64,000 bases of DNA from Pedobacter aquae (GTDB lineage Bacteria; Bacteroidota; Bacteroidia; Sphingobacteriales; Sphingobacteriaceae), in NCBI RefSeq assembly GCF_008195825.1, contig NZ_CP043329.1:1178001-1242000 (forward strand), read 5' to 3'. Each line of letters starts with the position of its first letter. The stretch's first letter is position 1. The translations under genes and the position numbers were made by a program. The notes under the pieces are model-generated. The model did no database searches. It was not told the DNA's origin and saw only the letters and a program-made list of their open reading frames with translations. Shown piece by piece: positions 1 through 64,000 of this stretch.

Positions 1-73
1 CTTCATTAAAGTTGATGGTAATCTTATCTCCAAAACTCTTAAAACCCTTAATTTCTAATTTGTTTAACTGCAT
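1..73 (-). CDS. smc: Chromosome segregation ATPase SMC, N-terminal fragment
   Basis: Only the first 24 codons lie in the window; the gene runs off the left edge. Read from the ATG at 73 the protein begins MQLNKLEIKGFKSFGDKITI, which matches the conserved SMC N-terminus just ahead of the Walker A motif. SMC is the ATPase of the SMC-ScpAB condensin that organises and separates sister chromosomes. It is transcribed divergently from the small gene at 135. The identification rests on the very conserved first strand and KGFKSF motif; no later domain can be seen. Confidence 0.85.
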   Translation of the reverse strand, partial: MQLNKLEIKGFKSFGDKITINFNE

Positions 74-134
74 GCTTTATTAAAACAGTGTATCTTTTAA
101 TTCCTCAAAACTAATTAATTTCTTAATTTGCAGT

Positions 135-590
135 ATGGAAAACCTCATATACATTTTAGCACCTATCGCACTTTTTCTCTTTAAAGCTTACCAAAACTTC
201 CAAAAAGAGCAAGAGAAAGCTAGAAAACGTAATTTAAGCATCCCAGAACAGCCAGAAATTACGGTTAAAGATGAGGTACAAACCCAACCTATGATAGAAG
301 AGCGTACTGAGGCTACCGAACTTAAACCTGATTATAAACTTTCTAAGCCAGAAAAATACGAAAAAGAACAGTACGAACGTATGGTTTATGAGCGATTAAA
401 AACTCCAAACCAAAAGCCTAAAGACTATTATAATCCTGAAATTCCTAGTGCAGAAGTTATGAAAAGCAGAGCTATCCATGAAAAACACAAGCATGGTGTT
501 AGCTTACCTAAACAAGAGGTGCAAGAAAGCTACGACTTTGATTTAAGACAAGCGGTAATTAATGAAGCGGTATTGAAAAGACCTTATTAG
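135..590 (+). CDS. Hypothetical small membrane-anchored protein
   Basis: This is a 151-residue protein of unknown function. Residues 3-19 form one hydrophobic segment (IYILAPIALFLF core), probably an N-terminal membrane anchor. The rest is highly charged, rich in Lys, Glu, Gln and Pro, and probably a flexible or coiled cytoplasmic tail. No catalytic motif is visible. It starts at ATG 135, 61 bp from the divergent smc start, and the sequence just before it (TTAATTTG at 123-130) is one mismatch from a Bacteroidota -7 box. The anchor-plus-charged-tail design resembles many small scaffold proteins, but no family was recognised. Confidence 0.7.
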   Translation: MENLIYILAPIALFLFKAYQNFQKEQEKARKRNLSIPEQPEITVKDEVQTQPMIEERTEATELKPDYKLSKPEKYEKEQYERMVYERLKTPNQKPKDYYNPEIPSAEVMKSRAIHEKHKHGVSLPKQEVQESYDFDLRQAVINEAVLKRPY

Positions 591-1026
591 GTGGTTAGGT
601 GGTTGGTTAGATGGTTGGTTTGTTAGTTTGTTAGGTGGTTAGTTTGTTAGGGTCGTTATTTCGATGAAGAACGAAGAAGTAAGTTGTTTTTTAATTTTCC
701 CTTTTGAATTTTTAATTCTCCCTTTTGAATTTCTATTGATTGATTTTTGATTTAGTGAATGATAGATTAACTTTTGACTTTTTAATTTTTCCCTGTCATT
801 GAGATGAGGAGCGAATAAATGTAATATATAGTGCATTTTTAAAACTCATTATCTTTTAATTATAAAGTTTGTACTATGTAAATGGTCATTATGTGAATTG
901 TCTCTCATAACTATTTCTAGATTACCTTTTTTTTAATCTTATCAAATCTTAAACTCTAACTACTTAAATTCTAATTATTGATTCTTTTTTGAAGAGTTGG
1001 ATTGACTCTATTAGATAATTTTGATT
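591..1026. repeat. Gene-free stretch with degenerate repeats left of the toxin-antitoxin pair
   Basis: No gene is supported here. Positions 589-650 carry a degenerate G(G/T)TTRGT tandem run. Positions 731-775 contain about 40 bp that recur exactly at about 1969-2010 and again at about 2408-2448 on the other side of the toxin-antitoxin pair. Positions 653-685 and 796-822 are degenerate relatives of the cgatgaggagcgaagaagca motif seen further right. The same repeat family therefore flanks both sides of the toxin-antitoxin module. Confidence 0.6.
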
Positions 1027-1350
1027 TTAAATATAACTTAATAAATCCTTTAATTCTTTATCTGTTAGATTCTCTTTGTCAGATTTATCGTATATAGAAA
1101 GTAGATATACAACCTCATCGCTAAGGACTATGTTAGTTATAATTCTTTCACCGCTGCTTTTACCTTTTGCTTTGGAAGCTATAGCTAAACGAATTTTAAA
1201 GCAGTTTTTACCAACATTAATACCTTGTTCGGGATTTTGCTCTAAGCTTTCAATAAGTTTTAGAAACTCTTGTTTTAAAGAAGGGTATTTCTTGTATAAT
1301 CGTATTAATTGTTTATCAAAAGGCGGAATAGTTAAAACACTATAACTCAT
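1027..1350 (-). CDS. Type II toxin, RelE/ParE superfamily
   Basis: The 107-residue protein has the usual size and layout of a RelE/ParE-fold toxin: an N-terminal helical part with FDKQLIRLYKKYPSL, then the strand region KIRLAIASKAKGKSSGERI, then a hydrophobic VVYLLSIYDKSDKENL C-terminus typical of Bacteroidota RelE-like toxins. Members are generally ribosome-dependent mRNA nucleases or gyrase inhibitors; which applies here cannot be told. The ATG at 1350 lies inside the end of the upstream antitoxin gene (11-bp overlap), the normal arrangement for translational coupling. The pair sits in a repeat-rich, otherwise gene-poor stretch, which suggests it was acquired or moved. Confidence 0.8.
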   Translation of the reverse strand: MSYSVLTIPPFDKQLIRLYKKYPSLKQEFLKLIESLEQNPEQGINVGKNCFKIRLAIASKAKGKSSGERIITNIVLSDEVVYLLSIYDKSDKENLTDKELKDLLSYI

Positions 1351-1546
1351 TGTATAATGCTCTGGCAGTTTTTACCTTAAGTTTTCCCTCTTTCGCTAAT
1401 TTTAGATTGTCAACCGCTTCTTTAATTTCCTCTATGAGTATAGCCTTTTCATTAGAAATAGTTTTTGTCTTTACATAAGGTAAGCTTTTTAAAACTTCTA
1501 ATAAGTGCAGAGCTTTGTCGTCTTTTATATCTAATAATATTTTCAT
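1340..1546 (-). CDS. Antitoxin of the RelE/ParE-type pair
   Basis: This 68-residue protein directly precedes and overlaps the toxin. It starts MKILLDIKDDKALHLLEVLK and ends in a charged helix (KLKVKTARALYNEL). That pattern is common to small Bacteroidota antitoxins: a short N-terminal strand that may dimerise and bind DNA, and a C-terminal helix that would wrap the toxin. I infer antitoxin from size, position before the toxin and overlap; no named HTH or RHH motif can be assigned with certainty. The upstream promoter overlaps a small palindrome, consistent with autoregulation. Confidence 0.72.
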   Translation of the reverse strand: MKILLDIKDDKALHLLEVLKSLPYVKTKTISNEKAILIEEIKEAVDNLKLAKEGKLKVKTARALYNEL

Positions 1547-1589
1547 TTTGAGTAACCTTTAAACGATATTATTGTATTATTTAATGTAA

Positions 1590-1623
1590 TAAAGATAGTT
1601 GATTATTATACCTTTACAAAGGT
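1590..1623 (-). promoter_or_regulatory. Putative toxin-antitoxin promoter with overlapping palindrome
   Basis: Read on the minus strand, TTTG (1617-1620) is followed after 19 bp by TATCTTTA (1590-1597). This fits the Bacteroidota promoter layout (-33 TTTG, -7 TAnnTTTG) with one mismatch. The palindrome ACCTTT-AC-AAAGGT (1610-1623) covers the -33 element and is a plausible operator for the antitoxin or the toxin-antitoxin complex. Confidence 0.45.
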
Positions 1624-1649
1624 AAGATATATATTCCCATTGTAACCAA

Positions 1650-1698
1650 ACTTACGCTCATTTATAACAAGCGCTTAAATGTTTAACGATAATATTGT
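1650..1698. repeat. Divergent copy of a dispersed repeat
   Basis: The reverse complement of this segment aligns with the 65-bp repeats at 10970-11034 and 11080-11144. It shares the order: cgata/caata block, taat, aaacc/aaac, ttttaagc, a c-tt-gt block, then gagcg-aag. It is the most diverged of five copies in the window and is non-coding. Confidence 0.45.
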
Positions 1699-1734
1699 TT
1701 ATTAACAACAAAGTTAAATGATGACTTTTTAACT

Positions 1735-2654
1735 TATTGATTGATTTTTGATTGAGTAAGTGATAGATTGATTTTTTTTGAATTTTTAATTTTCCCTTTT
1801 TAATTCTCTTACATTGCCTCCGTTTGTAACGAGTGCTTTTATGGTTTAATGATTACATCGTTTATTTATTTAACCACAGAGTTCACGGAGAACACAGAGC
1901 TGGATGAAGACTTATTTGTTGAGTGAGTTTTTTGTCATGGCGATGAGGAGCGAAGAAGCAATCTGTTTTTATTGATTGATTTTTGATTTAGTGAATGATA
2001 GATTAACTTTTTCCTTTTTAATTTTTCCTTTTTAATTTTTCCCTGTCATGGCGATGAGGAGCGAAGAAGCAATCTATTTTAGTATTGAGTGATTTTTGAA
2101 TTTCTATTTATTGATTTTTGATTGAGTGAATAATAGATTGATTATTTTTACTTTTGAATTTTTCTATTTATTGAAGGATAGATTGGTTTTTTTTTGACTT
2201 TTGAATTTTTCCTTTTGACTTTTTAATTCTCCCTTTTTAATCTCTCTTACATTGCCCCCGTTTGTAACGAGTGCTTTTATGGTTTAATGATTACATCGTT
2301 TATTTATTTAACCACAGAGTTCACGGAGAACACAGAGCTGGATGAAGACTTATTTGTTGAGTGAGTTTTTTGTCATTGCGATGAGGAGCGAAGAAGCAAT
2401 CTGTTTTTATTGATTGATTTTTGATTTAGTGAATGATAGATTAACTTTTTCCTTTTTAATTTTTCCTTTTTATGGCGATGAGGAGCGAAGAAGCAATCTA
2501 TTTTAGTATTGAGTGATTTTTGAATTTCTATTTATTGATTTTTGATTGAGTGAATAATAGATTGATTTTTTTACTTTTGAATTTTTCTATTTATTGAAGG
2601 ATAGATTGGTTTTTTTTGACTTTTGAATTTTTCCTTTTGACTTTTTAATCTCTC
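1735..2654. repeat. Tandem duplication of a ~440-bp non-coding unit
   Basis: The 1547-2654 stretch holds no gene. From about 1735 a unit is present twice in direct orientation, with an offset of 438 bp (for example acattgcc at 1811 and 2249). Each unit contains a 50-bp segment with gtttgtaacgagtgctttta, an accacagagttcacggagaa segment, two copies of a cgatgaggagcgaagaagca motif, and T-rich ttttgaatttttcc filler. The second unit lacks a few tens of bases beside its second cgatgagg motif. The high similarity implies a recent duplication. Confidence 0.75.
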
Positions 2655-3176
2655 TCACTGCTTCGCTGCATTAAACAAAGCTTTTAGTTCTGTAGCGTCA
2701 TCAGGATTCATCCTACCTGAAAGGATTAACCTCAACTGCTTACGTCTTAATGCGCCATCATAAAGTGCTTTTTCTTCATCAGATTCTGGGATTAACTCTG
2801 GAACAGGAACTGTTTTACCTTCATCATTTAAAGCTACGAAAGTATAATAGGCCTCGTTAGATTTGATACGTGTGCCCGATGGAATGTTTTCAGCCCAAAC
2901 ATCTAACCTAACTTCAACAGAAGTATGGAAAGCTCTAGTAACTTTGGCATTTATCGTCACCACATCACCCAATTTTATGGGGTGCTTAAAAGAAACATTA
3001 TCTACAGAAGCGGTTACCACAATACGGTTGCTATGTCTTTGTGCAGAAATCGCTGCAGCAATATCCATCCAATGTAATAGACGACCACCCATTAAATTAT
3101 TTAAGGTATTGGTATCATTGGGTAATACCAATTCGTTCATGGTAATTAATGAATCTTTTGCTTTCTTGCCGCTCAT
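2655..3176 (-). CDS. Acyl-CoA thioesterase, hotdog fold (YciA-like)
   Basis: The 173-residue protein is a single-hotdog acyl-CoA thioesterase that would hydrolyse acyl-CoA to free acid and CoA in the cytoplasm. The diagnostic part is LMGGRLLHWMD (residues 28-38), where Asp38 is the usual catalytic acid of this group. It is followed by SVDNVSFKHPIKLGDVV (57-73), the second conserved hotdog block. Length is normal for the family. It is the most distal gene of a minus-strand run, 5 bp after the T9SS plug gene stop. The preferred chain length cannot be read from sequence. Confidence 0.85.
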   Translation of the reverse strand: MSGKKAKDSLITMNELVLPNDTNTLNNLMGGRLLHWMDIAAAISAQRHSNRIVVTASVDNVSFKHPIKLGDVVTINAKVTRAFHTSVEVRLDVWAENIPSGTRIKSNEAYYTFVALNDEGKTVPVPELIPESDEEKALYDGALRRKQLRLILSGRMNPDDATELKALFNAAKQ

Positions 3177-3181
3177 ATATT

Positions 3182-4504
3182 TTAGTTTGTTCTGGGTAAT
3201 TGTCTACTGTTTAATTCTCGAAAGGCTATTAACTCTTCAAATCTTGAAGCCGGTGCCCTATAATAAACCAATATTTGGTAATCATTCTCGGTTTCAAAAA
3301 AAGAACCATCAAAAGCATGATCATTAATGATTTTGCCATCTTCTGTAGCCCAAGTGTATTTATAATCATAAACACCTTGTTTTAAAAGCATCGTTTTAGA
3401 AAATTGTTTGTTTTCAGGATGATAAATCAATCTGCTATCTGCATTTTTCTGATAAGCATTAAACTGCCCAATGATATAAGCATGTCCGTTAGCATCTGGC
3501 TCTTCGGCGTTTAAGGTAAAAGTTACAGCTGCATAATCACCAGCATAATCATCACTATTACCATCTTGATTGATGATGTAAAACTTACCATTTTCATCAA
3601 ATTGATAGGAGTAGTTAGGCGTGTTTAAAGCAGCATCAGGAAATAATAAAATTCTATACAAACTATCTAAAACAATTTGCCCCACACGTTCTGATTTAAA
3701 CCTTAAACTACGGGTATCAAATCTTCTAAACTCATTAGCACCATCAAAATCATTGGTTAAATTATCAGCATAAACCAATAAGTTGTTTCGCACAAAAAGT
3801 GGCTTATTGATGGTCTTCATTAAATCTGTACGGTTATTTTTTAAGGTAACGATTCTAATTTCCTGATAAGGATTTTGAATAGCTAAACCTGGATGTGCAA
3901 TGTTGATATTCACCTTCTGACGTTCGTCTCTTTTAGCTACAATTGCAGATTGTGTAATTTCTGCTTGTACATTAACCTTTGCCTGTACAATATATAACCT
4001 TCTACTGATGAGTATTTTACGCTGGTCGCCATCTTCATAAACTTTAAGTAAGTAATTACCAGATATTTTAGGGATGATACTGCTATTAGGCAAGCTTAAC
4101 TCGTAATGCGTATAGCTAATAAAAGTACCAAAGGAATATCTAAAGTTATTAATACGCTCTTCGGTAAAGCTTTGTAAATACTCAATAGGAGATAAGGATG
4201 AAGGTTTCCAATCTGCATCACAATGTTCTAGGGTGTAAAATAAATTTCTGCTTCCACCACGTAAATCATCAAACTTTAAAATAACTTGTTGGCTGCTGCC
4301 TAAACTCAAAACCGGAAAGCTTTGGTCTTTCTCGGCATTAAAAAACTCTACACTTTTAATCTCCGGGATATAATTTTTATTATCATAAACCGTCACAGAT
4401 TCTGGTGTAACAGCTACATAAGCCCTCACTTTTTTAGGCTTTTTTTGGGCAAAAGTAGCTAAACTTAATAGCATCAAAAACAGATATATCAAACTCTTCC
4501 TCAT
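3182..4504 (-). CDS. Type IX secretion system plug protein (DUF5103 family)
   Basis: The 440-residue protein has a clear signal peptide (residues 1-19, [20 protein letters not shown]) and then a beta-rich Bacteroidota-specific sequence of the DUF5103 type. In Flavobacterium the homologous Plug protein caps the periplasmic face of the SprA outer-membrane translocon of the type IX secretion system. Recognition is by overall sequence character, including the [19 protein letters not shown] region (residues about 109-127) and the C-terminal [10 protein letters not shown] segment. It lies 21 bp after the ABC-F gene stop and 5 bp before the thioesterase gene. No other T9SS core gene lies beside it. 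Confidence 0.75.
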
Positions 4505-4525
4505 ACCATTAAGTTTATTTAATAT

Positions 4526-6445
4526 TTAGCCTTCTAAAATCAATATTTCATCAGCTAGTTGCTCCCAATGTAATTGTAAAGCACCTAATTGTTCTTTTAA
4601 ATGATGATAACGCTCGTTCACCTCTTTTAATTTTTGAGGATTGCTATAAACTTCTTCTTTGGCAATTTCTGCTTCTGCTTCTTTCACCAATTTATCTTGT
4701 GCCGCTACGTCATCTTCTAGCTTTTGCAATTGCTGGTTTAGCTTTTTCAGTTGCTTAGCTTTGTCATCAGAAACTTGTGGCTTAGCTTCTTCTTTTTTAG
4801 CTTTTTCTACTTTAGCATGTTTGATACCACCGCCGGGTACAATTTCCTTTAACCTTTTAGCTTGCCACTCTTCATACTCGGCATAAGTACCAGGATATTC
4901 TTTAATTTGTTGATCCTCAATAAACCAAATCTTGTTGGCAACGCTATCTAAGAAATACCTATCGTGGGAAACAGCAATAAAAGTACCCTCGTATTGCTCT
5001 AAAGCTTGTATCAAGATATTTACCGATTGTATGTCTAAGTGGTTGGTTGGCTCATCCAGAATCAGGAAGTTAGAATCTGTAGTTAAGGACTTAGCTAAGG
5101 CAACCCTAGATTTTTCTCCTCCAGATAATACCCTGATTTTCTTAAACACATCATCACCAGTAAACAAGAAACAACCTAATATAGAGCGTAGCTCGGTATC
5201 AGAATGTTTAGGTGCAAAAGCCTGTAATTCCTCTAAAATAGCATTATCTAAGTGTAAAGATTCTAATTGGTGCTGTGCAAAAAAAGTGGTTGTAACATTA
5301 TGTCCGTTTTCACATTTCCCGCTGAAAGCTTCCGTACCTGCAATCATCCTCAATAGGGTAGATTTACCCTTACCATTGGCTCCAATTAAAGCTATTTTAT
5401 CTCCTTTTTCTATAAGCGCTTCTGCCTGGTCTAAAATATTAATATTTGGGTAGCTTTTAGAAGCATTTTCTATTCTGATGACATGCCTTCCTGAAGGTTT
5501 AGAGAATTTAAACCTGAAGTTTACAGTAGGGTTATCATCATCAACATCTTCAACACGCTCCATTTTATCTAAAGCTTTCATTCTGGATTGCGCCATTTTA
5601 GCTTTAGATGCTTTAGCTTTAAAACGTTCTATCAAACGCTCTTCTTGTTTAATTTTAGCTTGTTGGTTTTTAAATTCGCCTTTCTGAATTTCTGATCTTA
5701 AGGCTTTTTCTTCTAAATAGAAGGTATAATTACCAGAATAGATGGTTAATTTTCCTTTACGAGATTCTACTATACGATTTACAATTCTGTCTAGGAAATA
5801 CCTATCGTGAGATACAATCACAATAGCACCTTCAAAACCATTTAAATAAGTTTCTAACCACTTGATAGAGGGTAAATCCATGTGGTTGGTAGGCTCATCT
5901 AGCAGTAAAATATCTGGGTTTTGTAGTAATATTTTAGCTAACATGACACGCATACGCCAACCTCCAGAAAAGGTGTTTAGCGGCCTGTGTTGGTCTTCTG
6001 TACTAAAACCCAATCCGGCTAAAATCTCATTGGCTCTATACTCGATGTTATAACCATCTAAAGCCTCAAACTCTTGTTGTTTATCACTTAATTTATTGAT
6101 GAGCTCGTCAGAATAATCAGTCTCAATTTTCTTAAGTAAAACTTCAATTTCATCATGCAGCTGGTTTTGGCGCTCAAAAGCTTCCATAGCTACGTGTAAA
6201 ATGGTATGATGAGAATCGTAAGAAAGTAAATCTTGGTTGAGGTAACCTATTTTAATGTCTTTAGACATAGAAACGGTACCTTCAGAAGGCGAATACTCGC
6301 CAACTATAATTTTTAAAAGTGTAGATTTTCCGGTTCCATTAGCACCAATTAAACCTATTTTTTCTCCTGGTTTGATATGCCAGTTAGCTTCTTCATATAA
6401 AGCTCTTGAACCTATACGGAAAGTTAAATTATTTATTGCAATCAT
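4526..6445 (-). CDS. ABC-F family ATPase (Uup/EttA-like)
   Basis: The 639-residue protein has two ABC ATPase domains in tandem and no membrane segment, which defines the ABC-F class of ribosome-associated translation factors. Domain 1 has Walker A GANGTGKST (34-42), signature FSGGWRMR and Walker B ILLLDEPTNH. Domain 2 has GANGKGKST, LSGGEKSR and FLILDEPTNH. A charged P-site-tRNA-interaction-type linker (RLIERFKAKASKAKMAQSR) joins them. About 100 C-terminal residues form a Lys/Glu-rich coiled coil, as in Uup. ABC-F proteins rescue stalled ribosomes or protect them from drugs; which applies here is not clear from sequence. Confidence 0.9.
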   Translation of the reverse strand: MIAINNLTFRIGSRALYEEANWHIKPGEKIGLIGANGTGKSTLLKIIVGEYSPSEGTVSMSKDIKIGYLNQDLLSYDSHHTILHVAMEAFERQNQLHDEIEVLLKKIETDYSDELINKLSDKQQEFEALDGYNIEYRANEILAGLGFSTEDQHRPLNTFSGGWRMRVMLAKILLQNPDILLLDEPTNHMDLPSIKWLETYLNGFEGAIVIVSHDRYFLDRIVNRIVESRKGKLTIYSGNYTFYLEEKALRSEIQKGEFKNQQAKIKQEERLIERFKAKASKAKMAQSRMKALDKMERVEDVDDDNPTVNFRFKFSKPSGRHVIRIENASKSYPNINILDQAEALIEKGDKIALIGANGKGKSTLLRMIAGTEAFSGKCENGHNVTTTFFAQHQLESLHLDNAILEELQAFAPKHSDTELRSILGCFLFTGDDVFKKIRVLSGGEKSRVALAKSLTTDSNFLILDEPTNHLDIQSVNILIQALEQYEGTFIAVSHDRYFLDSVANKIWFIEDQQIKEYPGTYAEYEEWQAKRLKEIVPGGGIKHAKVEKAKKEEAKPQVSDDKAKQLKKLNQQLQKLEDDVAAQDKLVKEAEAEIAKEEVYSNPQKLKEVNERYHHLKEQLGALQLHWEQLADEILILEG

Positions 6446-6499
6446 TTGGGCGCAAAGGTACGCAATTTTAGATAGCTTTTATTTCAGATTTCTGTTACA

Positions 6500-6889
6500 C
6501 TAACACTCGTAAAATTCTATGGGTAATCCATCAGGATCTGCAATAAAGGTGAATTTTTCACCTGTAAACTCATCTACTCTAATATCCTCAACTTCAATGT
6601 TTTGATTTTCTAATGTTAACTTAACTATTGCTAAATCATCCACAGCAAAAGCTAAATGTCTTAGTCCGCAAGCTTCGGGAAATGACGGACGGGGAGGAGG
6701 CTCAGGAAAAGAAAATAATTCTATACCATAATCATCACCTAAAGCTAGGTCTAGTTTGTAAGAATCTCTAGCCTCACGGTATACTTCTCTTACAATTTGA
6801 AGTCCTAATATTTGGGTATAAAAATGCTTTGATACCGGATAATTACTGCAAATAATGGCAATATGATGGATATTTTTGAGCGCTAACAT
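6500..6889 (-). CDS. VOC family (glyoxalase I-like) protein, YaeR type
   Basis: This is a vicinal-oxygen-chelate protein of 129 residues if started at ATG 6889; two TTG codons precede it in frame but ATG is preferred. Visible features are IHHIAIICSNYPVSKHFY at the start, FPEACGLRHLAFAVDD in the middle and the terminal DPDGLPIEFYEC, giving metal-ligand candidates His, His and Glu at the expected spacing. Members are metal-dependent lyases, isomerases or dioxygenases; this branch has no firmly known substrate. It follows the polyprenyl synthase gene by 9 bp, so the two are probably co-transcribed. Confidence 0.82.
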   Translation of the reverse strand: MLALKNIHHIAIICSNYPVSKHFYTQILGLQIVREVYREARDSYKLDLALGDDYGIELFSFPEPPPRPSFPEACGLRHLAFAVDDLAIVKLTLENQNIEVEDIRVDEFTGEKFTFIADPDGLPIEFYEC

Positions 6890-6898
6890 CAACAATTA

Positions 6899-7873
6899 TT
6901 AATTATCTCTTAGCATCAATAAATCTGCAAATTCTTTTAAAACAGTTTTTCTTTCTTCATCAACTGCAATTTTATTTAAAGCAGCTAAGCCTTTTGCAGC
7001 ATAACCTTCCATTTCTTTTTTAGCAATTTCTTGAATATTTAAGCTGTTATAAATAGCGGTAACGGCTGCAACCTTCTCTTGTGTGTTAAATGTGGTTTGG
7101 CTTAGCCAGTTTTGAAGCTCTTCTTTTTGTGCTCCTTTGGCAAGCTCTAACGCTCTGATCAGTAAAAAGGTTTTTTTATTGGAAATGATATCGCCACCTA
7201 CTTGTTTTCCAAATTTCTCTGGGTCGCCATAAACATCTAAAATATCATCTTGAAGCTGGAAAGCGATTCCTAATTTCTCACCAAAATCATATAATAAATG
7301 AGCATCATTTTCTGCTGCTTCACCAATTAAAGCACCAATTTTTAACGCTCCACCCAATAAAACAGCTGTTTTGAGCCTAATCATATTGATATAATCATCA
7401 ACTTTTACTTCTTGGTGGTTTTCAAAGTTCATGTCTATTTGCTGACCTTCGCAAACTCCAACGGCAGTATCATTAAATATCTTTAAAATATTTGGTAGGA
7501 TAGCGGGTTTAACCTGCATGATGAGTTTATAAGCTTCTACCAGCATCACATCTCCGGAAAGGATAGCTACAGCCTCATTCCATTTGGCATGTACCGTAGG
7601 ATTTCCTCTTCTCAAAGGTGCTTTATCCATAATATCATCATGCATTAAGGTGAAATTATGAAAAACCTCAATCGCTAAAGCTGGCTTAATGGCCTTTTCT
7701 ACATCGCCTTTGAATAGGTCTGTAGCCATTAACAACAAAGCAGGCCTTAACCTTTTACCACCCAAATTCATGAGATAACTGATTGGCTCATACAGTTCTG
7801 ATGGGTTTACAGGATATTTTTGTTGAGCTATAGCTCTGGTGATTAATTGTTGAAGATTAGAAATGCTGTACAT
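6899..7873 (-). CDS. Polyprenyl (geranylgeranyl/farnesyl-type) diphosphate synthase
   Basis: The 324-residue protein is an all-helical trans-isoprenyl diphosphate synthase that condenses isopentenyl diphosphate with allylic diphosphates. The first Asp-rich motif is MHDDIMD (77-83), followed by RRGNP. The second is FQLQDDILD, followed by YGDPEKFGKQVGGD. GGKRLRP (38-44) is the IPP-binding loop. Length and motifs fit the IspA/IspB superfamily. Product length, and hence whether it feeds menaquinone, undecaprenol or carotenoid synthesis, cannot be fixed. It follows rnr by 21 bp on the same strand. Confidence 0.9.
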   Translation of the reverse strand: MYSISNLQQLITRAIAQQKYPVNPSELYEPISYLMNLGGKRLRPALLLMATDLFKGDVEKAIKPALAIEVFHNFTLMHDDIMDKAPLRRGNPTVHAKWNEAVAILSGDVMLVEAYKLIMQVKPAILPNILKIFNDTAVGVCEGQQIDMNFENHQEVKVDDYINMIRLKTAVLLGGALKIGALIGEAAENDAHLLYDFGEKLGIAFQLQDDILDVYGDPEKFGKQVGGDIISNKKTFLLIRALELAKGAQKEELQNWLSQTTFNTQEKVAAVTAIYNSLNIQEIAKKEMEGYAAKGLAALNKIAVDEERKTVLKEFADLLMLRDN

Positions 7874-7894
7874 TTAACTGTAAAAGATAATGGA

Positions 7895-10024
7895 TTAGGA
7901 AATTAACGTAAAGTCTATTTGTCTCTTGCTTAAATCTACTCTTTTTACCCTGATACTCACTTCATCACCCAACTGATAGACTTTCTTTTTTCTTTGCCCA
8001 ATAATACAATAATTTTTCTCGTCCAAGGTATAGAAATCATCAGAAATATCTCTTAGCCTAATCATTCCCTCACATTTATTCTCTTCAATTTCTACATACA
8101 TTCCCCATTCTGTAACGCCAGAAACTATCCCTAAATAGGTTTGCCCGATATTATCTTGCAAAAATTCTGCTTGCTTATATTTGATAGAAGCCCTTTCTGC
8201 ATCGGCAGCTTTTTTCTCCATTTGGGAAGCATGCTGACAAAGTTTTTCGTAATGTTCTGCACTGGCATTGGCACCACCATCTAAATAATGTTGTAGTAAA
8301 CGGTGTGTCATCACATCGGGGTAACGACGAATAGGAGAGGTGAAGTGTGTGTAAAAATCAAAAGCTAAACCATAATGACTGCTACTTTTTGTGGTATAAA
8401 TAGCTTTCGCCATAGAACGGATAGCTAGTTGTGTTAAAACGTTTTGCTCTTTTTTACCTTCAATATCGGCCATTAATTTGTTTAAAGATCTGGCCGTATC
8501 ACGGTCTGATTTGGTAGAGATTTTATGTCCGAATTTTAAGGCAAACTGAGAAAAGTTGGCTAAGCTTTCTGGTTTTGGCGAATCGTGAGCCCGGTAAACA
8601 AAGGTTAATTTGTTTTTTCCTTTACCTTTTTTAGCGATAAACTCAGCAACTCTTCTGTTAGCCAGCAACATAAAATCTTCGATAAGTTTATGTGCATCTT
8701 TACGTTCTTTGATGTAAACACCAGTAGGTTTTCCTTTTTCATCAAGTTTAAATTTCACCTCGGTAGATTCAAAACTGATAGCACCATGTTTAAACTTACG
8801 GTCTCTAAGTTGATAAGCTAAATCATTTAAAATCAATATCTCATCAACAAAATCGCCTGCCTTTTGCTCAATAATTTCTTGCACTTCTTCATAAGCAAAA
8901 CGTCTGTCTGAGTAAATAACCGTTCTGCCAAACCATTCGTTCTGAATATTTGCTTCGGCATCTAATTCAAAAACAGCAGAAAAACACAGCTTTTCTTCTT
9001 TTGGTCGTAAAGAACATAAACCATTTGATAAACGCTCTGGCAACATCGGTATCACCCTGTCTACCAAATAAACCGAAGTTCCTCTGTCAAAAGCTTCTTT
9101 ATCTAATTCTGTTTCTGGTATGACGTAATGAGAAACATCGGCAATATGAACACCTACCTCATAGTTTCCATTTTCTAATTTTTGGAAAGAAATAGCATCG
9201 TCAAAATCTTTTGCATCAAATGGGTCTATGGTAAAGGTGGTAATTTTTCTAAAATCTCTTCTTCTAGCTATCTCTTCTTTAGAAATCTGGTCTGATATGT
9301 TATTAGCCTCTTTTTCTACCACTTCTGGGAAGGCTAATGGGAAACCATATTCTGCTAGAATGGCGTTCATCTCGGTGTCGTTTTCACCTTGTTTTCCTAA
9401 GATGCTTTTGATAATACCTACCGGGTTTTTAGCGCCATCAGGCCAATCTACAATTCTTGCTAATGCTTTCACACCATTTCTAGCGCCATTTAAATCCTCT
9501 AGAGGTATAAAAATATCATGAAGCATTTTTCTGTCATCAGGAATAAAAAACGCAAAATGTTGAGATACTTTAACCAAGCCCGTAAATTCTAATTTAGCTC
9601 TAGTGATGATTTCTACCACTTCACCTTCTTTACGCTTACCTTTTTTACTTGCGTAAACATATAATTTTACGATATCGCCATGCAAAGCGGTTCTTAGCTT
9701 ACGTGGAGCTATATAAATATCATTTTCAAAGGTATCATCAGGAATTAAAAAAGCCGAGCCATCATTAGCCATATCAATTCTTCCTGTTACAAATGTTTCT
9801 ATTTCATGTAATTGATATTTGCCTTTCTCTTTTTCTATGAATAAGCCTTCTTTGGTAACATCTTTAAGAATATCTGCTATGGTTTCTTTTGATTCTGGGT
9901 CGCTGATATTCAGTTTAGCAGCTACTTGTTTATAGTTAAGAGGCTTATTACCGTTTTTTTCAAAAATATCGGTGATAAGCTGTGTAAGAACATGTTTGAT
10001 ATTATTTCCTTTATGATTAGACAT
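7895..10024 (-). CDS. rnr: Ribonuclease R
   Basis: The 709-residue RNB-family 3'-5' exoribonuclease degrades structured RNA. Domain order is an N-terminal winged-helix-like segment, cold-shock OB domains (about 60-230), the RNB catalytic domain with TIDPFDAKDFDDAIS carrying the metal-binding Asp cluster, VHIADVSHYV and FTSPIRRYPDVMTHR, and a C-terminal S1 domain from IGQTYLGIVSGVTEWGMYV to the end. The length is typical of Bacteroidota RNase R. It is the promoter-proximal gene of the run that continues with the polyprenyl synthase and VOC genes. Confidence 0.93.
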   Translation of the reverse strand: MSNHKGNNIKHVLTQLITDIFEKNGNKPLNYKQVAAKLNISDPESKETIADILKDVTKEGLFIEKEKGKYQLHEIETFVTGRIDMANDGSAFLIPDDTFENDIYIAPRKLRTALHGDIVKLYVYASKKGKRKEGEVVEIITRAKLEFTGLVKVSQHFAFFIPDDRKMLHDIFIPLEDLNGARNGVKALARIVDWPDGAKNPVGIIKSILGKQGENDTEMNAILAEYGFPLAFPEVVEKEANNISDQISKEEIARRRDFRKITTFTIDPFDAKDFDDAISFQKLENGNYEVGVHIADVSHYVIPETELDKEAFDRGTSVYLVDRVIPMLPERLSNGLCSLRPKEEKLCFSAVFELDAEANIQNEWFGRTVIYSDRRFAYEEVQEIIEQKAGDFVDEILILNDLAYQLRDRKFKHGAISFESTEVKFKLDEKGKPTGVYIKERKDAHKLIEDFMLLANRRVAEFIAKKGKGKNKLTFVYRAHDSPKPESLANFSQFALKFGHKISTKSDRDTARSLNKLMADIEGKKEQNVLTQLAIRSMAKAIYTTKSSSHYGLAFDFYTHFTSPIRRYPDVMTHRLLQHYLDGGANASAEHYEKLCQHASQMEKKAADAERASIKYKQAEFLQDNIGQTYLGIVSGVTEWGMYVEIEENKCEGMIRLRDISDDFYTLDEKNYCIIGQRKKKVYQLGDEVSIRVKRVDLSKRQIDFTLIS

Positions 10025-10969
10025 ATTGTGACGTGTTTGTTCTAAATATAGTCTTAAAAGCTTAAAATGAGGATTAAGTTTTAAAGAATTTTTAGATTTT
10101 CATGAATTTAGTTAATCGATATCATTAAATAAGATGATGATATCAAAAAATCTACCATAGACTTCTTTATTAGGTTTTAAAATTAGGTGTTTTTGCTTTA
10201 GCAGGGTAGTGGTTTCTTTTTTATTGGCAATTACGCACAAGTCTTTCCGGCCTCCTAGGCGGCCAGCCCTATTCACTTTTTTCTTGATAAAAAAGTGAAC
10301 AAAAAACGAGGAACGAGTTCATGAATGCCTAAGAAAAACCATAAACAAAAAATGAATAAATCCTGCCTACCGGCAGGCAGGCAAGGCTGATGAATATTTG
10401 TCGTTTCGTCTAAATAAATCTTTATCCACAATCCTGAGTGGTGTGTAAGTTTATGCTTAGTGAAGGTTTATACAACACCCGTCGGATTGTTTCCCGATAC
10501 TGCTTATTGAAAGTTTTTGCAAAAGATTTATTTGACTCCACATCCAAATCTTCATAGGCCGTCTTTCGTTCTTCGGAGAATTTCTTTAATGATTAAAGGC
10601 AGTTCTTGACTATCCGCTCTTTAGGCTCTTTTTACTTTATACTTTTGACTTTTTACTTAAATAAAGCCTATAGCACATGCGGTTTTGCGTTCGAGTTTTT
10701 ACTAACTTTCATAAAGCATTAACGAGTAAAAATAAGCGCTCCCTGTTTTTGAGTGTGGGTAAGGGATGTGTGACAAAGGCTCCTGTGGGATTGTTCAGGA
10801 CTTTATTCATTAGTTTTTATTGATTTTAAAAGGTATTCATGAATTCACTAAAGCTTCATTTTGGTTCCTTTTGGTCCCGCAAAAGGAACGAGCCCCGCCG
10901 GCGATAGAGGCGGATATTTATTGTTTTAGAGATTGTGAACTAATTGGCTGTGCGCACAAGGCTTTCCTG

Positions 10970-11034
10970 CCTCATAGGTCATCGATATAATCGAAAAACC
11001 ATTTTAAGCACTTGCTGCAAACGAGCGCAAGATG
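10970..11034. repeat. Dispersed 65-bp repeat, copy A
   Basis: The segment from cctcataggtcatcgatata to gagcgcaagatg recurs at 11080-11144 with two substitutions. A diverged inverted relative occurs at 1811-1860, 2249-2298 and 1650-1698. It contains the imperfect inverted pair gcacttgctgc / acgagcgcaag. It is non-coding. Confidence 0.75.
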
Positions 11035-11079
11035 AAAGTGAAGCTTTTGGAAATGGCAATTTCGCATAAGTCTCTCGAG

Positions 11080-11144
11080 CCTCATAGGTCATCGATATAA
11101 TCGAAAAACCATTTTAAGCACTCGTTGCAAACGAGCGCAAGATG
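11080..11144. repeat. Dispersed 65-bp repeat, copy B
   Basis: Near-identical direct copy of 10970-11034, 110 bp downstream, with ctcgttgc in place of cttgctgc. It lies about 50 bp before the murA terminator. Confidence 0.75.
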
Positions 11145-11192
11145 GTATTTCTACTTTCTACTCCGTACTTTCTACTTTCAAGACCTATAAAC

Positions 11193-11220
11193 AAAAAAAC
11201 TCTCCTAAAAAGGAGAGTTT
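11193..11220 (-). terminator. Intrinsic terminator of murA
   Basis: A perfect 10-bp stem aaactctcct/aggagagttt with an aaaa loop is followed on the minus strand by a run of seven T. It sits 6 bp past the murA stop codon. Confidence 0.9.
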
Positions 11221-11225
11221 GGAAG

Positions 11226-12533
11226 TTAAATTCTTCTAATATCAGCACCAAGTGCTCGTAATCGGGTATCAATATCCTGATAGCCTCTTTCTATTTGTTC
11301 AATATTATAAATGGTAGACCTTCCTGATGCAGAAAGTGCAGCTATTAATAAAGAAACTCCTGCTCTAATATCTGGCGAGGTCATTTCTATACCTTTCAAC
11401 TGATATTTCTTATCTAAACCAATAACAGTCGCTCGGTGTGGGTCGCATAAAATAATTTGTGCACCCATGTCTATCAATTTATCCACAAAGAATAAACGAC
11501 TCTCGAACATTTTTTGGTGAATCAATACCGAGCCTTTTGCTTGTGTAGCCACTACCAAAACGATAGAAAGTAAATCTGGTGTAAAGCCTGGCCAAGGAGC
11601 ATCAGCAACAGTTAAAATAGAACCATCAATAAATGTGTCTATTTCATAACTTTGTTGAGCCGGTATAAAAATATCATCACCACGTAATTCCATTTTAATA
11701 CCTAACCTTTTGAAAACATCAGGAATGATACCTAATTCTTGGTAACAAACATTTTTGATGGTGATTTCTGACGCTGTCATGGCAGCTAAGCCAATAAAAG
11801 AGCCAATCTCTATCATATCAGGTAATAAACGATGTTCTGTACCAACCAAAGCATCAACACCTTCTATGGTTAATAAATTAGAACCAATACCTGTAATTTT
11901 TGCACCCATGCGATTAAGCATTTTGCAAAGTTGCTGTAAATAGGGCTCGCAAGCTGCATTATAAATGGTAGTAGTACCTTTAGCAAGAACTGCCGCCATT
12001 ACAATATTTGCTGTACCAGTTACAGAGGCCTCATCTAATAAAATAAATGTTCCTTTTAATTCTGTAGCATCAACATTAAAGAAATTAGTTTCTGCATTAT
12101 AAATGAACTTAGCGCCTAATTTCTCGAAGCCCAAAAAGTGAGTATCTAAACGTCTTCTGCCAATTTTATCTCCACCTGGTTTAGGAATTGCAGCCTTACC
12201 AAAACGGGCTAAAAGCGGACCTACAATCATGATAGAGCCTCTTAAACTGCCTCCTTTGGCTTTAAAAGTTTGAGATTGAAAGAACTCTAGGTTGATGTTA
12301 GCTGCCGTAAACTCGTAAGTATCTTTTGATAATCTGTTAACTTCTACACCTAGGTCTCCTAAAAGCTCAATAAGTTTATTAACATCTTTAATATCGGGTA
12401 TATTGCTTATGGTAACTTTTTCTGGCGTTAATAAAACAGCAGAAAGAATTTGCAATGCTTCATTTTTTGCTCCCTGGGGTATAATTTCTCCTTTTAAAGG
12501 TTTACCACCACGAATCTCAAATGCATTCATCAT
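11226..12533 (-). CDS. murA: UDP-N-acetylglucosamine 1-carboxyvinyltransferase
   Basis: The 435-residue enzyme transfers enolpyruvate from PEP to UDP-GlcNAc, the first committed step of peptidoglycan synthesis. GAKNEALQILSAVLL (21-35) holds the substrate-binding Lys-Asn pair. The active-site loop reads KPGGDKIGRRRLDTH: residue 122 is Asp where most MurA enzymes have the PEP-binding Cys that fosfomycin alkylates. The C-terminal GYQDIDTRLRALGADI is typical. The start may be either of two adjacent ATG codons. It forms a two-gene unit with the DUF4290 gene 24 bp upstream and ends at a strong terminator. Confidence 0.95.
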   Translation of the reverse strand: MMNAFEIRGGKPLKGEIIPQGAKNEALQILSAVLLTPEKVTISNIPDIKDVNKLIELLGDLGVEVNRLSKDTYEFTAANINLEFFQSQTFKAKGGSLRGSIMIVGPLLARFGKAAIPKPGGDKIGRRRLDTHFLGFEKLGAKFIYNAETNFFNVDATELKGTFILLDEASVTGTANIVMAAVLAKGTTTIYNAACEPYLQQLCKMLNRMGAKITGIGSNLLTIEGVDALVGTEHRLLPDMIEIGSFIGLAAMTASEITIKNVCYQELGIIPDVFKRLGIKMELRGDDIFIPAQQSYEIDTFIDGSILTVADAPWPGFTPDLLSIVLVVATQAKGSVLIHQKMFESRLFFVDKLIDMGAQIILCDPHRATVIGLDKKYQLKGIEMTSPDIRAGVSLLIAALSASGRSTIYNIEQIERGYQDIDTRLRALGADIRRI

Positions 12534-12557
12534 ATAAAATATTTTTTTGGGGTTTGA

Positions 12558-13289
12558 TTAGTTTGACCTTTTTCCTCCGCCATTATTTTGGAAGCTCCTA
12601 GGACGGTTTTTATTGTTGTTATTTTGGTTATTGTTTTGTCTTTGACCACCGCCACCTCTGTTGTTTTGGTTTGTCTTTTGAGAACGACCGTTGTTATTAT
12701 TACTGCTAGATGGGGTATTTGGTTTTACATCAACTTTGTTAAGTACAACCTGACTTAAATCTAACTCTCCGGCAGATAAATCATTCAAATCAGAAATGAT
12801 TTGCTCATCAGCAACGTGGTCTTTATTCCAAAGTACATAAGCCATTTTCATGAAGTTTGCTATAGAATTCACCATGTGCTGCTTTTTTTCAGGCTCGGTA
12901 ATTTCTTTTGCTCTTTTAATCATGAGCTCAATGGTTTTTCCGTAATGTTTAAATTTAATACGGTTTTGAGGATAACTTAAAACTTCTGGTCTAAAGTTAA
13001 TACCTTCCTTTGTAGGGGTAGGGTAAGGCGAATCAACATCTATCCTAAAACCTGAAATGATATGTAAATGATCCCAAAGTTTATGTTTAAAATCTGGAAC
13101 ATCTCTTAAATGAGGATTTAAAAATCCCATCATATCTATCACCACTTGGGCGTATTTATTTCTTTCTTCTTTGGTGGGTAACTCGCAGATATACTCAACC
13201 ATATTCTGCACATTTCTACCATACTCTGCCAAGATGAGTTTATCTCTTGAAGTATTGTAATCAAATTTATTTTCAACAGTGTTATTCAT
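12558..13289 (-). CDS. DUF4290 family protein with Asn/Gly-rich tail
   Basis: The 243-residue protein belongs to a Bacteroidota family of unknown function (DUF4290). Residues 1-190 are a mostly helical conserved part with YNTSRDKLILAEYGRNVQNM, PHLRDVPDFKHKLWDHLHI and YPQNRIKFKHYGKTIELM. From about 195 to the end the chain is low-complexity Asn, Gln, Gly, Arg and Ser (NNNNGRSQKTNQNNRGGGG), positively charged and disordered, a composition often seen in nucleic-acid-binding tails. No catalytic motif is evident. It directly precedes murA, suggesting a link to cell-wall synthesis or simple co-expression. Confidence 0.85.
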   Translation of the reverse strand: MNNTVENKFDYNTSRDKLILAEYGRNVQNMVEYICELPTKEERNKYAQVVIDMMGFLNPHLRDVPDFKHKLWDHLHIISGFRIDVDSPYPTPTKEGINFRPEVLSYPQNRIKFKHYGKTIELMIKRAKEITEPEKKQHMVNSIANFMKMAYVLWNKDHVADEQIISDLNDLSAGELDLSQVVLNKVDVKPNTPSSSNNNNGRSQKTNQNNRGGGGQRQNNNQNNNNKNRPRSFQNNGGGKRSN

Positions 13290-13509
13290 TTTTGAATTAT
13301 TAAAGCTAAATGGTGTAAGCTTTCTTTCTATACTGATAATATTTTTTAATGTAATGATTAACCTATCCGTCTGATTATGAGATTATAACAATCAAAATAA
13401 TTTAATAAAAGCGGGTTAAAAACAGTATGTAATTTTAATTTTTGTAGCTAAAAGCTGCAATTTAAGAAAATAAATAAAATTGCAATGTTTTTATTTATTC
13501 CTCTTCACG

Positions 13510-15813
13510 TTAATTTTTAACAATCCTCAGTTTTGCAAATTTCAGTAGTAATTGTTTTTGCCCAATCTCTTTAAAGAAAATAGTTGCTTTGATATCAGGT
13601 TTAGAGCCTTCTAAATTAATCACTTTTCCAAAGCCAAAGCGTTCGTGTTCTACCTCTTCGCCTACTTGTAGGTTAGAAGTATCATCTGGTGTAAACCCTT
13701 CGGTAGGCACATGTGCTTTTGCTAATAGGGAAGTAGTTTTTACTTTGCCAGCTACCGGTGGTTTAGGCTTAGAAAAATAATCTCCGCTACTAGTATTACT
13801 AGAACTGGTTTTACTTTGCCATTGTGTACGTTCATTCTCAAAAAACGGATTACCTGCTGGGGCCTTCTTAACAAAATCTAATTCTAAATATTTAGGGTCT
13901 ATTTCATCTAAAAACCTAGAAGGCTCACAATTAATTAAGCTACCAAATTTAAATCTGGAAGTTGCATAGCTGATATGCAATTTCTTTTCGGCCCGGGTAA
14001 TGGCAACATAAAATAAGCGACGCTCTTCTTCCAAATCTGCCCTAGAGTTTAATGCCATTTGAGAGGGGAAGAGATTTTCCTCTAAGCCTACGATATAAAC
14101 TTGAGGAAACTCTAAGCCTTTAGAAGAGTGGATAGTCATTAAAGAAACGGTATCCTTATTATCTCCTTTATCGTTATCATCATTGGTTAATAAAGCAATA
14201 TCTTGCATAAAAACATCCAGACCTTTATCTTCAATATCCTCACGCTCAGAAAATTCTTTAATACCATTCAGCAATTCCTGGATATTTTCATATCGGCTTA
14301 AGCCTTCTACAGATTTATCATCATATAAATCTTTTAATAAACCAGAATGCTGGGCAATATGTAAAGCAGCATCATAGGCACTACTATTTTTTGCAACTGC
14401 AGCAAAACTTTTAATAGTAGTGGCAAAATTACTCACAGATAATGCCGCTCTATTATCAAGGTGTTGAGCAGCATCGCTAATAATTTCAAACATGGTTTGG
14501 TTTTGCTGATCTGCAGCTACAATAATTTTATCTATCGTAGTTTTTCCAATTCCCCTTGCCGGATAATTGATAACTCTTTTAAATGCCTCTTCATCACTTG
14601 GATTAAAAGTTAAGCGGAAATAAGCTATCAAATCTTTAATCTCTTTTCTTTGATAGAAAGATAAACCGCCATAAATTTTATAAGGAATGCTTAGCTTCCT
14701 TAAAGCCTCTTCCATAGAACGAGACTGAGCGTTTGTTCTGTATAAAATGGCAAAATCGCTCCAGTTTAAAGCGTTATTGCTTCTTTCTTGTAGAATAGAT
14801 TCGGCAACACTTTTACCTTCCTCATTATCAGAAAAGGAGCGGGTTATTTTTATCTTATCACCGATATCGTTCTCAGAGAAAACATTCTTATCTAACTGAT
14901 TTTTATTATTTGCAATGATGCTATTGGCAACATTTACTATATTTTGAGTAGAGCGATAGTTCTGCTCTAGCTTATAAATTTTAACGTCTGGATAATCCTT
15001 TTGGAAATTTAAGATATTTTGGATGTTAGCACCTCTAAAACCATAAATACTTTGCGCATCATCACCAACTACACATAAATTATAATTTACTGCAGCTAGC
15101 TTTTTTACAATCAGGTACTGCGAGAAATTAGTATCCTGATACTCGTCTACCATCAAGTATTTAAACTTATGTTGATATTTATGTAAAACGTCTGGATGTT
15201 CTTTTAATAAAACATTGGTTTTAAAAAGTAAATCGTCAAAGTCCATTGCTCCAGCTTTAAAACAACGGGCAGCATAGGTTTCATAAACTTTACCCAACAT
15301 GCCTCTGCCGGTAGAAAAATCTTCGGCTTGTATTTGCTCGTTCTGGTTGTATTCTGCAGCAGATATCAAATTGTTTTTGCACATAGAAATTCTTCCATAC
15401 ACAAAATTTGGGTTGTATAGCTTATCATCCAGATTCATCTCTTTCAGAATAGCTTTAATTAAGCTTTTGCTATCATCGGTATCGTAAATGGTAAAATTAT
15501 TAGGATAGCCTATTTTATGTGCTTCTACACGGAGTATTTTGGCAAATACCGAGTGGAAGGTACCCATCCAAATATTTTTGGCTTCTGCACCAACTACCTT
15601 CATGATACGCTCACGCATCTCCTTTGCCGCTTTATTGGTAAAAGTAAGAACCAGTATCTGAAACGGATCTACACCTTTTGATATTAAATGCGCTACACGA
15701 TAAGTAATAACTCTTGTTTTACCAGAACCGGCACCAGCAACAATCATTACTGGGCCTTGTGTTTGTTCTACAGCTTGTCTTTGTGAAGTGTTTAATCCTT
15801 TTAAATAATCCAA
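13510..15813 (-). CDS. uvrD: UvrD/PcrA-type superfamily 1 DNA helicase
   Basis: The 3'-5' SF1A helicase serves in nucleotide-excision and mismatch repair or replication restart. It has Walker A AGAGSGKTR near the N-terminus, motif II VDEYQDTN, motif III GDDAQSIYGFRGA, motif IV LEQNYRST, motif V TIHSSKGLEF and motif VI YVAITRAEK. A C-terminal Tudor-like segment (GEEVEHERFGFGKV) is the RNA-polymerase-interacting region of PcrA/UvrD. No ATG is available at the N-terminus. I chose the TTG at 15813 (then DYLKGLNTSQRQAV, 767 residues) because AGGAG lies 5 nt before it at 15819-15823. An upstream in-frame TTG at 15831 would add six residues. Confidence 0.92.
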   Translation of the reverse strand: MDYLKGLNTSQRQAVEQTQGPVMIVAGAGSGKTRVITYRVAHLISKGVDPFQILVLTFTNKAAKEMRERIMKVVGAEAKNIWMGTFHSVFAKILRVEAHKIGYPNNFTIYDTDDSKSLIKAILKEMNLDDKLYNPNFVYGRISMCKNNLISAAEYNQNEQIQAEDFSTGRGMLGKVYETYAARCFKAGAMDFDDLLFKTNVLLKEHPDVLHKYQHKFKYLMVDEYQDTNFSQYLIVKKLAAVNYNLCVVGDDAQSIYGFRGANIQNILNFQKDYPDVKIYKLEQNYRSTQNIVNVANSIIANNKNQLDKNVFSENDIGDKIKITRSFSDNEEGKSVAESILQERSNNALNWSDFAILYRTNAQSRSMEEALRKLSIPYKIYGGLSFYQRKEIKDLIAYFRLTFNPSDEEAFKRVINYPARGIGKTTIDKIIVAADQQNQTMFEIISDAAQHLDNRAALSVSNFATTIKSFAAVAKNSSAYDAALHIAQHSGLLKDLYDDKSVEGLSRYENIQELLNGIKEFSEREDIEDKGLDVFMQDIALLTNDDNDKGDNKDTVSLMTIHSSKGLEFPQVYIVGLEENLFPSQMALNSRADLEEERRLFYVAITRAEKKLHISYATSRFKFGSLINCEPSRFLDEIDPKYLELDFVKKAPAGNPFFENERTQWQSKTSSSNTSSGDYFSKPKPPVAGKVKTTSLLAKAHVPTEGFTPDDTSNLQVGEEVEHERFGFGKVINLEGSKPDIKATIFFKEIGQKQLLLKFAKLRIVKN

Positions 15814-15877
15814 ATCGTCTCCTTTTAACAAGACGCTAAATTAAAGAATGCTTAGGAAATAATCTTCATGTTATAGC

Positions 15878-17335
15878 CTAAAGATTTCCACTATCTTGGT
15901 TTGGATTTTTTAAACCATGTCTGGATGGGTCATGCAAAGCAATATTGATATCCATAATTTGTTCATCAATATCATCCACACATTTTTTCATTTGTACGAT
16001 ACATTCCTTTTCCTCAATTAAATTATCCTGCGAAAGCATAATTAATCCTTTTAAAGTAGCAACAGGTCCACGTACTTGATGGGAGAGGTGGTAAGAATAT
16101 TCGGAAAGTTTTTGATTTTTGCTGAGTAGGTCTTTGGTACGCTCGGCAATGATTTCTTCTAATTTGAGGTTTATTCTATCTAAATCTTCTTTCTGACGAA
16201 TAACTTCTTTATTTAAGGCTATAAGTTCTTGATTACTTTTTTCAGTTTTTCTTTTACTTCTAATGAGGATAAATATGATGATAGCAGAAAGAATAGAAAC
16301 GATGATAGCAGCCATAAAGAGTATTCTGTTGTTTTTTTGGCGTTCTAAGCCAACCTCGTATTGTTTTTGAATTTCTGCATTTTTGATTTGTTCCTCGTTG
16401 AGTTTTACAATATTCGCTAAATTTTTTTGATATTCTATGCTATCTAATGAGTGAACTTCTTTGAGATATTCCGATGCTAACTTATAATTTTGTTTTTTTA
16501 ACTCGATTTCATATTGAAGAAATTTATATTCATAAATATATTTTTGGTTAGCTAGTTTTTTAGCTAATGAGTATCCTAAATCAGCATAATTTTGTGCTTT
16601 TTGTAAAATATTTTTATAAACATAAATATATGCAAGTATATCATAACTATATAGTTTAATTGTCTCAAGCCTATTTTCATTTGCAATTTCTAAAGCCTTA
16701 ATAGCATATTCTTCAGATTTAGTTATTTCATTTACATAATAATATGACATTGCAATATTAGAATAAGAAGTTGCTAAACCGATATTATTGCTAATTTTTA
16801 AAAATATACTTATTGCTTTTTCAAAATATGGTATAGAATTTTTGTAATCATTTTTTTCTATATAAAGAGTACCAATGTTAGAATTACAACCTGCAATTAA
16901 ATCTGGAATGTGAGATTTATTAGCCATTGAAAGAGCTATTTTGTAATATTTAAGAGCTTGATTCTGATTCAAACCCTTATAAATACCACCTAAATTATTG
17001 TAACATCTTGCTATCCCTTCGGTGTTTTTGTTTTTTTTGAATATTTCTAATGCTTTATGATAATACTTGATACAACTATCTATTTTATTTAAAACGCTAT
17101 AATTTAAGCCTATAATTCTCAATGATTCTGCTAATCCATTCTGATAGCCTATTTTTTGAGAAAGCTTTAAAGCATCATTTGCTCTTTTAATTCCTTTTAG
17201 AGGTTCAGAAAACTTTAAAGCTGACGCTTCCTTATTCAATTTTTCAACTAAAATTGTATCTGTAGAATTTATAGCAGAAACATCTAAACCTAAACAAGTT
17301 AGAAATAGTATAAAGACAATGTAAATAAACTTCAT
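15878..17335 (-). CDS. Exported TPR protein ending in a histidine-kinase DHp domain, no ATPase domain
   Basis: The 485-residue protein has a signal peptide (1-21), about seven TPR repeats (roughly 40-290), one transmembrane helix (about 333-353), a coiled coil (about 355-405) and then a histidine-kinase dimerisation region LSEYSYHLSHQVRGPVATLK with the phospho-acceptor candidate His419. It stops 66 residues later, at the end of the DHp hairpin. No HATPase_c motif (N, G1, G2 boxes) follows, and the next gene begins about 65 bp away, so a frameshift does not explain the loss. It may dimerise with, or pass phosphate for, another kinase. Family architecture without the ATPase is unusual. Confidence 0.75.
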   Translation of the reverse strand: MKFIYIVFILFLTCLGLDVSAINSTDTILVEKLNKEASALKFSEPLKGIKRANDALKLSQKIGYQNGLAESLRIIGLNYSVLNKIDSCIKYYHKALEIFKKNKNTEGIARCYNNLGGIYKGLNQNQALKYYKIALSMANKSHIPDLIAGCNSNIGTLYIEKNDYKNSIPYFEKAISIFLKISNNIGLATSYSNIAMSYYYVNEITKSEEYAIKALEIANENRLETIKLYSYDILAYIYVYKNILQKAQNYADLGYSLAKKLANQKYIYEYKFLQYEIELKKQNYKLASEYLKEVHSLDSIEYQKNLANIVKLNEEQIKNAEIQKQYEVGLERQKNNRILFMAAIIVSILSAIIIFILIRSKRKTEKSNQELIALNKEVIRQKEDLDRINLKLEEIIAERTKDLLSKNQKLSEYSYHLSHQVRGPVATLKGLIMLSQDNLIEEKECIVQMKKCVDDIDEQIMDINIALHDPSRHGLKNPNQDSGNL

Positions 17336-17547
17336 TATAATAAATAGAAAAGCTAAGTAAATGTATTTAATAAAATTAATTTTTTTTCATTGAGTATTAA
17401 AAAAACTAAAACAACATCTATTAAGAAAATAATTATTTAATTAAATAAATACTTTTTTTAATATTTAAAATTTGTTTTATTTTGTAAATATAGGTTTATA
17501 TATTTAAATATTATTTCATTAAATCAAATTAATTAAATCTTATAATC

Positions 17548-17691
17548 ATGAAAAAATTATTATTATTATCATTCTTAGCAGTTTCAGTTTTAATGGGTTC
17601 ATGTAAAAAGGAAGAAGTCTTAGAAATTAAAAAAACAGACTCGAACACAGTTATGAACGGTGCTAAATTAAGACCAACATACGACGAATAA
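17548..17691 (+). CDS. Small (47-residue) lipoprotein
   Basis: This gene of 47 codons starts at ATG 17548 and encodes MKKLLLLSFLAVSVLMGSCK followed by a short charged tail ending in RPTYDE. The first 19 residues form a lipoprotein signal peptide with lipobox MGSC, giving a mature lipid-anchored peptide of only 29 residues starting CKKEEVLEIKK. An AT-rich 210-bp leader with no gene lies upstream, and a clear hairpin terminator follows at 17705, so it is a monocistronic unit. Function is unknown. A longer antisense reading frame over the same bases has no such support. Confidence 0.7.
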   Translation: MKKLLLLSFLAVSVLMGSCKKEEVLEIKKTDSNTVMNGAKLRPTYDE

Positions 17692-17704
17692 TACACCATA
17701 TCAT

Positions 17705-17741
17705 ATAGGGAATTGCCAAAATCTTGTAACAATTCCCTTTA
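17705..17741 (+). terminator. Terminator of the small lipoprotein gene
   Basis: A perfect 9-bp stem agggaattg/caattccct (17707-17715 and 17730-17738) with a 14-nt loop is followed by TTAT. It lies 16 bp after the lipoprotein stop. Confidence 0.7.
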
Positions 17742-17778
17742 TAATTTACATCTCCAAATCATCATATTCAGATAATCT

Positions 17779-17786
17779 TATATTTG
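17779..17786 (+). promoter_or_regulatory. -7 promoter box of the M20 dipeptidase gene
   Basis: TATATTTG matches the Bacteroidota -7 consensus TAnnTTTG exactly, 15 nt before ATG 17802. It contains the TTG at 17784 that would otherwise be an in-frame start, so that TTG is upstream of the expected transcript start. Confidence 0.55.
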
Positions 17787-17801
17787 CATAAAAGCAATTT
17801 T

Positions 17802-19172
17802 ATGCAAGAGATAAAAGAATATATAGAGCAACATAAGCCTCGTTTTTTGGAGGAGTTATTTGCCTTATTAAGGTTTCCATCAGTTAGTGCAGACCCTAAA
17901 TACAAAGGTGATGTATTAAAAACGGCTGAATTTGTAGCTTCTAAACTAGCTGAAGCTGGTGCTGATTTGGTAGAAGTTTGTCCTACGGCAGGTTATCCTA
18001 TTGTTTATGGCGAAAAGCTTATTGATAGCAGTTTGCCTACAGTTCTGGTTTACGGGCATTATGATGTTCAGCCGCCAGACCCTTTAGAGCTTTGGGATAC
18101 GCCTCCTTTTGAACCAACAGTACGTGATGGTAAAATATTTGCCCGCGGTGCTTGTGATGATAAAGGTCAGTTTTACATGCATATTAAAGCATTTGAAACG
18201 ATGATGAGTACCCAACAACTTCCTTGCAATATCAAATTTATGATAGAAGGAGAAGAGGAGGTAGGTTCTGATAATTTAGGACAATTTGTAAAAGATAATA
18301 AAGCCAGATTACAAGCCGACGTAGTGCTTATTTCTGATACTTCTATGATTAGCATGGAAAACCCATCTCTGGAAACAGGGTTAAGAGGTTTAGCCTACAT
18401 GGAGGTTGAAGTTGTTGGCCCTAATCGAGATTTACACTCTGGTGTTTATGGAGGTGCTGTTGCAAACCCCGCAACAATTCTTTGCCAAATGATTGCCTCT
18501 TTACATGATGAAAATAATCATGTTACCATACCCGGTTTTTATGATGGCGTTATAGAACTTTCTGATGCTGAAAAACAAGCCTTAAATGCAGCTCCTTTTG
18601 ATTTAGATGAATACAAAAAAGATTTAGCTGTTGATGATGTTTGGGGAGAAAAAGGTTACAGCACTTTAGAGCGTACAGGCACCAGACCAACTTTAGAAGT
18701 AAATGGTATTTGGGGTGGTTATACTGGGCCAGGTGCTAAAACAGTTTTACCTTCAAAAGCTGAAGCTAAAATTTCTATGCGACTTGTTCCAGGGCAAGAT
18801 TGGCAAAGAATATCAGATTTATTCAAAAATCATTTCGAAAGTATTGCTCCAAAATCTGTTAAAGTTAAAGTAACGGCTCACCATGGCGGTATGCCTTATG
18901 TAACACCGGTTGATTCTGTTGCTTTCAAAGCAGCTTTCAAAGCTATTGAAGAATCTTTTGGTAAAGCACCTGTGCCTACTAGAGGCGGAGGCAGTATTCC
19001 AATTGTAGCTTTGTTTGAGCAGGAATTAAACATTAAAACTGTTTTAATGGGTTTTGGCTTAGATAGCGATAACCTACATTCTCCTAATGAGAAGTATGAT
19101 ATTTATAACTACTATAAAGGCATAGAAACCATACCGCTGTTTTTTAAACATTTTGCGGATTTGAGTAAGTAA
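17802..19172 (+). CDS. M20 family dipeptidase (CNDP-like)
   Basis: The 456-residue zinc metallopeptidase cleaves dipeptides in the cytoplasm. Metal and catalytic motifs are VYGHYDVQPP (first His ligand and nearby Asp), ARGACDDKGQ (bridging Asp), MIEGEEEVGS (catalytic Glu and Glu ligand) and LHSPNEKYDI near the end (last His). The inserted dimerisation domain carries GPNRDLHSGVYGG. The length fits the carnosinase-like M20 branch rather than the shorter DapE or ArgE branches. I start at ATG 17802 because the upstream in-frame TTG falls inside a -7 promoter box. The gene stands alone. Confidence 0.9.
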   Translation: MQEIKEYIEQHKPRFLEELFALLRFPSVSADPKYKGDVLKTAEFVASKLAEAGADLVEVCPTAGYPIVYGEKLIDSSLPTVLVYGHYDVQPPDPLELWDTPPFEPTVRDGKIFARGACDDKGQFYMHIKAFETMMSTQQLPCNIKFMIEGEEEVGSDNLGQFVKDNKARLQADVVLISDTSMISMENPSLETGLRGLAYMEVEVVGPNRDLHSGVYGGAVANPATILCQMIASLHDENNHVTIPGFYDGVIELSDAEKQALNAAPFDLDEYKKDLAVDDVWGEKGYSTLERTGTRPTLEVNGIWGGYTGPGAKTVLPSKAEAKISMRLVPGQDWQRISDLFKNHFESIAPKSVKVKVTAHHGGMPYVTPVDSVAFKAAFKAIEESFGKAPVPTRGGGSIPIVALFEQELNIKTVLMGFGLDSDNLHSPNEKYDIYNYYKGIETIPLFFKHFADLSK

Positions 19173-19173
19173 A

Positions 19174-19386
19174 CAAAAAGAGGCTGTCTTAAATTTCACC
19201 ACTTTGTTTCAGGCTGGGCGCTTGCCTGCCTGAGGTAGGAGTGGAAGCATTTTCTATCCTTCGACTCCGCTCAGGATGACATTTCTTTCGACTCCGCTCA
19301 GGATGACATTTCTTTTGACTCTGCTCAGGATGACAAAGACTCAGCTTCATGTGGTAAATATGATTTCTGAAACAGCCTCTTTTTTA
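19174..19386. repeat. MITE-like element with terminal inverted repeats
   Basis: A 213-bp non-coding element. The left end aaaaagaggctgt (19174-19186) is inverted at the right end acagcctctttttt (19371-19384), and weaker pairing (aaatttcacca / tggtaaat) extends inward. Inside are three tandem 27-28-bp copies of tcgactccgctcaggatgac (about 19260-19335) and a cctgcctgaggtaggag segment. There is no transposase. It begins 1 bp after the dipeptidase stop, so its left half may also end that transcript. Confidence 0.6.
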
Positions 19387-19464
19387 AGCGCCTTATTTAT
19401 CATTAAGAATTTTCATCATAAAATTAAAGAATGAAAAAAATTATTAATTTTATCTTTAATTATT

Positions 19465-20094
19465 ATGAGACACCAAAGAAATATTAATCTTAAAAAAATA
19501 TTTAAGATAATATTCATCCTAACTTTCACTACATTAATTCTGGCTTGTTCAAAAGAAGAACCCGAGTTTACTTGCAATGGAGATTTCTTCTTAGAAAAAA
19601 GGATTGTAAGAGATACCAGTCCTGAGTACATTAACGCATTTCCCGCTGTAAAAAAGTGTTTTAAAGTTGTTGCTGTGACAAAGCACAGTAGAAATAATCA
19701 GTTAGAGATTGATGTGAATTTGGCAGAAGTTGGTGATGGTGCTTTAGGGAATTATTTAACTTTTACCCTTTCGTATTCTAACGTAAATAGCTTAAATCAA
19801 AATCAGGAAGCAGATATTTACAGTAATAAGGCAGAAGATTTTAAATTAAATATTCATCAATATTTGCATGACCATAAAAATACAGGAGTAAACTTCAATG
19901 CTGTTTCTAATATCTCAACATTTAAATCATCTATTAAAATGAAAGCTGGAGCTTATAATTTCAAAGTCTTAAATACAGACAAAGCTACCAGAACATTAAC
20001 TTTTAGTATAGACAAGATAGTAGGGATAAGCGGACAAGATTCTTATATAGAATATCTTGGTTTTAGTCCTATCACCATCCAAATACCTGAATAA
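19465..20094 (+). CDS. Hypothetical lipoprotein
   Basis: The 209-residue protein has a basic N-terminus, a hydrophobic core (IFKIIFILTFTTLILAC) and lipobox ILAC with Cys28, so it is a lipoprotein. The mature part includes CSKEEPEFTCNGDFFLEKR and is rich in beta-type sequence, ending in YIEYLGFSPITIQIPE. No enzymatic motif or named domain was recognised. It is flanked by the MITE-like element upstream and a strong hairpin terminator downstream, so it is transcribed alone. Confidence 0.75.
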   Translation: MRHQRNINLKKIFKIIFILTFTTLILACSKEEPEFTCNGDFFLEKRIVRDTSPEYINAFPAVKKCFKVVAVTKHSRNNQLEIDVNLAEVGDGALGNYLTFTLSYSNVNSLNQNQEADIYSNKAEDFKLNIHQYLHDHKNTGVNFNAVSNISTFKSSIKMKAGAYNFKVLNTDKATRTLTFSIDKIVGISGQDSYIEYLGFSPITIQIPE

Positions 20095-20128
20095 AAAAAC
20101 CGATGCACATCTCTACATCGGTTTTTTT
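20093..20128. terminator. Bidirectional terminator between convergent genes
   Basis: The stem aaaaaaccgatg / catcggtttttt with a 10-nt loop has A and T runs on both sides. It overlaps the stop codon of the plus-strand lipoprotein gene and lies 23 bp past the stop of the minus-strand nucleoside transporter gene, so it can serve both. Confidence 0.9.
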
Positions 20129-20150
20129 ATATTTTCGAATATCTTCTTAA

Positions 20151-21413
20151 TTAAGCTGCAGCTTTTTGTATTACACTTGAATCTTTATAGTATTTATTTT
20201 TAAAAATAAAAGGAAATATCAAAGCTAAAACCAAAGCATATCCTGCAAAGCTTAACCATATCCCTGTCCAATCCTTACTTTGATCTGCTAAAGTAAAATA
20301 TTTATCTATAACAATTCCGCTAGCGAAACTCCCTAAAAGAGCACCAAAACCATTAACCATCATCATAAATAGGCCTTGTGCGCTTCCTCTTATATTGGCT
20401 GATGTTTGAGTTTCTATGTACAAAGAACCAGATATATTGAAGAAATCAAAAGCCATTCCGTAAATGATACATGATAAAATAATCATCCAAAGACCATCGG
20501 CAGGATTTGCAAAAGCAAATAATCCGAATCTTAAAACCCATGCTATCATACTGAAAAGCATCACTTGTTTGATGCCAAATTTTCTTAAGAAAAAAGGAAT
20601 AGCTAATATAAAAAGCGTTTCAGAAATCTGTGAAATAGACATGATAATGGCAGGATATTTCACCGCAATTAAATCTTTGTAAGCATCAACTTTATTGAAA
20701 TCATGAATATAGGTGTCTCCATAAGCATTGGTAAGTTGTAAAGCAGCACCTAAGAACATAGAAAAGATAAAGAAAATAGCAAACCTACTTTCTTTAAAAA
20801 GTTTAAAAGCATCTAAACCTAAAGCGTTAATAAAAGATTTAGTATTCTCTTTTTTAAGTAATGGAGGGCATTTAGGAAGTGTAAATGCATATAAACCTAA
20901 AAACAAAGAAACAGCTGATGCAATATAAAATTGATTGGCTGAGGTTTCATTATGCGTTAAACTAACTACCCACAAAGCGGCTATAAAGCCTATAGTTCCC
21001 CATACTCTGATAAGTGGATAATCTTTTATAACATCATAATTATTATTCTTTAGGGCGGTATAAGCAACCGTTATCGATAAGGATAGGGTTGGCATATAAA
21101 AAATCATGTTTAATAAAATAACCCAGAAAAAAGTGGTAGGATTATCTACAAGAGGAAGGTAAAAAAGAACTAAAGATCCTAAAATATGCATAACAGCATA
21201 TAATTTCTCTGCATTGATAAATCTATCAGAAATGATACCTATGATAGCAGGCATAAATATGGCTGAAATCCCCATGGTAGAAAATATAGCTCCAAACTCT
21301 GCGCCAGACCATTGTTTGTTTTGAAACCAATAGGCACCAATGGTAATGAGCCAAGAACCCCAGATGAAAAATTGCAGAAAGCTCATAACCGTTAAACGGA
21401 ACTTCATATTCAT
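20151..21413 (-). CDS. MFS nucleoside:H+ symporter (NupG/XapB-like)
   Basis: The 420-residue inner-membrane protein has about 12 predicted transmembrane helices. The N-terminus SFLQFFIWGSWLITIGAYW and the segment DYPLIRVWGTIGFIAALW are typical of the nucleoside:H+ symporter branch of the major facilitator superfamily. NISGSLYIETQTSANIRGSA in the second half is also typical of it. It would import nucleosides with protons. Two ATG codons (MNMKF) are possible starts. It is separated from the nuclease gene upstream by about 110 bp. Confidence 0.85.
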   Translation of the reverse strand: MNMKFRLTVMSFLQFFIWGSWLITIGAYWFQNKQWSGAEFGAIFSTMGISAIFMPAIIGIISDRFINAEKLYAVMHILGSLVLFYLPLVDNPTTFFWVILLNMIFYMPTLSLSITVAYTALKNNNYDVIKDYPLIRVWGTIGFIAALWVVSLTHNETSANQFYIASAVSLFLGLYAFTLPKCPPLLKKENTKSFINALGLDAFKLFKESRFAIFFIFSMFLGAALQLTNAYGDTYIHDFNKVDAYKDLIAVKYPAIIMSISQISETLFILAIPFFLRKFGIKQVMLFSMIAWVLRFGLFAFANPADGLWMIILSCIIYGMAFDFFNISGSLYIETQTSANIRGSAQGLFMMMVNGFGALLGSFASGIVIDKYFTLADQSKDWTGIWLSFAGYALVLALIFPFIFKNKYYKDSSVIQKAAA

Positions 21414-21522
21414 TATATAAGGATATTATGATTTAAAACTTAAAATTATTTTTTTAATATACGATGTTTTAAGTTTTTTCTAGAAGAGTAAAACAATTTT
21501 TAACAAAATAAATGAAATAAGA

Positions 21523-22143
21523 TTATGATGATTTTCTTTTATTAAGTTCATCTCTAATTTTAGCGGCTTTTTCATAGGCTTCTTCTGCCAAAGCTTCCTG
21601 AAGTTTAGTTTGTAATTCTTCTGTAGAATAGCCGGTAAATTTATCTTTTCCACTAGGGGAATTTGTTGTTGAAGTGGTTAAAGGGCCATCTTCTGCAACG
21701 GGTTCTATATTGTCTAAAAACAAGAAATCATTACCCTCAATCACTATTCCTGCTGATGCTAGTATAAACTCGTAAGTATAAATGGGGCATTCAAACCTTA
21801 CCGCTAAAGCAATAGCGTCTGATGTTCTGGCATCAATTTCTAAAGTTTTCTTGCCATCATTACAAATGAGCTTAGCGTAGAAAATGCCTTCAACCAGGTT
21901 ATAAATGATAACTTCTTGGATATTGATATGATAAGCATCCGCAAAAGATTTGAATAAATCATGCGTTAGCGGACGGCTAGGGGTCATTTTTTCAATTTCA
22001 ATGGCAATAGCCTGAGCTTCAAATCCGCCGATAATAATGGGTAGCCTTCTTCTTCCATTAACCTCGCCCAATACCAGGGCATAAGCCCCGGATTGAGTTT
22101 GGCTGTATGATAATCCTATGATATCTAATTTTAATTTCTTCAT
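21523..22143 (-). CDS. Bifunctional nuclease (BFN/DUF151) with C-terminal UvrB/UvrC motif
   Basis: The 206-residue protein has a DUF151 bifunctional nuclease domain (about 1-140: VLGEVNGRRRLPIIIGGFEA, the DARTSDAIALAVR motif) and a UvrB/C motif at the C-terminus (about 172-203: TEELQTKLQEALAEEAYEKA). Plant homologues show DNase and RNase activity; the bacterial role is not settled. A low-complexity Ser/Thr linker (TTSTTNSPSG) joins the domains. The gene follows etfA by 14 bp, so it is almost surely in the etfB-etfA operon. Confidence 0.85.
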   Translation of the reverse strand: MKKLKLDIIGLSYSQTQSGAYALVLGEVNGRRRLPIIIGGFEAQAIAIEIEKMTPSRPLTHDLFKSFADAYHINIQEVIIYNLVEGIFYAKLICNDGKKTLEIDARTSDAIALAVRFECPIYTYEFILASAGIVIEGNDFLFLDNIEPVAEDGPLTTSTTNSPSGKDKFTGYSTEELQTKLQEALAEEAYEKAAKIRDELNKRKSS

Positions 22144-22157
22144 TTAATTAGACAAAC

Positions 22158-23135
22158 CTAGTTATTTGCTTTGAAAGATTTAAGCTCTTCAATTAATTTT
22201 GGTACAATTTCAAAAGCATCACCAACTATGCCATAATCTGCAACTTTAAAAAATGGTGCCTCAGGGTCTTTATTAATCACCACAATAACTTTTGATGATG
22301 AAACACCTGCCAAATGTTGTATAGCTCCAGAAATGCCAATAGCTATATACAAATTAGGACTAATGGCTATTCCTGTTTGTCCAACGTGTTCAGAATGTGG
22401 CCTCCAATCAGCATCAGAAACAGGTTTAGAACAAGCTGTAGCAGCACCTAAAAGATTAGCCAATTCTTCAACCATAGCCCAGTTCTCCGGACCTTTTAAT
22501 CCTCTACCAGCAGAAACTACCAACTCGGCATCAGGTAAAGAAACTTTATCTGTTGCCCTCACAATATCTTTAATTAAAGCAGTTAAGTCTGTTGGTTTAA
22601 CTGTAGCTGCAAAGTCTTCTATAGCAGCCTGTCCTCCTGCTTCTACAATTTTATAGGAGTTTGGAGTTAATGAAATAACTTTTTTATCGGCATGAAGCTC
22701 TACATAGGCGAAAGCTTTATTTGAGAAAGCTGTTTTTTTAACAATAAATTTCCCATCATTTAGCTCTGGTAAAGATATAGCACCATCTACCAAACCAGCG
22801 TTTAATTTTACAGCTATACGAGGGGCTAAACCTTTTCCGGAGAAAGAATTAGATAAAACTACTACAGAAGCAGCTATTTTTTCTGCTGCCTCAGCAATAA
22901 CAGAAGCATAAGCTTGGTTGATAAAACTCTTTAACGCATCCTGATTTACATTTAAAATTTTTGCAGCACCATAATTACCCAATTTTTGTAATTCGTCTTG
23001 GGCAACATTACCTATAGAAACAGCTGTTAAGCTGGTGTTTAATTGGTCTGCAATTGCTTTTGCATAAGATACGGCTTCAAAAATTGATTTTTTGAATTTG
23101 CCTTCTGCATTTTCTACATATACTAGAACTGACAT
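22158..23135 (-). CDS. etfA: Electron transfer flavoprotein, alpha subunit
   Basis: The 325-residue alpha subunit of ETF carries electrons from acyl-CoA dehydrogenases to the quinone pool. The C-terminal FAD domain is clear: VSAGRGLKGPENW, SKPVSDADWRPHSEHVGQTG and AIGISGAIQHLAGV. The N-terminal domain (1-190) is the diverged pseudo-AMP domain. It follows etfB by 26 bp on the minus strand. No ETF:quinone oxidoreductase or acyl-CoA dehydrogenase gene lies in the window. Confidence 0.95.
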   Translation of the reverse strand: MSVLVYVENAEGKFKKSIFEAVSYAKAIADQLNTSLTAVSIGNVAQDELQKLGNYGAAKILNVNQDALKSFINQAYASVIAEAAEKIAASVVVLSNSFSGKGLAPRIAVKLNAGLVDGAISLPELNDGKFIVKKTAFSNKAFAYVELHADKKVISLTPNSYKIVEAGGQAAIEDFAATVKPTDLTALIKDIVRATDKVSLPDAELVVSAGRGLKGPENWAMVEELANLLGAATACSKPVSDADWRPHSEHVGQTGIAISPNLYIAIGISGAIQHLAGVSSSKVIVVINKDPEAPFFKVADYGIVGDAFEIVPKLIEELKSFKANN

Positions 23136-23161
23136 CTTTTCTTAATTTTTTAGTGGATAGA

Positions 23162-23899
23162 TTAAATAACTTTGGCTTCTGCGTGTAGTAAGTCTACCAA
23201 TTTCTGCGGCTCTGCAGCATCAATCAGGGTAACTTGTCCGCGAGGTGCAGGTGTCTCAAATTTCACGATTTTAGAAGAAGTTTGCACTTCAATAGGCTCT
23301 AAAACTTGTAAAGGCTTTGTTCTTGCAGACATAATACCTCTCATATTAGGAATTTTCCATTCGGCAACACCTTCGGCTGTACCAGCTACGAAAGGGAAGG
23401 GGATAGCTAATACTTCTTTACCGCCTTCTATTTCTCTTTCTACCACGCCCATATTACCTTCAATATTTAACTTTTTGATGATAGAAACAGATGGGATATC
23501 TAAAATTTCTGCCAACATAGCCGGCACTTTAGCACCATTATAATCTATAGATTCTCTTCCCGCCAAGATTAAATCAAAATTTTGGTCTTTAGCGTAAGCA
23601 GCTATTTGTGTGGCTACAAAAAAAGCATCAGTAGGTACGGCGTTTACCCTTACCGCATCATGTGCGCCAATAGCCAAGGCCTTTCTTATGGTAGGCTCGG
23701 CAGAAGCATCACCAACATGTATAACGGTTACCGTTCCAGCTCCGTTATCTGTTAATTCTATAGCTCTGGCCAAAGCAATTTCATCATAAGGATTAAGAAT
23801 AAATTGAACCCCGTTTTGGTTAAACTGTGTATCGTTATCACTAAAAGTTATTTTTGTAGTGGTATCGGGTACATTACTTATACAAACTAGTATTTTCAT
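23162..23899 (-). CDS. etfB: Electron transfer flavoprotein, beta subunit
   Basis: The 245-residue beta subunit binds AMP and pairs with EtfA. Recognisable parts are MKILVCISNVPDTTTKI at the start, NPYDEIALARAIEL, DLILAGRESIDYNGAKVPAM, and the VEREIEGGKEVL recognition-loop region. It is the first gene of a probable etfB-etfA-nuclease operon. The upstream 120-bp gap to the divergent TPR gene must contain the promoter, but no perfect -7 box was found there. Confidence 0.95.
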   Translation of the reverse strand: MKILVCISNVPDTTTKITFSDNDTQFNQNGVQFILNPYDEIALARAIELTDNGAGTVTVIHVGDASAEPTIRKALAIGAHDAVRVNAVPTDAFFVATQIAAYAKDQNFDLILAGRESIDYNGAKVPAMLAEILDIPSVSIIKKLNIEGNMGVVEREIEGGKEVLAIPFPFVAGTAEGVAEWKIPNMRGIMSARTKPLQVLEPIEVQTSSKIVKFETPAPRGQVTLIDAAEPQKLVDLLHAEAKVI

Positions 23900-24019
23900 C
23901 TTTCTTGTTTATTTTGGTGTAGATAATTGATTTTATATTTTAGCATATGATGATTTCAAAACTATATGTAGTTTTATCACCTCTTAAAACAAATTTAATT
24001 AATTAAGCGAAATTCTCTC

Positions 24020-24349
24020 ATGCCAATAAATAGATTAGAACGATTATTAGAATTCTTTAACAATGAGCCCAATGACCCCTTTCTAAAATACGCATTGGCT
24101 ACAGAATATGTTCGGTTAAATAACGAAGATTTAGCTTTAAAGTTTTACCTTGATTTGGTAAAAAACCACGAAGATTATGTAGGGACTTATTATCATTTAG
24201 GTAAACTTTATGAAGGTTTAAATCAAAAAGAAGAAGCTCTTAAAACTTACGAGAAGGGTATCCAAGTAGCTAGAAAGATAAAAGATCAACACGCTTTAAA
24301 CGAACTTTTAGGGGTATATAATAATTTACAGGACGAATTATTTGATTGA
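24020..24349 (+). CDS. Small TPR protein
   Basis: The 109-residue cytoplasmic protein consists almost wholly of about three tetratricopeptide repeats (NDPFLKYALATEYVRLNNED, YVGTYYHLGKLYEGLNQKEE and the following helix pair). It has no signal peptide. TPR proteins of this size act as adaptors; no partner is evident. Its stop overlaps the likely TTG start of the chromate transporter by 8 bp, which indicates translational coupling. Confidence 0.82.
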   Translation: MPINRLERLLEFFNNEPNDPFLKYALATEYVRLNNEDLALKFYLDLVKNHEDYVGTYYHLGKLYEGLNQKEEALKTYEKGIQVARKIKDQHALNELLGVYNNLQDELFD

Positions 24350-25564
24350 TATTTTGAGAAAAAGGCACATCATTTTTTTAAGAGATGTAATACTATTTAT
24401 GCTTACCTCTTTTGGGGGGCCACAAGCACATATCGCTATTCTTTTGAAAGATTTTGTGTTTAAAAGGGCATACCTCACAGAAGAAGAATTGTTAGAGTTG
24501 TATTCTCTTTCTCAGATTTTACCTGGGCCTGCATCCACACAAACCCTTATTGGGATAGCTTATAAAGTAGGTGGTTATTTTTTGGCTATCCTTACATTTT
24601 TCATTTGGGCTTTACCTTCTGCTGGCATCATGTGTTTTTTGGCTATCAGCTACAAAAGTTTAGCATTAAGCCAGGTATTTGTTAATATAAACCATTATAT
24701 ACAGCCCATAGCATTGGGGATTGTTGCTTTTGCGGCTTATTCCTTTGGTAAAAAAATCATCAAATCTAAAGTTACCCTTACTTTAACTATAGGTGCTGTT
24801 ATTTGTTCGCTCATTCTTAAAAATGCTTATGCTTTCCCCATCATGATTTTGATAGGAGGGATCATTACATCAGCCACAGAAACAAAAAAGGAAGAAAACG
24901 AATTGAGGGTGAGGCTTTTTTCTAACATCAATATTAAAAAAGTCATTTACTTTATTGGGGTATTACTTTTCTTTGGTTTATTAGGCGCAACCATCAACAG
25001 AACATCGCCTTTTAGCTTACCTGTAAGGTTGTTTGAAAACTTTTACAGAAACGGAATACTGATTTTTGGAGGCGGAAATGTATTGGTGCCTTTAATGTAT
25101 ACCGAGTTTGTGGAGATGAAACATTATTTAACCAGTAACGAGTTTCTAAGTGGTTTTGCTATTCAGCAAGGTTTACCCGGACCTACTTTTTCTTTTACTT
25201 CTTTTCTTGGTGCCATGACTTTAGCTAACAATGGTTATGGCATTAGTGGGCAAATGATGGGGCTTTTATTGCTGTTTTAGGGATCAATTTACCCGGAATC
25301 ATCCTCATTTTATTTATAGTTCCCTTTTGGGATGATTTGAAAAAGATTACCCGTATCAAAAAATCATTATCAGGAATTAATGCAGTTGGTGTTGGTTTTA
25401 TGGTAGCTGCTTTTATCCTTTTAATGATTCCTATAGGTACAAGCTATACTTCATTATTAATTGTTTTAGCAACCTTTTTATTGCTACAGTTTACCAAAAT
25501 AAAAACCCCATACTTGATATTAGCTGGGGTTCTATTGGGTTGTATTCCTTTATTTTTTCCTTAA
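24342..25564 (+). pseudogene. chrA: Chromate transporter ChrA, one apparent -1 frameshift
   Basis: Two adjacent frames together encode one chromate transporter (CHR family) of about 407 residues with ten or so membrane helices and two repeated halves. The first frame (24342-25280) has LTSFGGPQAHIAILLKDFV and QILPGPASTQT, then the second-half GGGNVLVPLMYTEFV and QQGLPGPTFSFTSFLG. It stops within MMGLLLLF. The true continuation AFIAVLGINLPGIIL is read from 25262 in the other frame to 25564. One missing G in the run at 25259-25262 explains the break. The family exports or takes up chromate or sulfate. The likely start is TTG 24342. The 3' end overlaps dnaB by 4 bp. Confidence 0.85.
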
Positions 25565-27108
25565 AAAGGCGGGTCTTCATCATTATCCCAATTCTTAGGT
25601 TTTAGGGTGATGCTCTCAAACTGTGTAGAAGGACTTATTCCTGAGAAAGGATCTACTTGGGTATCTTTACTGCCCATGGATCCAAATCCGTCATCTAAAT
25701 CAGTAAATTTCACATATTTACCAATAAATCTTAGTTGAACAGTACCTGTTTCACCATTTCTATGTTTAGCGATGATTACCTCACCAACGCCGGCAGTAGA
25801 ATTACCATTTTCATCTTGTTCTAAACCGTAATATTCTGGTCGGTATAAGAATAATACCATATCCGCATCCTGTTCAATAGCACCAGATTCACGCAAATCT
25901 GATAGCATAGGTCTTTTAGAACCACCCGGACGATTTTCTACCGCTCTACTTAATTGTGAAAGTGCAATAACAGGTACGTTAAGCTCTTTAGCAACTTGCT
26001 TTAAAGCTCTTGAAATACTTGAAATCTCTTGCTCACGGTTACCGCCACCTTTACCATCAGCCTTACCTTGCATCAACTGCAAGTAATCGATGATAATCAT
26101 CTGAATATCGTATTGAGATTTTAGTCGTCTACATTTAGCTCTAAACTCAAAAACGTTAAGTGCTGGGGTATCATCAATAATTAGTGGTGCTTCACTTAAA
26201 TTACCAATTTTAGAAGTTAACTGATGCCACTCCCAATCTAATAAATTTCCCTTTCTGATTTTTTCTTGCTCTATTTCTGCCTCACCAGCAATTAAACGAT
26301 TGGTTAATTGAACAGAAGACATCTCTAGAGAGAAAACAACTACCGGTTTGTTAAATTGTACAGCAGCATTTCTAGCGCAGCTTAAAACGAAAGCTGTTTT
26401 ACCCATCGCTGGACGAGCAGCTATAATCACTAAATCAGATTTTTGCCAGCCATTGGTCATCCTATCTAAAGCCGTAAAGCCAGAAGGAACACCTGTTAAA
26501 GAATCGTCTTTATCTTTTAAAGACTCTAACATTTTTAGAGATTCTTTAACGATATCATCCATTTTACGAGAATCTCTTCTCAAGTTATTTTGGGCAATAT
26601 CAAAAAGGTTTTTCTCTGCATAATCTAAGAGTTCAAAAACGTCGCTGGTATCTTCATAAGACTGGTTAATAATATCTGTAGAAATTCTAATCAACTCTCT
26701 TTGAATAAATTTCTGGGAGATGATACGAGCGTGATACTCAATATTAGCTGCAGAAGCAACACGGTTAGTAAGTTCTGTGATATAGTAAGCACCACCCACC
26801 ATCTCAATATCGCCTTGTTTTCTTAATTGGGCGGTAACGGTTAAAATATCTACCGGAGATGATTGCGTAAATAATGTTTGTATAGCTTCAAATATTTTCT
26901 GATGCGCATCTTTATAAAAAACATTAGGCTTTAAAATATCGATAACAGCAGATAGGGCATCTTTCTCTAACATCAAAGCTCCTAAAACAGCTTCTTCAAG
27001 GTCTAAAGCTTGTGGCGGTAATTTACCTAAACCAGAAACCATAGAACTTAATCTGTTTCTTTTATCTTTCGATAGGGGAGACTTATTGGATTCGGCTTCT
27101 AAACTCAT
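25561..27108 (-). CDS. dnaB: Replicative DNA helicase DnaB
   Basis: The 515-residue hexameric 5'-3' helicase of the replication fork. The N-terminal primase-interacting domain (about 30-140) begins PPQALDLEEAVLGALM. The RecA-like domain has Walker A IIAARPAMGKTAF, then VVFSLEMSS, Walker B IQMIIIDYLQLM, and LSQLSRAVENRPGGSKRP. The C-terminal tail from about residue 470 is acidic and variable. No intein interrupts it. A 266-bp gap to divergent rlmB holds the promoters. Confidence 0.95.
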   Translation of the reverse strand: MSLEAESNKSPLSKDKRNRLSSMVSGLGKLPPQALDLEEAVLGALMLEKDALSAVIDILKPNVFYKDAHQKIFEAIQTLFTQSSPVDILTVTAQLRKQGDIEMVGGAYYITELTNRVASAANIEYHARIISQKFIQRELIRISTDIINQSYEDTSDVFELLDYAEKNLFDIAQNNLRRDSRKMDDIVKESLKMLESLKDKDDSLTGVPSGFTALDRMTNGWQKSDLVIIAARPAMGKTAFVLSCARNAAVQFNKPVVVFSLEMSSVQLTNRLIAGEAEIEQEKIRKGNLLDWEWHQLTSKIGNLSEAPLIIDDTPALNVFEFRAKCRRLKSQYDIQMIIIDYLQLMQGKADGKGGGNREQEISSISRALKQVAKELNVPVIALSQLSRAVENRPGGSKRPMLSDLRESGAIEQDADMVLFLYRPEYYGLEQDENGNSTAGVGEVIIAKHRNGETGTVQLRFIGKYVKFTDLDDGFGSMGSKDTQVDPFSGISPSTQFESITLKPKNWDNDEDPPF

Positions 27109-27374
27109 AACTACAAAAATATATAAATTTCCTGCATCATGTGTAAGAGTTCTTAACTATGCAAGCATAGTAAATTTAAAAACCTCATAATTAAAAGGCA
27201 TTTATCATGAGTATTCAACACTCGGATGTTCATAAGCTGTTGATAAACAAAATAAAGCGGCTTTAAGATATCAACATGGGCTTGTTGATAAAAAGTGGTA
27301 CTGTTAACTTATAAAAATAACTTCTTGATAGAAGGGCTTTCAGCCTGTAAAAAAACGCTATCTTTACCACAATT
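27109..27374. other. Divergent promoter region between dnaB and rlmB
   Basis: No gene is seen. The stretch has two loose ctgttgataaacaa / cttgttgataaaaag direct repeats (27236-27296). A TATCTTTA near -7 box (27359-27366) lies 8 nt before the rlmB start, and it is one mismatch from consensus. Confidence 0.4.
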
Positions 27375-28154
27375 ATGGATAGAAATTTTCAAAGACAGCC
27401 AAAAGAATCTAATCAGATGATTTTTGGTATAAGAGCAGTTATTGAAGCTATAAAATCTGGTAAAGACATAGAGTCTTTATTTTTACAAAGAGGTATAGCT
27501 GGCGGCTTAATGTCTGAATTGAAAACCATATTAAGAGAATATGATATTCCTTCGCAGCAAGTACCTGTAGAGAAATTAAACCGAATTACGGCTAAAAATC
27601 ACCAAGGTGCTATCGCTTTTATATCGCCTATAACTTATCAAAAAATTGAAGATATCATTCCTACTATTTTTGAGAATGGCGAAGTTCCTTTGATTCTTAT
27701 TTTAGATGGGATAACTGATGTTAGGAATTTTGGGGCTATTGTACGTACCGCAGAATGTTCTGGTGTACATGCCATTGTTGTCCCTAAAAAAGGCTCAGCT
27801 CAAATTAATCCAGATGCGGTTAAAACATCGGCAGGAGCATTGTATAAAGTGCCGATTTGCCGACATGATAATTTGCTGAGCATTGCCAGATTTTTAAAAG
27901 ACTCTGGCTTACAAGTGGTGTCTTGCACAGAAAAAACAGATGATTTCATTTATAAACCCGATTATACAGCACCTACAGCTGTAATTATGGGAGCAGAAGA
28001 TGAAGGTATCTCATTCGATTTAATCAGAAACTCTGATTACCTAACCAAAATTCCCATGATGGGAGAGATAGAAAGTTTAAATGTTTCTGTATCTGCCGGC
28101 ATTATTTTGTATGAAGTGGTAAGGCAAAGGGTAGGAGCTTCTGCTTCTCAATAA
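27375..28154 (+). CDS. rlmB: 23S rRNA (guanosine-2'-O-)-methyltransferase RlmB (SpoU/TrmH family)
   Basis: The 259-residue SPOUT methyltransferase uses SAM to methylate a ribose in 23S rRNA. An N-terminal substrate-binding domain (about 15-90, MIFGIRAVIEAIKSG) precedes the knotted domain with motif 1 NFGAIVRTAE (118-127), motif 2 IVMGAEDEGI (near 207) and motif 3 ESLNVSVSAG (233-242). Length and the N-terminal domain point to RlmB rather than TrmH. It is monocistronic, followed by a long repeat cluster. Confidence 0.9.
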   Translation: MDRNFQRQPKESNQMIFGIRAVIEAIKSGKDIESLFLQRGIAGGLMSELKTILREYDIPSQQVPVEKLNRITAKNHQGAIAFISPITYQKIEDIIPTIFENGEVPLILILDGITDVRNFGAIVRTAECSGVHAIVVPKKGSAQINPDAVKTSAGALYKVPICRHDNLLSIARFLKDSGLQVVSCTEKTDDFIYKPDYTAPTAVIMGAEDEGISFDLIRNSDYLTKIPMMGEIESLNVSVSAGIILYEVVRQRVGASASQ

Positions 28155-28174
28155 ACTCATCGAAGTTTAACAGT

Positions 28175-28581
28175 TTTGTCATAGCGAACGCAGTGAAGCT
28201 ATCCCTTCATACAGGTCTTCATTATTTGTCATAGCGAACGCAGTGAAGCTATCTCTCAATGTAACTTTTAAGAAAGACTGCTTCGTTTCCTCGCAGTGAC
28301 AAATCCTATTATTTTGTCATAGCGAACGCAGTGAAGCTATCTCTTCATACAGGTCTTCATTATTTTGTCATAGCGAACGCAGTGAAGCTATCTCTTCATG
28401 CAGGTCTTCATTATTTTGTCATAGCGAATGCAGTGAAGCTATCTCTTCATACAGGTCTTCATTATTTGTCATAGCGAACGCAGTGAAGCTATCTCTCAAT
28501 GTAACTTTTAAGAAAGACTACTTCGTTTCCTCGCAGTGACAAATCCTATTATTTTGTCATAGCGAACGCAGTGAAGCTATC
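28175..28581. repeat. Cluster of seven direct repeats (29-bp core)
   Basis: Seven copies of tttgtcatagcgaacgcagt plus gaagctatc start at 28175, 28225, 28313, 28364, 28415, 28465 and 28553. Spacings are 50, 88, 51, 51, 50 and 88 bp. The intervening DNA is repeated too: a ttcatacaggtcttcatta unit for the short spacings and a caatgtaacttttaagaaag unit for the 88-bp spacings. So a 240-bp block is itself duplicated. The only core variation is one C-to-T in copy 5. It is non-coding and not CRISPR. Confidence 0.85.
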
Positions 28582-28663
28582 TCTAAAAGGTAAGAGGTAA
28601 GCTTCGCTCTTGATGATTACAAAAGTAGAAAGATGATACTACCTAAAAAGTATTTTAATTTAC

Positions 28664-29148
28664 CTCCTCCTGCACCTCCTCCAAGAGGAGGACACCTTGC
28701 AAATGGCTTAGGAATAAGCGATGATAAGAAATATTGTCGCTGCGAGATACAAAGAAGTCTCTTTGTTTATATATTCTAAAAGAGATAGCTTCACTGCGTT
28801 CGCTATGACAAAGCGTTTGTCACTGCGAGGAACGTGGCAGTCTAGCTTCACTATGTTCGCTATGACAAGATTAAATGCTTTTACCTCCTCCAAGAGGAGG
28901 ACACCTTGCAAATGGGTTAGGAATAAAAGATGATAAGAAATATTGTCGCTGCGAGATACGAAGAAGTCTCTTTGTTTATATATTCTAAAAGAGATAGCTT
29001 CACTGCGTTCGCTATGACAAAGCGTTTGTCACTGCGAGGAACGTGGCAGTCTAGCTTCACTGTGTTCGCTATGACAAGATTAAATACTTTTACTTCTTCC
29101 TACACCTCCTCCAAGAGGAGGACACCTTGCAAATGTATTAGGAATAGC
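28664..29148. repeat. Tandem ~209-bp repeat, two full copies plus a partial third
   Basis: The unit recurs with a 209-bp period (ccaagaggagg at 28681, 28890 and, with a 12-bp insertion, 29111). Each unit starts with a perfect hairpin cctcctc-caa-gaggagg. It also carries gatagcttcactgcgttcgc, the reverse complement of the core repeated seven times at 28175-28581, plus a second weaker inverted copy. Reading frames across it are products of the repeat and not credible proteins. Confidence 0.85.
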
Positions 29149-29273
29149 CTATCTTTAAAATACAGGCTAAAAGAAAAAAGCTTCGTTTCGCAAATGAGAA
29201 AACCTAAACATCCACCTTTCAGGCTCTTTTAACTTTATACTTTTTACTTTCTACTTTTTACGACTTATAACTC

Positions 29274-30356
29274 CTAAATAAACTTGCTTCCAAACTTGTG
29301 CTTAACATCTGCAACTACTTGTTTCACATGTTGCTCGTTATTTCTTGGGCAAATTAATAGGGTATTGTTAGATTCTACCACGATATAATCATGTAAACCT
29401 TCTAAAATCACCAGTTTATCAGAGGGTACATTTACCATGCAGTTAGAAGAATCGTACATCATGACTTTTTCTGAATTGATGACAGCATTACCTACATAAT
29501 CTTTCTCAGAAAGGTCGTAAACAGAAGCCCATGTACCTAAATCAGACCAGCCAAAATCTGCTGGCATAACATATACGTTTTCTGCTTTCTCCATTACACC
29601 ATAATCTATAGAGATATTAACACACTTCTGGAAACCAGCTTGTATATATTCTTTTTCTCTTGGGGTATTGTAATGCTTTTCGCCTTCACTAAATATCTCA
29701 GCAATATCTGGTAAAAACTGATTGAAAGATTTAGCAATAGCTTTGGCAGACCATACAAATATGCCGGCATTCCATAAGAAATCGCCACTAGCTAAGAAAG
29801 TTTCTGCAATTTCAAGACTAGGTTTTTCTGTAAAAGTTTTAACCTTATGTAGGTTATCAAGCAAAGTTTTATCTGAATATTGGATATAGCCATAACCCGT
29901 ATCTGGTCTAGATGGTTTAATACCTAGGGTAATTAAACAATCGTGTTTGCTGGCAGCATCTAAAGCTTTATTGATGATTTCAACAAAGTTTTCTGTATCT
30001 AAAATTAAATGATCAGACGGTGCTACAATAATATTAGCATCAGCATCAATGAGCTTTATTTTAGCCGTACCATAAGCAATACAAGGTGCTGTATTACGCA
30101 TAATAGGCTCGCAAATAATTTGATGGTCTTGTAAATCGGGAAGGTGTTCTTTAACCAAATCAAAATAACTTTCATTGGTTAAAATAAAGATATTTTCTTT
30201 GGGTAATATCTTTAAAAATCTATCGTAGGTATTTTGTATTAAACTTTTGCCGGTTCCTAAAATATCTAAAAATTGTTTAGGATAAGTGGTTCTGCTAACT
30301 GGCCAAAAACGACTGCCAATACCGCCAGCCATGATAAGTGCAAAATTCTTGCTCAT
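29274..30356 (-). CDS. manC: Mannose-1-phosphate guanylyltransferase
   Basis: The 360-residue nucleotidyltransferase makes GDP-mannose from GTP and mannose-1-phosphate. The N-terminal signature MAGGIGSRFWPVSRTTYPKQ (9-28) and VAPSDHLI are diagnostic, and FTEKPSLEIAETFLASGDFL forms the mannose-phosphate-binding region. It lacks the C-terminal cupin isomerase domain of bifunctional ManC/AlgA, as is common in Bacteroidota. It follows kdsD by 2 bp, so the two are an operon supplying sugar precursors for the cell surface. Confidence 0.92.
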   Translation of the reverse strand: MSKNFALIMAGGIGSRFWPVSRTTYPKQFLDILGTGKSLIQNTYDRFLKILPKENIFILTNESYFDLVKEHLPDLQDHQIICEPIMRNTAPCIAYGTAKIKLIDADANIIVAPSDHLILDTENFVEIINKALDAASKHDCLITLGIKPSRPDTGYGYIQYSDKTLLDNLHKVKTFTEKPSLEIAETFLASGDFLWNAGIFVWSAKAIAKSFNQFLPDIAEIFSEGEKHYNTPREKEYIQAGFQKCVNISIDYGVMEKAENVYVMPADFGWSDLGTWASVYDLSEKDYVGNAVINSEKVMMYDSSNCMVNVPSDKLVILEGLHDYIVVESNNTLLICPRNNEQHVKQVVADVKHKFGSKFI

Positions 30357-30358
30357 TT

Positions 30359-31324
30359 TTATATAATTCCCTCTTTAAGTAAATCATGCAAATGTATCAC
30401 ACCATTATAGTTATGGTCTTTAGTCACAATAAGCTGTGTAATATTATGCTGTTTCATCAATTTTAATGCATTAACCGCTAATTCATCACTTGCTATGGTT
30501 TTTGGTTGAGCATGCATGATGTCTTTGGCAGATAATTCATCAAAGTAAGTAAATTTTTCCATCATTCTTCGTAAATCTCCATCAGTAATTACACCTTTTA
30601 ATTCATTTTCTAATGTTACAGCAACCACACCAAGTCTTTTTTTCGTGATTTCTAAAATAACTTCTCTAATACTTGCATCAGGATGAACTTCTGGTTTTTC
30701 ATTTAAAACCGATAAATCTTGTACTTTTAGGTATAAGCGTTTTCCTAACGAACCGCCGGGATGATATTTCGCAAAATCTGCACTGCTAAAAGCTCTGCAT
30801 TCTAATAAAGCTACTGCCAAAGCATCGCCCATAGCTAACTGGGCGGTGGTGCTGGTAGTAGGGGCTAAATTATGCGGACAAGCCTCTGTTTCTACAGTAA
30901 CATCTAATTTATAATCAGATTGTTGCGCTAAATAAGATTGCATATCGCCTACAATACAGGCTAGTTTATTGTCTGCTTGTTTCAATAGCGGAATTAAAAC
31001 TTTAATCTCTGCTGTATTACCACTTTTTGATAAGCATATCACCAAATCATCTTTTTGTATGATGCCTAAATCACCATGAATAGCATCGGCAGCATGCATA
31101 AATATAGCGGGCGTTCCGGTAGAGTTAAACGTGGCCACAATTTTTTGTGCGATGATAGCACTTTTACCAACGCCAGTCATAATAACCCTTCCTTTAAGAT
31201 TTAATATCGCCTCAACAAGATGATAAAAATCATGATTTAATTTATAAGATAAATTTAGAATCGCCTGTGATTCAGTCACTAAGGTTCTTTTGGCTATATC
31301 AAGAATTTCTTGAGGTGATTTCAA
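30359..31324 (-). CDS. kdsD: D-arabinose 5-phosphate isomerase (KpsF/GutQ/KdsD family)
   Basis: The 321-residue enzyme interconverts ribulose-5-phosphate and arabinose-5-phosphate, the entry step to Kdo. A SIS domain (about 35-170) has GRVIMTGVGKSAIIAQKIVA, SKSGNTAEIK and the conserved CPHNLAPTTSTTAQLAMGDA. Two CBS domains follow (about 200-321, ITDGDLRRMM, ITQLIVTKDHNYNGVIHLHD). Together with kdsA 2.3 kb away it provides the Kdo pathway. It is divergent from recQ. Confidence 0.92.
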   Translation of the reverse strand: MKSPQEILDIAKRTLVTESQAILNLSYKLNHDFYHLVEAILNLKGRVIMTGVGKSAIIAQKIVATFNSTGTPAIFMHAADAIHGDLGIIQKDDLVICLSKSGNTAEIKVLIPLLKQADNKLACIVGDMQSYLAQQSDYKLDVTVETEACPHNLAPTTSTTAQLAMGDALAVALLECRAFSSADFAKYHPGGSLGKRLYLKVQDLSVLNEKPEVHPDASIREVILEITKKRLGVVAVTLENELKGVITDGDLRRMMEKFTYFDELSAKDIMHAQPKTIASDELAVNALKLMKQHNITQLIVTKDHNYNGVIHLHDLLKEGII

Positions 31325-31415
31325 AATGAAAAAAGTTTAAATTTTAATGTTATATAATCACAAAAATATGTTATTTTGATGTTTAAAATTAGCATAGGTT
31401 AATTTTTCCTTAAAA

Positions 31416-33605
31416 ATGCAGATTAAAAAATCATTAATTGATAATTTACAAACGTTTTTTGGCTTTGATAATTTCAAAGGAGACCAGGAAGCTATTATAA
31501 CCAGTATCTTAGAAAAGAAGGATACCTTTGTTATTATGCCAACTGGAGGCGGTAAATCTATCTGTTACCAGTTACCAGCGCTTATGAGCGAAGGTACAGC
31601 AATTGTTATCTCTCCGTTAATTGCCTTGATGAAAAATCAGGTTGACCAATTAAGGGCTTTTGGAGGTTATGATAGTATTGCGCACTTTTTAAATTCATCT
31701 TTAACCAAAACAGAAATCACAAAAGTTAAAGAAGATGTAACTGCTGGGCAAACCAAGCTCTTATATGTTGCGCCAGAATCTTTAACAAAACAAGAAAATA
31801 TAGACTTCTTAAAATCTATAACGGTTTCTTTTGTGGCTGTAGATGAAGCCCATTGTATATCAGAATGGGGACATGATTTTAGACCTGAGTACAGAAAAAT
31901 CCGTCAGGTAATCAATAATATTAGAGAAAATATACCTGTTATTGCTTTAACGGCAACAGCAACACCAAAGGTACAGCATGATATTCAGAAGAATTTGCAG
32001 ATGACTAAAGCAAATATCTTCAAATCATCTTTTAACCGCCCTAATCTTTATTACGAGGTAAAACCTAAATCTGATGTTTTAAAAGAAATCATCAGGTATG
32101 TAAAAAGCAATCTTGGAAAATCTGGTATTGTTTACTGTTTAAGCCGTAAAAAGGTTGAAGAGGTAGCTAATGCTTTAGAGATAAATGGTGTTAAATCTTT
32201 ACCCTATCATGCTGGTTTAGACCCTAAAGTAAGAGCCGATACACAAGATAAATTCTTGATGGAAGATGTGGATGTAATAGTGGCTACCATTGCCTTTGGT
32301 ATGGGTATAGATAAACCTGATGTACGATATGTGATACACCATGATATTCCTAAAAGTATGGAAGGCTATTACCAAGAAACGGGTAGGGCAGGTAGAGATG
32401 GAGGAGAAGGGCATTGTTTAGCTTTCTATTCTGATAAAGACGTAGAAAAGCTAGCTAAGTTTATGAAAGATAAGCCTGTTTCTGAAAGAGAAATAGGTAC
32501 GCAAATATTAAAAGAAGTTATAGATTACTCTGAATCTGCCGTTTGTAGAAGAAAACAAATTCTGCATTATTTTGGAGAAAACTTTAACGAGGCAGGTTGT
32601 AACAATATGTGTGATAACTGCCGGGCACAAAAACAATCTTTTAATGCTGAAGAGCATTTAAGTAAAGTGCTAAATATGGTGCAAGAATTTGGCGAAAAGT
32701 TTGACGACCATTATGTCATTAACGTATTGATGGGACAAGAAACCGCACAAATTCAGTCTTATAAGCATCACCAATCCTCATATTTTGCTTCTGGCAAAGC
32801 AGAAGGCTTATTTTTATGGAAATCTGTTCTTAGACAAGCTGTTTTAAATAATTTCTTAGCTAAAGATGTAGATAATTTTGGTTTGTTAAGGTTAACCAAA
32901 AACGGTCAGTCTTACCTTACTAGTCCTTACGCTTTAAGGTTTGTGATGAACAGACCTATGGATATCCCTGAAAAGGATGATGATTCAGCTGTGCAACATG
33001 GTAGCGGCGCTTTAGATACGCAGCTCTTGCAGATGTTAAAAGACTTAAGGAAGAAAATCGCTAAGCAAAAAAATCTGCCTCCTTTTGTTATCTTCCAAGA
33101 TCCATCTTTAGAAGAAATGTGTACGCATTATCCTATCAATATGGATGAGCTGAAACATATCTCTGGCGTTGGTAATGGTAAAGCTTCTAAATTTGGAACT
33201 CCTTTTATAGAACTGATCAATAAATATGTTGAAGATAATGATATTGATAGGCCAATAGATTTTGTTGTTAAAACAACAGCTAATAAATCTGCTTTAAAGG
33301 TTTCTATCATCCAAAATATTGACAGACAAATTTCTTTAGAAGATATAGCGGCGTCTAAAGGCATTACTTATGAAGAAATACTGAAAGAAGTAGAATCTAT
33401 TGTAAGTTCTGGTACCAAGTTAAACTTGAACTATTTTATTGATGAGGTTATTGATGAAGATAGACAAGACGAAGTATTTGATTACTTTAAAACCGCAGAA
33501 GTAGACTCTATTGATAAAGCTTTAGAAGATTTAGGTTCTGATGATTATAACCGCGAAGAAATACAATTAATGAGAATCAAGTTTATGTCTGAGTTAGGAA
33601 ACTAA
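31416..33605 (+). CDS. recQ: ATP-dependent DNA helicase RecQ
   Basis: The 729-residue SF2 3'-5' helicase acts in recombination and replication repair. Motif I MPTGGGKSICYQ, motif II VDEAHCISEWGHDFRP, motif III ALTATATPKV and motif VI YYQETGRAGRDG are complete. The RQC zinc site is visible as CRRKQILHYFG followed by CNNMCDNC. A winged-helix and an HRDC domain (LKDLRKKIAKQKNLPPFVIF, SGVGNGKASKFG) follow. A roughly 110-residue C-terminal extension typical of Bacteroidota RecQ completes it. kdsA begins 20 bp downstream and is probably co-transcribed. Confidence 0.95.
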   Translation: MQIKKSLIDNLQTFFGFDNFKGDQEAIITSILEKKDTFVIMPTGGGKSICYQLPALMSEGTAIVISPLIALMKNQVDQLRAFGGYDSIAHFLNSSLTKTEITKVKEDVTAGQTKLLYVAPESLTKQENIDFLKSITVSFVAVDEAHCISEWGHDFRPEYRKIRQVINNIRENIPVIALTATATPKVQHDIQKNLQMTKANIFKSSFNRPNLYYEVKPKSDVLKEIIRYVKSNLGKSGIVYCLSRKKVEEVANALEINGVKSLPYHAGLDPKVRADTQDKFLMEDVDVIVATIAFGMGIDKPDVRYVIHHDIPKSMEGYYQETGRAGRDGGEGHCLAFYSDKDVEKLAKFMKDKPVSEREIGTQILKEVIDYSESAVCRRKQILHYFGENFNEAGCNNMCDNCRAQKQSFNAEEHLSKVLNMVQEFGEKFDDHYVINVLMGQETAQIQSYKHHQSSYFASGKAEGLFLWKSVLRQAVLNNFLAKDVDNFGLLRLTKNGQSYLTSPYALRFVMNRPMDIPEKDDDSAVQHGSGALDTQLLQMLKDLRKKIAKQKNLPPFVIFQDPSLEEMCTHYPINMDELKHISGVGNGKASKFGTPFIELINKYVEDNDIDRPIDFVVKTTANKSALKVSIIQNIDRQISLEDIAASKGITYEEILKEVESIVSSGTKLNLNYFIDEVIDEDRQDEVFDYFKTAEVDSIDKALEDLGSDDYNREEIQLMRIKFMSELGN

Positions 33606-33624
33606 AACATAAACTTATAGCAAC

Positions 33625-34434
33625 ATGATGAAACTAGACAAATTAAAACACACCCATACCAACAATTTCTTCTTAATGGCTGGCCCTTGCGCTATAGAAG
33701 GTGAGGATATAGCTTTAAGAATAGCTGAAAGAATTGTTGAGCTTACCGATAAGCTGCAAATACCTTTCATTTTTAAAGGTTCTTTTAAAAAAGCCAACCG
33801 CTCTAGGGTTGATTCTTTTACGGGCATTGGTGATGAAAAAGCACTAAAAATACTACAAAAAGTTTCTCAAACTTTTGATGTACCTACGGTAACTGATATA
33901 CACGAAAGTACGGATGCAGCAATGGCCGCAGCTTATGTAGATGTTCTGCAAATACCTGCTTTTTTATGTCGACAAACAGATTTACTGATAGCAGCTGCAC
34001 AAACAGGCAAATATGTAAATGTTAAAAAGGGACAGTTTTTATCTGCTGGCTCTATGAAATTTGCTGTAGATAAAATTAAAGATGCAGGAAATAATAACGT
34101 TATCTTAACAGATAGAGGTAATACCTTTGGATATCAGGATTTAATCGTTGATTTTAGGGGGATACCAGAAATGAGAAGTTTTGATGTGCCTGTGGTGATG
34201 GATTGTACACACTCTTTACAGCAGCCCAATCAAACATCGGGGATTACAGGCGGTAAACCTGCCTTAATAGAAACCATTGCTAAAGCTGCTATTGCTGTTG
34301 GTGCTGATGGACTTTTTATAGAAACACACCCCGACCCAAAAAATGCCAAATCTGATGGTGCGAATATGTTACCATTAGATTTATTGGAAGATTTGTTAAA
34401 GAAATTAATCAGAATTAGAGAAGCTATTATTTAA
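33625..34434 (+). CDS. kdsA: 3-deoxy-8-phosphooctulonate (Kdo-8-P) synthase
   Basis: The 269-residue aldolase joins PEP and arabinose-5-phosphate to Kdo-8-phosphate for lipid A core synthesis. It shows FFLMAGPCAIEGED near the N-terminus, IPFIFKGSFKKANRSR, VTDIHE, LQIPAFLCRQTDL and GLFIETHPDPKNAKSDGAN. The segment DRGNTFGYQDLIVDFRG contains Asn where metal-independent enzymes have it in place of the metal-binding Cys, which suggests the non-metal class. Two adjacent ATG codons are possible starts. Its 3' end overlaps the convergent PorE-like gene by 8 bp. Confidence 0.94.
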   Translation: MMKLDKLKHTHTNNFFLMAGPCAIEGEDIALRIAERIVELTDKLQIPFIFKGSFKKANRSRVDSFTGIGDEKALKILQKVSQTFDVPTVTDIHESTDAAMAAAYVDVLQIPAFLCRQTDLLIAAAQTGKYVNVKKGQFLSAGSMKFAVDKIKDAGNNNVILTDRGNTFGYQDLIVDFRGIPEMRSFDVPVVMDCTHSLQQPNQTSGITGGKPALIETIAKAAIAVGADGLFIETHPDPKNAKSDGANMLPLDLLEDLLKKLIRIREAII

Positions 34435-36343
34435 TAGTTTCTCTGATTTCTGTAATCACAAACTCTGTTCTTCTATTGCTAGCCCTTCCTTCAGGCGTAA
34501 GATTATCTGCAATAGGATTTGATTCTCCAAAGCCTTTATATTTAATTCTGTTTTCGTTAATTCCAGCTGTTAAAAGATAGTTATAAACAGATTTAGACCT
34601 ATTTTGAGATAGTAATAAATTAGACTGATTATCGCCTATATCATCTGTAAAGCCTCTTATTTCTATAACCACTTTAGGGTTCTCTGTTAGAAATTCTATT
34701 AGTTTTTCAAGTTCTACTTTAGATTCTGTTTTGATGTTAAACTTATTAGAATCAAAGAAAATATTTCTTAAAATAACTTTATTACCTACGGCAATTTTAT
34801 GTAGAGGAACATCTAAAAAAACAGGTTCGCCAAGTTTATGGTGCTCTACAGAAAAGCTTTCAGAATAAAATAAATAGCCTTTTTTAGAAACATTTAAACT
34901 GTATAATTTATCATGGGGTAGGGTAGCCATAAAGGTTCCATCAACTTTATTGGCATAAGAAGCGTAAAGAGAATTTTCTGTTCTTAAATCAATAATATCA
35001 ACCACGGCATCTAAAGGTTGTTGGGTTTGCGCATCATAAACTTTACCTTTTACATAATTAACCGTTTTAGGTTTTAAAGCATTGGGTAAATCAAAAGAAT
35101 AAATATCAAAACCACCAAAGCCATTAAAATTATTGGAAGAGAAAAATGCCTTATTTCCAGATGCATTAATGGTTAAACCGCTTTCTTCTCCATACGTATT
35201 AATAGGGTAGCCTAAATTTTGGGCATCAGACCAATTACCACTTTTATCTAAACGAGAAATAAAAATATCCTTATTACCTAAACCTACCCAACCGTTAGAT
35301 GAAAAATACAAAGTTTCATTATCTGGATGAATAAATGGCGATTGCTCATCATAAGGAGTGTTTATTTTAGATCCTAAATTGATAGGATTAGCCCATTTAC
35401 CATCATCTGTAAGCTCGCTTTTCCAGATATCATAACTTCCAAAACCATCTTCACGGTCACTCACAAAATATAAAGTTCTACCATCTGCAGAAATAGAGGG
35501 TTGAGATTCCCAGCCTTTGGTATTGATAGGGTTTCCTAAATTGACAGGCTTACTCCAGCCATCACCTTCTCTTTGTGATACATAAATATCACATCTGCCC
35601 AAACCATCTGGTCTGTTGCAGCCTGTAAAAAAAAGAAATTGCCCATCAGGAGAGATACATTGTGCACCTTCATTATAATTAGGCGTATTGATATTGGTAC
35701 TTAAATAATTTGCTTTTTCCCAGTTAGCATTTTTCTTTTTAGCGATGTAAAAGTCTTCGTTGTTATTAATCTGACGGGTAAAAATTAAAGTATTTTCGTC
35801 TGTTGTTAAAGCAGCTAAATATTCTTGATCGCTGGTGTTCACACTCGGACCTAAATTCTCAGGTTTAAAAGAAACCGGATTTTTAAGGGCTAATAGTGCA
35901 AAATCACAATCTTTAAGATACTTATTTGTTAAAGCTAACCTTTTAGCTTCTTGTGGCTTAGCTTTAGAAAGATAATGATTTAGGTGGATGATGGCTTCTT
36001 TATAATCTCCGGTTTTAATTTCGCATTCGGCTAAATAGAAATACCTTTCTGGGGCAAAATCTGGATGGATAGCAAATGCTTTACGATAGGTAAGTTTAGC
36101 GTTAACCAAATCAAAAGTTACCCTGTAAACATCAGCTAATAATAAATAGGCTTCAATAAATTCAGCATCTTGTTTAACAGCATAATTTAGTTCTACTTTT
36201 GCTTCTGTAAAACGATTTAAATCTAAGAAATAACTGGCTTTCTCATAACTCCTAATAGCAGTCTTATCTTTTGAGGAATATTTATCCTGTCCAAAGCATA
36301 GTATACTTATGCTTAACAATAAGAAACAGCATAAAAATCTCAT
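34427..36343 (-). CDS. PorE-like exported protein: TPR, PD40 repeats, CRD, OmpA domain
   Basis: The 638-residue protein has a signal peptide (1-18), TPR helices (about 25-140), five or so PD40/WD40-like beta-propeller repeats (about 190-415, e.g. QCISPDGQFLFFTG, QPSISADGRTLYFVSDREDG), a carboxypeptidase-regulatory-like domain (about 425-505) and a C-terminal OmpA peptidoglycan-binding domain (about 525-638, IRGFTDDIGDNQSNLLLSQN, NRRTEF). This order matches PorE, a type IX secretion component that anchors the machinery to peptidoglycan. Similar proteins without a secretion role also exist, so PorE identity is an inference. No lipobox is present, unlike the PorE lipoprotein. Confidence 0.85.
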   Translation of the reverse strand: MRFLCCFLLLSISILCFGQDKYSSKDKTAIRSYEKASYFLDLNRFTEAKVELNYAVKQDAEFIEAYLLLADVYRVTFDLVNAKLTYRKAFAIHPDFAPERYFYLAECEIKTGDYKEAIIHLNHYLSKAKPQEAKRLALTNKYLKDCDFALLALKNPVSFKPENLGPSVNTSDQEYLAALTTDENTLIFTRQINNNEDFYIAKKKNANWEKANYLSTNINTPNYNEGAQCISPDGQFLFFTGCNRPDGLGRCDIYVSQREGDGWSKPVNLGNPINTKGWESQPSISADGRTLYFVSDREDGFGSYDIWKSELTDDGKWANPINLGSKINTPYDEQSPFIHPDNETLYFSSNGWVGLGNKDIFISRLDKSGNWSDAQNLGYPINTYGEESGLTINASGNKAFFSSNNFNGFGGFDIYSFDLPNALKPKTVNYVKGKVYDAQTQQPLDAVVDIIDLRTENSLYASYANKVDGTFMATLPHDKLYSLNVSKKGYLFYSESFSVEHHKLGEPVFLDVPLHKIAVGNKVILRNIFFDSNKFNIKTESKVELEKLIEFLTENPKVVIEIRGFTDDIGDNQSNLLLSQNRSKSVYNYLLTAGINENRIKYKGFGESNPIADNLTPEGRASNRRTEFVITEIRETIK

Positions 36344-36381
36344 CTGTATAATTTAAGTTCAGTTAACTAAATTATGTATTA

Positions 36382-37005
36382 TTAGGGGATATTCAAATAT
36401 TTATGCGTTTGTAAAGATATTTCCCATTTTGGATTATTCTTTACATAATCTATAATTAAAGGAAGCATTTCATTAGCCTTAGACCATTCTGGTTGTAAAT
36501 ACAATTTACAATTGGGGCCAACTAATAAAGCATGTTCCTCTGCCCAGGCAAAATCACTCTTATTAAAAACGATAATTTTGAGCTCATTTGCAAACTTTGC
36601 TATAGATGGGTTAGGGGCTTTAAACTTTTTTGGAGATAAGCAAATCCAATCCCAATTGCCAGATAAGGGATAAGCACCAGAAGTTTCAATAAAAGTTAAA
36701 ATATCGTTTTCTTTTAACTTTTTGGTGAGGTAATCAAGATTGTATAATAAAGGCTCTCCACCAGTAATCACAACTGCTTTACCCGGATATTGCGTTGCAT
36801 TATTAACAATATCATCACTCGGCGTAAGCGGATGTAAATCAGCATCCCAGCTTTCTTTTACATCACACCAATGGCAACCTACATCACAACCACCTAATCT
36901 AATGAAATAGGCCGCTTTACCTGTATTAAATCCTTCGCCTTGTATGGTATAAAACTCTTCCATTAAAGGAAGTAAAGTGCCGTCTTCTGGGATAAAATTC
37001 TTCAA
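36382..37005 (-). CDS. queE: 7-carboxy-7-deazaguanine synthase
   Basis: The 207-residue radical SAM enzyme converts carboxy-tetrahydropterin to CDG in queuosine/7-deazaguanine synthesis. The cluster motif is C40-DVG-C44-HW-C47 within RLGGCDVGCHWCDVKESW, after MEEFYTIQGEGFNTGKAAY; VVITGGEPLLYNL binds SAM. The start is probably TTG 37005, since a perfect -7 box lies 20 nt upstream; the next ATG (36963) would remove 14 residues of which LLPLMEEFY looks conserved. No queC, queD or queF is nearby. Confidence 0.9.
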   Translation of the reverse strand: MKNFIPEDGTLLPLMEEFYTIQGEGFNTGKAAYFIRLGGCDVGCHWCDVKESWDADLHPLTPSDDIVNNATQYPGKAVVITGGEPLLYNLDYLTKKLKENDILTFIETSGAYPLSGNWDWICLSPKKFKAPNPSIAKFANELKIIVFNKSDFAWAEEHALLVGPNCKLYLQPEWSKANEMLPLIIDYVKNNPKWEISLQTHKYLNIP

Positions 37006-37024
37006 GCTAATCTTTTTAATTTTG

Positions 37025-37032
37025 CAAAGATA
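37025..37032 (-). promoter_or_regulatory. -7 promoter box of queE
   Basis: The minus strand reads TATCTTTG, an exact match to the Bacteroidota -7 consensus TAnnTTTG, 19 nt before the TTG start of queE at 37005. No clear -33 TTTG is visible. Confidence 0.5.
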
Positions 37033-37078
37033 ATGCTATTTTGCTTAAAAATCCTGTTTTTATAGAGTAGAAGCTAAT

Positions 37079-37375
37079 ATGCAGTGGATTAAAGTTTTAG
37101 ATTACCTTCCAGAACCTGAATCTATGGTACAAATTAAAGTGTACCATAAGAAAATTAATATTACCCAATATCAACATCAATTTTATGCTTTTGCTTCTAA
37201 ATGCCCACATGCTGGTGCCGATTTAAGTAGTGCTTGGTGCGAGGAAGGTTATATCATTTGCCCCATACATCGTTATGGATATTGTTTAAAAACCGGAAAG
37301 GGCAAAATTGGGCAGGGCGATTACCTGAGAACTTATCCTCTAAAAATTGAAGATAATGGCGTTTTATCCAAATAA
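37079..37375 (+). CDS. Rieske [2Fe-2S] domain protein
   Basis: The 98-residue protein is a free-standing soluble Rieske ferredoxin. The cluster ligands are C42-P-H44 (KCPHAGADL) and C61-PI-H64 (CPIHRYGYCLKTGKG), the standard CxH...CxxH arrangement. Such small proteins (NirD-like) pass electrons to partner oxygenases or reductases. No such partner is adjacent: it stands alone between divergent queE and downstream gyrA. There is no signal peptide. Confidence 0.85.
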   Translation: MQWIKVLDYLPEPESMVQIKVYHKKINITQYQHQFYAFASKCPHAGADLSSAWCEEGYIICPIHRYGYCLKTGKGKIGQGDYLRTYPLKIEDNGVLSK

Positions 37376-37395
37376 AAAAACCTTGGTGGATGATA

Positions 37396-37420
37396 TCTTG
37401 ATTAACATTCAAGAATTTTT
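37396..37420 (+). terminator. Weak terminator after the Rieske gene
   Basis: The short stem tcttga / tcaaga with a 7-nt loop is followed by ATTTTT. It lies 20 bp after the Rieske stop and before the gyrA promoter region. Confidence 0.4.
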
Positions 37421-37506
37421 CCACAGGAAGAAGCAATTACATCTAATTTATTAACTTCGCAGTTATGCTTTTACATAAGCACTTTCTTTTATAGAATATT
37501 TTAAAT

Positions 37507-40104
37507 ATGGCCGAAGAAACTGATAATCAAAACGAAAACCAACACGACAAAATTATACCTATTAATATTGAGGAGGAAATGAAGTCAGCATACATTGATT
37601 ATTCAATGTCTGTTATCGTTTCCAGGGCTTTACCTGATGTAAGAGACGGTTTAAAACCGGTTCACAGAAGGGTATTATTTGGTATGTTAGACTTAGGTTT
37701 GGCAAGTAATAAACCTTATAAGAAATCTGCCCGTATTGTGGGTGAGGTATTAGGTAAGTATCACCCACATGGTGATGCATCTGTTTATGATACCATGGTG
37801 CGTATGGCACAGCCTTGGTCTTTACGCTATCCTTTGGTAGATGGGCAAGGTAACTTTGGATCTGTAGATGGCGATTCGCCCGCTGCGATGCGTTATACCG
37901 AGGCTCGTTTCAAAAAAATGGCAGAAGAGCTATTGGCAGACATCAATAAAGACACCATTGATTTCCGTCTAAATTTTGACGATTCCTTAGAAGAGCCTAC
38001 TGTTTTACCTTCCAAATTCCCTAACCTTTTGGTTAACGGAGCATCGGGTATTGCTGTTGGTATGGCAACAAATATGCCTCCACACAATTTAAGTGAAATT
38101 GTTGATGCTACAGCCGCTTTAATTGATAATAGAGATATCGAGATAAGTGAGCTGATGAAACATGTTAAAGCTCCTGATTTTCCTACCGGAGGCTTTATTT
38201 ATGGTTATGAAGGCGTAAGAGAAGCTTTTGAAACGGGTAGAGGTAGGGTGATGATGCGTGGTAGAGCAGAAATTGAAACTTTTGGTAACGAAAGAGAGCG
38301 TATCATTGTTACAGAAATCCCTTATCAAGTGAATAAGGCGATGATGATTGAGCGTACCGCCGAGTTGGTTAACGAGAAGAAAATTGAAGGTATTTCTGAG
38401 ATCAGAGATGAGTCTGATAGAGATGGTATGCGTATCGTTTATGAAATTAAACGAGATTCTAACGCAGCTATCGTACTTAACAACCTTTATAAATACACGG
38501 CCTTACAAACTTCTTTTAGCGTTAATAACATTGCTTTAGTTAATGGCCGACCAATGCTTTTAAATCTTAAAGATTTAATAAGACATTTTGTTGACCACAG
38601 GCATGAGGTTGTTATCAGAAGAACCAAATTTGAGCTAAACGAGGCTCAAAAAAGAGCTCATATTTTAGAAGGTTTATTAATTGCTTTAGACCATTTAGAT
38701 GAGGTTATAAAATTAATCAGAAGCTCGCAAACGCCAGATGATGCCCGTGAAGGCTTAATCAGTCAGTTTGGTTTAACAGACATTCAGGCAAGAGCTATCT
38801 TAGACATGACGCTGCGTCGTTTAACAGGTCTTGAAAGAGATAAGATTAAAGAGGAATATGCGGAGTTGATGAAATTAATTGAGCGTTTACAAGCTATTTT
38901 AAATGATGAAGGCTTAAGAATGCAAATTATTAAGGATGAATTAACCGAGATCAAAGAGAAATACGGCGACGAAAGAAGAACAGAAATTGTACACTCTGCA
39001 GCTGAACTTTTAACAGAAGATTTCATTGAGGATGAGGATGTTGTAATCACCATCTCAAGAGAAGGTTACATCAAAAGAACTCCTTTAACCGAGTATAGAA
39101 CACAAGGAAGAGGTGGTAAAGGCTCTATGGGTTCAACCTCAAGGGATGAAGATTTTATTGAGCATATTTTCATCGCATCTAACCATAACTATTTATTATT
39201 CTTTACAGATAAAGGTAAATGTTACTGGTTAAGGGTATTTGAAATTCCGGAAGGAACAAGAATAAGCAAAGGAAGAGCACTTCAAAACATCATCAATATT
39301 GAAAAAGAAGAAAAGATAAGAGCTTACATTAAAGTTGTTAATCTTAAAGACCAAGACTATCTAGAGAACAATTTCATTATGATGTGCACCAAGAAAGGTA
39401 CCATTAAGAAAACTACGCTTCAAGCTTACAGTCGCCCAAGAACTAATGGTATAAATGCTATCAATATTAATGATGGTGATGAGCTATTAGAAGCAAACTT
39501 AACTACGGGTTCTTCAGAAATTATTATGGCTTTACGTTCTGGTAGAGCAATTAGATTTAATGAATCTACGGTAAGACCAATGGGTAGAACAGCTACCGGT
39601 GTAAGAGGTTTAAGACTAGCTCATGATAAAGATGAGGTGGTAGGTATGATTAGTATTGATTCTCCTGAAGCAACCATTTTAGTAGTTTCTGAAAAAGGAT
39701 ACGGTAAACGTACAGATTTAGAAGATTACAGAGTAACCAACCGTGGTGGTAAAGGTGTTAAAACCATTAAAGTAACTGATAAAACTGGCGAACTTGTAGC
39801 TATTAAAGACGTTACCGATAAAGATGATTTAATGATTATCAATAAATCAGGTATCGTTATCAGAATTGCGATGAGCCATTTAAGAGTTATGGGACGAGCC
39901 ACACAAGGGGTAAGGTTGATAAATCTTAAAGCTAATGATGAGATTGCTTCTGTTGCTAAAGTAGAGCATGATGAAACAGCTGAGGAAGATACTGACGCAA
40001 TTGTAACGGATATTGAAGTTATTGAAGCAGATCTTGCTGATGAAGATATAGACGAGGATGATGACGATGCAGTTGAAGACGAAGGAGAAGAAACAGCAGA
40101 ATAA
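37507..40104 (+). CDS. gyrA: DNA gyrase subunit A
   Basis: The 865-residue type IIA topoisomerase subunit cuts and rejoins DNA. The catalytic Tyr is Y130 ([13 protein letters not shown]). The quinolone-determining region reads [14 protein letters not shown], with Ala91 at the position equivalent to E. coli Ser83 and Asp95 at the Asp87 position. The C-terminal pinwheel domain includes the GyrA-box RGGKG ([11 protein letters not shown]), which supports GyrA rather than ParC. The last 50 residues are strongly acidic ([18 protein letters not shown]). It starts with ATG 37507 and precedes the TPR gene by 41 bp. Confidence 0.95.
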
Positions 40105-40145
40105 ATAAAATAATTAATCGTTTAACATATACAATTAATCATAAA

Positions 40146-41324
40146 ATGAAAAAACTATTATCGAGCCTTGTAGCATTAAGTCTTTGTACAGTTGTTATGG
40201 CTCAAAAATCTGAAATTAGTGCTGCAAAAAACACTTATGCAATTTTTGAAGTAGGTACGCAAACAAAAGCCTCAGCAAAGAAGCAATTAGAAACTTTAAA
40301 CACAGCTAAAGCATCTATTGACAAAGCCACGGTTCATGAAAAAACTTTAAACGCTCCGGATGCTTGGGGTTATAAAGCTTTAATTTACTCGGCTATTGCT
40401 GTAACAGATACTGTTAATATGAGTAATGCTGATGCTGCTTTTAAAACAGCACAAGAGGCTATTGCAAAAGCTAAAGAGTTAGATAAAGAAGGAAAAGAGA
40501 AAAACAACATCGAAAGTTCTGAAAGAAACCTTTCTATTGTGATGCAAAACAGAGGTGTTTCTGCATTCAATAAAAAAGATTATAAAACAGCTTATACTTC
40601 TTTCAAGTACATCTCTGATGTAATGCCTAAAGACTCTTTATTTAGCATGTATACTGCAATTGCAGCTAACAGTGCCCAAATGACAGATGAGGCTATCAAG
40701 TATTACAATAAAACCTTAGAATTAAATACTAAAAACCCTTCTTTATACCAAGAGTTAGGTCGTTTATATATGGCTAAAGCCGATACTAATAGTGCTTTAA
40801 AAGTTATTGAAGCAGGTAGAGCAGTTCATCCAAACAACTTGAACTTGATTTACGATGAGTTGAATGTTTATTTAGCAAGAGGCCAAGCAAACAAGCAAAT
40901 TTCTAAGATTGAAAGCGCTATTGCTCAAGAGCCTAAAAATAAAACCTTACATTTTGTTGCTGGTGTAGCATATGCTTCTAATAAACAATTAGATAAAGCA
41001 GAAGAAGCTTATAATAAAGCTTTAGAAATAGATCCATCTTATGCTGATGCTGTTTATAACCTTGCAGTTATTTATATTGATAAAGGAAATGCTTTTATTA
41101 ACCAAGCTAACGCCTTACCTAATAATAAAGGTACTGAAGCAAAATATAACGCTTTAAAAAGTCAATTTAACGCTCAATTAACTAAAGCGGCTCCATTATT
41201 AGAGAAAGCAAGAGAATTGAATCCTAAAGATAGAAACGTGGCTAAAGCGCTAAGAGAAGTTTATGTAAAACTAAATAAGTTAGACAAAGCTGCTGAATTG
41301 AAAAAGCAATTAGACCAAATGTAA
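40146..41324 (+). CDS. Exported TPR protein
   Basis: The 392-residue protein has a signal peptide ending VVMAQ (1-20) and then roughly eight TPR units. The clearest are PSLYQELGRLYMAKADTNSA, KTLHFVAGVAYASNKQLDKA and PSYADAVYNLAVIYIDKGNA. It would sit in the periplasm and act as a scaffold; no partner is identifiable. It begins 41 bp after gyrA with no terminator between, and ends at a strong terminator at 41350, so gyrA and this gene probably form one unit. Confidence 0.85.
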   Translation: MKKLLSSLVALSLCTVVMAQKSEISAAKNTYAIFEVGTQTKASAKKQLETLNTAKASIDKATVHEKTLNAPDAWGYKALIYSAIAVTDTVNMSNADAAFKTAQEAIAKAKELDKEGKEKNNIESSERNLSIVMQNRGVSAFNKKDYKTAYTSFKYISDVMPKDSLFSMYTAIAANSAQMTDEAIKYYNKTLELNTKNPSLYQELGRLYMAKADTNSALKVIEAGRAVHPNNLNLIYDELNVYLARGQANKQISKIESAIAQEPKNKTLHFVAGVAYASNKQLDKAEEAYNKALEIDPSYADAVYNLAVIYIDKGNAFINQANALPNNKGTEAKYNALKSQFNAQLTKAAPLLEKARELNPKDRNVAKALREVYVKLNKLDKAAELKKQLDQM

Positions 41325-41349
41325 AAGAGTCTTTCTTTTAAAAATTACA

Positions 41350-41385
41350 ACAAATAGCTCGCAATTTGCGAGCTATTTGTTTTTA
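41350..41385 (+). terminator. Terminator of the gyrA-TPR unit
   Basis: The perfect 13-bp stem acaaatagctcgc / gcgagctatttgt (41350-41362 and 41368-41380) with a 5-nt loop is followed by TTTT. It lies 25 bp after the TPR gene stop. Confidence 0.92.
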
Positions 41386-41480
41386 AAAGCTTATTTTTTT
41401 AATGAAATATCATTTATTTTGGCTTTTAATTGCAATTTTATTTGGATTGATTTTGAGATTAACGTAATTTTCGCCCAATT

Positions 41481-44069
41481 ATGTTTACACTAAGACCTCA
41501 ACTAAATTCCAAAGAGACTGTATTTAAAAACGAAATCACTACAAAGTTCGAATTATACAACAGTCTTTTCCTCACGCTACCATTTTATCGTGTAAAAAAT
41601 ACAGGTTTAGCACTTCCTTATTTCTTTGCGCATTGCGAGAGTGGAGTAGAAGAAAAACAAAGACCTGATGATATTATAGAGTCTTTCTTTGCTAAACAAA
41701 AAGGTATTACAGACCAACATGAAATTACCGACTTACTTTTTAGATTTATTCAATACATAGAAAGGCAAGTTGTACTTTTTGATGCTGTGGAAGATGCTGC
41801 TTTTGTGAAGACAAGATCTAACGAAGACTTAAGCTCTTTAAGTACCTTAATGAGCAGTGCTTTAGAAGATGAAGAGCTGTACAAACGTATTCAGGATTGT
41901 TTAAGAGAATTTAAATTGAGATTGGTTTTAACAGCACACCCAACTCAGTTTTATCCAGGTCCGGTATTAAGTATCATGACAGACTTAACCGAGGCTATCA
42001 AAAATAATGATGTTAATGCTATCAATCTTCTTTTACAACAGTTGGGTAAAACACCTTTCTTCAAGAAGAAAAAGCCAACCCCGGTTGATGAAGCGGTTAG
42101 CTTAAATTGGTATTTAGAAAATATACTTTACCAAACAGCATCAGACGTACACAATAACCTAGAGGAAGTTTTTAAACTTAATTTAGGAAACCATAGTTTA
42201 ATAGAATTAGGTTTTTGGCCTGGAGGCGATAGAGATGGAAATCCTTTCGTAACAGCCGAAACAACGAAACAAGTATCTGTTTTCTTAAGACAAGCACTTT
42301 TTAGATGCTATTACAGAGATTTTAAGAAACTAAAACGTAGAATTACTTTTAACGGTACCGAGCAATCTTTAGAAGAGTTAGAAAACCTTATCTATAATAA
42401 TGCTTACCAGCAAAATACATCTTGCTTAAACATTAAAGAAACCTTATTAAGCAATTTAAGAAAAGTTAAAGAGGTTCTTGTTAATCATCACGATAGTTTG
42501 TTTATTGAGCTTGTTGATGATATGATTTGGAAGGTTAAGCTTTTCGGTTGCCATTTTGCTTCTTTAGACATCAGACAAGACAGTCGTATTTTACGTAAGC
42601 TATTTAAAGAGTGTATAGAATCAAAAGAGTTAAAAGGTCTTTTACCAGAAAACTATTTTGATTTAAGTGAAGAAGAAAAAATAGCTGCAATACCTTTAAA
42701 CGAAGCCGATTTTACCAATTACAGCTCTTTTGAAGAGCTAAGTAAAGATGCTTTAGATGTTATCCGTTTAATTAAAAAAATGCAAACAGATAATGGAAAA
42801 AGAGCTTGCCATAGGTTTATCATTAGTAATTGCCAAAAAGCATCTGATATTCTTCAGTTAAAACAACTATTCTTATGGAGTGGTTGGAAAGCAGAAGAAC
42901 TAGATGTAGACTTTGTACCACTTTTTGAAACTATCGACGATTTAAAGTTTGCCGATAACGTGATGGAAAGTTTATATACGCATACTATTTATAACCAACA
43001 TCTTGAAATTAGAAAGAAACGTCAGGTTATTATGCTGGGTTTCTCTGATAGCACCAAAGATGGCGGTTATTTGATGGCCAACTATTCTATTTTCTACGCA
43101 AAATCTAGCTTAACAGCTGTTTCTAGAAAGTACGATATTGATTTAGCCTTTTTTGATGGCAGAGGAGGGCCACCAGCAAGGGGTGGAGGTAAAACTCATA
43201 AATTCTATGCTTCATTTGGAAAAGATATCGCTAACAAGCAAATCCAAATGACGGTACAAGGCCAAACCATTAGTTCGCATTACGGAACTTATGAAAGCTC
43301 TACCAATAACATGGAGCAATTGATTCATGCTGGTATTAATTCTGCTCTAGAAAAACAAGGTAGCAATACTATGAATGATGATGAGAAAGTACTTTTCTCT
43401 CAAATGGCAGAAATAAGTTATCATGCGTTCATGGATTTAAGGAAACATCCTTTATTCTTGAAATTTATGGAGGTACAAACTCCATTAAAAATGCTATCTC
43501 AAATCAATATCAGTAGTAGACCAGTAAAAAGAAACTCTGATGCAGAATTGAAATTGGAGGATTTAAGAGCTATTAGCTTTGTTACTTCATGGAGTCAGGC
43601 TAAATTAAACATCCCAGGTTTCTATGGTGTGGGTACAGCTTTAAAGACTTTGAAAGAATCTGGACAGTGGGAGCAAGTAAAAAGCTTGTATAAAAACTCT
43701 GGTTTCTTTAAAACGGTTGTGGATAATTGTATGATGTCTATGAGCAAAGCTGATTTTAGATTAACCGAGTATTTATCTGAGGATGCTACATTTGGCGATT
43801 TCTGGAAAGGTATGAAGGCTGAATTTGACCTTACCCAAAGTTTATTATTAGAACTCTCTAATACAGAAACGTTGATGGAAAATTATCCGACAGATAAGCG
43901 CTCTATCTCTTTAAGAGAAAAAATTGTATTGCCTTTAGTTATCATCCAAAGATATGCTATTATCAAATCCTTATCAGATGATGTTTCTGATGCGCAAAAA
44001 CTGATTTATAACAAGCTTATACTAAGAACCCTTTATGGTATTGTAAATGCAGCCAGAAACTCTGCATAA
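41481..44069 (+). CDS. ppc: Phosphoenolpyruvate carboxylase
   Basis: The 862-residue enzyme carboxylates PEP to oxaloacetate to refill the TCA cycle. The catalytic His is H153 in RLVLTAHPTQFYPGPV, where most family members have HPTE followed by basic residues. FWPGGDRDGNPFVT and LGFSDSTKDGGYLMANYSIF are standard. The Gly-rich loop is diverged (FFDGRGGPPARGGG, usually FHGRGGxxGRGG). QGQTISSHYG and the C-terminal ARNSA replace the usual QGE and RNTG. These differences suggest a separate Bacteroidota-type PEPC, but the core catalytic residues are kept. Confidence 0.9.
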   Translation: MFTLRPQLNSKETVFKNEITTKFELYNSLFLTLPFYRVKNTGLALPYFFAHCESGVEEKQRPDDIIESFFAKQKGITDQHEITDLLFRFIQYIERQVVLFDAVEDAAFVKTRSNEDLSSLSTLMSSALEDEELYKRIQDCLREFKLRLVLTAHPTQFYPGPVLSIMTDLTEAIKNNDVNAINLLLQQLGKTPFFKKKKPTPVDEAVSLNWYLENILYQTASDVHNNLEEVFKLNLGNHSLIELGFWPGGDRDGNPFVTAETTKQVSVFLRQALFRCYYRDFKKLKRRITFNGTEQSLEELENLIYNNAYQQNTSCLNIKETLLSNLRKVKEVLVNHHDSLFIELVDDMIWKVKLFGCHFASLDIRQDSRILRKLFKECIESKELKGLLPENYFDLSEEEKIAAIPLNEADFTNYSSFEELSKDALDVIRLIKKMQTDNGKRACHRFIISNCQKASDILQLKQLFLWSGWKAEELDVDFVPLFETIDDLKFADNVMESLYTHTIYNQHLEIRKKRQVIMLGFSDSTKDGGYLMANYSIFYAKSSLTAVSRKYDIDLAFFDGRGGPPARGGGKTHKFYASFGKDIANKQIQMTVQGQTISSHYGTYESSTNNMEQLIHAGINSALEKQGSNTMNDDEKVLFSQMAEISYHAFMDLRKHPLFLKFMEVQTPLKMLSQINISSRPVKRNSDAELKLEDLRAISFVTSWSQAKLNIPGFYGVGTALKTLKESGQWEQVKSLYKNSGFFKTVVDNCMMSMSKADFRLTEYLSEDATFGDFWKGMKAEFDLTQSLLLELSNTETLMENYPTDKRSISLREKIVLPLVIIQRYAIIKSLSDDVSDAQKLIYNKLILRTLYGIVNAARNSA

Positions 44070-44088
44070 CACATAAAAAACGTTAAGT

Positions 44089-44118
44089 GAGCCTTCTGCA
44101 AAAGCAGAGGGCTTTTTT
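44089..44118 (+). terminator. Terminator of ppc
   Basis: The stem agccttctgc / gcagagggct with an aaaa loop and one mismatch is followed by a run of seven T. It lies 20 bp past the ppc stop. Confidence 0.9.
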
Positions 44119-44171
44119 TATGACCTTTTTCTTTGGAATAGTAATTGTTTTTAAAAAATAAAACAGCTACT

Positions 44172-44939
44172 ATGAGATCTATCTGGAATGGCACCATTGC
44201 CTTTGGTTTAGTAAATATTCCTATCAAGCTATACTCGGCTATAGACAATAGCACTTTAGATTTAGATATGTTGGATAGTCGAGACCATGCCCGTATTCGC
44301 TTTTTACGAGTTAATGAGAAGACAAAGAAAGAAGTCCCTTATGAAAAGATAGTTAAAGGATTTTTCTTGAAAGATGATTATATCATTCTAGAAGATCAAG
44401 ATTTTGAAGATGCAAGTCCGGATAAAACCAAAACTATTGATATTCAAACATTTGTAAAAGCAGCAGAAATTAACCCGATGTTGTTTGAAACTTCCTATTA
44501 CGCTGAGGCCACTAAACAAGGGCAAAAAGCTTATGCTTTACTTTTAAACGCTTTAAAAAAGACAAAAATGGCAGGCGTAGGGCAGTTTGTATTGAGGCAA
44601 AAGGAGAATTTATGCATCATACATCCACAAGACAATGTTATTGTAATTTCCAGAATACGCTTTGCACAAGAAATAAAAGACACATCAGAAATCAACACTC
44701 CTGATGATTTGAAAATCCCTAAAAAAGAACTAGATGTAGCTTTAGCTTTAATAAAACAATATACTGCCGATTTTAATATCGATAAATATAAAGACACCTA
44801 TACCGCAGAACTTTTAAAAATTATAAAAGCAAAAGCTAAAGGAAAACGACCAACCATCAAAAAATTGAAACCAAAAAAAGCTAAAAGTGATGATTTGTAC
44901 GAACAATTATTAGAAAGCTTGAATAAGAAAGGAGCGTAA
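44172..44939 (+). CDS. ku: Non-homologous end joining protein Ku
   Basis: The 255-residue bacterial Ku homodimer binds double-strand DNA ends. The start RSIWNGTIAFGLVNIPIKLY is the hallmark of the family. I use ATG 44172, because the longer frame from TTG 44145 adds nine residues without family support. Other parts are PYEKIVKGF, ETSYYAEATKQGQKAYALLL and the Lys-rich C-terminal tail (KAKAKGKRPTIKKLKPKKAK). It is 1 bp upstream of ligD: together a complete two-component NHEJ system. Confidence 0.95.
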   Translation: MRSIWNGTIAFGLVNIPIKLYSAIDNSTLDLDMLDSRDHARIRFLRVNEKTKKEVPYEKIVKGFFLKDDYIILEDQDFEDASPDKTKTIDIQTFVKAAEINPMLFETSYYAEATKQGQKAYALLLNALKKTKMAGVGQFVLRQKENLCIIHPQDNVIVISRIRFAQEIKDTSEINTPDDLKIPKKELDVALALIKQYTADFNIDKYKDTYTAELLKIIKAKAKGKRPTIKKLKPKKAKSDDLYEQLLESLNKKGA

Positions 44940-44940
44940 A

Positions 44941-47394
44941 ATGTCTTTAACAAAGTATCAGGAAAAAAGAAATTTTGAGCAAACTACAGAACCCAAATCT
45001 CAGAAAAAGACAACTGGAAAAACATTAAGTTTTGTAGTACAAAGACATCATGCATCGCACTTACATTATGATTTTAGGTTAGAAATAGATGGTGTTTTAA
45101 AAAGTTGGGCAGTTCCTAAAGGTCCGTCTTTAAACCCCAAAGATAAACGTTTAGCCATGATGGTAGAAGACCATCCTTACGATTATAAAAACTTTGAAGG
45201 CGAAATTCCTAAAGGAAATTATGGCGCTGGTACAGTTTATATTTTTGATGAAGGGAACTATCAATCTTTATCAAAAACCAGAAAAGAAGATGAAAAAGAA
45301 CTAAAAAAAGGTTTAGCCGCTGGTAGCCTAAAATTTAAACTGAATGGTAAAATTCTTAAAGGAGAATTTGCCTTGGTTAAGCTTAAAAACTCTGAACAAA
45401 ATGCGTGGTTACTCATCAAACATCAAGATGAATTTTCTGTAAATAAGCGTTTTAATATCGAAAATCTTATCCCTAAAGAGGTTATCAAAGCAGGTAAGGA
45501 TTTTAAAAAGCAAAAGCCAGAAAAGAAACATCAACCAAAAGAAAGAGAAAAAATAGTTGAAGAGCATGGCTATTCACCCATGTTGGCCAAATTATCAGAC
45601 CATATTTTTAAGGATAAAAACTGGCTTTTCGAAAGGAAAATAGATGGTTACCGGATTATTGCTAGCACTGGCGAAAAAATCTCATTAACCTCAAGAAATG
45701 GGATTGATTATACTTCAAAGTATCAACAAATTAGTAATAACCTCAAAGAAATATCTGCTGATGCCATTTTAGATGGAGAAATTATTGCCGAAAATAAAGC
45801 TGGAGTACACCAGTTTCAGTGGCTACAACATTTTGATACGAATTCTAAAGGACTTACGCTTAAATATTATGTGTTTGATATTTTAAAACTCCATGGAAAT
45901 GAACTTCTAGATATGCCTCTTTTAAAAAGGAAAGAACTTTTAAAAGTGTTGATAGAGAAGTATAAAGCTGAAAATATTGTATTTAACGATTATACTTTGA
46001 CTGATGGCGAAAAGCTTTTTGAAGAAGCCAAAAAGCAAAAATGGGAGGGAGTGATTGCCAAAAGAATTGATGATGAATATTATCCTGGTAAAAGAACCGA
46101 CTCTTGGTTGAAAATTAAATTGAGTAACAGCCAAGAAGCTATTATTTGCGGCTTTACAAAACCAGCCGGAAGTAGAAAGTATTTTGGAGCTTTAGTTTTA
46201 GGGATGTATGATGATAATCAAGAGCTTAGCTATATAGGAAATTGTGGTACAGGCTTTAATGATGAAACTTTGAAAAATCTTCATCAACAAATGGAAGCTA
46301 TTATTACTTCAGAAAAGCCTTTTACTGATCAAGTAAATATGGAAAGTAAGGTAACTTGGGTAAAACCTCAACTCATTTGTGAAGTAAATTATACCGAATG
46401 GACTTTAGATCATCACCTAAGGCATCCTGTTTTTAAAGGATTAAGATTAGATAAGGAAATGGAAGATGTAAAAGAAGAAAAAGTTTCTAAAAGCGAAGAA
46501 ACTAAAATTTTTGGAACTAAAAAGGTGAAATTGACTAATTTGGATAAGTTATATTGGCCTAAGGAAAAAATAACCAAAGGAGAGCTGCTAAATTATTATG
46601 AAAGTATTGCCGATTATATTTTACCTTATTTAAAAGATAAGCCACTTTCTTTAAACAGACACCCAAACGGAATCACTAAACCTGGCTTTTATCAAAAAGA
46701 TGTAGACTTAGAGCAGATTCCGAAATGGGCAAAAACAGCTCAAATACATTCTGAAAGCAATAATAAAGAGATTGATTATCTGGTATGTAACGATAAAGCA
46801 TCATTATTATACATGGTAAATTTAGGTTGTATAGAGATAAACCCATGGTTAAGCACTTATAAAAAGCCAGAAAATCCAGAATATATGGTGATAGATTTAG
46901 ACCCCGATAAAAATAATTTCAAAGAAGTTGTACAGGTAGCTTTAGCAGTAAAAGAAGTTTATGACGAGATGAATATTAAAAGCTTTGTAAAAACTTCTGG
47001 TTCTAGCGGTATTCATATTTTTATTTACTTGGCAGCAAAATATTATTATAAAATTGTAAAGAACTTTGCTGAATTTATTGCGCAAAAGGTACATGAAAAA
47101 ACATCAGAAATTACCAGTTTAGAAAGAAGTCCTTCTAAAAGAAAAAACTTAATTTACATAGATTACTTGCAAAACAGAAGAGGACAAACCATAGCAGCAC
47201 CATATTCTGTAAGACCAAAACCTGGTGCAACAGTTTCTTTACCATTAAGTTGGGATAAAGTAAATAAAAACTTAGATATGAGAGATTATCATATCAAAAA
47301 TGTTTTAAAGCTTATAAAAGATAGAGAAGACCCATGGCGAGATATTAAAAATAACAAAATAGACATTTTAAAGACACTTAAAACTCTTAAATAG
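44941..47394 (+). CDS. ligD: Multifunctional DNA ligase D (NHEJ)
   Basis: The 817-residue protein has three domains in the order phosphoesterase, ligase, polymerase. The 3'-phosphoesterase (about 28-160) has FVVQRHHASHLHYDFRLE and KGNYGAGTV. The ATP-dependent ligase (about 210-505) has the adenylated Lys233 in ERKIDGYR, then DGEIIAEN, EGVIAKR and WLKIKL. The primase-polymerase (about 520-810) has KLTNLDKLYWPKEKITKGEL, YMVIDLDPD and KTSGSSGIHIF. It is complete and starts 1 bp after ku. LigD trims, fills and seals broken ends held by Ku. Confidence 0.95.
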   Translation: MSLTKYQEKRNFEQTTEPKSQKKTTGKTLSFVVQRHHASHLHYDFRLEIDGVLKSWAVPKGPSLNPKDKRLAMMVEDHPYDYKNFEGEIPKGNYGAGTVYIFDEGNYQSLSKTRKEDEKELKKGLAAGSLKFKLNGKILKGEFALVKLKNSEQNAWLLIKHQDEFSVNKRFNIENLIPKEVIKAGKDFKKQKPEKKHQPKEREKIVEEHGYSPMLAKLSDHIFKDKNWLFERKIDGYRIIASTGEKISLTSRNGIDYTSKYQQISNNLKEISADAILDGEIIAENKAGVHQFQWLQHFDTNSKGLTLKYYVFDILKLHGNELLDMPLLKRKELLKVLIEKYKAENIVFNDYTLTDGEKLFEEAKKQKWEGVIAKRIDDEYYPGKRTDSWLKIKLSNSQEAIICGFTKPAGSRKYFGALVLGMYDDNQELSYIGNCGTGFNDETLKNLHQQMEAIITSEKPFTDQVNMESKVTWVKPQLICEVNYTEWTLDHHLRHPVFKGLRLDKEMEDVKEEKVSKSEETKIFGTKKVKLTNLDKLYWPKEKITKGELLNYYESIADYILPYLKDKPLSLNRHPNGITKPGFYQKDVDLEQIPKWAKTAQIHSESNNKEIDYLVCNDKASLLYMVNLGCIEINPWLSTYKKPENPEYMVIDLDPDKNNFKEVVQVALAVKEVYDEMNIKSFVKTSGSSGIHIFIYLAAKYYYKIVKNFAEFIAQKVHEKTSEITSLERSPSKRKNLIYIDYLQNRRGQTIAAPYSVRPKPGATVSLPLSWDKVNKNLDMRDYHIKNVLKLIKDREDPWRDIKNNKIDILKTLKTLK

Positions 47395-47421
47395 CTGTTT
47401 TTTTTTATTATATTTTGCCTC

Positions 47422-47787
47422 ATGAGGGTTTTATTTGCTATAACGACTATTATTTTCATCTTCTTAGCTAAAGAGGGTTTAGCCAATACGCATAAAAAAC
47501 AAACTTCTTTAAAAAAGAAAGAATACTTTTTGGGTTATAAGCATCAAAAAGAACATCATGAGAGTCATAAAGCTTTAATTCTAGATAATGATATTGATAA
47601 AAATATTGCAATAAGGAAAAACAATAGACCACTTGTTGCTTCTTATTTAAATAAATCTTCCATCAATTTTGAAAATAGTTTTGAAAGCAAAATAAACAAT
47701 GTTGTTATAAGGCATACAAGATCCAAACATCATTATATATCTCAGTTATTGTTTCCATATCATAGTTTTCTCGAACAGCTTACTTAA
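47422..47787 (+). CDS. Hypothetical exported protein
   Basis: The 121-residue protein has a signal peptide (about 1-21, MRVLFAITTIIFIFLAKEG) and a basic, His/Lys-rich mature part (HKKQTSLKKKEYFLGYKHQK) with no Cys. No family was recognised. It starts 27 bp after ligD with only a T-rich run between, so it may be read from the ku-ligD transcript. Its function in end joining is doubtful because it appears to be secreted. Confidence 0.6.
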   Translation: MRVLFAITTIIFIFLAKEGLANTHKKQTSLKKKEYFLGYKHQKEHHESHKALILDNDIDKNIAIRKNNRPLVASYLNKSSINFENSFESKINNVVIRHTRSKHHYISQLLFPYHSFLEQLT

Positions 47788-47828
47788 AGCGTTAAGAATT
47801 CTATTTTAATAATAATACAGATATATTT

Positions 47829-50039
47829 ATGATACACTTACCAAATTTAATTACCGATTTAGGACTTATATTAGGCGCTGGAGCCATTATTACGCTTATA
47901 TTCAAATACTTAAAACAACCTTTAGTTTTAGGTTACCTTATTGCCGGATTTCTAGTAGGCCCACACTTTTCATTATTTCCCACCATTGTAGAAACAGAAA
48001 ACGTAGCTGTATGGGCAGAAATAGGTGTAATTATTCTCTTATTTAGCTTAGGGTTAGAATTTAGCTTCAAAAAGCTGATGAAAGTAGGGGGTTCTGCTTC
48101 TATAACTGCTATAACAGAAGTAGTGGTGATGCTTTTGTTAGGTTATTTTACAGGAAAAGCTTTTGGCTGGTCTACCATGGATAGTATTTTTCTTGGCGGT
48201 ATACTTTCAATATCGTCAACAACTATTATCATTAGAGCCTTTGAAGAACTAGGAGTAAAGGGACAAAAATTTGCAGGCTTAGTATTTGGAGTACTTGTGG
48301 TAGAAGATTTGGTTGCTGTAGTGCTTTTGGTTTTACTATCTACATTAGCAGTTAGTCAGCAATTTGCAGGCTCAGAAATGCTATTTTCTATATTAAAGCT
48401 TATCTTCTTTTTAGTGATTTGGTTTGTACTAGGCATATTCTTTTTACCAAGTTTTTTAAAAAAAATTAAACCATTAATAAGCGAAGAAATGTTGCTGATT
48501 ATTTCTTTGGCATTATGCTTTTTAATGGTGATTGCAGCAACAAAAGTTGGTTTCTCTCCGGCTTTAGGGCATTCATCATGGGCTCAATATTAGCAGAAAC
48601 CAGCCAGGGTAAAAAAATAGAACATTTAGTAATGCCTATTAAGGATTTATTTGGCGCAGTATTTTTTGTTTCCGTTGGGATGTTGATAGACCCGGCCATG
48701 TTAGCAGAACATGCTTTACCTGTAATAATTATTGTTTTAGTAACCATATTAGGAAAAATATTTAGCTCTTCATTAGGAGCTTTAGCATCAGGGCAACCTT
48801 TAAAAACATCAGTTCAAACCGGTTTTAGCTTGGCACAAATAGGGGAGTTTTCTTTCATTATTGCCACTTTAGGAGTAACACTAAACGTAACAAGCTCATT
48901 TTTATACCCAATTGCGGTAGCAGTATCCGCTATTAGTACTTTTACCACGCCATATCTTATCAAATTATCTTTTCCCTTTTATAATTGGTTAAATAAGGTT
49001 TTACCATCAAAATGGATAGAGAATTTAAATAAATATAGTTCTGCTACCCAAAGCGTTACTACAGTTTCTAATTGGCAATTATTTGTAAATCATACACGGC
49101 CAATACTTTAATCCACTTTAGCATAAGCTTAGCTATTATTTTACTGTCTTCTAATTATTTAAGTCCGTTTATACAAGGTAAAACAGAAAATGCGGTTTGG
49201 AGCAATATTGCATCATTGGTTATTACCATCATTGTTTTATCACCATTTTTATACGCCTTAAGCTTTAGAAATCTCTATAATGGGGTAGTGGTTGAGTTAA
49301 AAAATGAGCGCTTATACCGCAACTTAGTTTTAGTAATGCGCTTATTTAGGCTTTTATTATCTGCTGCATTAATCATTACTTTACTAAATAATTTACTTTC
49401 TGTAACGGTTGCACTTTATGCTGCATTGTTTATAATCGTGGTATTATTTATTTTCTGGAAGCAGGTTCAAAATGTGTATCTAAAATTAGAAATGCTATTC
49501 TTAAAAAATTATCATGATGAAGAGCAACAACCAAAAAAGAGCAACAAATATTAGCACCATGGGATGCCCACTTTACAGAAATAGAAGTTAAACCAGAGTC
49601 GCCAGCTGTAGGAAAGACCTTAATGGAGTTAAAATGGCGTGAAAGGGCCGGTATAAATGTAGCTATGATAAACAGAGGAAGTATAACCATCCATTCGCCA
49701 GAAAGTAATACTATTATTTATCCAGGTGATATTTTAAATATTATTGGTACTGATACGCAAATCAGGAAACTAAGCTCTATCATTAGGCCAGATAAAAAAA
49801 CTATCGAACAGCAAGATAATTATCAACCTAAATTACATAAGCTATTGGTGAGAAAGAATTCATTTCTAGAAGGTAAATCTTTAAAAGAATCAAAAATTAA
49901 AGATTTAACCGATGGAATTGTTGTAGGTATAGAAAGGAACGCCGAGCGTATTGTAAACCCAGAATCTAATTGGGTATTTCAAGAAAATGATATGGTTTGG
50001 ATTGTAGGAGATAGCGCTAAAATACAATCAACTTTATAA
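47829..50039 (+). pseudogene. CPA2 cation:proton antiporter (KefB/KefC-like), three apparent frameshifts
   Basis: Four overlapping frames (47829-48593, 48515-49111, 49072-49554, 49557-50039) together make one antiporter of about 737 residues. The membrane part has 11-13 helices with LGLILGAGAIITLIFKYLKQ, VIILLFSLGLEFS and GVLVVEDLVAVVLL. It ends with two RCK_C (TrkA-C) domains (TLMELKWRERAGINVAMINR; DLTDGIVVGIERNAERIV) and no TrkA-N domain. Each break is repaired by restoring one base in a run: G at 48567-48569, A at 49087-49089, A at 49533-49538. It would exchange K+ or Na+ for H+ across the inner membrane. Confidence 0.85.
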
Positions 50040-50047
50040 TAATAGGT

Positions 50048-50074
50048 ACTTCCCTTAAAGGGAGGTTATTTTAT
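50048..50074 (+). terminator. Terminator after the antiporter gene
   Basis: The stem acttccc / gggaggt (one G-U pair) with a 5-nt loop is followed by TATTTTATT. It lies 8 bp after the antiporter stop. Confidence 0.6.
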
Positions 50075-50145
50075 TACTTAACATAATGTTAATTATAAGA
50101 CATAAATATCTATCGGTTTTTTAGGAAAGTCTAATGGATACAAGT

Positions 50146-50361
50146 TTATCTAAACGTTCTTATCCAAAGTTCTTCAACTTTGGTACGAGCCCAATCTGTT
50201 TTTCTAAGAAATTTTAAACTAGATTTAACACTTGGATTTTCATTAAAACATTTAATCTTAATTTTTAATCCAAGTGCTGGCCATCCGTAAAAATCAACCA
50301 AATCATTTAGAATAGCTTCTAAAGTTCTGCCATGTAACGGATTGTTTGGTTGCTTCTCCAT
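50146..50361 (-). CDS. VF530/DUF2132 family small protein
   Basis: The 71-residue protein matches the VF530 family throughout: [40 protein letters not shown] and [20 protein letters not shown]. The Vibrio family member is annotated as DNA-binding, with a small alpha/beta fold; its role is unknown. Length is typical. It is 5 bp downstream of the DEAD-box helicase gene and is likely co-transcribed with it, an arrangement that may hint at a nucleic-acid-related job. Confidence 0.85.
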
Positions 50362-50366
50362 AGCTG

Positions 50367-51488
50367 TTAAATGCTAATCTTTTCGAAATAGATATTTAGC
50401 TCTTTTTCTAAAGCTGTAATTTTCTCTAATTCTGATGGCGCTACAAATGCCAAGGAAAGTCCTTTATTTCCGGCTCTGGCAGTTCTTCCGCTACGGTGCG
50501 TAAAATATTCTAGCTGCTCTGGTAATTGGTAATGAATAACGTAAGATAAATTACTAACGTCTATTCCTCTGGCAGAAATATCTGTAGCTATTAAAACTTG
50601 TAATCTTTCGCTTTTAAAAGCTCGCATTACTTTTTCGCGGTCTCTTTGTCCTAAATCTCCGTGTATAGACTCTACCTTTAAATTTTTGGCTAATAATTGT
50701 TTAGCAAGCGTTTGCGCACCAGCTTTTGTTTTACAAAATACAATGCCACGCTTATCATCGTTATTCTTAATAAAACTCTGTAAAAGATTTGGCTTGTCTT
50801 TAATATCACAAATCACATATTGATGTTTAATGGCTGTATTCATCACATCTTTATGGTCAACTTCAATTTTATAAGCATCATCAGCCATATAATCGCTTAT
50901 AATTTGCTTAATAGCTGATGGTATGGTTGCAGAAAAAAGCCAAATATTTCTATCTATTTGTGCGGTATGACTTAAGATTTTATCAATATCTGGCTTAAAG
51001 CCCATACTTAACATTTCATCGGCCTCATCCAAAATAATAGTTTTAACTTCTTTTAAATCAACTGCTTTACGCTCTAATAAATCTATTAATCGACCAGGTG
51101 TTGCTACTAAAATTTGCGTTGGGCGTTTTAATCTACCTATTTGGATATCAATTTTTTCGCCACCGTAAACGGCTTCAACAAAAATCTTTTTGCTTACGTA
51201 TTTGGTGAATTTAAAAAGCTGTTTGGCTATTTGCTGCCCTAATTCTCTGGTTGGACAAATGATAATGGCTTGAATGCTTTTTTGTTCTGGATTTACCAAT
51301 TGTAATAATGGTAAACCAAATGCTGCTGTTTTTCCGGTTCCGGTTTGTGCTTGGCCAATAAAATCTGTTTTATCTTTTAATAAAACAGGAATTGCTTGCG
51401 TTTGGATTACCGTTGGCGTGTTTATGTGTAATTCATCAAGGGCTTGTATAAGCTCTTGATGAATTCCTAAATCTTTAAAATTGCTCAA
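50367..51488 (-). CDS. DEAD-box RNA helicase (RhlE/CshA-like)
   Basis: The 373-residue protein is a minimal SF2 DEAD-box helicase: Q motif [17 protein letters not shown], motif [12 protein letters not shown], Ib [42 protein letters not shown] and [12 protein letters not shown]. It lacks the long basic C-terminal tail found in many RhlE and DeaD proteins, ending at the helicase core (NIYFEKISI). It probably remodels RNA in ribosome assembly or decay. Confidence 0.92.
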
Positions 51489-51535
51489 AATATGATATTT
51501 AAGCAGGCAAAGTTAAGCTTATTTATAGGTTTATG

Positions 51536-52261
51536 CTATTTTAAGACATATTCTATGCCTCCGGTTAAATGTTTTAGAAATAATTCGTCTTCAAAATCTT
51601 CTATCGTGTGGCCCAAACCAGTATAAAAAACTTTTCCGCCATCAAATTCATGATACCACGCCATCGGATGAAAATCGGGCATTTTACCACCAGTATAGCT
51701 CTTTTCATCAACCGTCATGATTACTTTTACATCTTTATTGAAATCTTTAAAATTATACCATTCGTCTGTATGCATCCAAGGGTTTGGTAAATCTTTTGTT
51801 GCAGGATGATTTGCATCTAAAATATCAAGTTTAGCTTCTTGAACTTTAGGATGCCCAGCAAAAAAGCCGCCAACAAGCTTACCATACCATTCCCAGTCGT
51901 AGTTACAATCTGTAGCTGCATGTACACCAACAAAGCCCCCTCCTCTATTGATATATTTTTTAAAAGCAGCTTTCTGAGCATCATCAAATAATGACTTTCC
52001 GGTAGGATTCAAAAACAATAATACTTTAAATTGCTTCAGATTTTTATCATTAAAATCTGCTGGATTTTCTGAATGTACAATGGTATAACCTTTTTCTTTT
52101 CCTATTTTTTTGATGGCTTCTAAACCAGGTTCAATACTTTTATGTCTAAATCCTTTGGTACAAGAAAAAACTAATATTTTAACCTCTTTCTTTTTGGCAA
52201 TAAAACTGCTTAGCGATAAGAAAAATGCAGTAAGGATTAGGCCTGTAATTAAATTTTTCAT
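51536..52261 (-). CDS. ThuA domain protein, exported
   Basis: The 241-residue protein has a signal peptide (about 1-22) followed by a ThuA (trehalose-utilisation, class I glutamine-amidotransferase-like) domain. Visible are VLVFSCTKGFRHKSIEPGLE-like start residues (KILVFSCTKGFRHKS), GGGFVGVHAATDCNYDWEWY, FFAGHPKVQEAKLDI and MAWYHEFDGGKVFYTGLGH. ThuA proteins in Bacteroidota often occur in sugar or glycoside metabolism; the exact reaction is not established. It is a single gene 47 bp upstream of the DEAD-box gene on the same strand. Confidence 0.87.
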   Translation of the reverse strand: MKNLITGLILTAFFLSLSSFIAKKKEVKILVFSCTKGFRHKSIEPGLEAIKKIGKEKGYTIVHSENPADFNDKNLKQFKVLLFLNPTGKSLFDDAQKAAFKKYINRGGGFVGVHAATDCNYDWEWYGKLVGGFFAGHPKVQEAKLDILDANHPATKDLPNPWMHTDEWYNFKDFNKDVKVIMTVDEKSYTGGKMPDFHPMAWYHEFDGGKVFYTGLGHTIEDFEDELFLKHLTGGIEYVLK

Positions 52262-52362
52262 TTATAAGGTTTTATGGTTTAATAACACAAAGGAATAAAA
52301 ACTTCCTTAATTTAATTGTATTAATCAATATAAATAAATCAAACAATTTATAAATTGCGGCT

Positions 52363-54489
52363 ATGCTACTTCAGAAACCGTTAGATGATTTCAGAAACTT
52401 CCTATACACCCAGTATTTTTCTGACGGTATTAAAATTACTATTGGGGTGCTTCTCCCCTCTTTAATTTTTGCTCAGTTTAACCTCTTAGAAATTGGCATT
52501 AACCTTTCTTTAGGGGCTGTTTGTTGTAGTATTGCAGATACGCCAGGGCCTTGGTTGCATAGAAGAAATGCCATGCTAATTACCAATTTTCTGGTGTTTT
52601 TGGTAGCCCTTATAACCTCTATTATTAATCATAATCAAATTTTAGTTGGTATAGAAATACTTACTTTTTGCTTCATTTTCTCTATGTTTTACATTTATGG
52701 GGCAAGAGCATCATCTGTAGGGACAGCAGCGCTATTAATTATGGTTTTAAACGTTGCTAACCATGAAACTACTTTAAATTATTATGAGCATGCAGGTTTA
52801 GTTTTAGCAGGCGGAATATGGTATTTTTTACTAAGTGCGTTATTTTCCTTTGTTAGGCCATTTAGGTACGCTAGGCAAACCTTAGGAGAATGTGTGCAAG
52901 AAGTAGCAGGTTATATGCGCATGAGGGCTGATTTTTATAACGATAAAATTCCCGTAGAAGATATTTTTAAAACTTTGGTTGATAAACAGGTTCTAGTACA
53001 TGAAATGCAAGATAATGTAAGAGAAATACTGTTTAAAACAAGAAAGCTTGTTAATGAATCAACTAGTGATGGTAGACTTCTCATCATGATTTTTGTTGAT
53101 ATGGTTGATTTATTTGAGCAAACCATGGCTACCCACCATGATTATGAAATTATAAGAAAGCGTTATAAAAATCATGATATTTTACCGGCTTATGCTTTAC
53201 TGATTCATAAACTAGCATCAGAAATTGAGTATATAGGTTTTTGCCTAATTCATCAGGTAAAACCAAGGAAACATGCTGTAAAAATTGAGGATTTAGATAA
53301 GCTTAAAAAACAGCTTGATGAATTAGAAAAAGCAGGAATATCTGTTCTGGTTTTAAAGAAAATATTGGTTAATCTTAGACATATATTTTCTAAAACCAAT
53401 ACCATTTTTGGTTATTTTGATAAAGAGAGTTTTATTAAACAAGCTAAATCTGGCTCAACAGATCATGATAAATTTGTTAGTCACCAAAGTTTTGATTTTA
53501 AGCTTCTTAGAAACAACCTCAACTTAAAATCTGGTAATTTCAGGTATGCTCTTAGGGTTTCTTTAGTTGTTTTTACAGGTTATCTAGTAGGTTTCTTATT
53601 ACCTGTTGGGCATCATAGTTATTGGATTATTTTAACCATACTGGTGATTTTAAAACCCGGCTTTAGCACTACCAAACAAAGAAATATTGAAAGAGTTATA
53701 GGAACCATTATAGGCGGTATTACAGGAGCTTTAATTATTTATTTTATTAAAGATGAAACTGCCAGGTTTATCCTGATGGTTTTATTCATGCTGATAACTT
53801 ATAGTTTACAAAGGGTAAACTACTTCATCAGTGTGGTATTTATGACACCTTTTATTCTCATCTTATTTAGCTTTATTAGCTCAACTATTAACGAGAGTTT
53901 GGCTGTAGAAAGAATTATAGATACCCTTATTGGTTCTGGTATTGCTTTTTTATCTAGTTATATAGTTTTACCTAGCTGGGAGTCTTACCAGTTTAAGAAT
54001 TATATGCTAGATATGCTTAAAGCCAATCAAAAGTATTTGGATGCTATGTTTAGAAGGTTTAATCCTCAAAATCAAATCAATATTACGGAGTATAAATTGG
54101 CTAGAAAGGAAGTTTATGTAAATACGGCCAATTTAGCGGCTGCTTTTCAAAGAATGCTTAATGAGCCTAAAAACAAGCAACACAATGCGGTTTTAGATGT
54201 CCATAAATTTGTGGTTTTAAATCATATTCTATCTTCTTATTTAGCAAATTTATCAACCAGCTTGCAAGATTCTCAGCTAGTATTTAATGCCGAGCAGCAG
54301 AAGCTTTTCAGGAAATCTCAGCATTATTTAAAACTTGCTATAGAATGGTTATCTGAAACTACACACGAGCAAGAATTTGTTCATGTTTTTGAGGGTACAA
54401 CAGAAACCAATGAGGATTTAGCTACAGAACAATTAGAACTTATTGTAAAAGTATCAGCAGATATATTGAAAATTACAGAAAAGCTTTAA
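52363..54489 (+). CDS. FUSC family (YccS/YhfK-like) membrane protein
   Basis: The 708-residue inner-membrane protein has two hydrophobic halves (about 25-165 and 395-535, five to six helices each) separated by a long cytoplasmic helical segment, plus a C-terminal helical region. This is the fusaric-acid-resistance/YccS layout. The second half has GYLVGFLLPVGHHSYWIILT, VILKPGFSTTKQRN and ERVIGTIIGGITGALI, the classic FUSC motif. Relatives are proposed efflux components; the substrate is unknown. It is monocistronic and convergent with the DUF4130 gene 7 bp away. Confidence 0.88.
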   Translation: MLLQKPLDDFRNFLYTQYFSDGIKITIGVLLPSLIFAQFNLLEIGINLSLGAVCCSIADTPGPWLHRRNAMLITNFLVFLVALITSIINHNQILVGIEILTFCFIFSMFYIYGARASSVGTAALLIMVLNVANHETTLNYYEHAGLVLAGGIWYFLLSALFSFVRPFRYARQTLGECVQEVAGYMRMRADFYNDKIPVEDIFKTLVDKQVLVHEMQDNVREILFKTRKLVNESTSDGRLLIMIFVDMVDLFEQTMATHHDYEIIRKRYKNHDILPAYALLIHKLASEIEYIGFCLIHQVKPRKHAVKIEDLDKLKKQLDELEKAGISVLVLKKILVNLRHIFSKTNTIFGYFDKESFIKQAKSGSTDHDKFVSHQSFDFKLLRNNLNLKSGNFRYALRVSLVVFTGYLVGFLLPVGHHSYWIILTILVILKPGFSTTKQRNIERVIGTIIGGITGALIIYFIKDETARFILMVLFMLITYSLQRVNYFISVVFMTPFILILFSFISSTINESLAVERIIDTLIGSGIAFLSSYIVLPSWESYQFKNYMLDMLKANQKYLDAMFRRFNPQNQINITEYKLARKEVYVNTANLAAAFQRMLNEPKNKQHNAVLDVHKFVVLNHILSSYLANLSTSLQDSQLVFNAEQQKLFRKSQHYLKLAIEWLSETTHEQEFVHVFEGTTETNEDLATEQLELIVKVSADILKITEKL

Positions 54490-54496
54490 AACTATT

Positions 54497-55264
54497 TTAA
54501 ACCACAAATTTTTCGGTAAGATATTTCCAGTACCTTTTAGGTACGTGTTGAATATGTAATCGGGAATTTTTTCTAGCTTGAATGGTTGTTTTCTTAAAAT
54601 AAGTTTGCCATAAATGTTGATATAGTTTTTCATCCTTAACCAACATCTCTAAACCTTCTTGTTTGTTTAAATGGTTAGCAAACTTCATTTCTACCAATTC
54701 AACCTTATGTAAATCATAATAAATACCATAAGTTCTTTTATGGTCAAAAATCATCCATTTTTGGTCTTGATAGCGGTCTTTAAAATGTTTTGCAATAACC
54801 GGTAAAACGTTAAAATCTGGTTCTATTTCGGCATAATAAATACCATCTAAGGTTAACCTAAAACGTACAAAAGCTTCCATCCTATGCTTCTCGCGATGCA
54901 CCATTTGCTCATATTGAGATAATTTTAAAACCGAAGGATGAGAAAAATCCTGTATGATTTTTCGTTGTGGATGATCTAGTGCATACTGCACAACCGCCCA
55001 TAAATGTGTTTCTATATCTTCATCTTCTGATAAAAAAGTGTATAACATCCGGTGTAAACCTAAATCTCCAATGAGAGATTTTAATTTCTGATATACCCTT
55101 TCTGCCTTAGGTGCTTGTGTAAATACTTTTCTTGTTTGGGCAAAAAGCTGCTCGGTTTGTAAAGCCTCTTTTACAATTTTTACTTGTTTTAATTTGAATT
55201 CATAAGCTTCAAAAACTGCGGTTAAGAAGCCTTCAAAAGTATGGTCATACAGTAAAATATTCAT
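54497..55264 (-). CDS. TIGR03915/DUF4130 family protein, partner of the radical SAM protein
   Basis: The 255-residue protein begins MNILLYDHTFEGFLTAVFEA, the hallmark of the DUF4130 family. It continues through ERVYQKLKSLIGDLGLHRML, SHPSVLKLSQYEQMVHREKH and the conserved MEAFVRFR segment. It ends KNSRLHIQHVPKRYWKYLTE. The family is annotated as a probable DNA metabolism protein that always occurs with the radical SAM protein TIGR03916. In many genomes it carries a C-terminal uracil-DNA-glycosylase-like domain; that domain is absent here. The gene overlaps the stop of the radical SAM gene by 1 bp, so the two are translationally coupled. Confidence 0.85.
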   Translation of the reverse strand: MNILLYDHTFEGFLTAVFEAYEFKLKQVKIVKEALQTEQLFAQTRKVFTQAPKAERVYQKLKSLIGDLGLHRMLYTFLSEDEDIETHLWAVVQYALDHPQRKIIQDFSHPSVLKLSQYEQMVHREKHRMEAFVRFRLTLDGIYYAEIEPDFNVLPVIAKHFKDRYQDQKWMIFDHKRTYGIYYDLHKVELVEMKFANHLNKQEGLEMLVKDEKLYQHLWQTYFKKTTIQARKNSRLHIQHVPKRYWKYLTEKFVV

Positions 55265-56523
55265 CAGAATAAAGCTAATTGAGCGTTATATTGGTCTTGA
55301 TACTTACTTTTAGTATTACCTAAAATAAATTGTTTTAAATTACTGCTATTCAAAAACTTAAGATTACCGAAATGTATTCCGTAGGTAATAAAGTATTTGG
55401 CTCTGTTAAGGGCTACACCTAACTTTTTTAAATGATTTTCATTTAACTGACTAAAGCGTCTGGCTTCAATAATTTTCCAAGCAGATTTTACGCCAATACC
55501 TGGTACTCTTAAAATCATCTCAAAATCTGCTTTTTGAATATCTATAGGAAAAATCTGCTGATTTCTTAGCGCCCAACTCAATTTAGGGTCAACATCTAAA
55601 TCTAAAAAAGGTAAGTTTGGGTCTAGTATTTCATCGGCTTTAAAGCCATAAAAACGCATTAACCAATCTGCCTGATAAAGTCTGTTTTCTCTTACCATAG
55701 GTACTTTACTTTGCAAAGAAGGTAAACGAGCATCATCGGCGATGGGAACATAGCCAGAATAATAAACCCTTTTCAGCTGGTAGTTTTTATAAAATGAATC
55801 GGCGGTTTGGATGATTTCTAAATCGTTCTCTTGTGTAGCACCTATAATAAGTTGCGTACTTTGCCCAGCAGGAGCAAATTTAGGTGTATTCCTGAAAAGC
55901 TTTTTTTCTTCTTTAAAAAGAATGATTTCGTTTTTAACATAATTCATGGGCTTTATCATGTCTTCCCTATTTTTGTCAGGCGCTAAAAGCTTTAATCCTT
56001 TTTCTGTAGGAAGTTCTAGATTAATGCTTAATCTATCAGCATAAAGTCCGGCTTCTTTCATCAACTCATCAGAAGCGCCAGGAATACTCTTTAGGTGGAT
56101 ATAACCATTGAAATTTTCTTCTAAACGGAGTTTTTTAGCTACTAAAACCAATCGTTCCATCGTAAAATCGGCATCTTTAAATATGCCTGAGCTCAGAAAT
56201 AAACCTTCTATATAGTTTCTTCTGTAAAAGTTTATGGTTAAATCAACAACTTCTTGAACGGTAAAAGCGGCTCTTTTAATATCGTTACTTTTACGAGTTA
56301 CGCAATAAGCACAATCGTAAATGCAATGGTTGGTTAGTAAAATTTTGAGCAAAGAAACGCATCGTCCATCTTCTGTGTAAGAATGGCAAATACCCATTCC
56401 GGTAGAATTTCCTAAACCTTTTTTTTGATTATTTCTTTTGGCACCACTGGATGAGCAGGAAACATCATATTTAGCCGCATCAGCCAGAATTTCTAATTTT
56501 TCTGTTATCCTATCAAAATTCAT
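55264..56523 (-). CDS. Putative DNA modification/repair radical SAM protein (TIGR03916)
   Basis: From ATG 56523 the protein has 419 residues; an in-frame TTG two codons upstream is less likely. The [4Fe-4S]/SAM motif is C67-IYD-C71-AY-C74, with further conserved-looking Cys23, Cys46 and Cys55. Parts typical of the family are LADAAKYDVSCSSSGAKRNN, FLSSGIFKDADFTMERL, HLKSIPGASDELMKEAGLYA, NLELPTEKGLKLLAPDK and KFAPAGQSTQLIIGATQEND. A helix-hairpin-helix (ILRVPGIGVKSAWKI, near 340) near the C-terminus suggests DNA binding. Its chemistry is unknown. The promoter lies inside a twin palindrome. Confidence 0.88.
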   Translation of the reverse strand: MNFDRITEKLEILADAAKYDVSCSSSGAKRNNQKKGLGNSTGMGICHSYTEDGRCVSLLKILLTNHCIYDCAYCVTRKSNDIKRAAFTVQEVVDLTINFYRRNYIEGLFLSSGIFKDADFTMERLVLVAKKLRLEENFNGYIHLKSIPGASDELMKEAGLYADRLSINLELPTEKGLKLLAPDKNREDMIKPMNYVKNEIILFKEEKKLFRNTPKFAPAGQSTQLIIGATQENDLEIIQTADSFYKNYQLKRVYYSGYVPIADDARLPSLQSKVPMVRENRLYQADWLMRFYGFKADEILDPNLPFLDLDVDPKLSWALRNQQIFPIDIQKADFEMILRVPGIGVKSAWKIIEARRFSQLNENHLKKLGVALNRAKYFITYGIHFGNLKFLNSSNLKQFILGNTKSKYQDQYNAQLALF

Positions 56524-56526
56524 AAT

Positions 56527-56534
56527 CAAATTTA
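56527..56534 (-). promoter_or_regulatory. -7 promoter box of the radical SAM gene
   Basis: The minus strand reads TAAATTTG, an exact TAnnTTTG match. It ends 3 nt before the ATG at 56523, so the transcript would be leaderless or nearly so. The box overlaps the inner arm of the 27-bp palindrome. Confidence 0.45.
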
Positions 56535-56574
56535 CTAAAATATTTAGTAAATTTTAAACTAAAAATTTTAGTTT
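56528..56574. promoter_or_regulatory. Twin palindromic operator before the radical SAM gene
   Basis: Two perfect palindromes lie side by side: 56528-56554 (12-bp arms, ATA spacer) and 56556-56574 (9-bp arms, A centre). Both contain ACTAAA-N3-TTTAGT, with centres 24 bp apart. They span the -7 box and the region where the -33 element should be, an arrangement expected for repression by a dimeric regulator binding twice. The regulator is not identified. Confidence 0.6.
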
Positions 56575-57446
56575 TATTTCTGAATTCTGATGGTATAATC
56601 TTTTATAGTTTCTTTAGGTTGGCCCAATTCATCCCATGTGAATTGAGAGACAAATTTTTCCTCATACTTGTTAAGCGCCTCTAAAATATGGTAGATATAA
56701 TTGATTTTATTTGAAAATTTACCCATAAACTTTAGCACACCAATTGGCGTTTTAAATACGTTTAAACGTTTCCTTTTATAGTTATCGATAAAAATTCTTA
56801 CTGCCTCTTCTGGATAATAAGCTTCTGGACCTTGAACGTTGTATTCTCTATTTTCATCAGTTAAAACCTCAAAAGATTTGGCAACTTGTTTACCATAATC
56901 GGCACCAGAAATCCAATACATTTTAGCTTCTGCTTTGCCTGCTAAATTCATCTGATTACCATTCATGAAGCTACCTTTATCAAAGTTCTCCATGAAACTG
57001 CTTGGGTAAAAAATGGTATAAGGAATTTTGCTGCTTTTAAGAATTTGAACGGCTTTTTGTTTAACATCAAAAACCCACCAATTGAAATTATTTTGCCCTT
57101 GATAATCTTTAACCAAAGAAGATAAATAAGTAATTCTTTGGATGTTATTTTCTTTTGCCGCTTCTATTAAATTTAGCAAACCAGTTGTTTCTGGCATGAA
57201 ATCTTTAGGTTTAGCGTGTTGCGGAATATGAAGATTTAAATAAACAGCCTCTTGCCCTTTTAAGGCTTGAGATAAGGTAGTTCTAGAAGCTAAATCGGCA
57301 AAAACGATGCTAGCTTGAGGAAATAATTCCTTAGCTTTTTTAATATTTCTGGCTAGAATGGTTACCTCGAAACCAGCTTTTATCAACTCATCTGTAACTG
57401 GTTTTCCTAGCATACCAGTAGCACCCAACACCGCTATTTTCTTCAT
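56574..57446 (-). CDS. NmrA-like NAD(P)-binding protein
   Basis: The 290-residue Rossmann-fold protein starts MKKIAVLGATGMLGKPVTDE, with the nucleotide-binding GATGMLG (8-14). It continues with VTILARNIKKAKELF, ITYLSSLVKDY and PYTIFYPSSFMENF. It belongs to the atypical short-chain dehydrogenase (NmrA/SDR-a5) group, which includes redox sensors and quinone reductases; there is no full SDR YxxxK motif. Its start overlaps the stop of the DsbA-like gene by 4 bp, so the two are co-translated. Confidence 0.85.
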   Translation of the reverse strand: MKKIAVLGATGMLGKPVTDELIKAGFEVTILARNIKKAKELFPQASIVFADLASRTTLSQALKGQEAVYLNLHIPQHAKPKDFMPETTGLLNLIEAAKENNIQRITYLSSLVKDYQGQNNFNWWVFDVKQKAVQILKSSKIPYTIFYPSSFMENFDKGSFMNGNQMNLAGKAEAKMYWISGADYGKQVAKSFEVLTDENREYNVQGPEAYYPEEAVRIFIDNYKRKRLNVFKTPIGVLKFMGKFSNKINYIYHILEALNKYEEKFVSQFTWDELGQPKETIKDYTIRIQK

Positions 57447-58093
57447 AGAGCCATCTCTTTTAATACATTCTGAACACGTAATTCCATAGTTTCTAGGTTA
57501 GCGTATCCTTTAGCTATCATATAAAATTTAAGCTCGCCAGTTCTGATAAATGCTGCCGGATAGCCCGTAACCTGCAACTGTCTTGCTAAGGCAAAATCAT
57601 AATAGGCAGCTTGTTTAAATTCTTCCTGATTAAGTTTGCTTATAAACTCATCAACAGGAATTTGATATTTTTCTGCTAAATAAACATAGCTATCATCTTT
57701 ACTTAAATCTAAACCATGAACATAAATGGCAGATTGTAAATCGTGAGCAAACAAAATAGCCTTTTCTGGAAAATAAGATTTAAAAACAGCTAGTGCTATC
57801 GCCGGTTTTTCTGAACTTAAGAATAAATCTCCTTTCTGCAATTCGGCCAAGAAAGCTTCGCCAAACTTAACACCTGTAGTGTTTTCAACATCTTTATAAG
57901 CTGTTTTAATGTAAGGAGCCACATCATTAATAGTACCTTCACGTTCGCCCATCATCATGCCACCAGATAAAACTTCGAAATCAAATTTATCGGCATAATT
58001 TTCAAAAAGACTTTTCATAACCGGACTAAAACCATAGCACCAGCCACAAATAGCATCGTAAACATAAATGATAGAAGGCTTCTTATTTTCCAT
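57443..58093 (-). CDS. DsbA family thiol-disulfide oxidoreductase (FrnE-like)
   Basis: Started at ATG 58093 the protein has 216 residues. The active site is C16-GW-C19 (YVYDAICGWCYGFSP) and the cis-Pro loop is QVTGYPAAFI, with a helical insertion between: a cytoplasmic DsbA-fold protein with no signal peptide. A longer frame from TTG 58123 would add ten residues but contains the -7 box TAGCTTTG (58099-58106), so the ATG is preferred. Its role is probably thiol redox control together with the NmrA-like partner. Confidence 0.85.
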   Translation of the reverse strand: MENKKPSIIYVYDAICGWCYGFSPVMKSLFENYADKFDFEVLSGGMMMGEREGTINDVAPYIKTAYKDVENTTGVKFGEAFLAELQKGDLFLSSEKPAIALAVFKSYFPEKAILFAHDLQSAIYVHGLDLSKDDSYVYLAEKYQIPVDEFISKLNQEEFKQAAYYDFALARQLQVTGYPAAFIRTGELKFYMIAKGYANLETMELRVQNVLKEMAL

Positions 58094-58098
58094 AAAAA

Positions 58099-58106
58099 CA
58101 AAGCTA
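58099..58106 (-). promoter_or_regulatory. -7 promoter box of the DsbA-like gene
   Basis: The minus strand reads TAGCTTTG, an exact TAnnTTTG match, ending 5 nt before ATG 58093. A TTTG about 14 nt further upstream is closer than the usual -33 spacing. Confidence 0.35.
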
Positions 58107-58156
58107 AAGGAAAGCTTTTTCAAAAGTGTTTATGGATAGTCAAATTAGACTTTGAA

Positions 58157-58639
58157 TTATAAAGTCATCGTCATTTTTAAAATTGGATAGCTTTGATTTT
58201 TGTAAGTGATGCTAAAATCATTATCTATAAAATGAAAACCATATTTAAGATAACATTGTGCCGCCACTTCGTTGTTAGAGAGCAAGTATAAGTCTATACG
58301 CTTAATTCCAAGCTCTAGTTTAGCTTCATTAATCAATAAAGTTATCAATTGTTTACCTAAACCTTTTCCTCTATTTTGGCTTTCGCCGATGAGTAAATGC
58401 CCTAAACGAGCAGACTCATTTTCTTGTGGAATAACTTCGCCATAAGCTATGGGCTGGTTTTCATCATCAATACCTAAATAAATAAGCCTTTCGGGATGCT
58501 TTTGTATATAGCTTAACATTTGTTCTCGCGTAAGCGGATATTGGAAAGCTATACCTGCAAATTTGAGTAAGGTATCTTCATCTTTCATCCAATTTGTTAA
58601 AATTGGGATATATTGTTCTTCAAAAGGAATGAGTTTCAT
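58157..58639 (-). CDS. GNAT family N-acetyltransferase
   Basis: The 160-residue GCN5-related acetyltransferase has the acetyl-CoA motif A region GHLLIGESQNRGKGLGKQLI and the following LELGIKRIDLYLLSNNEVAA / CYLKYGFHF motif B. The N-terminus (MKLIPFEEQYIPILTNWMKD) resembles the RimJ/RimL-type subgroup. The acceptor substrate is unknown. It is isolated from bioB by a terminator and probably has its own promoter in the region after it. Confidence 0.88.
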   Translation of the reverse strand: MKLIPFEEQYIPILTNWMKDEDTLLKFAGIAFQYPLTREQMLSYIQKHPERLIYLGIDDENQPIAYGEVIPQENESARLGHLLIGESQNRGKGLGKQLITLLINEAKLELGIKRIDLYLLSNNEVAAQCYLKYGFHFIDNDFSITYKNQSYPILKMTMTL

Positions 58640-58644
58640 CTTTA

Positions 58645-58675
58645 AACAAAAAAGGACAATCCCAAAAGATTGCCC
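58645..58675 (-). terminator. Terminator of bioB
   Basis: On the minus strand the stem gggcaatc / gattgtcc (one G-U pair) with a 6-nt loop is followed by TTTTTTGTTT. It lies 24 bp past the bioB stop. Confidence 0.88.
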
Positions 58676-58698
58676 TATTCAAATAATTTATGTGTTGA

Positions 58699-59694
58699 TT
58701 AAGCAGTTACTTCTTCTGCTTTTTGATTTGGTTTGCCATTTTTAAAAGCTTTTCTAGGCGTTAAACCTAAAAGCTCAAACATAGCCATATCATCTTTAAA
58801 ATCTGGATTTGGGGTGGTTAACAATTTATCACCAGCAAAAATAGAGTTTGCACCAGCCATAAAGCATAAAGCTTGTTCTATGGTGCTCATTTCTGTTCTT
58901 CCGGCAGATAATCTTACGCAAGTTTTTGGCATGGTAATACGGGCCGTTGCTATCATACGAACCATATCCCAAATAGGAACACGAGGTTGATTTTCTAAAG
59001 GTGTACCTTTTACCGGAACCAAAGCGTTCACCGGAACAGATTCTGGATGCTGAGGCATATTAGCCAAAACACGCAGCATAGAAACCCTATCGTTAACAGT
59101 TTCTCCTAAACCTATAATTCCACCACTACAAACCGTTAATTTTGCTTTACGAACGTTTTCTATGGTTTGTAAACGATCATCATAAGTACGGGTACTGATG
59201 ATTCTCTTATAATCTTCTTCTGAAGTATCTAAATTATGATTGTAGGCATATAAACCAGCATCAGCAAGTCTTTGTGCTTGGTCTGCATTTAGCATCCCTA
59301 AAGTACAGCAAACCTCCATATCCATTTCGTTTACAGCCTTTACCATATCAATAACCTTATCAAAATCGCGGTTATCACGTACTTCTCTCCAAGCTGCACC
59401 CATACATAAACGAGAAGCACCACCGTCTTTAGCTTTTTTAGCGGCATCTAATACTTCATCTACCTTCATCATGGCATGCACATCAACATCTGTATGGTAA
59501 CGGGCTGCTTGTGGGCAATAAGAACAATCTTCTGGGCAACCGCCAGTTTTAATAGATATTAAAGAACTGATTTGTACTTCTGAATAGTCTTTATTAGCTC
59601 TATGAATGGTAGCAGCTTCATACACTAAATCTAAAAATGGTCTATTATAAATTTCTAAAATCTCTTCTTTTGTCCAGTTATGTTTTGTTTGCAT
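58699..59694 (-). CDS. bioB: Biotin synthase
   Basis: The radical SAM enzyme inserts sulfur into dethiobiotin. I use ATG 59694 (331 residues, MQTKHNWTKEEILEIYNRPF), since the frame from 59715 adds seven residues not typical of the family. The [4Fe-4S] ligands are C53, C57 and C60 in GGCPEDCSYCPQ. Conserved CMGAAWREVRDN, YNHNLDTSEEDY and CSGGIIGLGE follow; the [2Fe-2S] ligands include the Cys in the CCTLG segment and Arg in RLSAGRTEMS. It is alone, with no other bio gene in the window. Confidence 0.95.
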   Translation of the reverse strand: MQTKHNWTKEEILEIYNRPFLDLVYEAATIHRANKDYSEVQISSLISIKTGGCPEDCSYCPQAARYHTDVDVHAMMKVDEVLDAAKKAKDGGASRLCMGAAWREVRDNRDFDKVIDMVKAVNEMDMEVCCTLGMLNADQAQRLADAGLYAYNHNLDTSEEDYKRIISTRTYDDRLQTIENVRKAKLTVCSGGIIGLGETVNDRVSMLRVLANMPQHPESVPVNALVPVKGTPLENQPRVPIWDMVRMIATARITMPKTCVRLSAGRTEMSTIEQALCFMAGANSIFAGDKLLTTPNPDFKDDMAMFELLGLTPRKAFKNGKPNQKAEEVTA

Positions 59695-59753
59695 GATTTG
59701 TAATTTTTTGAGCATTGACTATTGCTAAAAGAGCATAGCCAAATTTGCTACAA

Positions 59754-61103
59754 TTATAGTAATAATTTTGAGGCTAAGCCTAATAAAAGCAAGAATCCGA
59801 AAACATCGGTAAAGGTGGTAATGATGATGGATGAAGCAATTGCAGGGTCTATACCAACACGTTTTAAAACCAACGGTATGGATGAGCCTGCTAGGCCAGC
59901 TATCATTAAATTACCTGCCATAGCTATGAAAATTACCAAGCCTAATAATGGATTTGAATCATAAAAAAGTGCTGCCATAAAGACAATTAAGCCTATGATG
60001 GCTCCGTTTACTAAACCCACGGTAAACTCCTTTATTACAGTACGATAAGCCTGATTATCTGATAAATCACTTAAAGTAATTCTTCTTACGGTTACAGCTA
60101 AAGCTTGGGTTGCTGCATTACCACCCATACCGGCAATAATGGTCATGTAAGCAGGTAAGATTAAAATATGGGTGATGGTAGGTTCAAAATATCTAATCAC
60201 AGAGGAAGCTAAAAATGCCGTTACAAGATTAATAACCAACCAAGGTAACCTAGATTTTACAGCTGCTTGCCAATTACCACTTAATTCCTCATCTTCAGAA
60301 ACTCCGGATATTTTCAACATATCCTCGGTATTTTCTTCTTCTAAAACATCAATAACATCATCAAAAGTAACTCTTCCCAAAAGTTTCAAATGATCATCCA
60401 CTACAGGGATACTGGTAAGATTGTATTGAGAGATTAAATCGGCAACTTCCTCTTGGTCTACCTGGGCTTTAACATATATAAAGTCTTCATTAATTAAATC
60501 GGCAACTTTAACACTTGCTTTTGCTTTGATAAGGTTTTTTAAAGAAATGATACCTTTTAGTGTATCAGATTCATCAACAACATAAACGGTATAAAACTCT
60601 TCTATTTCTTCGCTTTGTTGAATAATTTCATCAATAGCCTGCTTTTTAGACATATTAGCGTATATCTTTATCAGCTGGGTATTCATCAAACCACCGGCAG
60701 AGTCTTCTTTATAGCTTAATAAGTTACGGATGTTTGATGCGTCTTCAGTATCTAAATCCTGAAGAATTTCTTGTTGATCTTCTTCATCAAGCTGGGCAAT
60801 GATATCTGTTGCATCATCATAATCAAGTTCTTCAACAATTTCTTGTCTCCGTTCTGGATCTAGTTCTAGTAAAAGTTCTTCTGGGTGAGCCTCAAAATCC
60901 ATTTCAGAAAGTACTTCTGAAGCGGTTTCTGCGGGTAATAAATTGATGATTCGCTTTTGCGATTCTAAAGGGATTTTACTGAAAAGGATAGCAATTTCTG
61001 ATGCGTGATATTCCCCTAAAAGCTTAACTAACTCCTCCTCATCGCCTTCTAAAGCTTGTTTTAGTTTTAAAACGTCGGTTTTATCAATTTCAAATGATTG
61101 CAT
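59754..61103 (-). CDS. mgtE: Magnesium transporter MgtE
   Basis: The 449-residue protein has a superhelical N domain (about 1-130: EYHASEIAILFSKIPLESQK, MDFEAHPEELLLELDPE), two CBS domains (about 135-255) and a C-terminal membrane domain of five helices (about 285-449). The pore region includes MGGNAATQALAVTVRRI and GLAGSSIPLVLKRVGIDPA, both strongly conserved. It forms an Mg2+-gated channel. The neighbour upstream is corA, so two unrelated Mg2+ uptake systems lie side by side. Confidence 0.94.
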   Translation of the reverse strand: MQSFEIDKTDVLKLKQALEGDEEELVKLLGEYHASEIAILFSKIPLESQKRIINLLPAETASEVLSEMDFEAHPEELLLELDPERRQEIVEELDYDDATDIIAQLDEEDQQEILQDLDTEDASNIRNLLSYKEDSAGGLMNTQLIKIYANMSKKQAIDEIIQQSEEIEEFYTVYVVDESDTLKGIISLKNLIKAKASVKVADLINEDFIYVKAQVDQEEVADLISQYNLTSIPVVDDHLKLLGRVTFDDVIDVLEEENTEDMLKISGVSEDEELSGNWQAAVKSRLPWLVINLVTAFLASSVIRYFEPTITHILILPAYMTIIAGMGGNAATQALAVTVRRITLSDLSDNQAYRTVIKEFTVGLVNGAIIGLIVFMAALFYDSNPLLGLVIFIAMAGNLMIAGLAGSSIPLVLKRVGIDPAIASSIIITTFTDVFGFLLLLGLASKLLL

Positions 61104-61142
61104 CTTTGCGAATTTAAGCTAAAAATCCTCAATTCGGTATTT

Positions 61143-62269
61143 TTAATCTTTAAACCATCCCTTTTTACCAAAATACCATAATTGCCCAATAACGATGATG
61201 AGCATCACCACACAAACTATGATATAACCGTTTGGCATATATAATTCTGGCATGTTGTAGGGTAATATTTCTCCGGTTTTAGGGTCTTGGTAAGAAAAAT
61301 TCATCCCATAAATACCAACAATAAAGGTTAAAGGGATAAATAACGATGAAATGATGGTTAAGAATTTCATCACTTCATTCATCTTATTACTCATTAAAGA
61401 CAGATAAACATCCATTAAACTTATGGAGGTTTCTTTATAAGATTCTATCAAATCTATAATCTGAACGCTATGGTCATAAGCATCTTTAAAGAAAACGGTA
61501 ACCTCTGGATGAATAATATGGGTTGGCTTTTTTAGAATTTCTATTAATTTATCTCTTTCAGGCCAGGCCGCTCTCCTCATGGCTATCATGATTTTTTAAC
61601 ACCCAAAATCCTGTACATTAATAATTTATGAGGCCTTTGATAAAGATGCTCTTCAACAATTTCTAACTCATCTCCTAACCTATTAACGATGGTAAAATAA
61701 TGGTCTATAACGGTATCCATTAAAGCATAAAGCAAATAAGAAGGCCCGAGAGATCGTAAATTACCGCCTGCTTTAGTTTTAAGTCTTACTCTTACAGGTT
61801 CTAAAACATCTTGATAATCTTCTTGAAAGGTGATTAAGGTATCTTTAAAAATGAGGAAAGATAATTGTTCATTACGCATAACCAAGCCGCTATCTAGTTC
61901 AAGCATTCTGCTGGTAATGAACATATAATCCTCATAATCATCGCATTTTGGCCTTTGGTAAGTATTTACAATATCTTCCATTACTAAAGAATTGATGTTG
62001 TAATACTCTTGAACTTGGTTTAAAACTTCTTGCGAGCCTAGGCCTTTAATATCTATCCAATAAAAGTTGTTTGGATACTCTTGAATAAATTTAAAAGCTT
62101 CTTCTATTTGTTGTGTTTCAAATTCTTTAATCTGATTTTGATGATATGCATACACCACAATTTTACTGGTTAAAGCATTTTCTGTAATTACAAACGTACC
62201 TGGTACTTCGCCAGGTTTACTTCTACGTTGTTTAGCTTTAATATTAAAAAATTGTGGTGTTTTTACCAT
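61143..62269 (-). pseudogene. corA: Magnesium/cobalt transporter CorA, one apparent frameshift
   Basis: Two frames (61586-62269 and 61143-61589) together encode one CorA of about 375 residues. The cytoplasmic domain includes YWIDIKGLGSQEVLNQVQEY and MEDIVNTYQRPKCDDYEDYM; the pore carries the GMN motif (GIYGMNF) between two C-terminal helices, ending KKGWFKD. The first frame stops at VKKS just where VKKIMIAMRRAAWP is expected; one missing base in the run at 61592-61597 explains this. It lies 1 bp after wbqC on the same strand and 39 bp before mgtE. Confidence 0.88.
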
Positions 62270-62270
62270 T

Positions 62271-62882
62271 TTAAAGATGTTTTATAGCCTGCGGACCTTG
62301 ATTAAATAATAAATCAACAATACTTAAATTAGGTATAAAATTGTACTTATCTTCAAAAACCTGATAATATTTTTTAGGCTGATAGTTACTTGTTATTTTA
62401 GGATGAATACCGCTTCTAAAATCTTTTAACTGTGGATATTCTGCTTGGTAACTTTCAGTAAAATTTAAAGCTAGGTTTTGCTTCAAAAGCTTCAAAATGG
62501 TATTTAAGAGCTCTAAATTATAATCAAACAGAAAATCAAATTTCTGATGATAAAATGGCGCAAAAGCATCTTCATAAAACTCGAAATAAGCAGAACTTCT
62601 GTAAGATGCTTGTAAACTCATCCAATGTATACGTTGCCAATTAGCGTCATAACTAATTTTAACATCTTTTACGGAAGTATGTAATTTAGACCCTTTTAAC
62701 ACCGGGACTGTAATACTTAAAGCACCATTAGCGCCATAAATACTTGCTCTATTTCTGTAAGTTTGTTTAGGGAAATGCTCGTTTTTATCAATTAAGATTG
62801 TTTCATTTTTAAAGTTTAATAGCTCTTTAAAAAATTCTATAGGTGGTAAATAAAGTAAAGGAAATATTGCACCAGATTCCAT
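62271..62882 (-). CDS. WbqC-like family protein
   Basis: The 203-residue protein fits the WbqC family: PLLYLPPIEFFKELLNFK, EHFPKQTYRNRASIYGANGA, LSITVPVLKG and NWQRIHWMSLQASYRSSAYF. WbqC was named from an O-antigen cluster, but the family's enzymatic role is not established. It begins about 40 bp from the divergent acyltransferase gene and is followed after 1 bp by corA, so it is the first gene of a minus-strand unit. Confidence 0.85.
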   Translation of the reverse strand: MESGAIFPLLYLPPIEFFKELLNFKNETILIDKNEHFPKQTYRNRASIYGANGALSITVPVLKGSKLHTSVKDVKISYDANWQRIHWMSLQASYRSSAYFEFYEDAFAPFYHQKFDFLFDYNLELLNTILKLLKQNLALNFTESYQAEYPQLKDFRSGIHPKITSNYQPKKYYQVFEDKYNFIPNLSIVDLLFNQGPQAIKHL

Positions 62883-62893
62883 TTCAAAATATT

Positions 62894-62901
62894 TATGTTT
62901 G
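62894..62901 (+). promoter_or_regulatory. -7 promoter box of the acyltransferase gene
   Basis: TATGTTTG matches TAnnTTTG exactly, 21 nt before ATG 62923. It contains the upstream in-frame TTG (62899), arguing against that codon as a start. Confidence 0.55.
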
Positions 62902-62922
62902 CAATTAAAACCAACGAAAATA

Positions 62923-63822
62923 ATGATAAATAAATGGCTTTCTTACGTAGCAGCGTTTTTTTTGTACTTAGTTTCTTTACTTCCTTTAAGATTGCTTTAT
63001 CTGTTATCTGATTTTGCTTTTATCATTATCTTTTATGTTGTAAAATATAGAAGAAATGTGGTAAGAATGAATTTAACGAATGCTTTTCCTGAAAAAAGCA
63101 TAGAAGAAATTAAAGGCATCGAAAAAAGATTTTTTAGATACCTATCAGATTTAATATTTGAAGTGATTAAAATGCTTTCTGTTTCTGAAAAAGAAGCTTT
63201 AAAGCGTTTTACATTTACCAATTTAGATTTACTAAAAAAGCTTGAAGACCAAAACAAGAGTTATTTATTTGCAGTTGGGCATTATGGAAATTGGGAATGG
63301 TGCACCATTGTTACTCCCTTAATTATAAAAGGAAAGCCACTTATCATTTATAAACCTTTAAATAACAACGTTTTTAACGAAGTTTTTAAAAAGGCAAGAG
63401 AAAAAAGTGGCACTTTAATGGTGAGGATGAAGATGACATTACGTGAAATGGCCCGATTTAAAAATCAACTTACGGTTACTGTTTTTGCTGCAGACCAAAC
63501 GCCTGCCTTGGCAGATCCTCATGAGTGGATAAAATTTTTAAATCAACCTACAGCAATCTTTATGGGGATAGAGAAAATAGCTCGTTCTACAAACTATCCG
63601 GTTGTGTTTTGTGATGTTGATAGAGTTAAAAGAGGTTATTATTCTTGCGATTTCAAATTGGTTCATGATAACCCAGCCACTTCAGAAGACAAAGAAATAA
63701 CCCTAAAACACGCTAAATTTCTAGAAGATAGGATAAAACAAAAACCAGAATTTTGGCTTTGGTCTCATAAACGTTGGAAATTTAAACCAGCAGCAAATAC
63801 TATTATTCATGAATTATCCTAA
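62923..63822 (+). CDS. Lipid A biosynthesis-type lysophospholipid acyltransferase (LpxL/HtrB family)
   Basis: The 299-residue protein has an N-terminal membrane anchor (about 3-40) followed by an acyltransferase domain. The HX4E catalytic motif is HYGNWE in FAVGHYGNWEW, as in HtrB/LpxL. TVTVFAADQTPA and FWLWSHKRWKFKP are typical of the family. It would add a secondary acyl chain to lipid A at the inner membrane. ATG 62923 is preferred because TTG 62899 lies in the promoter box. The glycosyltransferase start overlaps its end by 14 bp. Confidence 0.9.
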   Translation: MINKWLSYVAAFFLYLVSLLPLRLLYLLSDFAFIIIFYVVKYRRNVVRMNLTNAFPEKSIEEIKGIEKRFFRYLSDLIFEVIKMLSVSEKEALKRFTFTNLDLLKKLEDQNKSYLFAVGHYGNWEWCTIVTPLIIKGKPLIIYKPLNNNVFNEVFKKAREKSGTLMVRMKMTLREMARFKNQLTVTVFAADQTPALADPHEWIKFLNQPTAIFMGIEKIARSTNYPVVFCDVDRVKRGYYSCDFKLVHDNPATSEDKEITLKHAKFLEDRIKQKPEFWLWSHKRWKFKPAANTIIHELS

Positions 63823-64000
63823 AGTTGCAGTTGTTATCTTAAACTGGAATGGAGAAAAACATTTAGCAAATTTTCTCCCTTCGGTATTTAATAGTACTTA
63901 TCCGAATATGGAAATTATTATTGGTGATAACGCATCAACAGATAATTCTATAAACTTCCTTAAGAATAATTTCCCTTTAGTAAAGGTCATCATCAATCAT
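63809..64000 (+). CDS. Family 2 glycosyltransferase, N-terminal fragment
   Basis: The gene runs off the right edge after 64 codons. From ATG 63809 the protein reads MNYPKVAVVILNWNGEKHLA, then FLPSVFNSTYPNMEIIIGDN and ASTDNSINFLKN. This is the nucleotide-sugar-binding start of a GT-A family 2 transferase, with the GDNASTDNS signature. It overlaps the acyltransferase end by 14 bp, so the two are coupled and probably both act on lipopolysaccharide or other surface glycans. Confidence 0.9.
   Translation, partial: MNYPKVAVVILNWNGEKHLANFLPSVFNSTYPNMEIIIGDNASTDNSINFLKNNFPLVKVIINH

Follow-up and report, generated by a model that had tools for sequence, protein, structure and literature searches.

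The window analysed here, a stretch of 64,000 nucleotides of the Pedobacter aquae genome, carries a two-gene operon for a radical SAM protein and a DUF4130 protein, which on balance we regard as a probable SOS-induced, clamp-tethered pair for the repair of DNA lesions. Two exact operators of the SOS type precede the genes, QLALF forms the C-terminus of the radical SAM protein, and the genes, the operators and the C-terminal motif are conserved among relatives of the pair.

The ORF list of the window gives, on the minus strand, 54497–55264 (255 aa from ATG) and 55264–56529 (421 aa from TTG), and an in-frame ATG at 56523 is the start that yields a radical SAM protein of 419 aa. The list thereby confirms the two ORFs of 419 and 255 residues with a 1-bp overlap, lying within TGATG, that the first-pass annotation had described. 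The pair has the look of a two-gene unit because of this 1-base overlap and because a converging FUSC-like gene (52363–54489) ends just 7 bases away. Upstream, on the same strand, lies an NmrA-like gene, and the 50 bp between hold the two palindromes. A search for RNA elements at gathering scores found none within 50000–60500, and sigma-70-type promoters predicted in 54300–56750 numbered 5 versus 10.4 in shuffled sequences. The features of the locus are as follows.

54497..55264, minus strand, stop codon included: DUF4130/TIGR03915 protein of 255 aa without a glycosylase domain (269 and 170.1 bits)
55264..56523, minus strand, stop codon included: radical SAM protein TIGR03916 of 419 aa (682 bits, full length)
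55267..55281, minus strand: C-terminal QLALF, residues 415–419, candidate beta-clamp-binding motif (consensus in PMC12309361)
55450..55593, minus strand: helix-hairpin-helix-like region, residues 311–358 (PF14520 20.5 bits and PF12836 18.2 bits, each under its cut-off)
56302..56325, minus strand: CX3CX2C radical SAM cluster motif, C67/C71/C74 (127/127 rows)
56359..56457, minus strand: stretch with C23, C46, C55 and H47, candidate auxiliary Fe-S ligands (126/127 rows each)
56527..56534, minus strand: TAAATTTG, which fits TAnnTTTG, the -7 promoter element of Bacteroidota, and overlaps operator 1
56533..56549, unstranded: LexA-type operator 1, palindrome TACTAA-N5-TTAGTA (motif CTAA-N5-TTAG in PMC8565304)
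56558..56572, unstranded: LexA-type operator 2, palindrome ACTAA-N5-TTAGT (pattern search)

Membership of the two proteins in TIGR03916 and TIGR03915 is plain. In a profile search of the window ORFs the radical SAM protein matches TIGR03916 with 682 bits over profile positions 1–414 of 415 (curated cut-off 343.5 bits) and the Radical_SAM domain with 40.1 bits; its partner matches TIGR03915 with 269 bits over positions 1–243 of 243 (curated cut-off 112.25 bits) and DUF4130 (PF13566) with 170.1 bits. The earlier family assignment thus holds for both proteins at full length. In an alignment of 127 proteins, which includes the window protein and, twice, one viral contig (L120, L122), the cysteines C67, C71 and C74 of the radical SAM motif are present in all rows; C23, C46 and C55, N-terminal to this motif and previously noted as extra, conserved-looking cysteines, are found in 126 rows each, and H47 is likewise conserved. 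Extra N-terminal cysteines are also known from lipoyl synthase and the methylthiotransferases, where they belong to the auxiliary clusters of sulfur-inserting enzymes. A candidate auxiliary Fe-S cluster on C23/C46/C55 is plausible because the window protein has three such cysteines. The helix-hairpin-helix-like region weakly matches a ComEA-related protein and scores below the cut-off of 27 bits for PF14520, and the radical SAM family profile, searched against solved structures at E up to 0.01, found nothing except a helix-hairpin-helix protein. In a Gemmatirosa relative (L036:5809–7260; identity 33%) the radical SAM core is present, C23, C46 and C55 are missing, and QLSLW is kept near the C-terminal end; the 13 kb fetched around it showed no DUF4130.

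The near-constant co-occurrence of the two families, stated in the first-pass annotation, was borne out in a sample of 148 genomes from the phylum, one of which is that of the window: the radical SAM gene occurs in 43 of them (41 over the cut-off, plus fragments in G052 and G060), DUF4130 in 43, both in 41 and neither in 103. Exceptions to the pairing are two genomes in which the radical SAM match lies at a contig edge (G024, G121) and two of the 148 that have DUF4130 without the radical SAM gene (G033, G134). Caulobacter vibrioides, a control in these searches, also matched both families. Of 138 radical SAM loci, one contig being in twice, 131 have DUF4130 on the DNA that was fetched; it invariably shares the strand of the radical SAM gene, and in 114 loci it is no more than 300 bp away. 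The radical SAM gene comes first in the window as in its relatives. In the phylum of a Psychrobacter genome the radical SAM gene is present in 31 of 200 genomes; the 148-genome and 200-genome samples each contain their own positive centre genome. In G134 (locus L013), which has no TIGR03916 match, an ORF of about 60 codons ending in QLSLF lies directly upstream of the DUF4130 ORF at 5534, and this tiny clamp-motif protein stands where the radical SAM gene would be.

A phage origin of the pair was considered but not adopted. Ten records labelled as phage matched, namely an Acinetobacter record, its near-twin and eight unannotated gut contigs, one of which was fetched; three loci come from two viral contigs. 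In the Acinetobacter record inspected (CAKLQH020000003.1, filed under the label Acinetobacter phage) the pair has glyS, glyQ and aroE for neighbours, and the record resembles a bacterial chromosome. NZ_CP104448.1, a 4.09 Mb Acinetobacter baumannii record, is filed in the plasmid collection.

The pattern ACTAA-N5-TTAGT occurs at 6 sites in the 3.85 Mb genome, versus 27 for the same pattern read backwards, and the six sites lie at four promoters: two sites lie at the radical SAM/DUF4130 pair, two at an operon for a DinB-like and a DnaE-like polymerase, one at the gene of an HTH/S24-peptidase repressor and one at a radical SAM gene of the PA0069 family. In the polymerase operon the DinB-like ORF (L193:5173–6422) has its start downstream of where the N-terminus usually lies, and the first part seems to be frame-shifted in a T run, through either a sequencing error or decay to a pseudogene. 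PMC8565304 gives CTAA-N5-TTAG as the Bacteroidetes SOS operator, predicts SOS control of a ‘COG1573-COG4277’ operon, of error-prone polymerases and of a phage-like repressor, and reports that no regulator was found in Bacteroidales. Judging from the description and the pairing, COG4277 is very probably TIGR03916. The first-pass annotation had put the pair forward as the window's best candidate for an undescribed system, a view that finds no support, as the pair and, as a prediction, its SOS control are already in print in PMC8565304. Its further suggestion of work on DNA gains weight from the LexA-type operators shared with translesion polymerases and from the clamp-binding-like C-terminus.

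Operators lying no more than 150 bp from the start of the radical SAM gene were also counted in Pseudomonadota and Bacteroidota. A LexA box is present in 32 of the 41 Pseudomonadota loci (26 of the alpha type, GTTC-N7-GTTC, and 6 of the gamma type, CTGT-N8-ACAG), while five control patterns were found in 1, 1, 0, 0 and 0 of the 41 and other genes of the loci gave 4/245 and 0/245. Seven of the nine loci without a LexA box come from Moraxellaceae-like records; Moraxellaceae are not known to have LexA. Three Psychrobacter loci without the box (L082, L084, L094) have in common a palindrome of the kind CGACAACCGTTGTCG or TGCGACAGCAGTTGTCGCA, which lies upstream of the radical SAM gene at a distance of about 125 bp from its start and is possibly the operator of another regulator. 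Of the 94 Bacteroidota loci, 23 have CTAA-N5-TTAG upstream (four controls: 1, 1, 0 and 0; other genes: 6/668). The Flavobacteria operator GGA-N5-TCC adds 11 further loci of the 94 versus 29/668 other genes, with controls at 3, 1 and 3 of 94, a signal that is weak when taken alone; neither exact operator is found in 60 of the 94 loci, Bacteroidales among these. Half of the CTAA-N5-TTAG sites upstream of radical SAM genes (12 of 24) run straight into TAnnTTTG, the -7 promoter element of Bacteroidota.

The second line of evidence is the C-terminus. Bacterial beta-clamp-binding motifs follow the consensus QL[S/D]LF or QxxLF (PMC12309361) and are often C-terminal (PMC4549789), and QLALF at the accessible end of the radical SAM protein matches this consensus. 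It has the appearance of a tag for docking on the sliding clamp, and this suggests for the enzyme a possible place of work on damaged DNA at replication forks. In the 127 rows the top residue reaches a fraction of 1.00 at Q415, 0.90 at L416, 0.90 at L418 and 0.94 at F419, beyond a linker of variable length in which positions 382–414 reach 0.17–0.69. The last 30 residues hold the strict form Q[LMI]x[LM]F in 94 rows, QxxL[FWLI] in 13, a longer variant in 19 and a QMALAL end in 1. In a like-for-like comparison, 93 of 126 radical SAM proteins have the strict form in their last 30 residues versus 1 of 1000 other ORFs (distinct, non-overlapping, at least 150 aa long and taken from the loci of the radical SAM proteins), and 125 of 126 have any clamp-like form versus 9 of 1000, the looser forms having been defined after inspection of the tails. 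Some form of the motif is kept by 61 of 62 relatives below 80% identity, 42 of them in the strict form, and a motif-like form by all 16 below 65%, only 7 of them strict; the relatives as a whole come largely from Bacteroidota and are not independent of one another. Among 122 tails that fit the loose pattern, position 2 is L in 111 or M in 7, position 3 is mostly S, position 4 is L in 117, and position 5 is F in 108, L in 6 and W in 5. Three Acinetobacter-type proteins end in QLSLGF, and L039 has 24 residues beyond QLSFF. The DnaE, DnaE-like and DinB proteins of the window's genome contain one QxxLF each (QGSLF, QDTLF and QINLF), in internal positions that make them weaker evidence. A search of mainly open-access literature, judged by titles and the openings of abstracts, turned up no paper that connects radical SAM enzymes with a clamp motif.

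The same genome has a radical SAM gene of the PA0069 family (NF033668) at L195:3410–4477, about 2860909–2861976 of the genome, whose product ends in QISLF and whose promoter carries a LexA-type palindrome, as for the pair. No DUF4130 ORF was noticed on the 9.5 kb fetched with this gene, and the only TIGR03915 match of the genome is that of the window. Within the phylum, Q[LMI]x[LM][FWL] is present in the last 32 residues of 23 of 30 PA0069 ORFs (30 of 40 matches were fetched). The clamp-binding-like terminus and its recurrence in PA0069 are new within the literature searched.

As to the partner, residues of DUF4130 that are invariant over 58 sequences include R134, F135, P149, R164, W170 and D174. 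Searched by sequence against solved structures, it met S100 chains only (best E 0.034). When all 58 members were compared with Pfam, the other families shown matched one to three members each, the best being M-HEAT_ATR, which matched one member at 1.1e-05. The PHROGs search found no kinship and the PADLOC defence models gave no match. By sequence, then, solved structures, Pfam, PHROGs and PADLOC yielded no family of known function related to DUF4130 and no fold for it.

The preferred explanation can be laid out as a sequence of steps. DNA damage would relieve an S24-type (non-canonical LexA) repressor on the two promoter operators. With its C-terminal QLALF the radical SAM protein would dock on the beta sliding clamp, and with its helix-hairpin-helix-like region on the DNA, and the 5'-deoxyadenosyl radical would act on a damaged nucleotide, letting replication or error-prone polymerases pass or restore the lesion. 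DUF4130, the near-obligate partner, would serve to recognise the lesion or to finish its repair, a role that we assign as a guess. Binding of the repressor, binding of the clamp and DNA as the substrate of the pair are what we infer; for the chemistry our guess is that direct reversal is more likely than permanent modification.

PMC8565304 reads the operon differently, as an auxiliary of uracil-DNA glycosylase in base excision repair that helps to remove uracil or misincorporated bases, which we consider unlikely for the window pair. The reading draws strength from Pseudomonadota, where the partner is often a fusion of DUF4130 with a glycosylase domain: a leave-one-out profile found 24 such ORFs (L172 is counted as unfused because a profile built without it showed no fusion), and none in the Bacteroidota loci examined. 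In a simple pattern search 23 of the 24 fused domains have GEQPG and 17 the R[RK][IL]H loop, UdgX features that agree with the abstract of PMC10359453; two records annotated as UdgX score 312.8 and 287.2 bits with TIGR03914, and the domain fused to DUF4130 looks like UdgX. Seven further Pseudomonadota loci, however, have DUF4130 without a glycosylase domain, in addition to the Moraxellaceae-like and Brachymonas loci, which are also unfused. The glycosylase part that the first-pass annotation described as missing is indeed absent: TIGR03914 (UdgX-type) matches neither the DUF4130 gene nor any other part of the genome, which has one E. coli-type UNG elsewhere. Over the cut-off, TIGR03914 is found in 0 of the 148 phylum genomes, and weaker matches occur in 108, many of them without the pair. 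Two of these weaker matches (E 7.6e-4 and 8.9e-4) are in the window's class, in genomes without the pair, and the remaining ones are in other classes, where they include each of the 25 genomes from family f15 that bear the pair. A related glycosylase below the cut-off, which would suit the uracil reading, is thus encoded elsewhere in 25 of the 41 genomes with both genes, all of this one family from another class; the other 16 have none, and no TIGR03914 match is listed for the 15 other pair-bearing genomes of the window's class. The published reading misfits the window because TIGR03914 is absent from its genome and exceeds the cut-off in none of the 148, and this absence corrects the reading for the window's lineage. 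The persistence of the operon there without the glycosylase is new within the literature searched.

Three other explanations bear on the substrate and on the tail. Radical SAM enzymes form C-C and C-S bonds, and the three extra cysteines resemble those of sulfur-inserting enzymes, as might befit a programmed DNA modification enzyme that sets an epigenetic or protective mark; we hold this to be improbable, since the damage-type operators shared with error-prone polymerases and the absence of both genes from 103 of the 148 genomes fit repair better, and no defence model was matched. Proteins and tRNA are frequent substrates of radical SAM enzymes, and a clamp-binding tag could be aimed at the clamp itself. 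That the enzyme acts on protein or RNA, for example by modifying the clamp or a polymerase, is nevertheless very unlikely, the helix-hairpin-helix-like region, the SOS-type operators and the glycosylase fusion of the partner elsewhere all pointing to DNA. There is, finally, a small chance that QLxLF is a structural tail, as the strict form is not kept by 33 of 126 relatives and clamp binding itself is a prediction; against this stand the strict form in just 1 of 1000 background ORFs, the conservation of the motif past a poorly conserved linker of variable length, and the substitutions in the 122 tails, which follow the pattern of clamp motifs. Repair of lesions by an SOS-induced, clamp-tethered pair remains the reading that we favour.

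More tentatively, this reading might extend to at least two radical SAM repair families, that of the pair and PA0069, which would be switched on by the SOS response, ride the clamp and bring radical lesion chemistry to the fork; DUF4130 would then be the lesion-handling part of the first, optionally with a cross-linking UdgX. We found no description of such a repair mode in the literature searched. The operon is widespread and putatively one of repair, and no substrate, reaction or other biochemistry of the pair was found in that mainly open-access literature. The clamp-like tag and the SOS-type operators turn a ‘function unknown’ into directly testable questions of clamp binding, damage induction and the lesion involved.

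Compared with known systems, the window pair consists of full-length, adjacent members of TIGR03916 (rSAM_link_UDG) and TIGR03915, with nothing defining that is different. The UdgX-fused form (TIGR03914 plus TIGR03915), found here mainly in Alphaproteobacteria, has the same radical SAM partner, a similar C-terminal motif and a LexA box of the local type; unlike it, the window protein lacks a glycosylase domain and its genome a TIGR03914 match. The pair also resembles members of the Bacteroidetes SOS regulon, as set out in PMC8565304, in its two exact CTAA-N5-TTAG sites, an operator common to the pair, the S24 repressor and the translesion-type polymerases, but the operon is taken there for uracil-glycosylase repair, whereas the window's lineage lacks that glycosylase. 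Spore photoproduct lyase (SplB) is likewise an SOS-linked radical SAM protein with a proposed role in DNA repair (PMC8565304 and PMC3765255); the window protein differs from SplB in its partner protein, its three additional cysteines and its helix-hairpin-helix-like region, and searches of NCBIfam and of solved structures, both at E up to 0.01, gave no match to this lyase beyond the radical SAM core. PA0069 (NF033668) belongs to a different radical SAM family, yet it shares with the window pair the type of operator and, in QISLF, the C-terminal motif.
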